The notes under the pieces: generated by a model
The model's input: the letters and a program-made list of their open reading frames with translations, nothing else
Databases searched by the model: none
What the model was told of the DNA's origin: nothing
In this document: in pieces, positions 1-39,743 of the stretch
Layout of the letters: every line of letters starts with the position of its first letter
Numbering within the stretch: position 1 is the stretch's first letter
Program-made: the position numbers and the translations under genes
From: Actinomycetota bacterium
Lineage (GTDB): Bacteria > Actinomycetota > Acidimicrobiia > Spongiisociales > UBA5794
Direction of reading: 5' to 3'
Assembly: GCA_011371355.1 (NCBI GenBank)
Contig: DRQR01000178.1
Span: 1-39,743 of the forward strand
DNA: 39,743 nucleotides

Positions 1-124
1 GGGTCTGATGGAGCCCGGAGTAGATCACCTCGCAGCCGGCGTCCCGCAGCGCCCGGGCGACGACCTTCGCGCCCCGATCGTGGCCGTCGAGTCCCGGTTT
101 GGCGATGAGGATCCGCGGTGGCAC
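1..124 (-). CDS. Cobalamin (B12)-binding domain protein, methylmalonyl-CoA mutase C-terminal/small-domain type (partial, runs off window)
   Basis: Reverse strand from GTG at 124 reads [41 protein letters not shown], the B12-binding DGHDRG motif context of methylmalonyl-CoA mutase. Confidence 0.85.
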
Positions 125-134
125 CGGCGAAAGG

Positions 135-536
135 CTAGCCGGGTGCTCCCGGACCCACGCCGGGGTCCCGCCCCCCGGGGGTCGGCGCGGTCCCCTCCTC
201 GAGGATCCGGTGGGCCGTCCGGGAGGCGGCGAGGGCGGCGACGAGGGCCGAGACCCCGGCGCCGAGGGCCCCGACGGCGGCGACGACGAGCCCGTCCTCG
301 TCGGCGGGCCGCAGCAGGACGACGGCGACGGCCGCCGCGACGAGGAAGACCCCCGCGGCGACCATCCACGGCGCCGCGGCCCGTTGGGCCGGATACCACG
401 TGTCCTCGGAATGGGTCGTCGCTCGGGTGCGGATCCCGGCGTGGCCTCGCAGCGGCAGGCGGTCGTCTCGGGCGCGGAGCCCGACGGCGACGATCACGGC
501 GCCGCCGACGAACATGACGCCCGCGGCGAGGTACAC
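135..536 (-). CDS. SdpI/YhfL-like small membrane protein
   Basis: 133 aa, three hydrophobic segments, [29 protein letters not shown] resembles the SdpI 'GxRxxxTxxSxexW' motif; GTG start. Confidence 0.6.
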
Positions 537-539
537 CGT

Positions 540-1970
540 TCAGACGAGGACGTCGGCCATGAGGTAGGCGACGACGTCGGCGGCGGTGTAGGTCGTCTCG
601 CCTTCCCGCAGGAAGCGGGCGACGTTCGCCACGTCGTCGCCGGAGGTGACGAGGGGCCCCTCGCGGTAGCCGTCCCGACGCACCTGTCCGAGTTCGATGT
701 TGGCGAGGAGGGCGTTGCAGAGGCACTTGCGGCCGATGGTGTCCTCGATCGCGCCGCCCTTGCGGAGGTAGTGATCGACGGGCTCGGCGGGGCAACGCCA
801 CCCGATGGAACCGTCGTCCTTCTTGTAGGGGGTCCGTAGGTAGCCGAGGTCACACACCCGGGTGCGGGCCGCGTAGACCTCGGGTTCGGACATCGTCCCG
901 GGGATCGGCACGACCTTGAAGGGGAAGCCCGTGGGTGAGGCCACCGGATCGGTGAAGGCCTCCGCCTCACCGCGACGGCTCATCTCGATGACCCTGCGCT
1001 TGATCTCGTCGGAGAACCCCGACTCCTCGCAGTAGGCGAAGGCGGTGCCGATCTGGACGCCGGCCGCCCCGGCGGCGAGGGCCTCTGCGACCTTGTGGGG
1101 CTCGGCGTAGCCGCCGGCGAGCCAGTAGGGCAGGCCGAGCTCGTTCATCACGTCGAGGTCCACGACGTCCCGTTCGCCGTAGACGGGCTGGCCCCGCTCG
1201 TCGAGGACCAGCTTGCCCCGGGGCGGGGCGTTGTGCCCACCGGCCGTCGGTCCCTCGACGACGAACCCGTCGACGGGTGGCTCGGTCTTCCGCGCGAGCA
1301 TCGTGGCGAGGACGTGCGAGGCGATGATCGCCAGGAATCGTCCCCGCGTCGGCAGCGGCGCCCCGGCCTCGAGGTACCGACTGGGATCGAACCGGGTCGC
1401 CACGACCTCGCCCCGCTCGGTGCCCTTGACGTCGAGGGGGAGCTCGGTGGGGAGCCCGGCGGCGAGGCGGTCCATGATCCCCGGGATCGCCTTCGGGATC
1501 CCGGCGCCCATGAGGACGTAGTCCACCCCGGCGAGCATGGCCCCGAAGAGGGAGGGAAGGGTGGGGATCTGGACCTTCGTCAGCAGGTTCGTCCCCACGA
1601 CGCCGTCGTGGCCCTCCTTGGCGAGCCAGACCTCCGCGAAGTTCGCCACGACGGTGAGCTCCTCGACGGGTCGGGGGATCTCGACGTCGAACATCGGCTT
1701 GGTCCTGAACCGGGCCTCCGGCGCCTTGCCTCCCTCGACGAAGTAGCGGTCGAGGATCCGGTCGGCCATCTCGGGGATCGGGAACGCGGCGAGGGCCCGT
1801 CGCAGGTGCCCGCCCGGATCGCCCATCTGGAGGCGTCGGACGAGCACGACGTCGAGGGCGGTCCCGGAGACCACCCCGAGATGCCCCAGTCGCGACACGG
1901 CGCGGGCGAGACGCCAGGAGGAGACGGCCACCCCCATGCCGCCCTGGATGATCACCGGGAGCTCGGACAT
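540..1970 (-). CDS. Nitronate monooxygenase (2-nitropropane dioxygenase) family protein
   Basis: MSELPVIIQGGMGVAVSSWRLARAVSRLGHLGVVSGTALD..., later GPTAGGHNAPPRG and LPYWLAGGYAEPHKVAEALAAGAAGVQIGTAFAYCEESG, FMN-binding TIM barrel of the NMO family. Confidence 0.85.
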   Translation of the reverse strand: MSELPVIIQGGMGVAVSSWRLARAVSRLGHLGVVSGTALDVVLVRRLQMGDPGGHLRRALAAFPIPEMADRILDRYFVEGGKAPEARFRTKPMFDVEIPRPVEELTVVANFAEVWLAKEGHDGVVGTNLLTKVQIPTLPSLFGAMLAGVDYVLMGAGIPKAIPGIMDRLAAGLPTELPLDVKGTERGEVVATRFDPSRYLEAGAPLPTRGRFLAIIASHVLATMLARKTEPPVDGFVVEGPTAGGHNAPPRGKLVLDERGQPVYGERDVVDLDVMNELGLPYWLAGGYAEPHKVAEALAAGAAGVQIGTAFAYCEESGFSDEIKRRVIEMSRRGEAEAFTDPVASPTGFPFKVVPIPGTMSEPEVYAARTRVCDLGYLRTPYKKDDGSIGWRCPAEPVDHYLRKGGAIEDTIGRKCLCNALLANIELGQVRRDGYREGPLVTSGDDVANVARFLREGETTYTAADVVAYLMADVLV

Positions 1971-2071
1971 GGGCAGATGCTACTCCGATGGGCTCCCCAG
2001 CGCCGTCCACCTACCCCGTATCGACGCGGCGCCCCGCGATCGGGCGACCCGGGGCCCCGAGTGCGACCGTC

Positions 2072-4252
2072 TCACGCCCGCTCGAGGGGCGCCCAGGCGA
2101 GGAGGAGCCGCTTCTCCCCGGCGTCGTCGAAGACGACCGTTGCCTCGGCGCGTTCGCCGGCGCCGGCCACCTCCTCGACGGTCCCGAGGCCCCAGTGGGC
2201 GTGCCGTACCCGATCACCGGGGCCGATCTCCGACCCGGACACCGTGGGTCGAGGCCCGTCGACCGCGGCGGCGGGGCGCCGACGATCGCGCTCGGCGGAG
2301 ACGAGGAGCTCGTCGGGGATCTCGCCGAGGAACCGGCTCGGACCGTTGTAGTGGTGCTGGCCCCACAGGTTGCGGCTCCACGCCCGGGTCAGGTAGAGCC
2401 GATCCTCGGCACGGGTCATCCCGACGTAGCAGAGGCGCCGTTCCTCCTCGAGCTCCTCGGGATCCCCGAGCGCCCGCACGTGGGGGAAGACGCCGTCCTC
2501 CATACCGGTCATGAACACCACGGGGAACTCGAGCCCCTTCGCGTTGTGGAGGGTCATGAGCGTCACCGCGTCGGCGTCGTCGAGGGCGTCGACGTCGGTG
2601 ACGAGACTGATCGACTCCAAGAACAGGTGGAGACGCTCGAGGCCGCCGAGCTCCGCCCATTCGTCCGTCCCCAGCGAGGCCGGCCCGGTCTCCTCGAACT
2701 CGGCGACGGCGGAGACGAGTTCCTCGAGGTTCTCCTCGCGCCCCATCGCCTCGATCGTGCCTTCGGCCCGGATCTCGTCGAGGTAGCCGGTGTCCGCGAG
2801 CACCGCCTCGATCGCCGCGCGCGGGCCGGCCTCGGCTCGTCGAGTCAGTTCGTCGACGAGGGCGACGAAGCCGGCGACCGCCTTGCGGGCCCGAGCGCCG
2901 AGGCGCGGGTTGTCGTCGGCCCGTCGCAGCGCCTCCATGAAGCCGATCCCCTGCGCCTCGGCGTAGCGATCGAGGTGTCCCACGGTGGTGTCCCCGATCC
3001 CACGACGGGGCACGTTGAGGATGCGTTTCAGGGCGACGGTGTCGTCCGGGTTCACGAGGACGCGCAGGTAGGCGAGGACGTCCTTGACCTCCCGGCGGTC
3101 GTAGTACTTGAGACCCCCGGCCACCTGGTAGGGGATCCCGAAGCGCACGAGGAGCTCCTCGAGGACGCGGCTCTGGGCGTTCGTCCGGTAGAAGACGGCG
3201 ATCCCCGAACGGGCGATCCCGCGGTCTTCGAGCCGGCGGATCTCCTCGGCGACGAACGCCGCCTCGTCGTGTTCGTCCTGGCCCTCGTAGACGACGATGC
3301 GCTCGCCGGGGCCCCGGTCGGTCCACAGGCGCTTCGGGATGCGCCGTCGGTTGTGGACGATCACCGCGTTCGCGGCGTCGAGGATCGTCTGGGTCGACCG
3401 GTAGTTCTGCTCGAGCCGGACGATCTTCGCCTCGGGGTAGTCGTCCTGGAAGGCGAGGATGTTCCGATGGTCGGCGCCGCGGAATCGGTAGATCGACTGA
3501 TCCTGATCGCCGACGACGCAGACGTTGCGGTGGCGTTCGGCGAGCAGCTTCACGAAGAGGTACTGGGCCCGGTTCGTGTCCTGGTACTCGTCGACGAGGA
3601 TGTGGAGGAAGCGGTCCTGATAGTGGGCGAGCACCTCGGGGAAGGCCCGGAACAGCTCGACGGTGACCACGAGGATGTCGTCGAAGTCCATCGCCGAGGC
3701 CTCGACGAGGCGCTGCTGGTAGAGGCGGTAGACGTCGGCGACGCGCTCGTGGAACCAGCCCGAGTCCGCGGCGGCGAAGGTCTCGTAGTCCACGAGCTCG
3801 CTCTTCGCGTTCGAGATCGTCGCCCGAATCTGCCGTGGCGGGAACCGCTTCGAGTCGAGGTCGAGATCCCGCACGCACATCGTCACGAGCCGGAGGGCGT
3901 CGGCTTCGTCGTAGATGGAGAACGAAGCGCGATAGCCGAGGCGAGGCGCCTCGCTGCGGAGGATGCGGACGCAGGCGCTGTGGAAGGTCGACACCCACAT
4001 GTGCGCGGCGACGGGACCCACGAGCTCGGCGACCCGCTCCCGCATCTCCCCGGCGGCCTTGTTCGTGAAGGTGATCGCGAGGATCGAGAAGGGATCCACC
4101 CCGACGTCGCGGATGAGGTGGGCGATGCGATGGGTGAGGACCCGCGTCTTCCCGGAGCCGGCTCCGGCGACCACGAGCACCGGGCCTTCGACGGCGGCCA
4201 CCGCCTCTCGCTGGGCGGGGTTGAGGTCGGCGAGGAGCGCGGACTCGGCCAT
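2072..4252 (-). CDS. UvrD/PcrA-type ATP-dependent DNA helicase
   Basis: Start placed at MAESALLADLNPAQREAVAAVEGPVLVVAGAGSGKTRVLTHRIAHLI; Walker A AGAGSGKT, VDEYQDTN, GDQDQSIYRFRGA, LTLMTLHNAKGLEFPVVF; PcrA-like basic C-terminus. Confidence 0.95.
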   Translation of the reverse strand: MAESALLADLNPAQREAVAAVEGPVLVVAGAGSGKTRVLTHRIAHLIRDVGVDPFSILAITFTNKAAGEMRERVAELVGPVAAHMWVSTFHSACVRILRSEAPRLGYRASFSIYDEADALRLVTMCVRDLDLDSKRFPPRQIRATISNAKSELVDYETFAAADSGWFHERVADVYRLYQQRLVEASAMDFDDILVVTVELFRAFPEVLAHYQDRFLHILVDEYQDTNRAQYLFVKLLAERHRNVCVVGDQDQSIYRFRGADHRNILAFQDDYPEAKIVRLEQNYRSTQTILDAANAVIVHNRRRIPKRLWTDRGPGERIVVYEGQDEHDEAAFVAEEIRRLEDRGIARSGIAVFYRTNAQSRVLEELLVRFGIPYQVAGGLKYYDRREVKDVLAYLRVLVNPDDTVALKRILNVPRRGIGDTTVGHLDRYAEAQGIGFMEALRRADDNPRLGARARKAVAGFVALVDELTRRAEAGPRAAIEAVLADTGYLDEIRAEGTIEAMGREENLEELVSAVAEFEETGPASLGTDEWAELGGLERLHLFLESISLVTDVDALDDADAVTLMTLHNAKGLEFPVVFMTGMEDGVFPHVRALGDPEELEEERRLCYVGMTRAEDRLYLTRAWSRNLWGQHHYNGPSRFLGEIPDELLVSAERDRRRPAAAVDGPRPTVSGSEIGPGDRVRHAHWGLGTVEEVAGAGERAEATVVFDDAGEKRLLLAWAPLERA

Positions 4253-4295
4253 GGCGGCCGAGTGTACCGACGACGCCGCCCCTGCCCGGTGCGGG

Positions 4296-6986
4296 TCAGG
4301 TGCCCGCTGCCCGTTCCTTCTCGTCGATGAGTCGACGGAGGGTGTCGGCGAGCATGCCCTCCCGGAAGTCGGCCTTGTCGAAGAAGGCGTCCACCCCGGC
4401 GGCGAGGGCACGACGGCGATCCTCGTCCGAGGCGACGCCCGAGAGCATGACGATCGGCACGTCGTTCGATCGCCCGCGGACCATCTGGACGAGCGCGATG
4501 CCGTCGGCCCGGGGCATCGAGTAGTCGACGACGATGGCGTCGATCGGATGATCCTTGACGAACTTCAGGGCCTCGGCGACCGAGTCGGCCGAGAAGGTGG
4601 CGAAGCCGGCGGAGGCCAAGGCGGAGGCGACGACGTCCCGAACGGCCTTCGAGTCGTCGACGACGAGGATCCGCCGGATCGGTCCGATCGAGGCCGGGCG
4701 GTCCTCCTCGTAGCGCTCGGCGAGTCGTCCGGCGTCGACGATGAGCACGACGTCGCCGCCGCCGAGGAGCGCGGCGCCGGTGATGAAGTCGGGGCCGGCG
4801 ACGAGGGCACCGAGCTCCTTGATGGCGACCTGGCGTTCTCCGTGGTTCTCTTCGACGCCCACGGCGATCCCACCGGTGGGACCTCCGAGGATGACGAGAT
4901 GCGTGGGGAGACCGGTGGCGTCGACCCCGACGAGCTGGGAGAGGGGGGCCACGGGGATCTGGGCGCCACGCCAGACCATGCGGGTCCCACCGGCGACGAC
5001 CTTCGCGTGGGCCTCCCCGAGGGACATGACCTCTTCGACGGCGGCGATCGGGATCCCCCAGCGGTAACCGCCGGCGCCGACGACGAGGGCCTTCTGGAGG
5101 GCCCGATGCGCGGGCACGGCGAGGGCGAAGGTGGATCCTCCCCCGGGTTCGGTGGTGATCGTGAGCGTGCCGAAGAGCTCCTCGACGACGGTTCGCACCT
5201 TCGCCAGCCCGGCTCCGTCCCCGGCGAGCTCGCCGGCTTCACGGAGGGTGGAGAAGCCGTCTTCGATGAGGATCCGTCGGCACTGCTCCTCGGTGGGATC
5301 CTCGTCGCAGACACCGAGGCGGACCGCCCTGGCGGCGACCTCCGACCAGTCGATCCCGCGGCCGTCGTCGGTCACCTCGACGACGAGGGTGCCGTCGTCG
5401 ATCGCGGCGTGGACGGTGACGAGACCGACGGCCGGCTTGCCGACCTCCGCCCGTTCGTCGGGGCGCTCGATCCCGTGGGCGATCGCGTTGACGACGAGCT
5501 GGCGGATCGGTTCGCCGAGACGATCGGCGACCTGTCGATCCACGAGGACGTCGTCGCCGTACACCTCGAGCTTCACCTCCTTGCCGACCTTCTTGCCGAG
5601 GTATCGGGCGAGCTGAGGGAGGGTTCCGGTGACCGTCGACAGTCTCGTCGAGGCGAGTTCGAGGGCCTCCCGCTCGAGACGCCCGACGAGGGACCCCACC
5701 TCGCGAAGGGCCTCGGCGATCTCGAGGCTCTCGGCGGCGCCCGGCCCGCCGGCGGTGAGCCCGACGAGGCCGTCGGCGCGGTGGAGGATCGCGTCGAGCT
5801 CGAGGGCGATGGCCGCGAGGTCGTTGATGAGCCGGTAGAGCCCACCGGCGTTCACGACGACCGATTCGCTCGACGCCCAGGTCGCGAGGACGCCGAGGAG
5901 GCCGCCGAGGTCCCCGGGCGCGGCGGGCTCGGTCGGTTCGTCGACGTCGGCCGGTGGGGTGGGGCCGGGATCGGTGTCGAAGAGGGCCGCCCCGTCGAGC
6001 TCGGGCGGGTCGGGGACTTCGACGGGGTCGGCGTCGAGGTCGACGACGGGGGCCTCGAGGTCGACCTCGATCACCGGCTTCGCCTCCGGTCCGACGCTCT
6101 CCACGGTGAACTCGAGGAAGGCGACCCCCTCGGCCGTCGGAGGATGGGCCTCGGTGGTCGGGAGCTCGACCGGCGCGCCATCGGCGGCCGCGTCGGCGAC
6201 GGAGCCGGGTTCGGGCGCTGCGCCATCGTCGACGGCGGCGGCGTCGGCGACGAGCTCCGGCTCGGGACCGTCGGGGGCGACGGGTTCCGACGCGACCTCG
6301 ACCTCCTCGGTCGCCGCGGCGCCGGCTCCCTCGGGCGTCTCGCCGCTCCCGGAGTCCTCGCCCTCTGCGGAGGTCCCGACCTGCCCCGGGGCGGCCGTCG
6401 TCTCCTCTTCGAGGGTCGCGACGTCGAGTCCCACGGCCTCTCCGTCGACGGCCGCTGCACCCTCTTCGGTCGCCGAGGCGTCGGGCTCCGCGTCGTCGGG
6501 CCTCGGTTCGAAGGGGATGACGACGGCCTCGGTGGTCTCGGCCTCGTCGGTGGTCTCGGCCTCCTCGGCGGGGACGGTCCCCCCTCGGTAGGGCTCGGGG
6601 AGCGGACCGGGGAGCTCCTGGCCTTCGAGGGCGATGATCACCGCCCCCATGGGTCCGGCGAGGATCTCGGGATCGTCGACGGCGTCGGGGAGCACGTCGG
6701 CGAGCCGACCGAGGGCGTCGCCCAGCCGTTCGGTGGCCTCCACCTCCCCGCGATGGAGCCAACGCCAGACCTCCTCGAGCATCTCCCCCGCCCTGGCGAC
6801 GGCCTCGTAGCCCATGACCCGGCCGGTTCCCTTGATCGTGTGACCCTCGCGGAGCATGCTCCCCGCGAGCTCTCGGTCGAGCTCCCCACTCCCCACCTCC
6901 GCGGCTCCCTCGACGAGCCCACGGGAGCGCTCGTGGATCTCCTCGAGGAACATCCGGTGGAGCTCCGGGTCGGTATTCCACGACAC
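4296..6986 (-). CDS. CheA-type hybrid histidine kinase (Hpt, HATPase, CheW-like domain, C-terminal receiver)
   Basis: Hpt motif GHTIKGTGRVMGY; N-box VVNAIAHGIERPDER; G-box GDGAGLAKVRTVVEELFG; CheW-like region; C-terminal RRILVVDDSKAVRDVVAS...IVVDYSMPRADG receiver. Long acidic Ala/Pro/Glu linker after Hpt. Confidence 0.88.
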   Translation of the reverse strand: MSWNTDPELHRMFLEEIHERSRGLVEGAAEVGSGELDRELAGSMLREGHTIKGTGRVMGYEAVARAGEMLEEVWRWLHRGEVEATERLGDALGRLADVLPDAVDDPEILAGPMGAVIIALEGQELPGPLPEPYRGGTVPAEEAETTDEAETTEAVVIPFEPRPDDAEPDASATEEGAAAVDGEAVGLDVATLEEETTAAPGQVGTSAEGEDSGSGETPEGAGAAATEEVEVASEPVAPDGPEPELVADAAAVDDGAAPEPGSVADAAADGAPVELPTTEAHPPTAEGVAFLEFTVESVGPEAKPVIEVDLEAPVVDLDADPVEVPDPPELDGAALFDTDPGPTPPADVDEPTEPAAPGDLGGLLGVLATWASSESVVVNAGGLYRLINDLAAIALELDAILHRADGLVGLTAGGPGAAESLEIAEALREVGSLVGRLEREALELASTRLSTVTGTLPQLARYLGKKVGKEVKLEVYGDDVLVDRQVADRLGEPIRQLVVNAIAHGIERPDERAEVGKPAVGLVTVHAAIDDGTLVVEVTDDGRGIDWSEVAARAVRLGVCDEDPTEEQCRRILIEDGFSTLREAGELAGDGAGLAKVRTVVEELFGTLTITTEPGGGSTFALAVPAHRALQKALVVGAGGYRWGIPIAAVEEVMSLGEAHAKVVAGGTRMVWRGAQIPVAPLSQLVGVDATGLPTHLVILGGPTGGIAVGVEENHGERQVAIKELGALVAGPDFITGAALLGGGDVVLIVDAGRLAERYEEDRPASIGPIRRILVVDDSKAVRDVVASALASAGFATFSADSVAEALKFVKDHPIDAIVVDYSMPRADGIALVQMVRGRSNDVPIVMLSGVASDEDRRRALAAGVDAFFDKADFREGMLADTLRRLIDEKERAAGT

Positions 6987-7036
6987 CCGAACGCCCTCTC
7001 CTCGCTGCTTGGTCGCAAGGTACGGTATCGGATGGC

Positions 7037-7072
7037 GAGCCGGGGCCCTTGAGGAGTGCCTCGCCCCGGCTC
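7037..7072. terminator. Hairpin between histidine kinase stop and cheA-like start
   Basis: GAGCCGGGGC ... GCCCCGGCTC, perfect 10-bp inverted repeat with 16-nt loop; overlaps the kinase stop codon; no U-tract. Confidence 0.4.
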
Positions 7073-8120
7073 AGGCGGCCTGGGAGAGCGCGGGCAGGGT
7101 CGCCACCCGGTTCTCGGCGGGAGCCCCGCTGGCGGCGGGGATGACGAGGGTGAAGGTGCTGCCCTTGCCGGGGCCGTCGGAGTAGAACTCGATCGTGCCG
7201 CCCATGGCCTGGGCGAGTCCGAGGGAGATGGGGAGGCCGAGCCCGGTCGAGTCGACGCGCTGCTGGGCGACCCGGGTCTGCTCGAAGGGAGTGAACACGG
7301 CCGGGACGTCCTCGGGGGCGATCCCGGCGCCGGTGTCCTCGACCTCGATGAAGACCTTGCGGGCGACGGTGCGACCGCGGATCCAGATCCCGCCGTCGTC
7401 GGTGTACTTGATGGCGTTCGACAGGAGGTTGATGAGGATCTGCCGCAGCCGCTGAGGATCCGCGCGGCACTCGAGTCCCGGCTCGAGGTCGAGGTGGAGT
7501 TCGAGGTGCTTCTCCTCGGCGAGGGGGCCCATGTGCCGGGCGATGTCGTGGACCATCTGCTCGGCGTCGACGTCGACGATCTCGAGGTCGATCTTCCCCG
7601 ACTCCATCCTCGCGGCGTCGAGCAGATCGTTGACCATGGTGAGGAGCTGCGACGCGGAGCTGCGGATGTCGGCGGCCATGGACCTCACCATCTCGGGATC
7701 GACGTCCTCCTCCTCGATGAGCGTCGAGAACCCGATGATCGCCGACAGGGGCGTCCGCATGTCGTGGCTCAGTGCGGCGAAGAACCGGGCCTGGGACCTC
7801 GCGGAGCGGGCGATCTCCTCGTTCGTCTCGTGGATCTGGGCGTTCCACTCCTCGACCACCCGCGCCGCGATCTCCTCGGTGTGGGACTCGAGCTGACGGA
7901 ATCGCCACGAGACGCTCGCGAGCACGCCGCCGAGGGCGGCGAGGAGGAAGGGAAACAGGTCGATGAGCCAGGTGACCGGCTGGGCGCGCCGCAGGTCGAG
8001 GAGCGACGTCGCCGAGTCGGTCGTCGCCAGGCCGACGACGGCGGCGACGACGGGGAACACGAGTCCGAGGAGCAGGCCCGCGGCCGCGCCGCGGAGGATG
8101 GTCTTGGTCCGATCGTTCAT
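7071..8120 (-). CDS. Membrane sensor histidine kinase
   Basis: Two N-terminal TM segments, H-box FFAALSHDMRTPLSAIIGFSTLI, N-box LINLLSNAIKYTDDGG, G boxes DTGAGI and STGLGLPISLGLAQAMGG. Start placed at MNDRTKTILRG (8120), preceded by AGGAGGG; the ORF-track start at 8138 is less likely. Confidence 0.88.
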   Translation of the reverse strand: MNDRTKTILRGAAAGLLLGLVFPVVAAVVGLATTDSATSLLDLRRAQPVTWLIDLFPFLLAALGGVLASVSWRFRQLESHTEEIAARVVEEWNAQIHETNEEIARSARSQARFFAALSHDMRTPLSAIIGFSTLIEEEDVDPEMVRSMAADIRSSASQLLTMVNDLLDAARMESGKIDLEIVDVDAEQMVHDIARHMGPLAEEKHLELHLDLEPGLECRADPQRLRQILINLLSNAIKYTDDGGIWIRGRTVARKVFIEVEDTGAGIAPEDVPAVFTPFEQTRVAQQRVDSTGLGLPISLGLAQAMGGTIEFYSDGPGKGSTFTLVIPAASGAPAENRVATLPALSQAA

Positions 8121-8128
8121 GATCCCTC

Positions 8129-8155
8129 CTGTCGGCACGGGAGACGGGGGAGAAA
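8129..8155 (-). promoter_or_regulatory. Possible sigma28-like motif upstream of histidine kinase
   Basis: Minus strand TTTC-N15-GCCGACAG abutting the SD/ATG of the kinase at 8120. Confidence 0.35.
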
Positions 8156-8159
8156 GGGC

Positions 8160-9206
8160 TCAGGCCGCGATCGCCTCGGTGTCCCGAGGAAGGAGCACGC
8201 AGAAGGTCGATCCCTCCGGTCCCGAGCTCTCGAGCCAGACGTCGCCCCCGAGGGAACGGGCGGCTCGCCGGACGATGGCGAGCCCGGCCCCGGTGCCGTC
8301 GAGTCCCCGGTGGTTCGTGCCGCGGGCGAAGACGTCGAAGATGCGCCCCCGGTCCTCCTCGGGGATCCCGAATCCGTCGTCGACGACGAGGATCGTGACC
8401 GACCGGTCCGATCCGTCGACCACCACCCGGATCGTCGGGCGCTCGTGCTCGTTGTACTTCGCCCCGTTCTGGACGAGGTTCTGGAGGATCGCCCGGAGCC
8501 GCGCCCTGGGCGCCCGGACCACCTCGTCGCCGCCGACGACCTCGAGCTCGATGGTCCGCCCGAGGGCGGTCTCGACCTCGGCGGTCACCGCGGCGACGAC
8601 GTCGCCGATGCGCACCGCCTCGAGCTCGAGATCGCCGTCGCTCCGCATCCGGGAGAGGGTGAGGAGGTCGGTGACGAGCTCCTGCATCCGGGCGGTGAGG
8701 TCGGTGGCCCGTTGGAGGTACTCACGTCCGTCCTCACCGAGACGGTGCCCCTCGATCTCGGTGAGGAGGTCGAGGAACGCCCCCATGGTTCGCAGGGGTA
8801 CGGCGAGGTCGTGGGACACCGAGAAGGTGAAGGCCTCGAGCTCTGCGGTGAGCTCCTCGGCGCGACGCCGGGCCTCTTCGATCGCAGCGGTACGCATCTC
8901 GGCCTCGAGGGTGGCGACGCGCTCGCGCTGGAGCGCGGCCCGGAGCGCGGCCTCGTGCTCGGCGTGTCGGTGCTCGACCGCCTCGACGGCGGCGAGGAGA
9001 CGCCCCGGCAGCCACGAGCCACCCCGCGGCTCGCGGCCGTGGAGCCGCAGCCCCGCCTCGGTGATCCCGGCGAAGAGGAGGAAGAGGAAGGCCGCGGCTC
9101 CGGCGACGGCGAAGCGGACGTCGGCACGCCACAGCCCCGCCGCCACGGCCAGGAGCCCCGCGGCGACGCCGAGCCCGAAGCGGAGCCCCCGCCTAGCCGT
9201 CGACAT
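8160..9206 (-). CDS. Sensor histidine kinase, bacteriophytochrome-like kinase core
   Basis: Two TM segments, coiled coil, SVSHDLAVPLRTMGAFLDLL H-box, LQNLVQNGAKYNEHERP N-box, DDGFGIPEEDRGRIFDVFARG, GTGAGLAIVRRAARSLGG. Confidence 0.87.
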   Translation of the reverse strand: MSTARRGLRFGLGVAAGLLAVAAGLWRADVRFAVAGAAAFLFLLFAGITEAGLRLHGREPRGGSWLPGRLLAAVEAVEHRHAEHEAALRAALQRERVATLEAEMRTAAIEEARRRAEELTAELEAFTFSVSHDLAVPLRTMGAFLDLLTEIEGHRLGEDGREYLQRATDLTARMQELVTDLLTLSRMRSDGDLELEAVRIGDVVAAVTAEVETALGRTIELEVVGGDEVVRAPRARLRAILQNLVQNGAKYNEHERPTIRVVVDGSDRSVTILVVDDGFGIPEEDRGRIFDVFARGTNHRGLDGTGAGLAIVRRAARSLGGDVWLESSGPEGSTFCVLLPRDTEAIAA

Positions 9207-9618
9207 GGGAGGGAAACAGCTCGTCGAGATCCGCGCTGCCTCCCGTCCCGCCGTCGATCGCCGCCCGCAGGGTGCGGAGGAGCTGCTCCTCGCTGAGGTC
9301 GTTCTTCGACAGCACCGCGACGACCCCGGCCTCCTGGGCGGTGGACTCGAGCTGGTGGGTCTTGTGGCCGGTGAGCATGACGATGGGGATGTACCCGGTG
9401 ACCGACGAGCGACGGAGCCGCCCGGCGACGGTCACCCCGGAGGCGGCGGGCATCCGGTAGTCCATGAGGATCACGTCCGGCTGGGTGCGGTTCGCGGCCA
9501 TCTGCCCCTGGATCCCGTCGGGGGCGACGGTGGTGCGGAACCCCGCCCGGGAGAGGTAGACCGACAGCAACCTGGCGAAGTGCTCGTCGTCGTCGATGAT
9601 GAGGACGTGCTCGTTCAC
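9193..9618 (-). CDS. Stand-alone receiver-domain response regulator
   Basis: 141 aa, HVLIIDDDEHFARLL, VILMDYRMPAASG phosphoacceptor site, PIVMLTGH, VLSKNDLSE; no output domain. Confidence 0.88.
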   Translation of the reverse strand: MNEHVLIIDDDEHFARLLSVYLSRAGFRTTVAPDGIQGQMAANRTQPDVILMDYRMPAASGVTVAGRLRRSSVTGYIPIVMLTGHKTHQLESTAQEAGVVAVLSKNDLSEEQLLRTLRAAIDGGTGGSADLDELFPSHVDG

Positions 9619-9860
9619 TCCTCGCCCCCCTCGATGGCCACGAGCGGTGGGCGTCCGCCGGCTCGCAGGTCCTCGGCCGAGGCGAGGATCGCCCCCCGAT
9701 AGGCGACGACCCGCCGGGCGATGTCGTCGGGGTCGTCGCTGACGACGATCCGACGGCCGTCGATGAGCGTCACCACGGTGTCGGGGGTCCGCTCGATGGA
9801 CTCGATGAGGTCCGCGTTGAGGAACATCTCCTCGCCCCGGAGCCGATGGACCACGATCAT
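9615..9860 (-). CDS. flbD: FlbD-family flagellar protein (paralog 1)
   Basis: MIVVHRLRGEEMFLNADLIESIERTPDTVVTLIDGRRIVVSDDPDDI, FlbD family hallmark; directly downstream of flgE. Confidence 0.88.
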   Translation of the reverse strand: MIVVHRLRGEEMFLNADLIESIERTPDTVVTLIDGRRIVVSDDPDDIARRVVAYRGAILASAEDLRAGGRPPLVAIEGGEE

Positions 9861-9882
9861 GCCGGTCGCCTCCCTTCAGGGC

Positions 9883-11109
9883 TCATCGCTTCATGTTCAC
9901 GAGATCGGCGAGGACCTCGTCGCTCGCGGTGATGATGCGGCTGTTGGCCTGGAAGCCGCGCTGGGCGATGATGAGGTTCGTGAACTCCTGGGCGAGATCG
10001 ACGTTCGACATCTCGAGAGCCCCGGCCGCGATCGTGCCCTTCCCGCCACCTCCGGGGGCACCGATGAGGGCCTGACCCGAGTTCACCGATGCGGTGAACT
10101 GCGACTCGCCCTTCCGCAGGAGCCCGGAGGGGTTGTTGAAGGTGGCGGTGGCGATCTGGGCGAGCCGCTTGGACTCGCCGTTCGAGAACACCCCGTTGAT
10201 CGAACCGTCGGCGCCGATCGAGAAGTCGCGGAGGAAGCCGATCGGGTTGCCGTCCTGGCTCAGGGCCTCGGCGGTGGCCACCCCACCGTACTGGACGAGC
10301 GGCGCGTCCCCGTCGAGGCGCACCGTGAAGTTCAGCGGATCGGCGCCGGGCGGCGTGTAGCCGCTCACCGTGAAGCTCGTCGGGGAGGCCAGGGTCCCGT
10401 CGGTGTCGAAGGTGAGGGTGGTCGTCGAGAGCGTGACCGGGTTGCCGTCGACCGTCGCCGACATCGACCAGGTGTTCGCCGCGGTCTTCTGGAACTCCAC
10501 GAGGAGGTCGTGGGCCTCGCCCCGGGAGTCGACGATCGAGATCGAGGTGCGGTGGACGTCGCCGACGGGGAGGTCGGACGGCAGGTTCCCGCCGATGAGC
10601 ACCTCGGTGGTGAGGTTCGGCTCGATGACCTGGGTGAGGGGCAGGGTGATCGGGCTCACGCTCACCTGGTTGTCGATCGCGCCGGTGGGATCGGCCATCC
10701 ATCCCAGCACCTGCATGCCGCCGGGCGCCACGAGGTTGCCGAGCTCGTCGAACCGGAAGGTGCCGGCCCGGGTGTAGACCCGCTCGCCGCCCCCTTCGAG
10801 GATGAAGAAACCATCCCCCTGGATCGCCAGATCGGTGGGTCGGCCCGTCACCTGGGTGGCGCCCTGGGTGAAGACCCCGTCGGTGGAGGCGATCTTGACG
10901 CCGAGCCCGAGCTGGATGGGATTCGTACCGCCCCGCTCGACCCCGGCACCCGAGGGCCCGCCGAGGGTCTGGGTGAGGGCCTCCTCGAAGGTGACCTGGG
11001 AGGACTTGAACCCGGCGGTGTTGACGTTGGCGATGTTGTGCCCCACCACGTCCATCATCGTCTGGTGGGACCGGAGGCCGCTCACGCCCGAGAACATCGA
11101 TCGCATCAT
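9883..11109 (-). CDS. flgE: Flagellar hook protein FlgE
   Basis: MMRSMFSGVSGLRSHQTMMDVVGHNIANVNTAGFKSSQVTFEEALTQTLGGP...; C-terminal GALEMSNVDLAQEFTNLIIAQRGFQANSRIITASDEVLADLVNMKR. Confidence 0.97.
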   Translation of the reverse strand: MMRSMFSGVSGLRSHQTMMDVVGHNIANVNTAGFKSSQVTFEEALTQTLGGPSGAGVERGGTNPIQLGLGVKIASTDGVFTQGATQVTGRPTDLAIQGDGFFILEGGGERVYTRAGTFRFDELGNLVAPGGMQVLGWMADPTGAIDNQVSVSPITLPLTQVIEPNLTTEVLIGGNLPSDLPVGDVHRTSISIVDSRGEAHDLLVEFQKTAANTWSMSATVDGNPVTLSTTTLTFDTDGTLASPTSFTVSGYTPPGADPLNFTVRLDGDAPLVQYGGVATAEALSQDGNPIGFLRDFSIGADGSINGVFSNGESKRLAQIATATFNNPSGLLRKGESQFTASVNSGQALIGAPGGGGKGTIAAGALEMSNVDLAQEFTNLIIAQRGFQANSRIITASDEVLADLVNMKR

Positions 11110-11114
11110 CGGCG

Positions 11115-11131
11115 CATCACTCCTTGTGATG
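11115..11131 (-). promoter_or_regulatory. GGA-loop hairpin at flgE Shine-Dalgarno (candidate CsrA site)
   Basis: Minus-strand RNA CAUCAC-AAGGA-GUGAUG, 6-bp stem, ACAAGGA core. Confidence 0.55.
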
Positions 11132-11160
11132 GTCGGATCCGTCCGTAGATCGAAGTTCGA

Positions 11161-11175
11161 CTCCCATCCGGGGAG
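11161..11175 (-). promoter_or_regulatory. Second GGA-loop hairpin in flgE leader
   Basis: Minus-strand RNA CUCCC-CGGAU-GGGAG, perfect 5-bp stem with GGA in loop. Confidence 0.45.
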
Positions 11176-11221
11176 GCGTGGTTCCGGAGCGTCCGACCGG
11201 TCACCGGGCGCTCGGGCCTTC

Positions 11222-11248
11222 CCGTCGGCGGAGGGGCCGACCCCTTAA
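11222..11248 (-). promoter_or_regulatory. Sigma28-like promoter motif upstream of flgE
   Basis: Minus strand TTAA-N15-GCCGACGG, about 110 nt before flgE ATG. Confidence 0.62.
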
Positions 11249-11265
11249 GAGGTCGACGGCCGGGC

Positions 11266-11916
11266 TCAGCCGCCGATCTCGGAGGACTCGATGATCGTCG
11301 GCACGTCGGGCCGGGCGTCGACGCGGTACCGGTTCACCGCCTCCATGAGCTCGGTCGCGTCCCCCTCGAAGCCCTCGTCGACGAGCATGACCGTGAGCCG
11401 GGGCATGAGCTGGGCGGGGGCGTCGACCGGGCCGGGCGGCATCGCCCGCAGGTTCGCGTCGATGCGACCGACGACGACGTTGGCCCCGTCCCGATCGAGG
11501 TCGGGCAACACCGCGGCGAAGGTCCGCTCGTCGATCCGTCCGACGGTGTCGGACTGGCGGAGCGCCGCGGAGATCATCGCGCCGGCGTGTCGGAGGGCGT
11601 CGTGGAGGGCGTCCTGGCCGGCACGCTCGACCTGCTCGATCCCGGCGGCCTCGACGAGGAGGATCCCGAAGGGCTCGGCGGTGCGCCGATGCCGGGCGAG
11701 CTGCTTCTCGAGCGCGTGCATGATCCCGGTGAGGTTCGGTAGCCCGGTGATCACGTCGGTGGCCGAGAGCATCTCGAGCTGGAGGCGGAGCAACCCGAGC
11801 TCGGCCCGCTGGCCGGCGACGAGTTCCTCGAGCGCGGCGATGCGCCGCATGGCCTCGTCGATGGTCATGTCGGCGAGTTCGGGATGCTGGTCTCCGGGTC
11901 CGTTCACGACGTTCAT
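11266..11916 (-). CDS. Degenerate GGDEF-like domain protein
   Basis: Heptad-like N-terminus then TDVITGLPNLTGIMHALEKQLARHRRTAEPFGILLVEAAGIEQVERAGQDALHDALR...DTVGRIDERTFAAVLPDLD follows GGDEF topology, but the signature is replaced by IDERTF. Start chosen at MNVVNG with AAGGGGAG upstream. Confidence 0.65.
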   Translation of the reverse strand: MNVVNGPGDQHPELADMTIDEAMRRIAALEELVAGQRAELGLLRLQLEMLSATDVITGLPNLTGIMHALEKQLARHRRTAEPFGILLVEAAGIEQVERAGQDALHDALRHAGAMISAALRQSDTVGRIDERTFAAVLPDLDRDGANVVVGRIDANLRAMPPGPVDAPAQLMPRLTVMLVDEGFEGDATELMEAVNRYRVDARPDVPTIIESSEIGG

Positions 11917-11971
11917 CTCGACTCCCCTTCGACGGACACCGTCCGCCTCGGACGACAGCTTCTCCATCGGA

Positions 11972-11998
11972 ACGTCGGCAGCTCCTCCCGAAACTTGA
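11972..11998 (-). promoter_or_regulatory. Sigma28-like promoter motif upstream of degenerate GGDEF gene
   Basis: Minus strand TCAA-N15-GCCGACGT, divergent to the flgN1 motif. Confidence 0.45.
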
Positions 11999-12020
11999 GG
12001 GGTGATCGGTCGCGGGTGCC

Positions 12021-12047
12021 TTATCTGGACGCCGAGCCTGCCGACCG
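12021..12047 (+). promoter_or_regulatory. Sigma28-like promoter motif upstream of flgN1-flgK-flgL-fliW-csrA
   Basis: Plus strand TTAT-N15-GCCGACCG, 10 nt before ATG 12057. Confidence 0.5.
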
Positions 12048-12056
12048 GGTTCTCGT

Positions 12057-12578
12057 ATGGACGGCAAGCTGCATCTCCGGTGCCTCGGGCGACTCGCCGA
12101 CGTGCTCTGGTACGAGCGTCGGCTCATGGAGTTCCTCCTGTTCAAGCTCGTCGCGGCCAACCTCATGCTCGAGGCCGACGAGCAGCGCTTCATCGGTCCC
12201 GCCCTCGCCGAGGTGGAACGCGTGATCGCCGAGATCCGCAGCACGGAGGAGGAGCGGGCCGAGCTCATCGCCGAGCTCGCCGAGCTCGAGGGCACCGACC
12301 CCGCCGCGATCACCCTCGCCCATCTCGCCCTCGAGGCCCCCGAAGAGCTGCGGTCGGTCTTCGAGGATCATCGGGCTCGCTTCCTCGAGCTCACCGGCGA
12401 GATCGAGGCGGTGACCCGGGAGAATCGGCGACTCGCCACCCTCGGCCTCGGAGGCATCCGCGCCACCTTCGGGATGCTCGAGGGGCCCACCACCGCCCCG
12501 ACCCGCTACGACGCCGCCGGCCGACCCCGCGAAGATCGCCTGCCGGTGCCGCCGGCGAGGATCGACGAGGTGCTCTGA
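12057..12578 (+). CDS. flgN: FlgN-like flagellar export chaperone (paralog 1)
   Basis: Helical 173 aa protein directly upstream of, and 1-nt overlapping, flgK; FlgN-type position and composition. Confidence 0.7.
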   Translation: MDGKLHLRCLGRLADVLWYERRLMEFLLFKLVAANLMLEADEQRFIGPALAEVERVIAEIRSTEEERAELIAELAELEGTDPAAITLAHLALEAPEELRSVFEDHRARFLELTGEIEAVTRENRRLATLGLGGIRATFGMLEGPTTAPTRYDAAGRPREDRLPVPPARIDEVL

Positions 12579-13939
12579 TGTCGATCGTCGGTCTCTACTC
12601 GGCCTACTCGGCGCTCCAGGCCGCCCAGGCGGGTCTCGACACCACCTCGCACAACGTGGCCAACGCCGGTACCGACGGGTACACCCGTCAACGCGTCGAG
12701 CTCCAGGCCCGCCGTCCCTACGCGTCCCCGAACGGCCCGATCGGTACCGGCGTCGACGTCGCCGACATCGCCCGGGCCCGGGACCGCTTCGCCGACCAGC
12801 GAGTGTGGCTCCACGCCGAGGCGAACGGGCGGTTCTCGGCGAAGGCGGACCTCCTCGCCGCGATGGACGAGGTCACCATGGAACCCGACGGCGGGGTCTC
12901 CGTCGCCCTCGCCGACCTGTGGACCTCCTTCGAGCAACTCGCCCTCGATCCCACCGACCAGGCGGCCCGGATCGAGGTCCTCGGCTCCCTCGAAGGGGTC
13001 GCGCTGCGGGTGCGGGAGCTCGCCACGAACTGGAACGCGAAGCTCGACGAGGCCCGCAGCGAGCTCGGCTCCGTCGTCGACGAGGTCGACCGCCTCCTCG
13101 GCGAGGTCGCCCGACTCAACGTCGAGATCCTCGACGTCGGCACGGCCGGGTCGCCGAACGATCTCCTCGACACTCGGGACCGTCTCCTCGACCGACTCAC
13201 CGAACTCGCCGGGGTCACCGTCACCGACGGTCCCTCGGGGACGGTCCGGGTCTCCCTCGACGGGCTGTCGCTCGTCGACGGGGCGAACGTCCACACCCTC
13301 TCGGTCGGTCCGGGGGACACCGTCGTCCACGCCGCGGGGGTCAGCCTGACCCCGGGGGGGAGACTGGCCGGCCTCACCGAGTTCCTCACCGTCGACGCCC
13401 CGGCGGTCCTCGCGTCCCTCGACGCCTTCGCCGTCGACCTCGCCACGGCGGTGAACACGACCCACGCCGCCGGCTACGCGCCGTCGGGTGCGGCCGGCGG
13501 TCCCCTCTTCTCCTACACCCCCGGCGACGCCGCGGCGACCTTCTCCGTCGCCATCTCGGACCCGCGAGATCTCGCCGCGGCGCAGGATCCCGGCCCCCCG
13601 GTCCCCGCCTTCGACGGGCGGAACGCCCAGGCCCTCGCCGACCTGCGGGACCAGCCGGTCGCCCTCGGCGGAACGACGACGATCGACGGGGCCTTCCGAA
13701 GGGTCGTCACCGAGCTCGCCGGGAGGACTCGGCGCACCCGCGACGGCGTCGAGACCACCGGCAGGCTCCTCGACTCGTCGCGAGCACTGCGCGAATCGCG
13801 ACGGGGGGTGTCCCTCGACGAGGAGATGGCGAACCTCCTGCAGTACCAGCGGTCCTACGAGGCCGCGGCCCGGGTGATGACCGCCGTGGACCAGCTCCTC
13901 GACACCCTCGTGAATCGGACCGGGATCGTGGGGAGGTAA
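12578..13939 (+). CDS. flgK: Flagellar hook-associated protein 1 FlgK
   Basis: Start at ATG 12578 (overlaps flgN TGA): MSIVGLYSAYSALQAAQAGLDTTSHNVANAGTDGYTRQRVELQ...; C-term SLDEEMANLLQYQRSYEAAARVMTAVDQLLDTLVNRTGIVGR. Confidence 0.97.
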   Translation: MSIVGLYSAYSALQAAQAGLDTTSHNVANAGTDGYTRQRVELQARRPYASPNGPIGTGVDVADIARARDRFADQRVWLHAEANGRFSAKADLLAAMDEVTMEPDGGVSVALADLWTSFEQLALDPTDQAARIEVLGSLEGVALRVRELATNWNAKLDEARSELGSVVDEVDRLLGEVARLNVEILDVGTAGSPNDLLDTRDRLLDRLTELAGVTVTDGPSGTVRVSLDGLSLVDGANVHTLSVGPGDTVVHAAGVSLTPGGRLAGLTEFLTVDAPAVLASLDAFAVDLATAVNTTHAAGYAPSGAAGGPLFSYTPGDAAATFSVAISDPRDLAAAQDPGPPVPAFDGRNAQALADLRDQPVALGGTTTIDGAFRRVVTELAGRTRRTRDGVETTGRLLDSSRALRESRRGVSLDEEMANLLQYQRSYEAAARVMTAVDQLLDTLVNRTGIVGR

Positions 13940-13942
13940 CCG

Positions 13943-14827
13943 ATGAGGATCACCCATCGCTGGCAGTTCCTCCAAGCCACCGAGCGAATCGGAGCCGCCC
14001 AGGCGGACCTGGCCGCGGCCGAACGGCGCGTCTCGACCGGCCGACGGTTCGACCGCCCCTCGGCCGATCCCCTCGGTATGAACCGGGCGATGCACCTGCG
14101 TGCGGTACTGCGCACGAAGGAGCAGGCGGCGGCGAACGCCGCCGACGGACGGATGTGGATCGAGGTCGCCGACGCCCGGCTCCAGACGGTCTCCGAACGA
14201 CTGCAGCGGGCGCGGGAACTCGCGGTCTCCGGCGCCTCCTTCGCCGACGACGCCGAGCGGCAGGCGATCGCCACCGAGTTCGCCGCCATCCGGGACCAGC
14301 TCCTCGACCTCGCGAACGCCGAGCATCAGGGTCGTCGAATCTTCGGGGGGTATCGCACCGGGCCTGCGGTGGCGAAGGTGGCCGGAACCTGGACGTACAC
14401 CGGAGACGGCGGAGCGGTGACCCGCCGCATCGGGGACGATGAAGTCGTCCGGGTGAACGTGACCGCCGACGAGGTGTTCGGGTTCACCGCCGGTCGGGAC
14501 GTCTTCAGCCTCCTCGACGACCTCGAGGCTGCGGCCCTCGCCGGTGACCAGGCGACCCTCGGGGCCGGGATCGACGAGCTCGACACCGCCCTGGGTCACG
14601 TCCTCGAGGGGCTGACCCGGCTCGGCGTCGCCGGACGCCGGATCGAGGCTGCCGAGGCCCGCCAGCTCGACGAGATGAACGCGATCCGCAGCGAGCTCTC
14701 CCGGATCGAGGACGTCGACGTGGCCGAGGCGATCATGGACCTCAGGCTCAGGGAGCGCACCTATCAGGCCGCCCTCGCGGTCTTCGCCCGGAGCGGGCAG
14801 GCCTCGCTCGTGGACTTCCTCCGGTAG
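13943..14827 (+). CDS. flgL: Flagellar hook-associated protein 3 FlgL (flagellin-like)
   Basis: MRITHRWQFLQATERIGAAQADLAAAERRVSTGRRFDRPSADPLGMNRAMHLR, flagellin N-terminal domain; immediately after flgK. Confidence 0.94.
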   Translation: MRITHRWQFLQATERIGAAQADLAAAERRVSTGRRFDRPSADPLGMNRAMHLRAVLRTKEQAAANAADGRMWIEVADARLQTVSERLQRARELAVSGASFADDAERQAIATEFAAIRDQLLDLANAEHQGRRIFGGYRTGPAVAKVAGTWTYTGDGGAVTRRIGDDEVVRVNVTADEVFGFTAGRDVFSLLDDLEAAALAGDQATLGAGIDELDTALGHVLEGLTRLGVAGRRIEAAEARQLDEMNAIRSELSRIEDVDVAEAIMDLRLRERTYQAALAVFARSGQASLVDFLR

Positions 14828-14861
14828 CCGAGTCACCCGTGACTAACCTGCGGAGGGTTCC

Positions 14862-15278
14862 ATGAGCGACGAAGCCACCACCATCGAAGACAAGACGATC
14901 CGCTTCCCCGGCGGCATCCCCGGGTTTCCCCAGCTCGAGCGGTTCGTCCTCGTCGAGGTCGCCCCCGACTCGCCCTTCCACGAGCTCCGCTCCCTCGACG
15001 ATCCCGACGTGGCGATGCTCGTGACCGTTCCCTGGTTGTTCTTCCCCGACTACGCCCCGGAGATCCCCGAGGAAGACCGGGTGGAGCTCGGCATCGAACG
15101 CCCCGAGGACGCGACGGTCTTCACCACGGTGAGCTTCGACCCCGACGACGAGAACGCCCTGATCCTCAACCTCCTCGGTCCCTTCGTCGTCAACGTCGCC
15201 GAGCGCGTCGGACGTCAGCTCGTGCTCGCCGACAGCGACTATCCCGCCCGGGCCCGCGTCGAGCTGGCGGCCACCTGA
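14862..15278 (+). CDS. fliW: Flagellar assembly factor FliW
   Basis: IRFPGGIPGFPQLERFVLVEV...FPDYAPEIPEEDRVELGIERPEDATVFTTVSFDPDDENALILNLLGPFVVNVAERVGRQLVL; overlaps csrA by 1 nt. Confidence 0.96.
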   Translation: MSDEATTIEDKTIRFPGGIPGFPQLERFVLVEVAPDSPFHELRSLDDPDVAMLVTVPWLFFPDYAPEIPEEDRVELGIERPEDATVFTTVSFDPDDENALILNLLGPFVVNVAERVGRQLVLADSDYPARARVELAAT

Positions 15279-15532
15279 TGCTCGTCCTCACCCGGCGACC
15301 CGGCGAGTCGATCGTCATCCAGAACGACATCGTGGTGACGATCGTCGAGATCCGGGGAGGGCAGGTGCGCATCGGCATCGATGCGCCTCGACACGTCCAG
15401 ATCCACCGGGCCGAGGTCTACGAGCAGGTGCGCCGAGAGAACGTCGCCGCCGTCGAACAGGCCGAGGCGGCGAAGCGCCGCCTACGGGCGACGAGCCTCG
15501 ATCGGCTCACCGAATCCGGCCCCGGGTCCTAG
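15278..15532 (+). CDS. csrA: Translational regulator CsrA
   Basis: MLVLTRRPGESIVIQNDIVVTIVEIRGGQVRIGIDAPRHVQIHRAEVYEQVRREN, canonical CsrA with extended C-terminus (84 aa). Confidence 0.97.
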   Translation: MLVLTRRPGESIVIQNDIVVTIVEIRGGQVRIGIDAPRHVQIHRAEVYEQVRRENVAAVEQAEAAKRRLRATSLDRLTESGPGS

Positions 15533-16034
15533 CCTCGTAGCCGCCCTCGAGGCGTTCGAGCCCCTCGATGCCCTGGGCGACCCGCTCGAGGCGTTCCTCC
15601 GCCGCCCGCCGGGCCCGGGCCCGGTAACGATCGATGTCGGCGAGGCGAGCACCGAGCTCGACCCGACGACGTTCGAAGGCCTCCTCGAGACCCTCGGGGA
15701 CGTGCCGGGCGAGCTGGGTGAGGGTGACCTCGCCGGCGAATCCCAGGAGATCGCAGATGTCGGCGACGAGCATGGCTCGGGCCAGCTCGAGGGCGCCCAC
15801 GTCGTCCTCGGTCTCGACGACCTCGTCGACGGCCCGGGCGACGAACTCGTCCTCACCGGCCTCGATGAGCATCGCCGCGGCGGCGAGCTTGTGGACGAGG
15901 CGCTCGAGGAGGTCTCGTTCCTCGCCGAGGAGTCCGACGAGGGCCTCGAGGTGCTCCCTGGCCCCGTCGGGGTCGGCGGCGACCGTCCTGTGCGGTCCGA
16001 GGAATCGAGGCGCCTTCGCGCCGTGGCGGTCCAT
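15507..16034 (-). CDS. FlgN-like protein (paralog 2)
   Basis: From MDRHGAKAPRFLG (16034). ERDLLERLVHKLAAAAMLIEAGEDEFVARAVDEV aligns by eye with ERRLMEFLLFKLVAANLMLEADEQRFIGPALAEV of the flgK-linked FlgN. Start upstream of this Met in the ORF track is not supported. Confidence 0.65.
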   Translation of the reverse strand: MDRHGAKAPRFLGPHRTVAADPDGAREHLEALVGLLGEERDLLERLVHKLAAAAMLIEAGEDEFVARAVDEVVETEDDVGALELARAMLVADICDLLGFAGEVTLTQLARHVPEGLEEAFERRRVELGARLADIDRYRARARRAAEERLERVAQGIEGLERLEGGYEARTRGRIR

Positions 16035-16041
16035 GGCGCTC

Positions 16042-16068
16042 CTGTCGGCGGTCGACGGGCGCGCTTTA
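16042..16068 (-). promoter_or_regulatory. Sigma28-like promoter motif upstream of flgN paralog 2
   Basis: Minus strand TAAA-N15-GCCGACAG; -10 ends about 8 nt from the ATG at 16034. Confidence 0.65.
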
Positions 16069-16082
16069 CCGGTCCCGACGCC

Positions 16083-16109
16083 TTTCACGGCGTCCCCTAC
16101 GGCCGACAG
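16083..16109 (+). promoter_or_regulatory. Sigma28-like promoter motif upstream of HD-GYP gene
   Basis: Plus strand TTTC-N15-GCCGACAG; weaker -35, same -10 and spacing. Confidence 0.4.
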
Positions 16110-16125
16110 GAAGGGCACGGCCGCC

Positions 16126-16143
16126 CGTTGCACGGACGCGACG
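16126..16143 (+). promoter_or_regulatory. GGA-loop hairpin in HD-GYP gene leader
   Basis: CGUUGC-ACGGAC-GCGACG, 6 bp including one U-G; same ACGGAC loop as the flbD2 distal hairpin; followed by ACAAGGAGG SD at 16153-16161. Confidence 0.42.
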
Positions 16144-16170
16144 ACGAGGGCGACAAGGAGGTGTGCCGCG

Positions 16171-17667
16171 ATGTCAACCGACACCCTGGAGGCTCCCGCC
16201 GAGACGACCGAGGCGTCGACGGCGGAGGAGGCGACCGAGGCGTCCCCGCCGGCCGACGAGACGACCGACGGCGCGCCGGTCGAGACCCTGCTCCTCTTCT
16301 CCCCCTGGGCACCCGAGGCGCTCCGGCAGCGGCTCGACGCGCTCGCCCTCGAACTCGTCGACGACCCCGATCGACTCCCCGAAGCCCGGGGCGTGCTCGT
16401 CGCCACCCGATACGCGCCCCCCGACGCGGTCTCCGAGCTCGCCGGTCTCGAGGTCCCCGACGGGATCCCGGTCATCGTCCTCGCCCATCCCGCCGGCGAA
16501 CACACCGCCGCCCGGCTCATGGCCTCGGGGGGTACGGCGATCGTCGCCGAGGGCAACGAGGACGCGATCCGGCGCCACCTCGAGGGAGGTCCCCCCGAAG
16601 AGGACGTCCTCGACACCTACGCCCAGCGGCTCGAGCGGACCGCCGCCGAGAGCGACGTGACGATCTTCGATCGCGACCCCGCGTCGAACCTGCCGGGACC
16701 GGCCGCCCTCGACGAACGCCTCGCCATCTTGACCCAGACCGGCCAGATCCCCCGCTACGGCGCGGTACGGGTGCTCGGTTCCCCCTCGGCCCGTCTGGGC
16801 CGAGACGCCGACGTCCTCCTGCGTCGGCGCCTCGGGTCGCAGTTCCGCCACGCCTGCCGAGCCGAGGGCGCCGACATCTTCGCCCTCGGACCCCGCGAGT
16901 ACGCGGTGATCGCCGAGCACCTGGGAGCCGACGACTTCACCCTCCTGGGGACCCGCCTCGCCGCGATCGCCGAGACCTTCGCCCCGGACCGATCGTCCCC
17001 GCTCGTGTTGGCCATGGGCCATGCCGGCCCCGAGTCGGCGACGGACATCGCCACGGTCCGGGAACTCGCCGAACGGGGTCTCGCGGCGTGCCTCGACGGC
17101 AGCTACGGCGACCGGATCGTCGGAGCCGAGAGCCTGACGAGGATCTTCTCGGCGACGACCGAGCTCGAGGCCCTCCTCGAGGCCGTCGAGACCATCGAAC
17201 AGACCGACCCCCACGGTCCCGGCCACGCCGAGCGGGTGGAGACGATCGCCGCGGAGATCGCCGGACGCCTCGGTATCGAAGGCCGTCGCATGGCCGCGCT
17301 CCGGCTGGCCGCCCGCCTCCACGACGTCGGGAAGGTTCGGCTCGATCCCGACGAGCGGTTCGCCGCCGACGCCGACGGCTACCGCCGCCATCCCGAACTC
17401 GGCGCCGAGATCGTGCGGATCCCGGCCGGGGACCTCGTCGCGGATGCGATCCGCGGCCACCACGAGCGCTGGGACGGCAGCGGCTTCCCCGACGGCGCCT
17501 CCGGCGTCGACATCCCCCTCGAGGCGAGGATCCTCGCCGTGGCCGACGCCCTCGATCGCCACGGCTCCGGCGCCGGGTGCACCCCGGAGGCCGTGGCGGC
17601 GATCCGTGAGGAGGCCGGGAGCCGCTTCGACCCGACGGTGACCGGGGTGCTCGACGAGGAGCCCTGA
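16171..17667 (+). CDS. HD-GYP-type (GFP variant) cyclic-di-GMP phosphodiesterase-like protein with degenerate GGDEF N-terminus
   Basis: Start MSTDTLEAPAETTE with AAGGAGG upstream. HDVGKVRLD, HPELGAEIVR, IRGHHERWDGSGFPDGASGVDIPLEARILAVADALD; N-terminal LPGPAALDERLAIL...ALGPREYAVI resembles a decayed GGDEF domain. Confidence 0.82.
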   Translation: MSTDTLEAPAETTEASTAEEATEASPPADETTDGAPVETLLLFSPWAPEALRQRLDALALELVDDPDRLPEARGVLVATRYAPPDAVSELAGLEVPDGIPVIVLAHPAGEHTAARLMASGGTAIVAEGNEDAIRRHLEGGPPEEDVLDTYAQRLERTAAESDVTIFDRDPASNLPGPAALDERLAILTQTGQIPRYGAVRVLGSPSARLGRDADVLLRRRLGSQFRHACRAEGADIFALGPREYAVIAEHLGADDFTLLGTRLAAIAETFAPDRSSPLVLAMGHAGPESATDIATVRELAERGLAACLDGSYGDRIVGAESLTRIFSATTELEALLEAVETIEQTDPHGPGHAERVETIAAEIAGRLGIEGRRMAALRLAARLHDVGKVRLDPDERFAADADGYRRHPELGAEIVRIPAGDLVADAIRGHHERWDGSGFPDGASGVDIPLEARILAVADALDRHGSGAGCTPEAVAAIREEAGSRFDPTVTGVLDEEP

Positions 17668-17670
17668 GGG

Positions 17671-17895
17671 TCAGGACTCGACGACGCGCACCTCGTCGCT
17701 CCGCCGGCGAGGCCGCTCCATCGACCGTGCGAGGAGGGCGATCCCGAGCCGCCCGAAGGTGACGACGAGTCGAACGGCCACGAAGACGATCGCTGCCCGG
17801 AGCCCCGCCTCGGCCATCGTGAGCTGACCGTGGAGGAGCATCCACCCCACCGGCAGGAGGGCGACGAGCCCGGCCACCGCGGCGATCCTCCGCAC
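17671..17895 (-). CDS. Small two-TM hypothetical membrane protein
   Basis: 74 aa, hydrophobic segments, immediately downstream of FlhF-like gene (stop at 17896). Confidence 0.6.
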   Translation of the reverse strand: MRRIAAVAGLVALLPVGWMLLHGQLTMAEAGLRAAIVFVAVRLVVTFGRLGIALLARSMERPRRRSDEVRVVES

Positions 17896-18975
17896 TCAGA
17901 CCCTCCCGACGAGGCGACGGATCGCGAGGGCGACGTCCACGGGCCGGGCACGCACCATCGCCGAGGCGAAGCCGTCGACGGTCCCGAATCCCAAGGTGGC
18001 TCCCAGGGTGGTCGCGAGGTAGACGGCGTCGACGATCCCCCGATCCCCGGACCAGGACACGACGACGGGGTCCTCGACGAGCAACGCCCGCCAGGGCTCG
18101 TCGCCGACGACGAGATGCAGGCGTCGATCTCCCTTGACGAACGCGAGCCACTCGAGGTCGCGTGGACGCTCGGTCACCACCGAGCACACCGACCCCGAAT
18201 AGGGCGGCATCTCGGGAGGGCTGACGAGGGGGAGATCGAGGGGCGCGGCGAGCCGGTCGGCCTGGGCCCCCACGACGATCGTCGACACCGACGGGAGCGG
18301 CCCGCACAGCGGGGCCACCGCCGCGGCGATCCTCTCGATCCACGCGAGGTCGTCGGCGGGGTCGAGCTCGGCGGTCGCGTCGACGATCTCGGCGGGGAGG
18401 CCGATCCTCGCCAGGGCCGTCGTCGACCAGTCGACCCGCCCCAACCCGGGGGGAGCCGGGTCGTCCTCCACCCTCGGGGCGGCCTCACCGACCGGGGACG
18501 TCGTCTCGGCCGGTAGGGTCTCCGCGACGTCCGAGGCCGGAGCGCCGACCGTCGACGGGCCGGGGTCGGCGCCGTCGATGGTGACGCCGCCCGCCGCGTT
18601 CTCGGTGTCGGTGGACAGGGTGGTCGCCATCGGCCCGACGGCGGCGATCGGCTCGTCGGCGGTGCCGGAGGGCTCCGGCGGGTCGGGGACCTCGGGAGGC
18701 TCGAGACGTTCGAGGAGGAGCCTCCGGAAGACGTCGTCGGCCTCGTCGGCGGCCGCCACCATCTCGGAGAGGACCGCCTCGTGCCCGCCGGCGGGCCGGG
18801 CGACGACCTGAACCATCTCCTTGGCGAAGAATCCGCCGATCCCGCCACGGTGGATCCGGTTCGCCTCGACGATCTCGGCGTTCGGGCCGAGGCGGCGGGC
18901 GACCTCGGCGAGGGCCGCTTCGAGGTCGATGGCTTCGACGACGACGGGCTCAGACGTGGCTTGGTTCGTGTGCAT
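17896..18975 (-). CDS. FlhF-like protein lacking the SRP GTPase P-loop
   Basis: N-term VEAIDLEAALAEVARRLGPNAEIVEANRIHRGGIGGFFAKEMVQVVA resembles FlhF N-terminal domain; flhB-flhA-flhF position; no GxxxxGKT in the whole ORF. Confidence 0.6.
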   Translation of the reverse strand: MHTNQATSEPVVVEAIDLEAALAEVARRLGPNAEIVEANRIHRGGIGGFFAKEMVQVVARPAGGHEAVLSEMVAAADEADDVFRRLLLERLEPPEVPDPPEPSGTADEPIAAVGPMATTLSTDTENAAGGVTIDGADPGPSTVGAPASDVAETLPAETTSPVGEAAPRVEDDPAPPGLGRVDWSTTALARIGLPAEIVDATAELDPADDLAWIERIAAAVAPLCGPLPSVSTIVVGAQADRLAAPLDLPLVSPPEMPPYSGSVCSVVTERPRDLEWLAFVKGDRRLHLVVGDEPWRALLVEDPVVVSWSGDRGIVDAVYLATTLGATLGFGTVDGFASAMVRARPVDVALAIRRLVGRV

Positions 18976-21016
18976 CCGTTGCTCCGATCACTCCGATTGC
19001 GACGAGTTCGATGTCTGGGGGGAGTTCTGGGTAGGCGAGGACGGGGAGATCGAGGCCCATCGAGCCGACGGTCCGCTGCAGCGGGGCGCGAAGCGCCGAA
19101 CCGCAGACGATCGCCGCGGGGAGGCCGCGTCGTGCCGCCTCGGTGGCCCAGCGCTCGACCTCCTGCTGGAGGGAGGCGAGGCGAGCGGCGTCGATCGCGA
19201 GCAGCTTCGTGCCGTCGGCGTCCCGGATCGCCTCGTGGAGGCCGGCCTCGAGCGCGGGCTCGAGGGTGATGACTCCGAGCTTGCCGTCCTCGACGATGGC
19301 GGTGACGATCCAGCGTCCCACGGCGACCCGGGCGGCGGCGACGAGGGCCTCGACGTCGTGGGTCTCCCTCGCCTTGAGGGCGACGGCCTCGACGATCGGA
19401 CCCAGGTCGCGGATGGACACCCGCTCTCGGAGGAGTCCGCGGAGCACCTCGTGGAGGAGACCGAGGGGCAGGTACTCCGTCCCCACCTCGGCGGCGAGGA
19501 CCGGCTCGTCGTAGCGGAGCCCCTCGACGAGCCGCTGGACGTCCTGCCGACTGAGCAGCGCCGGAGCGTTCGTGCGGACGGCCTCGGCGAGATGGGTGAC
19601 GAGCACCGACGCCCGATCGACGACCGTCGCACCGGTGGCCGCCGCCGTGGCCCGGGCCGACTCGGGGATCCAGAAGGCGGGGAGCCCGAAGACCGGCTCG
19701 ACGGTCTCGATGCCCCCCAGTCCCCGGAGCTCCGCACCGTCGTCGATCGGCAGGGCGAGCACCTGGTCGCGGGGTGCCATCCCCCGTCCGATCTCCGTGC
19801 CGCGAAGGACGATCGTGTAGGTCGCCGGCGGGAGGGTGGCGTCGTCGCGGGTCCGGACGAGGGGCATGACGATCCCGAGCTCGAGGGCGATCTGGTGTCG
19901 GAGCGCCCGGACCCGATCGAGGAGGTCGCCCCCGGCCGCGGTGTCGATGAGGTCGAGGATGTCGTAGGAGAGCCGGAGCTCGAGGGGCTCGACCCGCATC
20001 TCGCCGATGATCGCCTCCGGATCCTCGGGGTCGACGGCGAGCCGCGGCGTCTCGTCGTCGTCCGCCTCGGCCTCGCCGCCGCTGGGTCGATCGAGCCGTG
20101 AGGCGACCGCATAGAGGGCCGCGGCCACCGCGAAGAAGGGGATCTTCGGGAATCCCGGGAGCAGCCCGAGTCCGGCGACCCCGGCGGCTGCGTAGACGAG
20201 GGCCCGTCGGGAGCCGAAGAGCTGGAGACCGATCTGCTCTCCCATGTCGTTCTCGGTCCCCACCCGGGTCACGAGCAGGCCCGTCGACAGGGAGATGAGC
20301 AAGGCGGGGAGCTGGGAGACGAGGCCGTCGCCGACCGACAGGAGCACGTAGGTGTCGACGGCCTCCGAGAAGGTCATTCCCCGCGAGCTGAGGCCGATCG
20401 CCAGGCCCCCGATGAGGTTGATCGCCACGATGATCACCGAGGCGATCGCGTCGCCCTTGACGAACTTCGAGGCACCGTCCATCGCCCCGTAGAAGTCCGC
20501 CTCGGCGGCGATCCGTTTCCGGGCTTCCCGTGCCTGGGCCTCGTCGATGAGCCCCGAGGCGAGGTCGGCGTCGATGGCCATCTGCTTGCCGGGCATGGCG
20601 TCGAGGGTGAACCGGGCGCCCACCTCGGCCACCCGGGTGGACCCGTTCGTGATGACGACGAACTGGATGACGATGAGGATGAGGAACACCACGAGGCCCA
20701 CCACCACCGAACCCCCGACCACGTAGCTGCCGAAGGTGGCGATGACCTTCCCGGCGTCCCCTTCGAGGAGGATGAGCCGCGTCGACGACACGTTGAGGGC
20801 GAGCCGCGCCATGGTGGTGATGAGGAGCAGGGAGGGGAAGATCGCGAAGTCGAGGCTGTCCCGCAGGAAGATCGTCCCGACGAGGATGAGGATCGCCAGG
20901 GTGATGTTCGCCGCGAGGAGGAGGTCGAGGAACCGCGGCGAGATCGGCACGATCATGAGGAGGACGATCGCCACGAGGGTCAGGGGCACCGCGTTCGACG
21001 GTCGGAGACGCCTCAT
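18950..21016 (-). CDS. flhA: Flagellar export protein FlhA
   Basis: 688 aa; MRRLRPSNAVPLTLVAIVLLMIVPISPRFLDLLLAANITLAILIL...GSTRVAEVGARFTLDAMPGKQMAIDADLASGLID (FHIPEP signature). Confidence 0.98.
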   Translation of the reverse strand: MRRLRPSNAVPLTLVAIVLLMIVPISPRFLDLLLAANITLAILILVGTIFLRDSLDFAIFPSLLLITTMARLALNVSSTRLILLEGDAGKVIATFGSYVVGGSVVVGLVVFLILIVIQFVVITNGSTRVAEVGARFTLDAMPGKQMAIDADLASGLIDEAQAREARKRIAAEADFYGAMDGASKFVKGDAIASVIIVAINLIGGLAIGLSSRGMTFSEAVDTYVLLSVGDGLVSQLPALLISLSTGLLVTRVGTENDMGEQIGLQLFGSRRALVYAAAGVAGLGLLPGFPKIPFFAVAAALYAVASRLDRPSGGEAEADDDETPRLAVDPEDPEAIIGEMRVEPLELRLSYDILDLIDTAAGGDLLDRVRALRHQIALELGIVMPLVRTRDDATLPPATYTIVLRGTEIGRGMAPRDQVLALPIDDGAELRGLGGIETVEPVFGLPAFWIPESARATAAATGATVVDRASVLVTHLAEAVRTNAPALLSRQDVQRLVEGLRYDEPVLAAEVGTEYLPLGLLHEVLRGLLRERVSIRDLGPIVEAVALKARETHDVEALVAAARVAVGRWIVTAIVEDGKLGVITLEPALEAGLHEAIRDADGTKLLAIDAARLASLQQEVERWATEAARRGLPAAIVCGSALRAPLQRTVGSMGLDLPVLAYPELPPDIELVAIGVIGATDAHEPSHV

Positions 21017-22059
21017 GCCACCCTCCTGCCGCGTCGGCGATAGGCGACGGCGAGCACCGCGGCGACGGCCTCGAAGAGCGCCGCGGGCACGTAGTGATCG
21101 AGCTTCACCGTCCGGAAGAGCGCACGAGCCACGGGCTTGTCCTCGACGACGACGACCCCGTGGCGGTAGGCCTCGGTGCGGATGCGGAGCGCGACGGCGT
21201 CGGCGCCCTTGGCCACGACCTTCGGCGCCGGATCACCGGGGCCGTACCGGAGCGCGACGGCGAGGTGGGTCGGGTTCGTGACCACCACGTCCGCCGAGGC
21301 GACGGCGAAGATCATCCGGTTCCGGGAGAGCTCCGCGGCCCGCCGACGACGCTGCTGCCGGACGAGCGGATCGCCCTCGGTGTTCTTGTGCTCTTCCTTG
21401 AGCTCCTGCCGGGTCATGCGGAGCTCCTTCTCGTTCCGCCACCAGGCGAACCCGAAGTCGGCGCCGGCGACGACGACGGCGAGGAGGGTGGCGCCGACGA
21501 GGATCCGCCATCCGACGCCCCCCACGGTGGCCGCGGCGGTGGCGAGGTCGACGGGGACGAGGGGACCCGACAGCGCCTCTTGCAGCGGGGCCCAGACGAC
21601 GAGGGCGAGGAGCCCGAGCTTCGCCGAGGTCTTCAGGAGGTTCCAACCGAAGACCGTGGGTTTGAACTGCTGGAGTCCCTTCGCCGGCGAGAGGTTCGAC
21701 ACCGTCGGCCGCAGCGTCTTCGGTGCGAGGTGGAAGCCCACCTGGAGGACGCCCCCGGCGATGCCGAGGAGGACGGCGAGGAGCAGGACCGGGACGACGC
21801 CCATCACGAGGAGCTCCACCACCGCGGCCCGGAACTCGTCGGTGAAACGCGCGGCGCCGGCGAGGAGGAAGAGGCGACGGCTCGAGACCGCCAATCGGGG
21901 CAGCGCGAGGGGAGCGACGAAGCGGACGACGGCGAGAAGGGCCACCATCGACAGGGCGATGGCGACCTCTGGGCTACGGGCGACGCGGCCCTCACGACGG
22001 GCCTCGCGTCGGCGTCTCGGTGTGGCCTTCTCGGTGCGGTCCTGGGACCGGCTCGTCAT
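21013..22059 (-). CDS. flhB: Flagellar export protein FlhB
   Basis: DRTEKATPRRRREARREGRVARSPE; autocleavage motif VVVTNPTHLAVALRYG. Confidence 0.97.
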   Translation of the reverse strand: MTSRSQDRTEKATPRRRREARREGRVARSPEVAIALSMVALLAVVRFVAPLALPRLAVSSRRLFLLAGAARFTDEFRAAVVELLVMGVVPVLLLAVLLGIAGGVLQVGFHLAPKTLRPTVSNLSPAKGLQQFKPTVFGWNLLKTSAKLGLLALVVWAPLQEALSGPLVPVDLATAAATVGGVGWRILVGATLLAVVVAGADFGFAWWRNEKELRMTRQELKEEHKNTEGDPLVRQQRRRRAAELSRNRMIFAVASADVVVTNPTHLAVALRYGPGDPAPKVVAKGADAVALRIRTEAYRHGVVVVEDKPVARALFRTVKLDHYVPAALFEAVAAVLAVAYRRRGRRVA

Positions 22060-22101
22060 GGGCGATGCTCCGCAACGTCGCAGCCGGTCCTTGGCCTCGT
22101 C

Positions 22102-22116
22102 GCCCGTTCCGTGGGC
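22102..22116 (-). promoter_or_regulatory. GGA-loop hairpin in flhB leader
   Basis: Minus-strand RNA GCCC-ACGGAAC-GGGC; a second GGA triloop UGC-GGA-GCA at 22066-22074 overlaps the SD. Confidence 0.38.
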
Positions 22117-22123
22117 TCGATAC

Positions 22124-22150
22124 CCGTCGGCGACCGCCGGGTGGTCTTTA
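22124..22150 (-). promoter_or_regulatory. Sigma28-like promoter motif upstream of flhB-flhA
   Basis: Minus strand TAAA-N15-GCCGACGG, in the fliR/flhB gap. Confidence 0.7.
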
Positions 22151-22162
22151 GCGGCGCCGGCC

Positions 22163-22924
22163 TCAGCTCCCGAAGGCCCGGGCGAGCTCCACGAACGCCT
22201 CCCGCATGATCCGGAGCGTCCCGGCGAGGGCGTCGGGCATGAGCACGACGACGACCGCGACGCTCGAGAGGCTCACGAGCAGCTTCAGGGGCAACCCGAC
22301 CATGAGGACGTTGGACTGGGGAGCGAACCGGGAGGCGATACCGAGGACGAGCTCGGTGACGAAGAGCGCGGTGAGGACCGGCATCGCGAGCTCGAGGGCG
22401 GAGAGGAAGAGGGTGCCGAGGAGGACGAGCGCCCCCTCGGCGATCGAGGGTGGCAGCGACAGCGACCCGGTCGTCGACACGGTGAGGAAGGACAGGGCGA
22501 GACCCTCGACGACGAGGCGATGACCGCCGACGGCGAAGAACAGCGCGAGGGCGACGACGTTGAAGGTTCGCGACAGGGGCGCCCCGCCGCTGCCGCTCAG
22601 GGGGTCGAACACCTCGGCGATCGACAGTCCCGAGGAGAAGTCGACGGCGCTGCCGGCCATGGCGAAGAGGTGGAACACGAGGCCGGTGAGGAACCCGAGG
22701 AGCGCGCCGACGGCCACGTTCGTGAGCACCCACACGACGAGCTCCCCGACGCCGGTGGGGATCACCGGCTCGCCGAAGAAGAGGCCGAGGACGACGACGA
22801 AGGCGAGACGGCCCGGGGCCGGGATCGCCCGGGCGTAGATCGGGGAGGCGAGGACGAACCCGGCGATGCGGGCGCTCGCCAGGGTGACCCCGAAGAAGAA
22901 GCCGGGTTCGAGCTGGAAGCTCAT
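22163..22924 (-). CDS. fliR: Flagellar export protein FliR
   Basis: 253 aa polytopic protein, ARIAGFVLASPIYARAIPAPGRLAFVVVLGLFFGEPV; between fliQ and flhB. Confidence 0.95.
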   Translation of the reverse strand: MSFQLEPGFFFGVTLASARIAGFVLASPIYARAIPAPGRLAFVVVLGLFFGEPVIPTGVGELVVWVLTNVAVGALLGFLTGLVFHLFAMAGSAVDFSSGLSIAEVFDPLSGSGGAPLSRTFNVVALALFFAVGGHRLVVEGLALSFLTVSTTGSLSLPPSIAEGALVLLGTLFLSALELAMPVLTALFVTELVLGIASRFAPQSNVLMVGLPLKLLVSLSSVAVVVVLMPDALAGTLRIMREAFVELARAFGS

Positions 22925-23187
22925 CCGATCCCCGCGATCATGCCCCAGAGCTCCCGTACCCAGGTGGTGAGCTCCCGGATCATCCAGTTGCCGCCGAGGA
23001 GGACGACGAGTCCGGTGGCGACGAGCTTGGGAACGAAGGTCAGGGTCATCTCCTGGATCTGGGTGATCGTCTGGACGACCGAGACGACGACCCCGACGAC
23101 GAGCGCCGCCATGAGCATCGGCCCGGCGAGCTCGGCGCCGATCGCGAAGGCCTCTTGGGCGATCCGGAGGACCTCGACGTCGGTCAT
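22921..23187 (-). CDS. fliQ: Flagellar export protein FliQ
   Basis: 88 aa, two TM: VVGVVVSVVQTITQIQEMTLTFVPKL. Confidence 0.96.
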   Translation of the reverse strand: MTDVEVLRIAQEAFAIGAELAGPMLMAALVVGVVVSVVQTITQIQEMTLTFVPKLVATGLVVLLGGNWMIRELTTWVRELWGMIAGIG

Positions 23188-24023
23188 CCGGCGACTCCGA
23201 CCGACTGGACGACGGAGCCGATGATGAGGGCCCAGCCGTTGACGAGCACGAAGAGGAGGAGCTTGAGGGGCAGGGAGATGAACACCGGCGGCAACATCAC
23301 CATCCCCAAGGACATGAGCACCGCCGAGACGACGAGGTCGATGATGAGGAACGGGACGTAGATGAGGAACCCGATCATGAACGCGGTGGTCAGCTCCGAG
23401 ACCACGAAGGCGGGGATGAGGGTCGCCATCTCGACGTCCTCGGGCGTGTCCGGTTTCTCGGCTCCCGACAGGGAGAGGAAGAGCGCGAGGTCCTCCTCCC
23501 GGGTCTGGTCGAGCATGAACCGCTTCAAGGGCTCCGAGGCACGGTCGATCGCCTCGGCCTGGCCGATCTCCCCGGCGAGGAAGGGGTCGACGGCCTCGGC
23601 CTTGATCGACGAGATGACCGGGGACATCACGAAGAGCGTCAGGAAGAGGGCGAGGCCGACGAGCACCGGGGTGGGTGGCAGGTTCTGGATCCCGATCGCG
23701 TTCCTCGTCAACCCGAGGACCACCACGAATCGGGTGAACGACGTGGTGAGGAGGACGAGGAGGGGGACGATGGAGGCGACGGCGAGCATGACGACGACGA
23801 GCACGGCACGGGAGATCCCGTCGCCCTCGCCGTCGATGGTGATCCCCACTTCGGGGACGGGCGCCGGCTCGGGCACGTCGACGACTTCGACGATCGGCGG
23901 GTTCGACTCGACGCCGATCGGTCCGGAGGGATCGTCGGGGACCTGGGCACCTGCCGGTGCGGCGAGGAGCCAGGAGCAGGCGATCGCCAGGAGGATGGCG
24001 AGGAGCTCACGACGTCGGGACAC
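23184..24023 (-). CDS. fliP: Flagellar export protein FliP
   Basis: Signal peptide then VPLLVLLTTSFTRFVVVLGLTRNAIGIQNLPPTPVLVGLALFLTLFVMSPV; LIDLVVSAVLMSLGMVMLPPVFISLPLKLLLFVLVNGW. Confidence 0.97.
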   Translation of the reverse strand: MSRRRELLAILLAIACSWLLAAPAGAQVPDDPSGPIGVESNPPIVEVVDVPEPAPVPEVGITIDGEGDGISRAVLVVVMLAVASIVPLLVLLTTSFTRFVVVLGLTRNAIGIQNLPPTPVLVGLALFLTLFVMSPVISSIKAEAVDPFLAGEIGQAEAIDRASEPLKRFMLDQTREEDLALFLSLSGAEKPDTPEDVEMATLIPAFVVSELTTAFMIGFLIYVPFLIIDLVVSAVLMSLGMVMLPPVFISLPLKLLLFVLVNGWALIIGSVVQSVGVAG

Positions 24024-24372
24024 GCGGCCTCCAGGGGTCCTTGGCGGGCCTGCGCACGGTCATGTGCTGCAGGCGCGCGACGAGGCCCGTCCCTGGGGCG
24101 TTCGCGTGGCGATCCTCCTTCGTGGAGACCGCGGTGCCGAGCTCGGTGATGGGGGTGATCCCGCCTTCGGCGACCCCGACGAGGAATCGCCGGCCGTCGA
24201 CCTCGACGACGGCGACCGAGAGGTTCTTGCCGAGGGCTGCCCGGGCACGCACCCGGAGTCCGTCGGCGGGCCCGACGCCGGCCCGGCGGGTCCACCCATG
24301 CACGAGGAGGGGGATCGCCACGACGACGGCGAAGGCGGGAACGAGGCGGCCGAGGAGGTCGGAGAGGTCCAT
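24007..24372 (-). CDS. fliO: FliO-like flagellar export protein
   Basis: From MDLSDLLGRLVPAFAVVVAIPLLVHGW (24372); single TM plus ARAALGKNLSVAVVEVDGRRFLVGVAEGGITPITEL; between fliN and fliP. Confidence 0.8.
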   Translation of the reverse strand: MDLSDLLGRLVPAFAVVVAIPLLVHGWTRRAGVGPADGLRVRARAALGKNLSVAVVEVDGRRFLVGVAEGGITPITELGTAVSTKEDRHANAPGTGLVARLQHMTVRRPAKDPWRPRVPTS

Positions 24373-24385
24373 GGTCACGTCCGGG

Positions 24386-25138
24386 TCACGGCCGGGAGAC
24401 GACCTCGGTGATCCGCACGCCGAGCTCGTCGTCGACGACGACGACCTCTCCCCTGGCGACGAGGGTCCCGTTGACGTACACGGCCACTTCCGAGTCGGCG
24501 GGTCGGTCGAGTTCGACGATGCTGCCCTCGACGAGGGAGAGGAGCTCCCGGACCCGCAGCTCGGCCCGGCCGAGCTCGACGGTGACCTCCATGGCGACGT
24601 CGGCGAGCACGCTGAGATCTCGCAGGGCCCCGCTCCGGTGACCGTCGCGGAGGTCGGGGTAGGAGGCGGGAGCCACGCCCTGGGGCCCGGAGGACGCGAC
24701 CGGATCGTCCTCGGATCGGGCCGCCAGGGCGGGCTCCACGTACCAGTGGGTGGGCACGTCGCCCTCCGCACCGGTGATCTGGGCGGTGAAGGTGTCGCCG
24801 TCGATGGCGGTGAGGTCGTCGACGCCGACCGGGGTCACCGACGTCACGGTGACCGAGGCCCCGTGCGCCTCGCCGAGCCGCGCGGCGAACTCCGCGACGA
24901 GGCCTTCGAGGGTCTCGGGTGGATCGACGAACCCGGCGGGCGCGGCGAGGCCGACCCGTCCGGCGAGGTCTCCACCGAGGGTGGCGACGACGGCGACGGG
25001 GTCGGCGCCGAGGTCGCCGTCGAGTCCGGCGACGACGGCCCCGACGCTCACGGCGGCGCCGTTGCGCTCGGCCCAGCCGGAGATCGCCGCTTCGACGACG
25101 CCGGCGAGATCGAGGGTCGTGGTCGTAGTGGTCATCAT
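24386..25138 (-). CDS. fliN: Flagellar motor switch protein FliN (with N-terminal extension)
   Basis: C-term DVAMEVTVELGRAELRVRELLSLVEGSIVELDRPADSEVAVYVNGTLVARGEVVVVDDELGVRITEVVS (SpoA domain). Confidence 0.92.
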   Translation of the reverse strand: MMTTTTTTLDLAGVVEAAISGWAERNGAAVSVGAVVAGLDGDLGADPVAVVATLGGDLAGRVGLAAPAGFVDPPETLEGLVAEFAARLGEAHGASVTVTSVTPVGVDDLTAIDGDTFTAQITGAEGDVPTHWYVEPALAARSEDDPVASSGPQGVAPASYPDLRDGHRSGALRDLSVLADVAMEVTVELGRAELRVRELLSLVEGSIVELDRPADSEVAVYVNGTLVARGEVVVVDDELGVRITEVVSRP

Positions 25139-26049
25139 GCGCTCCAGGCGGTGAGTTGCAGGGCGAGCTTGCTTCCGTGACGGCCGACTCGGCCTCGGAG
25201 GAGTTCACGGTCGGAGATCCGAGCGACGACCTCTTCGTCGATCCGGTGGTCGAGGGTGAGGACGTCGCCGGGTCGGAGGGACACGATGTCGGCCGCCGCC
25301 AAGGTCGTCGGCCGGAGGCCCACGCTGATGGTCACCGTGGCGTCCTCGAGACGTTCGGCGACCGGGGAGCTGGGGAGCCCCGCCTCGAGGGCGAGGAGAC
25401 GCTGGTCGTCGGTGACCGCGTCCATACGCGCGCTGATCGCGTCGACGACCGTCGGCGGGTAGGCGATGGTGACGAGGCCCTCGGTGGGATGGCCCTCGAC
25501 GATCGACAAGGCGAAGGAGAGCACGGTCATGGTGTCGGAGGGGTTCGCCGCCTGGAGGAAATGCGGGTTGAACTCCAGACCCTGGAGCTCCGTCTCGACC
25601 TCCACGAGCGGCTCCATGGTCTCCCGCAGCGGCTCGAGGAACTCCTCGAGGATGTCCACGAGGATCGAGGCCTCGAGGTCGGTGGGGCGACGAACGAAGG
25701 CGGAGGTGCCGGGTCCTCCGAGGAGCCGATCGACGAGGTTGAGGGCGAGCTGGGTGGCGAGCTCGACGAGCACCGGCGCACCGAAGGGACGCAGGAGGAC
25801 CGTGCCGACGACGGTCGGGTTCGGCGCGGATCGGACGTACTCGTCGTAGCTGACCTGGTCGATGGACATGAGCTCGACCCGGACGAGGGTCCGCAGGGCA
25901 TTCGACAGCTCGTTGCCGAGGACGCGGGAGAACACCTCGTGGAGGAGCTCGAGTCGACGCACGAGCTCCTTGGAGATCGTTCCCGTGGCACGGAAGTCGA
26001 AGGGTCGTACCGTCGGCGCCTCGTCGGGCGGGATGAGGGTCCGCGTCAC
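25135..26049 (-). CDS. fliM: Flagellar motor switch protein FliM
   Basis: RRLELLHEVFSRVLGNELSNALRTLVRVELMSIDQVSYDEYVRSAPNPTVV; C-terminal SpoA-like region; GTG start. Confidence 0.95.
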   Translation of the reverse strand: MTRTLIPPDEAPTVRPFDFRATGTISKELVRRLELLHEVFSRVLGNELSNALRTLVRVELMSIDQVSYDEYVRSAPNPTVVGTVLLRPFGAPVLVELATQLALNLVDRLLGGPGTSAFVRRPTDLEASILVDILEEFLEPLRETMEPLVEVETELQGLEFNPHFLQAANPSDTMTVLSFALSIVEGHPTEGLVTIAYPPTVVDAISARMDAVTDDQRLLALEAGLPSSPVAERLEDATVTISVGLRPTTLAAADIVSLRPGDVLTLDHRIDEEVVARISDRELLRGRVGRHGSKLALQLTAWSA

Positions 26050-26117
26050 GTCGCTCCTCCGGTCGGGGATGTCACGTGGTTCCCGGTCGGCAGGATCGGA
26101 CGGAGTTCAAGGAGCGG

Positions 26118-26582
26118 TCACTGGACGAGGACTTCGGTGAGGACCACCTCCATGACCTCGCCGTCGGGCCAGATCTCCGCGGCGGCGTCGGAGAGCCGTC
26201 GACGGAGGTCGTCGAAACCCCCGTCGCCGAGGAGCTCGTCGGCCGAGTAGCCGGCGATGATGTCGAGGGCCCGATCCTTGAGGAGCGAGATCTTCATCCC
26301 CACGAGACCCGAGTCCGCGCCGACGGGCAGCACGACGGCGAAGGTGACCCGGGCGTATCGGGGATCGCCTTCGTCGGCGAGGTTCACCGTGAGCGTGTCG
26401 CCTTCGATCACCTCGCCGACCTGGGCGACGGTGGTCGTGGTGGACGCCGCCACCTCCTCGCCACCACCGCGTCCGAGGAGGAAGAACGCCCCGAGCCCGA
26501 CCACGACGAGGGCCGGCGCGGCGATCATCACGAGTTTCTTCTTGCCTCCCTTCGGGGCCTGCTCATCCGCCATTCCCATCAC
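26118..26582 (-). CDS. fliL: Flagellar basal body-associated protein FliL
   Basis: 154 aa, single N-terminal TM, ...GEVIEGDTLTVNLADEGDPRYARVTFAVVLP; between motB and fliM. Confidence 0.9.
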   Translation of the reverse strand: MMGMADEQAPKGGKKKLVMIAAPALVVVGLGAFFLLGRGGGEEVAASTTTTVAQVGEVIEGDTLTVNLADEGDPRYARVTFAVVLPVGADSGLVGMKISLLKDRALDIIAGYSADELLGDGGFDDLRRRLSDAAAEIWPDGEVMEVVLTEVLVQ

Positions 26583-27423
26583 CTCCGTTCACGTCGGCGA
26601 ACCGGTCGACGTCGGCGACGACGACGAGCTCGACCCGCCGGTTCTTCGCTCTACCTGCTTCGGTGTCGTTCGACGCCCGGGGCCGGTACTCGCCGTATCC
26701 GGTGGCGGCGAGACGGTCGGGCGCGATCCCGAACTCGTCGACGAGGAGCTTGAGGACGGCGAGGGCACGGTCGGCCGAGAGGTTCCAGTTGTCGTAGCCG
26801 GGATGGCCGAGGAGGGGCACCGAGTCGGTGTGCCCTTCGACGAGGATCTCGTTGTCGAACCCGGCGAGGCTGGGGGCGATCGCGGCGACGATGTCGCGAC
26901 CCCGATCGCCGAACTGGGCCGAGCCGCTGGCGAAGAGGACGTCGTCGGTGGCCACGGCGATGACGAGTCCTCGGGTACCCAGCTCGAAGTCGACGGACTC
27001 GGCGAATCCGGCGTCCTGGAGGGCCTGCCGAACCGCGTCGCGCACCTCGATGAGGTCCTCGAGGGAGGTGAGGTACTCCTGGACGTCCTCGGGGTCGACC
27101 TCGCCTTCGTCGATCGACCGTTCGAGTTCGGGGAGCCCGTCGAGGAGCGCCTCCCCTTCGAAGCCGGTGTTCTCGCCCGTGGGCGCCTCCCCGTAGGCGC
27201 CGCCGACGATGCCCGTGCCCTGGGCGAGGAGCCCCTGGGTGATCGCCTGGTTCCCGAAGGGATCCTGGAGGCCGGCGACGAAGAGCAGGAACTTCTGCTC
27301 GTCGACCTTGGAGATCGCGTAGAGCATGACGAAGAACGCCAGCAGGAGGGTGACGACGTCGCCGTAGGTGGTGAGCCACCGCAGCGGGTTGTCCTCTTCG
27401 ACGGGTCGGCGCTTCCTCGCCAT
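26563..27423 (-). CDS. motB: Flagellar stator protein MotB
   Basis: From MARKRRPVEEDNPLRWLTTYGDVVTLLLAFFVMLYAISKVD; OmpA-like GHTDSVPLLGHPGYDNWNLSADRALAVLKLL. Confidence 0.96.
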   Translation of the reverse strand: MARKRRPVEEDNPLRWLTTYGDVVTLLLAFFVMLYAISKVDEQKFLLFVAGLQDPFGNQAITQGLLAQGTGIVGGAYGEAPTGENTGFEGEALLDGLPELERSIDEGEVDPEDVQEYLTSLEDLIEVRDAVRQALQDAGFAESVDFELGTRGLVIAVATDDVLFASGSAQFGDRGRDIVAAIAPSLAGFDNEILVEGHTDSVPLLGHPGYDNWNLSADRALAVLKLLVDEFGIAPDRLAATGYGEYRPRASNDTEAGRAKNRRVELVVVADVDRFADVNGGDGNGG

Positions 27424-28205
27424 CAGGCGGCCCTCCGCTTCGAACGCTCCTGATGCCCGACCCGGGCTTCGGGGAGCAGGTACGACTCGAGCCGCTCGAC
27501 GAGGAGCCGGGGGGAGGCACCCGCCTGGATGGCGAGGATGCCGTCCATCGCGAGCTCCCGCTGGGAGAGCTCGAGGGCGTTGAGCCGCTCCAGCTTCGCC
27601 GAGATCGGCAGGAACACGAGGTTGGCGAAGATCACGCCGTAGAGGGTCGTGAGGAGGGCCACGGACATGCCGAGGCCGAGCTGGGCAGGATCGGAGAGGT
27701 TGCCGAGCATGTTGATGAGGCCGACGACCGTGCCGATCATCCCCATCGTGGGGGCGTAGCCGCCCATCGCCTTGACGATGTTGATGCCGGTCCGGTGCCG
27801 ATCGTCGAGGGCCTGGATGTCGATCTCGAGCATGTCCCGGATCGTGTCGGCGTCGACGCCGTCGACGACGGCCTGGAGTCCGTTGCGCAGGAACGGATCG
27901 TCGATGCTCTCGAGCTTCGACTCGAGGGCGAGCACGCCCTCCTTGCGGGCGATCTCGGCGGCCTCCATGAGGGTGTCGACGGTCGCCGAGGCGTCGGGTT
28001 CCTTGCCGGTGAACGAGTAGATGACGACCTTCGGGAGCTTCTTGAGGTCGTCCATCTGGAAGCCCGACATCGAGACGCCGAGCGACCCGACGAGGACGAG
28101 CACGAGGGAGGACGGGCCGACGAGCGCGCCGAAGGAGTTCCCGTCCATGATCGTCGCCACGACGATCGCCACGAGGGCGACGACGATGCCGAGGATCGTG
28201 GTCAC
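27423..28205 (-). CDS. motA: Flagellar stator protein MotA
   Basis: MTTILGIVVALVAIVVATIMDGNSFGALVGPSSLVLVLVGSLGVSMSGF; GGYAPTMGMIGTVVGLINMLGNLSDPAQLGLGMSVALLTTLYGVIFANLVFLPI. Confidence 0.97.
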   Translation of the reverse strand: MTTILGIVVALVAIVVATIMDGNSFGALVGPSSLVLVLVGSLGVSMSGFQMDDLKKLPKVVIYSFTGKEPDASATVDTLMEAAEIARKEGVLALESKLESIDDPFLRNGLQAVVDGVDADTIRDMLEIDIQALDDRHRTGINIVKAMGGYAPTMGMIGTVVGLINMLGNLSDPAQLGLGMSVALLTTLYGVIFANLVFLPISAKLERLNALELSQRELAMDGILAIQAGASPRLLVERLESYLLPEARVGHQERSKRRAA

Positions 28206-28459
28206 CGCGCCTCACCTCCCTCGAGGGAGTGGAGACGCACCACCTCGGCCTTGCCGTGATCGAGGAGGTCGTCGGCATACGCCAAGATCGCGGCCCGGAC
28301 GTGACGGATGCGAGCGACGATGTCGGCCGGGCTGTCGAGGACGACCATGCGCCGGCCGTTGGCGAGGACGAGGACGGTGTCGGGGAGCTGCTCGACGGCC
28401 TCGATGAGGTCGGCGTTCACGAGGATCGAGCTCCCCTGTAGGGGCGTGACGGGGATCAC
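28202..28459 (-). CDS. flbD: FlbD-family flagellar protein (paralog 2)
   Basis: PLQGSSILVNADLIEAVEQLPDTVLVLANGRRMVVLDSPADIVARIRHVRAAIL; GTG start with AAGGAGG upstream; upstream of motA. Confidence 0.88.
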   Translation of the reverse strand: MIPVTPLQGSSILVNADLIEAVEQLPDTVLVLANGRRMVVLDSPADIVARIRHVRAAILAYADDLLDHGKAEVVRLHSLEGGEAR

Positions 28460-28465
28460 GGATAC

Positions 28466-28479
28466 GCACCTCCTTGTGC
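28466..28479 (-). promoter_or_regulatory. GGA-loop hairpin at flbD2 Shine-Dalgarno (candidate CsrA site)
   Basis: Minus-strand RNA GCAC-AAGGAG-GUGC with ACAAGGA core. Confidence 0.5.
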
Positions 28480-28485
28480 CCTCGG

Positions 28486-28503
28486 TCCCACGTCCGTGTG
28501 GGA
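28486..28503 (-). promoter_or_regulatory. Second GGA-loop hairpin in flbD2-motAB leader
   Basis: Minus-strand RNA UCCCAC-ACGGAC-GUGGGA, perfect 6-bp stem. Confidence 0.5.
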
Positions 28504-28530
28504 TCGACCTGGTCGTCGTCTGCGCCTTCC

Positions 28531-28557
28531 CTGTCGGCGAGACGGCCCGCTCGATAA
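28531..28557 (-). promoter_or_regulatory. Sigma28-like promoter motif upstream of flbD2-motA-motB
   Basis: Minus strand TTAT-N15-GCCGACAG, between flgD stop and flbD2. Confidence 0.55.
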
Positions 28558-28565
28558 GGCCTCGA

Positions 28566-28982
28566 CTACGGAGCCGGGGCGACGGATCGCACCTCGAGGA
28601 CGTTGTCGAGGGGCACCTCGACCCCGCCGATCGACAGCATCGGACCGTCCGCGGTGAACCGGATCCGGTCGACGACGCCGGTGACCGAGCCGCCCCCCGG
28701 GGAGATCGCGTCGACCTCCTTGCCGACGACCGACATGGCGAGGGTCACCTGTTGGAGCCCCATGAGCCGCTGACTCGACTCGCTGATGGCCTTGAGGGTC
28801 TCGACGGTGGTGAACTGCGCGGTCTGCTGGAGCATGGCGGCTCCGTCGCTGGGGGCCATGGGGTTCTGGTACCTGAGCTGGGCGACGAGGAGCTTGAGGA
28901 AGGCGTCGCTCCCGAGCCGGCCGAGGGCCGTCTCGGCCGAGGTCGTGGGGTTCGCGGGGGTGCCGACGGGGTCGATGGGCAT
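28566..28982 (-). CDS. flgD: Flagellar hook capping protein FlgD
   Basis: LGSDAFLKLLVAQLRYQNPMAPSDGAAMLQQTAQFTTVETLKAI. Confidence 0.95.
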   Translation of the reverse strand: MPIDPVGTPANPTTSAETALGRLGSDAFLKLLVAQLRYQNPMAPSDGAAMLQQTAQFTTVETLKAISESSQRLMGLQQVTLAMSVVGKEVDAISPGGGSVTGVVDRIRFTADGPMLSIGGVEVPLDNVLEVRSVAPAP

Positions 28983-28992
28983 CGTTGACCTC

Positions 28993-30309
28993 TCAGATCC
29001 TCAGGGCCTCGTCGATGCGACGAGGCCGAAACCGATTCGGGGACGGGGCCGGGTACGGCTCCGGGGTGGACCGCTCACGCCGAGGGTCTCGACCGTCGGG
29101 ATCGCCGAGGTCGAGGCCCCGGTCGGCGAGCAGGGAGCGCAGCTCGGTCATCCAGGCGGCGACGGGCCTCGGCAGCTCGGGACGATCCGGTGCGGTGATC
29201 GTCACCGTCGAACCCCGCACCGACACGGCGAGCCGGACGTCGTCGAGCTCGGGCACCTCGATGAGGACCCGGCGAGGGATCCGGCCACCTTCGACGAGGT
29301 CGACGATCTCTTCGATGCGGTTCGCCAGCCGGGCCGGACCGGGGGTGGACGTCGCCGCCGCCCGGGCCGACCCCCGGCCCGAGACGGCTTCGTCGACGCC
29401 GTCGGGCGGGGTCGTCGCCTCGGGCAGGGGAGGATCCTCCTCGGAGCGGGCGCCGACCGCCTCGACCGTGGCCGCCGGGGGAAGCCCCGCCTCGACCGTG
29501 ACCGGCTGGGGAGGTCCGGGGACCGCCGGCGCGGCATCGGTTCCGGGGACGGGAGCCGGGGCGGCGTCGACGGCACCGTCGATCCGGGGCGGCGAGGCCG
29601 GGGCGGGTCGATCGACCGCGAGGGACGCTCCCACCGCGACCTGCGGTCCGGACCGGGGGATCTCGATGCCCTCCGACGCCGCCGCCTCGAACGGGCGGCG
29701 GTCGGTCGCCCCCGTCGGTTCCACGGGCTCGAGGCCGCCTTCGTCGGGGAGGAGGGTCCCCGGCCCGTCGGGTCCTCCCTCGAGGCCCGCCCGGAGGGCG
29801 GGCGACTCGCCGGCGGCGGGCTCCCGGCCGAGGGGGAACCCGGAGACGGTCCCGGACGGGGCGGGCTCGGAGCCGGTGGCACCGTCGATCGGCGCCTCGC
29901 CGAGCTCGGGCGCGACCGTCCCGCCCGGCGCGGGCTCGTCCGCGCCGGCGTTCCCCGGGCCGGGGGCGGGGTGCGGGGTCGCGCCGCCCACGGCGACGAG
30001 GCCGAGGAGGCCCGGATGGTCGGACGGCCCGCCGGCGGACGGCGGGGCCTCCCCGCCCGCGACGTCGGGTCCCGCCGGCCGCGCCGGGAGGCCGGCTTCC
30101 TCCTCCGGGGTCGGTGCGGTCCTGGGATCCCCCGGCGTGCCGTCGTCGGCGACGGCCCCGAGCCGCAGCCGGAAGCCCTCGGTGAGGTTGCGGCCGAGGG
30201 AGCGTTCGAGCATCTGCGCGAAGGCGACCCCCGGCTCGGCGGGTGGGGCGGCCTCGGGAACCGGGGCGGCGGGGAAGGGGTCGGCTCCGAAGGCGGGAAC
30301 GTCGATCAT
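28993..30309 (-). CDS. fliK: Flagellar hook-length control protein FliK
   Basis: From MIDVPAFGADPFPAAP (30309); Pro/Ala/Gly-rich body; C-terminal FliK-like RVLIEVPELDDVRLAVSVRGSTVTITAPDRPELPRPVAAWMTELRSLLADRGLDLG. Confidence 0.85.
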   Translation of the reverse strand: MIDVPAFGADPFPAAPVPEAAPPAEPGVAFAQMLERSLGRNLTEGFRLRLGAVADDGTPGDPRTAPTPEEEAGLPARPAGPDVAGGEAPPSAGGPSDHPGLLGLVAVGGATPHPAPGPGNAGADEPAPGGTVAPELGEAPIDGATGSEPAPSGTVSGFPLGREPAAGESPALRAGLEGGPDGPGTLLPDEGGLEPVEPTGATDRRPFEAAASEGIEIPRSGPQVAVGASLAVDRPAPASPPRIDGAVDAAPAPVPGTDAAPAVPGPPQPVTVEAGLPPAATVEAVGARSEEDPPLPEATTPPDGVDEAVSGRGSARAAATSTPGPARLANRIEEIVDLVEGGRIPRRVLIEVPELDDVRLAVSVRGSTVTITAPDRPELPRPVAAWMTELRSLLADRGLDLGDPDGRDPRRERSTPEPYPAPSPNRFRPRRIDEALRI

Positions 30310-30926
30310 GGGTGGTTTCCTCCGAGGAGTCGGTATCGGGCGACGAGCCGGTCGACGTAGCCGCCCGGATCGTCGAGGTACGGGGACGGGTCGTCGCGCA
30401 CGGCGCCGGGTCCGGCGTTGTACGCCGCGGCGGCGAGTTCCACGGTCCCGAACTCGCGGAGCTGCTGCGCGAGGTACCGGGCGCCGCCGCGGAGGTTCTC
30501 GAGCGGATCGCGGGGGTCCACACCGAGCTCGACGGCGGTCGCCGGCATGAGCTGGGTCAGGCCCACCGCCCCGGCGGAAGACTCGGCGTCCGGTCGGAAC
30601 GACGACTCGGTCCAGACGAGCGCGGCGAGCAGGCGCGGGTCGATGCCTGCCTCCCGAGCCGCCGCCTCGATCGCCGGCGCCCACCGTCGCCCGGCCTCGG
30701 GGAGGGCGGCGACCCAGGTGCCGTCCGTCATGCCCCGAAGGACCACGGCCGTCCCGAGGATGCCGACCGTCGACGGCGACACCGGGACCGCCTGGGGGCT
30801 CGCGCCGGATCCGAGGGCTCGGCGGAAGACGGCGTCGAACTCGTCGCCGCCTCCCCGCCCGGCCGCGACGACGAAGCGGCTGCGGATCTCCTCGACGCGA
30901 TCGACGACCGCTTCGATCCGGCTCAT
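30306..30926 (-). CDS. Lytic transglycosylase (SLT domain)
   Basis: From MSRIEAVVDRV (30926); AAREAGIDPRLLAALVWTESSFRPDAESSAGAVGLTQLMPATAVELGVDPRDPLENLRGGARYL...AAYNAGPGAV. Confidence 0.93.
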   Translation of the reverse strand: MSRIEAVVDRVEEIRSRFVVAAGRGGGDEFDAVFRRALGSGASPQAVPVSPSTVGILGTAVVLRGMTDGTWVAALPEAGRRWAPAIEAAAREAGIDPRLLAALVWTESSFRPDAESSAGAVGLTQLMPATAVELGVDPRDPLENLRGGARYLAQQLREFGTVELAAAAYNAGPGAVRDDPSPYLDDPGGYVDRLVARYRLLGGNHP

Positions 30927-31348
30927 CGCCGCCTCCTGGCCCGAAGCGACAAGAGGAGGTCGTCCATCGCCCGCTCGGTGGCGACGATCGCCCGGTAGGC
31001 GGCCGCCTCCTTCTTCTTCTGCCGCAGCCGATCGGCCGCCTCGAGTTCGGCGTCCGTGGCCCGCCACCGGGCCACGTGGTGCTCGTGGACCGCGTGGGCT
31101 TCCTCGTAGGCGGCCGAGGCCTCGAGGAGGCGCTCGTGGGAGGTGATGCCGGTGAGCTGGAGGGCCCGGAGCTGGGTCGGCGTCAAGTTGCCGGGGAGCC
31201 CCGGCGTGTCCTCGAGGGATCGCTTGAGTTCCTGGAGGCGGTCGTAGGCCTCCTGCTGGGCGAGGCGAGCGCGACCCATCTCGGCCCGAGCCTGCCGTTC
31301 TCGGATCGCCCGGACCCTGAAGAGCGCTTCGAAGGGATTCCGACTCAT
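30923..31348 (-). CDS. fliJ: FliJ-like flagellar export protein
   Basis: From MSRNPFEALFRVRAIRERQARAEMGRARLAQQEAYDRLQEL; coiled coil; directly downstream of fliI. Confidence 0.85.
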   Translation of the reverse strand: MSRNPFEALFRVRAIRERQARAEMGRARLAQQEAYDRLQELKRSLEDTPGLPGNLTPTQLRALQLTGITSHERLLEASAAYEEAHAVHEHHVARWRATDAELEAADRLRQKKKEAAAYRAIVATERAMDDLLLSLRARRRR

Positions 31349-32664
31349 GCGTCCCCTCCGGCGAGCAGGGGTGCGAGCTCGGCGAGGGCGGCCCAGGAGG
31401 CGTCGAAGTCGGGGAGATCGTCGGGAGCCTGGGAGAGGAACTCCACGAGATGGGGCTGCGCGGCGAGCCCGAGGTCGGCGGCGGGGTTCGACCCCGGGAC
31501 GTAGGCACCGACCTCGACGAGGTCGCGGACCTCCTCCGCGGCGGCGAGGGCGGCGCGGGCGCGGGCGGCGAGTTCGAGGCGGTCGGGGCCGACGAGCTTG
31601 GGGGCGAGACGGCTGAGGGAGGCGAGGGGGTCGATCGCCGGGTACCGGCCGGCGACGGCGAGGCGCCGGTCGAGCACGATGTGTCCGTCGAGGATCGAGC
31701 GCGCCGCGTCGGCGATCGGGTCGTTCATGTCGTCTCCCTCGACGAGGACCGTGTAGAAGCCGGTGATCGTCCCTCGTTCCCGCGGACCGGCACGCTCGAG
31801 GAGATGGGCCATCTCCGTGAACACCGACGGCGTGTAGCCGCGAGCGGTGGGCGGCTCGCCGGCGGCGAGGCCGACCTCGCGACGTGCCATGGCGAGGCGG
31901 GTGAGGGAGTCCATGAGGAGGAGGACGTCCTCTCCTTCGTCGGCGAACCACTCGGCGATCCTCGTGGCGAGCTGGGAGGCGCGGATGCGGAGGAGGGCCG
32001 GCTGGTCCGAGGTGGCGACGACGACGACGCTGCGGCGCATACCCTCGGGACCGAGCTCGTCCTCGATGAACTCGCGCACCTCACGACCTCGCTCGCCGAT
32101 GAGGGCGAGCACGGTGATCCCGGCGGTGGTTCCCCGAGCCATCATCCCCAGGAGGGTGGACTTCCCCACCCCCGAGCCGCCGAAGATGCCGATCCGCTGA
32201 CCCTTGCCGGTGGTCGCGAAGACGTCGATGGCGCGCACCCCGACCGGGAGGGGCTCGAGGATGCGACGCCGCCGCAGGGGCGACGGGGCGATCCCCGCCG
32301 GAGAACCGGCGACGAGGGGTACCGGCGGACCGCCGTCGAGGGGACGCCCGAGGGCGTCGACCACTCGACCCACGAGCTCGCGGCCGAGAGGGAGCCCATG
32401 TCCCTCGGGGATCTCCACGACCCGGTCGCCTCCGCCGATCCCCTCCGGCTCGGCGTAGAGCAGCGCCCGGGCGCCCTCGGGATGGAGCGCGACGATCTCG
32501 CCGGGACGCGGACGGCCGTCGGCCACGACGGCGATCGCGTCGCCGACCCTGAGGCGGAGGCCCCGGATCTCGATCTCCGAGCCGACGACGCCGGCCACGC
32601 GTCCTTCGACGCGATAGGGCCGGGTGGAGCCGAGCCGGTGGAGCCGGGTGTCGAGCGCGATCAT
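31345..32664 (-). CDS. fliI: Flagellar export ATPase FliI
   Basis: Start MIALDTRLHRLG (32664); Walker A GIFGGSGVGKSTLLGMMARG; VLLLMDSLTRLAMARREVGLAAGEPPTARGYTPSVF. Confidence 0.98.
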   Translation of the reverse strand: MIALDTRLHRLGSTRPYRVEGRVAGVVGSEIEIRGLRLRVGDAIAVVADGRPRPGEIVALHPEGARALLYAEPEGIGGGDRVVEIPEGHGLPLGRELVGRVVDALGRPLDGGPPVPLVAGSPAGIAPSPLRRRRILEPLPVGVRAIDVFATTGKGQRIGIFGGSGVGKSTLLGMMARGTTAGITVLALIGERGREVREFIEDELGPEGMRRSVVVVATSDQPALLRIRASQLATRIAEWFADEGEDVLLLMDSLTRLAMARREVGLAAGEPPTARGYTPSVFTEMAHLLERAGPRERGTITGFYTVLVEGDDMNDPIADAARSILDGHIVLDRRLAVAGRYPAIDPLASLSRLAPKLVGPDRLELAARARAALAAAEEVRDLVEVGAYVPGSNPAADLGLAAQPHLVEFLSQAPDDLPDFDASWAALAELAPLLAGGDA

Positions 32665-33230
32665 GCGAGGGCCCTCCGCACCGCCTCCATGGCGATCTCC
32701 GGAGCGAACTCGGCGGTCGCCCATCGGCCCTCGAGCCGCGCGCTCCCGGCCGGCATCGCCGGGTCGACGACGACGTCGAGGTCGACCGCACCGGCGAGCG
32801 CTGCGACGACGCCGTCGCGATCGTCGGGATTGAGGATCACGCGGAGCCGTTCGTCGTCGAGCCGCTCGAGGGCTTCGGCGATCCTTCGGCCGAGGGCCTC
32901 GGGAGCGACCGGGACGGCGCCGACCACGAACCCGGCGATCTCGAGCGCGGCGGCGAGGAGCTCCTCGGCGGCCTCGGCCTGGGAGCGGTGGAGCCGTTCC
33001 TCGACCTCCCGGAGGCCCGCCCGGAGGATCTCGGCGGCCCGGCGCACCTCCTCGAGACCCCGGCGCCGCCCGTCCTCGAAGCCCCGTCGGTATCCCTCGT
33101 CTCGGGCCCGTTCGACGAGGGCCTCGACGGCCGGATCGACGAGGACCTCGGCGTTCGCCCCGAGGAGTCGGGGCGCTCGCCGCACTTCGGCACCGCGGAT
33201 CACGCTACTCAACGAGCTCGGTCTCCCCAC
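32661..33230 (-). CDS. fliH: FliH-like flagellar export/stator protein
   Basis: Between fliG and fliI; ARDEGYRRGFEDGRRRGLEEVRRAAEIL... LNPDDRDGVVAALAGAVDLDVVVDPAMPAGSARLEGRWATAEF. Start uncertain: ATG 33230 or GTG 33203. Confidence 0.85.
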   Translation of the reverse strand: MGRPSSLSSVIRGAEVRRAPRLLGANAEVLVDPAVEALVERARDEGYRRGFEDGRRRGLEEVRRAAEILRAGLREVEERLHRSQAEAAEELLAAALEIAGFVVGAVPVAPEALGRRIAEALERLDDERLRVILNPDDRDGVVAALAGAVDLDVVVDPAMPAGSARLEGRWATAEFAPEIAMEAVRRALA

Positions 33231-34206
33231 CTCGGGCGATGATGATCTCGCCTTCCTCTTCGAGGCGACGCACCACCGCGACGATGCGACTCTGGGCGGC
33301 TTCGACGTCGGAGCGGCGAACCGCCCCGAGGAGCTCGATCTCCTCGAGCAACGACTCGCTCGCCCGCTGCGACATGTTCCGCAGCACGGCCTCTCGGACC
33401 TCGTTCGAGACGCCCTTCATCGCGTAGGCGAGGTCCTTCGTGTCGACGTGCTTGAGGACCTGCTGGATCGACCGATCGTCGAGGGAGGCGATGTCCTCGA
33501 AGACGAACATGAGGGCCCGTACCCGCTCGGCGAGCTCGGGATCCACCGCGGCGAGCCGCTCGAGGATCGCCCGCTCGGTCGTCCTGTCGGTGTTGTTGAG
33601 CACCGCGGCGAGGTCCTCGACGCCGCCGCGGACGGTGACCTCCGCGGAGGAGACCGAGCCGAGTCGCTCCTGGAGGGCCTCCTCGACCCGACGGATCACC
33701 TCGGGGGAGGTCTTGCCCATCGTCGCCATCCGGAAGGCCACCTCGGCCTGCATCGAGGGCGTGAAGCCGCGGATGACCTCGGCGGCGTAGCCGGGGGTCT
33801 GGTAGGCGAGGATGAGGGCGACGGTCTGGGGATGCTCGTCCTTGAGGATGTGGATGAGGGCGTCGGGTTCGATGCTCCGAACGAAGCTGAAGGGCGAGAC
33901 CGAGAGGTCGGCGAGGAGCCGCTCGATGATCTCCTGGCCCCGGTGGGACTCCCAGGCCGTGAGGAGCTCCTTGGCGTAGTCGATGCCGCCGGTGGCGAGG
34001 AGCCGCTCCGCGGCGAGCTGCTGGGCGACCTCCTCCATGAGGGCCTCGACGACCTCGGGATGGAGCCGCCCGATCTTCGCCACCTCGACGGCGATCGCCT
34101 CGACCTCCTCCTCGGTGAGGTACTGGAGGATCTCCGCGGCCGCCTCCGCCCCGACGGCCACCACGAGGGCGGCGGCCTTCTGCTCGGGTCGCATGTCGAG
34201 GGTCAT
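33205..34206 (-). CDS. fliG: Flagellar motor switch protein FliG
   Basis: LTEEEVEAIAVEVAKIGRLHPEVVEALMEE...DEHPQTVALILAYQTPGYAAEVI...LDDRSIQQVLKHVDTKDLAYAMKGVSNEVREAVLRNMSQRASESLLEEIELLGAVRRSDVEAAQSRIVAVVRRLEEEGEI. Confidence 0.98.
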   Translation of the reverse strand: MTLDMRPEQKAAALVVAVGAEAAAEILQYLTEEEVEAIAVEVAKIGRLHPEVVEALMEEVAQQLAAERLLATGGIDYAKELLTAWESHRGQEIIERLLADLSVSPFSFVRSIEPDALIHILKDEHPQTVALILAYQTPGYAAEVIRGFTPSMQAEVAFRMATMGKTSPEVIRRVEEALQERLGSVSSAEVTVRGGVEDLAAVLNNTDRTTERAILERLAAVDPELAERVRALMFVFEDIASLDDRSIQQVLKHVDTKDLAYAMKGVSNEVREAVLRNMSQRASESLLEEIELLGAVRRSDVEAAQSRIVAVVRRLEEEGEIIIARGGETELVE

Positions 34207-35744
34207 CGCCGATCAGCCAACCAGCCTCGGAGGAGCACGGCGATCTCCTCGGGTTGCCGCTGGACGAGGTCCATGACGTCGGACTGGACGCCGGCGAGGG
34301 CGGCGGCGGGGACCTCGGCGCTCCCGGTGGGCTCCCCCGCCCCTCCGGCGCCGTCACCACCGGGGAGCCCTGCGTTCACGGAGCCGACGTCGATGGGGGT
34401 GACGACCTTCTTGTTCGCGCTGCGGGCCATGAGCAGGAGGGTGACGACGACGGCGAGGAGGACGAGACCGCCGACCGCCTGGGGTGCCAGCGAGAGGGGG
34501 TCGAGGGCGGTTCCCGGCGGCTCCGGCTCGGCCTCGGCGTCGTCGACCGCCGGGAAGGCCACGAGGCTCACGGCGACCTCGTCTCCCCTGGCCTCGTCGA
34601 TCCCCAGGGCCGCGGCGACGATGCGCTCGATCTCGGCGGCGTCGGGCGCGGCGGCGCCGGTGAGGGAGCCGTCGTCGACGAGCACCGCGGCGGACAGGCC
34701 CTCGACGACCCCCGGCGCCGACACCTCCCTCGTGACCGTCCGATCGACGCCGTACTCACGGACGGTCTCGTTGCGGTCGTAGGTGTAGGCCTCGGCGTCC
34801 TCGGGCGGCTGGGGAGCGCCGTCGACCCCCACGGTGCCGCCGGGAGGGGTGCCGGTCCCGTCGAAGGACTCGGTGGTGACCGACTCCCGCAGCGCCACCG
34901 CCGAGTCGGGTTCGTAGCGCTCCCGCTCGGTGGCGACCTCGTCGAAGTCCAAGGTGGCCCGGACCACGACCGAGGAACGGCCGGCTCCGAGCACCGACGT
35001 CAGGAGCCGCTGGACGTCGGCGGCGAGGGCCGCCTCGTACTCGCGGGTCATCCTGAGGTTCCGGCTCGTGATCGCCGTGGTCCCGGCCAGGTCCCCGGCC
35101 GCGTGGAGGACGGTGCCCTGGACGTCGGCGACCGTCACGTTCTCGGGGGTGAGTCCCTCGACGGAGCCGGCGACGAGGTAGACGATGGTCTCGACCTGCC
35201 GGTCGTCGAGGGGACGGATCGGGTCGACGAGCACGGAAGCGGACGGCGGCTCCTCGTCGGCGGCGAAGAGGGCCCGCTCGGGCATGACGAGGTGGACGGT
35301 CGCGGCCCCGATGTCCTCCATCGCCATGAGCGTGCGGGCCAGCTCGCCCTCGAGGGCCCGCTGGTAGTTGACGTCCTGCATGAACTCGCTGACGTTGAGG
35401 CCTTGCTCGTCGAGGCGCTCGTAGCCCTGCGGGACGACCTCGGAGCGGACCCCGGCGGCGGCGAGTCCGGCGCGGGCCTCGTAGACCTGGGCGCGGGGGA
35501 CGAGGACCCGGGAGCCGCCGCCCTCGATCCGGTAGGGGATGTCGGCCCGCTCGAGCTCCTCGACGACCGCGGCGAGGGTCTGGTCGTCGAGGTTCGTGTA
35601 GAGCACGGTGTAGGAGGGCTCACTGACCCAGCGGAAGAAGAGGAAGCCGCCCATGACGACGAGCGCCACGGCGGCCCCGACGACGATCTGCTGGGCGAGG
35701 GGGAGCTCCGAGAACACCCCGGCGAGGCTGCGTCGTCCTTCCAT
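34203..35744 (-). CDS. fliF: Flagellar MS-ring protein FliF
   Basis: 513 aa; YTVLYTNLDDQTLAAVVEELERADIPYRIEGGGSRVLVPRAQVYEARAGLAAAGV; two TM segments. Confidence 0.97.
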   Translation of the reverse strand: MEGRRSLAGVFSELPLAQQIVVGAAVALVVMGGFLFFRWVSEPSYTVLYTNLDDQTLAAVVEELERADIPYRIEGGGSRVLVPRAQVYEARAGLAAAGVRSEVVPQGYERLDEQGLNVSEFMQDVNYQRALEGELARTLMAMEDIGAATVHLVMPERALFAADEEPPSASVLVDPIRPLDDRQVETIVYLVAGSVEGLTPENVTVADVQGTVLHAAGDLAGTTAITSRNLRMTREYEAALAADVQRLLTSVLGAGRSSVVVRATLDFDEVATERERYEPDSAVALRESVTTESFDGTGTPPGGTVGVDGAPQPPEDAEAYTYDRNETVREYGVDRTVTREVSAPGVVEGLSAAVLVDDGSLTGAAAPDAAEIERIVAAALGIDEARGDEVAVSLVAFPAVDDAEAEPEPPGTALDPLSLAPQAVGGLVLLAVVVTLLLMARSANKKVVTPIDVGSVNAGLPGGDGAGGAGEPTGSAEVPAAALAGVQSDVMDLVQRQPEEIAVLLRGWLADRR

Positions 35745-35745
35745 G

Positions 35746-36033
35746 TCAGACCTGGATCCTCATGATCTCCTGGTAGGCCTCGATGGCCTTGTTCCGGATC
35801 TGCACCATGAGCTCGACCCCGAGGGTGGCCTCGGTCATGGCGACCATGAGCTCGTGGACCGACGCCGAGCCTCCCGTGGCGATGTCGGTGGCGATCGCAT
35901 CGGCCTTCGCCTCGGCCTTGGAGACGTTCTCGATCGCCGAGGCGATGAGGTCGCCGAAGCCGGCGTCGGCGCCCTCGCGGGGGGCTCCCGTCGTCGGGTT
36001 CGGGGTGATGCCGCCGATCGGTGCGACGTTCAT
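35746..36033 (-). CDS. fliE: Flagellar hook-basal body protein FliE
   Basis: 95 aa; SVHELMVAMTEATLGVELMVQIRNKAIEAYQEIMRIQV. Confidence 0.95.
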   Translation of the reverse strand: MNVAPIGGITPNPTTGAPREGADAGFGDLIASAIENVSKAEAKADAIATDIATGGSASVHELMVAMTEATLGVELMVQIRNKAIEAYQEIMRIQV

Positions 36034-36431
36034 CGGCCGATCCTCAACGCGGTCTCGTAGGCCTCACGGGACGTCTCGATGACCCGCAGGTTGAGCTGGT
36101 AGCTGCGCTGGGCGACGATGAGGTCGGCCATCTGGCCGGCCATGTCGACGACCGGGAGGGTGACGATGCCGTCCTCGTCGGCGAGGGGGTGGGTGGGGTC
36201 GTACACCCGCATCGGCGCTCCCTCCTGGTCGACGAACCGGCGAACCCGGACGCCCGAGCCGTTGTACCCGGGGCCCTCGACGTTCTCCTCGGCCCACACG
36301 AGGTCGGCGCGGAAGGGCTCCTCACCCGGGGGACGGACCGTGTTGACGTTCGCGAGGTTGTGGGCGATGGTGTCGAGCCACGTCTGGGCGAGCCCGACAC
36401 CCGAGGCGGCGATGTCGAGGGACTCGAACAT
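36030..36431 (-). CDS. flgC: Flagellar rod protein FlgC
   Basis: LDIAASGVGLAQTWLDTIAHNLANVNTVR...PVVDMAGQMADLIVAQRSYQLNLRVIETSREAYETALRIGR. Confidence 0.96.
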   Translation of the reverse strand: MFESLDIAASGVGLAQTWLDTIAHNLANVNTVRPPGEEPFRADLVWAEENVEGPGYNGSGVRVRRFVDQEGAPMRVYDPTHPLADEDGIVTLPVVDMAGQMADLIVAQRSYQLNLRVIETSREAYETALRIGR

Positions 36432-36787
36432 CAGCGGCTCCCCTGGATCGCCGAGCGGAGGAGTCCCGCCTTGTAGTTGAAGGCCTCGACCATCGCGGAC
36501 TGGAGGAGATTCGTCTTCATCATCTCGATGACCTCCTGCTCGATCACCACGTTGTTGCCGTTCGCGCCCGGCGGCGCCCCGGTGGGAACGATCCTCGGTG
36601 CCTCGGCGGCTCCGACCCGACCCCGCTCGAGGGCACGACGGAGCTGGTCCTCGAAGGCGAGGCGGGCCGCCCGGAAGTTGGGGACCTCGGCGTTCGCCAC
36701 GTTGTGGGCGGTGACCTCGGCCCGCCGAGCCAGCGCGCCGAGGGCGTATTCGAGGGCCTGCATCGTGGTGTCGCTGATCGGTGGCAT
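36431..36787 (-). CDS. flgB: Flagellar rod protein FlgB
   Basis: From MPPISDTTMQALEYALGALARRAEVTAHNVANAEVPNFRAARLAFEDQLRRAL (36787); GNNVVIEQEVIEMMKTNLLQSAMVEAFNYKAGLLRSAIQG. Confidence 0.95.
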   Translation of the reverse strand: MPPISDTTMQALEYALGALARRAEVTAHNVANAEVPNFRAARLAFEDQLRRALERGRVGAAEAPRIVPTGAPPGANGNNVVIEQEVIEMMKTNLLQSAMVEAFNYKAGLLRSAIQGSR

Positions 36788-36788
36788 G

Positions 36789-36804
36789 CGTTCCCTCCGG
36801 AACG
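36789..36804 (-). promoter_or_regulatory. GGA-loop hairpin enclosing flgB Shine-Dalgarno (candidate CsrA site)
   Basis: Minus-strand RNA CGUUCC-GGAG-GGAACG, perfect 6-bp stem, one nt before AUG. Confidence 0.5.
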
Positions 36805-36808
36805 AACG

Positions 36809-36848
36809 GCAGGCCAAGGCGAGAGCCTCCGGCTCTTCCTTGGCCTGC
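36809..36848 (-). promoter_or_regulatory. Long GGA-triloop hairpin in flgB leader (candidate CsrA site)
   Basis: Minus-strand RNA GCAGGCCAAGG-A-AGAGCC-GGA-GGCUCU-CG-CCUUGGCCUGC: 11-bp plus 6-bp stems with GGA apical loop. Confidence 0.55.
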
Positions 36849-36885
36849 GCGAGATCCGTCTCGTGTATGGGTCGTTCGGACCTCC

Positions 36886-36912
36886 CCGTCGGCCCGAGGT
36901 CGACGGGCTTAA
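36886..36912 (-). promoter_or_regulatory. Sigma28-like promoter motif upstream of flgB operon
   Basis: Minus strand TTAA-N15-GCCGACGG, in the flgB/fliT-like gap. Confidence 0.6.
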
Positions 36913-37220
36913 GGGGACCCGAAGCGCGCCGGCGCTCCGCCTCCGAGGTAGGCACGGACGGCCCGGCGCTGCAGGCCGGCGTGTTCGAGGTCGACCGCCG
37001 TGGCCCGGCGGCGACGATCGAGGACCTCGCGGAGGCCGATCGTGCGTTCGAGGACCGCGACGAGGCGGCCGTGGAGCTCCGGGGACGGCACGACGCCGGT
37101 GGGGAGCACGACCTCGATCGCGTCGAGCCGTTCCCAGTCGCCCTCGGCGAGGGCGTCCTCGACCTCCCGGAGGGTCGCCTCACACCGGTCGAGGAGCTCG
37201 GCCATCTCCCGGGCGGTCAT
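36909..37220 (-). CDS. FliT-like small flagellar protein / hypothetical
   Basis: 103 aa, helical, located fliD-fliS-(this), the usual fliT position; overlaps fliS by 4 nt. Assignment mainly positional. Confidence 0.5.
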   Translation of the reverse strand: MTAREMAELLDRCEATLREVEDALAEGDWERLDAIEVVLPTGVVPSPELHGRLVAVLERTIGLREVLDRRRRATAVDLEHAGLQRRAVRAYLGGGAPARFGSP

Positions 37221-37624
37221 GACGCGGTCTTCAGCGCCGTGGCGGCGACGGCGAAGCCGTCTCGGAGCTCGCCGAGGATCCGTTCGACGGTCTCGAGGTC
37301 CCTCGAGTCCTTGTCGAGGTTCGCCGCGGTGAGTCGATCGAGACAGAAGTCGTAGAGGGCGTGGAGGTTCCCGGCGAGACCACCGCCCCGTTCCCGATCG
37401 AGGGAGAGCTGGAGTTCGCCCACGATCGCCTGGGCTCGGGTGAGGGCCTCGTGGGCGGCCTCGATCCGGTTCGGGTCGTCGCCGGTGAGGGCGACGCGGG
37501 CGGTGGCCACGTTCTCGATCGCCTTGTCGAACACGAGGAGCAACAGGGCCTCCGGCCCGGCGGTCTCGACGGCCGCGCTCGTGTAGGTGCGAGCCGCCTT
37601 CGCGTGGGGGGACGGGCGGATCAT
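37217..37624 (-). CDS. fliS: Flagellin export chaperone FliS
   Basis: From MIRPSPHAKAARTYTSAAVETAGPEALLLLVFDKAIENVATA...LYDFCLDRLTAANLDKD; ATGA overlap with fliD. Confidence 0.94.
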   Translation of the reverse strand: MIRPSPHAKAARTYTSAAVETAGPEALLLLVFDKAIENVATARVALTGDDPNRIEAAHEALTRAQAIVGELQLSLDRERGGGLAGNLHALYDFCLDRLTAANLDKDSRDLETVERILGELRDGFAVAATALKTAS

Positions 37625-39507
37625 GTGGACGCGAAGGAGGCGAGCTGGGCGGCGAGCCAGTTGGCCTGGGTGGTGAGTTGGGCCATGGCGGACTCCAGGG
37701 CGGCGAACTGCCGGACGAGGAGGGCCTCCTTGCGGTCGAGGCGAGCCTCCAGGTCGGCGATCCGATCGTCGATGAGGTCGATCTGCGCCTGCCACCGATC
37801 CTGTGCCCGGCTGATCGATCCGGTCGCCCCGTCGGCGTCGTCGACGACCCGGTCGAGGACGCCGAAGGCTCCCCGCTGGAAGGTCACCGTGCCGAGGGCG
37901 AGGGTCCCGCCTGCGCCGTCCACCTCGGCCTGGGTGGCCGAGATCGTCAGGACCAGCCCGTCGGGGGATCCGGCCTCGGCGGTGAGGGTGCGGCCGGAGC
38001 CGGTGGCGGCCTCGCCACCGATCGTCCCGGCGACGTCGGTGCCGGTGTAGGTGCCGTCGAGGCCGAAGGGGTCGCCGCTCACCGTGAAGGTCGCCGACGA
38101 ACCGTACCGGGCGTGTTCGATCCGGATGCGATCGTTGCCGCCGACGGTGACCTGGGAGACGGTGAGCTCGTCGACCCCGGCGGCGGCGAGGGCGGCGTCG
38201 ATGGTCGCCACCGCGGTGGCGACGTCGGAGCCCGCGGCGACGGTCACGTCGACGGTGGTGCCACCGACGACGATCTGGAAGGTCGCATCGGTCGTTGGGG
38301 GAACGTAGTCGTTGCTCTCGGCGACCGGCCTGGTGGCCGCCTGGGTGACGACGACGTCGTAGGTGCCGTCGACGGTCGTCGTCCCGGCGGTCACGTAGGA
38401 GACCCGACCGTCGGTGGCGGTCCCGGTCGTGGTGAGCAGCTCGGTGACGGCCTCGAAGTCGTCGGCGAGGGCCTCGTCGAGCTTCGTGCGGTCGACGGTG
38501 AAGGTACCGTCCCGCCCGAGGCTGATCCCGATCGACGAGAGCGTCGGGTACGGGCTGCCGGCACGGACGGTGCCCGACAACGCCGAGCGGAGCCGGTCGA
38601 CGAGGCGACGCGCCGTCGAGTCGCCGAGGAGCGGGCCGCCCTCGCCGCTGGTCGCGTCGTAGCGCATGGCGTCCTGGAGGGTCCGGAGCGTGGTGTTCAC
38701 CTCGTCGACGAGGTCGACGATCGCGTCGGCGGTCGCCGCCAGGTCGCGGTTCGTCGTGACGGTGACCGTCCCGGTGCCGACGAGGTCGATGGTGACCCCG
38801 GGAAGCAGGTCGGTGACCTCGTTCGACGCACGGGTGAGGGTGAGGGCGCCGGCGCCCGAGCCGATCGTGAGCTGGGCGTCCTCTCCCTGGGCGACGACCG
38901 TCGGGGTGGCGAGCCCGGCGATCGTCGACGAGGTCGTGAAGGCGGCGTCGGCGCCCGTCTCGTCGGCGGTGAGGAGCAGCTCGAAGGTCGAGCCGTCGAC
39001 CTGGAGCACCGAGGCGGTCACCCCGAGATCGGCGGCGTTGATCTGGGCGGCGAAGTCGGAGAGGGTGGTGTCGGCCTGAGCCGTGAAGGTGGTGGCCACC
39101 CCGTCGACGGTGATCGTGAGGTCTCCCGCCCCCACCGCGGCGGTCGCCGAGGCGTAACCGCCGTTCGAGACCACCTGGTGGGCGACGGCGAGCCGATCCA
39201 CGGTGAAGGTGACCGTGCCGGGGGTGGCACCGGCGCCGGCGGTCGCCGTCGCCACGGCGTCGTTCGAGGTCGTCGCGGCGACGAACCCGCCGAGGTCCTC
39301 GGCGTCGACGACGGCGTCGAGGGCGCTCCGGATCGCGGCGAACCGGGCGTCGATCTGCTGCCAGGCGCGATCCTTCGCCTCGTACCCGGCCTTGCGCGTC
39401 TCGAGCTGGCGGATCGGGATCCGCTCGACCTCCATGAGTTGGGAGATGATCGTGTTCGTGTCGAGGCCCGAGGCCAGGCCTCCGATGTTCATGAGGGGCA
39501 GGGTCAT
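37621..39507 (-). CDS. fliD: Flagellar filament capping protein FliD
   Basis: MTLPLMNIGGLASGLDTNTIISQLMEVERIPIRQLETRKAGYEAKDRAWQQIDARF; C-term coiled coil. Confidence 0.97.
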   Translation of the reverse strand: MTLPLMNIGGLASGLDTNTIISQLMEVERIPIRQLETRKAGYEAKDRAWQQIDARFAAIRSALDAVVDAEDLGGFVAATTSNDAVATATAGAGATPGTVTFTVDRLAVAHQVVSNGGYASATAAVGAGDLTITVDGVATTFTAQADTTLSDFAAQINAADLGVTASVLQVDGSTFELLLTADETGADAAFTTSSTIAGLATPTVVAQGEDAQLTIGSGAGALTLTRASNEVTDLLPGVTIDLVGTGTVTVTTNRDLAATADAIVDLVDEVNTTLRTLQDAMRYDATSGEGGPLLGDSTARRLVDRLRSALSGTVRAGSPYPTLSSIGISLGRDGTFTVDRTKLDEALADDFEAVTELLTTTGTATDGRVSYVTAGTTTVDGTYDVVVTQAATRPVAESNDYVPPTTDATFQIVVGGTTVDVTVAAGSDVATAVATIDAALAAAGVDELTVSQVTVGGNDRIRIEHARYGSSATFTVSGDPFGLDGTYTGTDVAGTIGGEAATGSGRTLTAEAGSPDGLVLTISATQAEVDGAGGTLALGTVTFQRGAFGVLDRVVDDADGATGSISRAQDRWQAQIDLIDDRIADLEARLDRKEALLVRQFAALESAMAQLTTQANWLAAQLASFAST

Positions 39508-39535
39508 GGCTGGTTCATCGTCTCCGATCTCGGGT

Positions 39536-39566
39536 GGGGAGGGCCCGGGCGGGCCGGGCCCTCCCC
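39536..39566 (-). terminator. Strong hairpin between flagellin and fliD
   Basis: GGGGAGGGCCCGG-gcggg-CCGGGCCCTCCCC, perfect 13-bp inverted repeat, no U-tract. Confidence 0.65.
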
Positions 39567-39594
39567 GTCACTCGTCGGCCGTCTCGCTGCTCGA

Positions 39595-39743
39595 TCAACC
39601 GAGGAGGGAGAGGATCGAGGCGGGAACCTGGTTGGCCTGGGCCAACATCGCGGTGCCGGCCTGGGACATGATCTGGTTCTTGGTGAACTCGACCATCTCG
39701 AGGGCCATGTCGGTGTCCCGAACCCGCGACTCGGACGCCGAGA
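39595..39743 (-). CDS. fliC: Flagellin, C-terminal part (partial, runs off window)
   Basis: Reverse strand reads [48 protein letters not shown], flagellin D0 C-terminal signature. Confidence 0.96.

Follow-up and report, generated by a model that had tools for sequence, protein, structure and literature searches.

Predicted two-site CsrA leader upstream of flgB and a candidate CsrA regulon over flagellar leaders in an acidimicrobial actinobacterium

Leaders repressed by CsrA at two sites, and the control of flagellin by CsrA and FliW, are already known. CsrA selects the SELEX consensus RUACARGGAUGU, with GGA presented in hairpin loops, and its dimer bridges sites 10-63 nt apart (PMC7652899). 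In C. jejuni, the flaA leader contains two ANGGA stem-loops, the second of which covers the ribosome-binding site, with compensatory changes in the stems and fliW present (PMC4894983); the flgB leader described below shares these features. The flaA leader, 45 nt long, belongs to a flagellin gene and has its GGAs 21 nt apart, whereas here a long stem lies between the two sites and rod, hook and motor operons are candidate targets as well; C. jejuni flgB mRNA was itself hardly enriched with CsrA (1.6x; PMC4894983). Our leader likewise resembles B. subtilis hag of the CsrA-FliW-Hag system, which has two CsrA sites, one over the Shine-Dalgarno sequence (SD), and fliW and csrA as partners, but which the consulted part of PMC7652899 describes for flagellin, with neither an inserted long stem nor rod, hook or motor targets. 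A third parallel is E. coli glgC, where an upstream GGA hairpin tethers the CsrA dimer for bridging to the SD (PMC7652899); glgC is a carbon storage gene under CsrB/C sRNA control, whereas a search with Rfam found no Csr-type sRNA in our window.

CsrA-FliW control of flagella has so far been a matter of Firmicutes and Campylobacterota, and mostly of flagellin. Our literature search turned up nothing on the targets of CsrA in Actinobacteria, Acidimicrobiia included, and in a paper on actinobacterial flagella CsrA and FliW each appear a single time, as queries of a search (PMC10746217). The mechanism is thus known but apparently undescribed in Actinobacteria, and what is new here is a predicted actinobacterial CsrA regulon over rod, hook, motor and filament leaders. 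If the prediction is true, an actinobacterial lineage applies the same RNA switch to all four, downstream of one sigma28-like promoter class, and it becomes testable how old the CsrA-FliW checkpoint is and what it originally covered.

We analysed a stretch of 39,743 nt (the window) that forms contig C178 in an assembly of 2.46 Mb and carries a flagellar cluster of an acidimicrobial actinobacterium. On the minus strand, the flgB leader is predicted to fold into three hairpins (Table 1). Two of these had been described in an initial annotation and were recovered exactly where it placed them, namely a distal hairpin of 11 bp plus 6 bp with a GGA triloop (hairpin II; 36848-36809 reads GCAGGCCAAGG-A-AGAGCC-GGA-GGCUCU-CG-CCUUGGCCUGC) and a fully paired 6-bp stem that has the SD as its loop and ends 1 nt 5' of the AUG at 36787 (hairpin III). 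A further hairpin directly 5' of the long one (hairpin I) was missed by that annotation and begins 2 nt beyond its interval. The leader has a folding energy of -59.9 kcal/mol vs -47.2 +/- 3.6 for shuffles (z -3.5; 0/200 shuffles). Hairpin II, previously judged far larger than chance for a non-terminator position, indeed has a folding energy that puts it in the top 0.06-0.08% of the window's 44-nt stretches, as the second-strongest distinct site, and is followed by no terminator-like U tract. The window, L007 and L008 also folded with a stem that closes around hairpins I and II by long-range pairing; it was inconsistent across relatives and is set aside here as a possibility.

Table 1. Positions of the predicted leader elements, promoter-like sites and genes in the window
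Feature	Position	Strand	Sequence	Remarks
Sigma28 (FliA)-like promoter of flgB operon	36886..36913	-	CTTAA-N15-GCCGACGG	CTTAA and GCCGAC invariant in 11 relatives
Hairpin I	36850..36863	-	CGAGA-CGGA-UCUCG	ANGGA in 21/21 flgB leaders; stem covaries between families; GGA at 36857-36855
Hairpin II (long stem; distal hairpin of the initial annotation)	36809..36848	-		Loop GGA unconserved; 5' arm A(A/G)GGA(A/U)G(A/G) conserved
Hairpin III (SD hairpin)	36789..36804	-	CGUUCC-GGAG-GGAACG	Partly conserved in relatives
flgB (flagellar rod)	36434..36787	-		PF00460 at flgB and flgC; downstream flgC, then fliE, fliF, fliG (these three named from their sequence only)
Sigma28-like promoter 5' of flgE	11222..11249	-		
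flgE leader hairpin	11161..11175	-	CUCCC-CGGAU-GGGAG	ANGGA-type loop in relatives, stems differ
flgE SD hairpin	11115..11131	-	CAUCAC-AAGGA-GUGAUG	Same stem with GAAGGA loop in L116, L117; flgE start 11109
Sigma28-like promoter 5' of flbD-like/motA operon	28531..28558	-		
flbD-like leader hairpin	28486..28503	-	UCCCAC-ACGGAC-GUGGGA	
flbD-like SD hairpin	28466..28479	-	GCAC-AAGGAG-GUGC	SD element also in L173, L174; gene start near 28459, then motA
Sigma28-like promoter of operon ending in fliW and csrA	12020..12047	+		First ORF ATG at 12057
fliW, protein antagonist of CsrA	14862..15278	+		PF02623, E 9e-35
csrA, proposed ligand of leader hairpins	15278..15532	+		PF02599, E 2.6e-26

Transcription across the leader is likely because a conserved sigma28-like promoter sits directly upstream, which agrees with the earlier placing of the leader between promoter and gene; the transcript is expected to start near 36880. 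Four sites of the form CTTA(A/T)-N15-GCCGACNG with identical spacing occur in the window, compared with 0 in 100 shuffles, and precede flgB, flgE, the flbD-like/motA operon and the operon ending in fliW-csrA; they are assigned to sigma28/FliA by likeness to the consensus. The -35-like CTTAA at 36909-36913 (minus strand) includes the stop codon of a 103-aa ORF upstream, which gives a possible second reason for its conservation.

A lone GGA-loop hairpin is no rarity in this GC-rich window (24 of score at least 12 on both strands of 39.7 kb), and the case for the flgB leader therefore rests on conservation. FlgB was present in 15/99 relatives and in 22/138 genomes of the order. All 21 flgB leaders, drawn from Acidimicrobiia families and in one case (G230) from outside the order, carry A-N-GGA at the position of hairpin I, and in most of them it stays within a hairpin loop, on stems that vary and covary: GAUCGA-AGGA-UCGAUC in L058/L059, GGCC-ACGGAUC-GGCC in L020/L061, UGC-ACGGAA-GCA with about three pairs only in L063/L064, and CCGGUC-AUGGAUC-GACCGG in L102, which belongs to another order. 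No clean stem was predicted in L018/L019. Across 17 distinct leaders, 79% of cells in the four inner pairs were standard; shuffling lowered this to 46% and sliding the partners to 19-43%, and covariation was 0.69 vs 0.20. This covariation signal is a between-family comparison: the 11 aligned leaders of family f1 have in common CTTAA, GCCGAC, hairpin I with an NGGA loop and the hairpin II 5' arm CANGGAAGA, and the hairpin I stem is invariant among them, with no covariation. In the predicted fold of L011/L014, a UCCA just 5' of the SD pairs with the hairpin I UGGA, and this pairing replaces hairpin I; it could be a switch or chance.

The initial annotation had made its reading depend on relatives carrying the inverted repeats, and comparative alignment found the large one retained, in the form of a long stem that separates the two GGA sites. 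Its GGA triloop fared differently, being CGG in the two closest relatives and CACCUG, CAUCAG or UUGA elsewhere; lacking conservation, the triloop was ruled out as a CsrA site. Wherever a flgB leader has hairpin II, its 5' arm carries A(A/G)GGA, even if the partner has changed. The SD hairpin with a GGA or AGGA loop can be recognised in L013 and L011/L014 but is not conserved in L007, L008, L010 and L016, so that this part of the annotated structure extends to some relatives only. When a covariance model of the f1 leader was run against 396 genomes of the class, it returned the flgB leaders, one genome with a decayed flgB (G024) and a site in G145, which lies inside an ORF and was discarded as chance. 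Both flgB and csrA were undetected in G024, whose remnant leader (CGAGA-UUGU-UCUCG) has kept the arms and lost the GGA. Two near-identical contigs of this genome carry the decayed leader (L098 and L107, on C98 and C135), and L107 may run on into a degenerated flgB.

The succession of sigma28-like promoter, ANGGA hairpin and GGA-containing SD recurs in the window 5' of flgE and of the flbD-like/motA operon, and in relatives 5' of flgE and flagellin. An ANGGA-type loop was found in 20 flgE leaders on widely varied stems, such as CCGGCUC-ACGGAUC-GAGCCGG, GGAGAUCG-ACGGAU-CGAUCUCC and CGAUGCC-AUCGGAC-GGCAUCG. The flbD-like leader of two relatives carries CAUCCAA-AGGGA-AUUGGAUG at the same place, and the flbD-like/motA leader of the window (28558-28459, minus strand) is probably a third CsrA target there. 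In 14 flagellin leaders, the hairpin takes the form (G/A)AC-ANGGAN-GU(C/U) with covarying outer pairs (96% paired, compared with 15-62% for slid partners; covariation 0.47 vs 0.28), and in many of them an SD of the form ACAAGGAGGU follows. In each of the three leader sets, GGA is the commonest of the 64 possible loop triplets (16/21 flgB, 13/20 flgE and 13/14 fliC leaders), whereas UCC, its equivalent on the other strand, is rare as a loop triplet (1/21, 0/20 and 1/14, respectively). The significance of a single GGA hairpin within its own leader is not our main argument because most leaders give only modest values (p about 0.005-0.3 in those with such a hairpin); what argues for these hairpins as a class is their recurrence at homologous places.

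The proposed ligand and its antagonist are encoded in the same window, where fliW and csrA adjoin each other. The protein encoded by csrA can be aligned with solved CsrA/RsmE structures, among them the 5dmb CsrA, and retains intact LTRR (N-terminal) and HR motifs, the RNA-contact residues of CsrA. Among the 138 genomes of the order, csrA was detected in 24 and flgB in 22, with both in 21; the one flgB genome in which csrA was undetected, G047, is 76% complete.

Together, these observations lead us to propose the flgB leader as a two-site CsrA (RsmA) translational repression leader, a prediction to which we assign a probability of roughly 0.85. Transcription would start from the FliA/sigma28-type promoter about 95 nt 5' of flgB, and the ANGGA in the loop of hairpin I, the proposed high-affinity site, would tether one face of a CsrA dimer. 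The second face would then grip the GGA of the SD, in this genome within the loop of hairpin III, a candidate second CsrA site over the ribosome-binding site, and would thereby block 30S binding; GGAGG is also a generic SD, so the CGGAGG in this loop counts for little by itself. Hairpin II is proposed to act as a rigid spacer that loops out 40 nt and brings hairpin I near the SD. With hairpin II looped out, the path between the two GGAs, 59 nt in sequence, shrinks to about 19 nt, and both distances are within the published 10-63 nt; over the flgB leader set, the distances are 46-73 nt raw and 11-38 nt collapsed. FliW, encoded just 5' of csrA, would remove CsrA once flagellin is exported and so release translation, and flgE, the flbD-like/motA operon and, in relatives, flagellin would come under the same control. 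Every sequence-level test supports membership of the CsrA leaders, with binding itself a prediction, and motility in this organism is probably controlled at translation, as in Bacillus and Campylobacter.

Other explanations of the conserved elements were weighed against this one. The sequence of hairpin I, CGAGANGGATCTCG, is a short inverted repeat just 3' of the -10 element and is invariant in family f1, and could thus be read as a DNA operator of a flagellar transcription factor rather than an RNA element. Such an operator would be expected to keep its arms in either orientation around a variable centre, and the opposite is seen at hairpin I, where the arms change together between families and the asymmetric GGA is retained, in every case on the sense strand, with UCC loops rare. 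Moreover, the only other exact copy in the genome (C87) lies inside an enoyl-CoA-hydratase-like ORF and was set aside as chance, and we consider the operator reading highly improbable. Much the same holds for the notion that the SD hairpin alone, free of any protein, sets a low basal or temperature-dependent (thermosensor-like) rate of translation: it is suggested by the enclosure of the SD in a perfect 6-bp stem in the window, but the strength and form of this hairpin vary among relatives and the conserved ANGGA hairpin upstream would be left unexplained, so that we give it very little credence. Rfam yielded no match at gathering score in the window, and chance-level matches only below that threshold.

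Hairpin II invites a further reading, as an intrinsic terminator or attenuator that controls read-through transcription of flgB, possibly with CsrA acting on it through the GGA in the 5' arm. A strong GC stem between promoter and gene, the U-rich RNA that follows it in some relatives (CCCUUUUCUUUU in L063/L064, UUCUUUCGAUUUU in L007) and the conservation of A(A/G)GGA in the 5' arm even where its partner changes all speak for it. The window, however, has no terminator-like tail there, with no terminator-like site found in 36400-37300; no conserved U content after the stem was found among relatives, and no competing antiterminator was seen. We therefore regard attenuation as unlikely, and a terminator role of hairpin II as less likely than the spacer role. 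Equally doubtful is the related idea that A(A/G)GGA is a third CsrA site at which CsrA, binding co-transcriptionally, would keep the long stem from forming and so switch folding or termination in addition to blocking the SD.

The operon ending in fliW-csrA (12020-12060, plus strand) has almost no leader, and its first codons read AUGGAC, so that an ANGGA and the start codon overlap. Just upstream of fliD, at the contig end, lies the window's strongest hairpin (GGGGAGGGCCCGG-cccgc-CCGGGCCCUCCCC, 39578-39532), which may terminate a flagellin gene located past the end of the contig.
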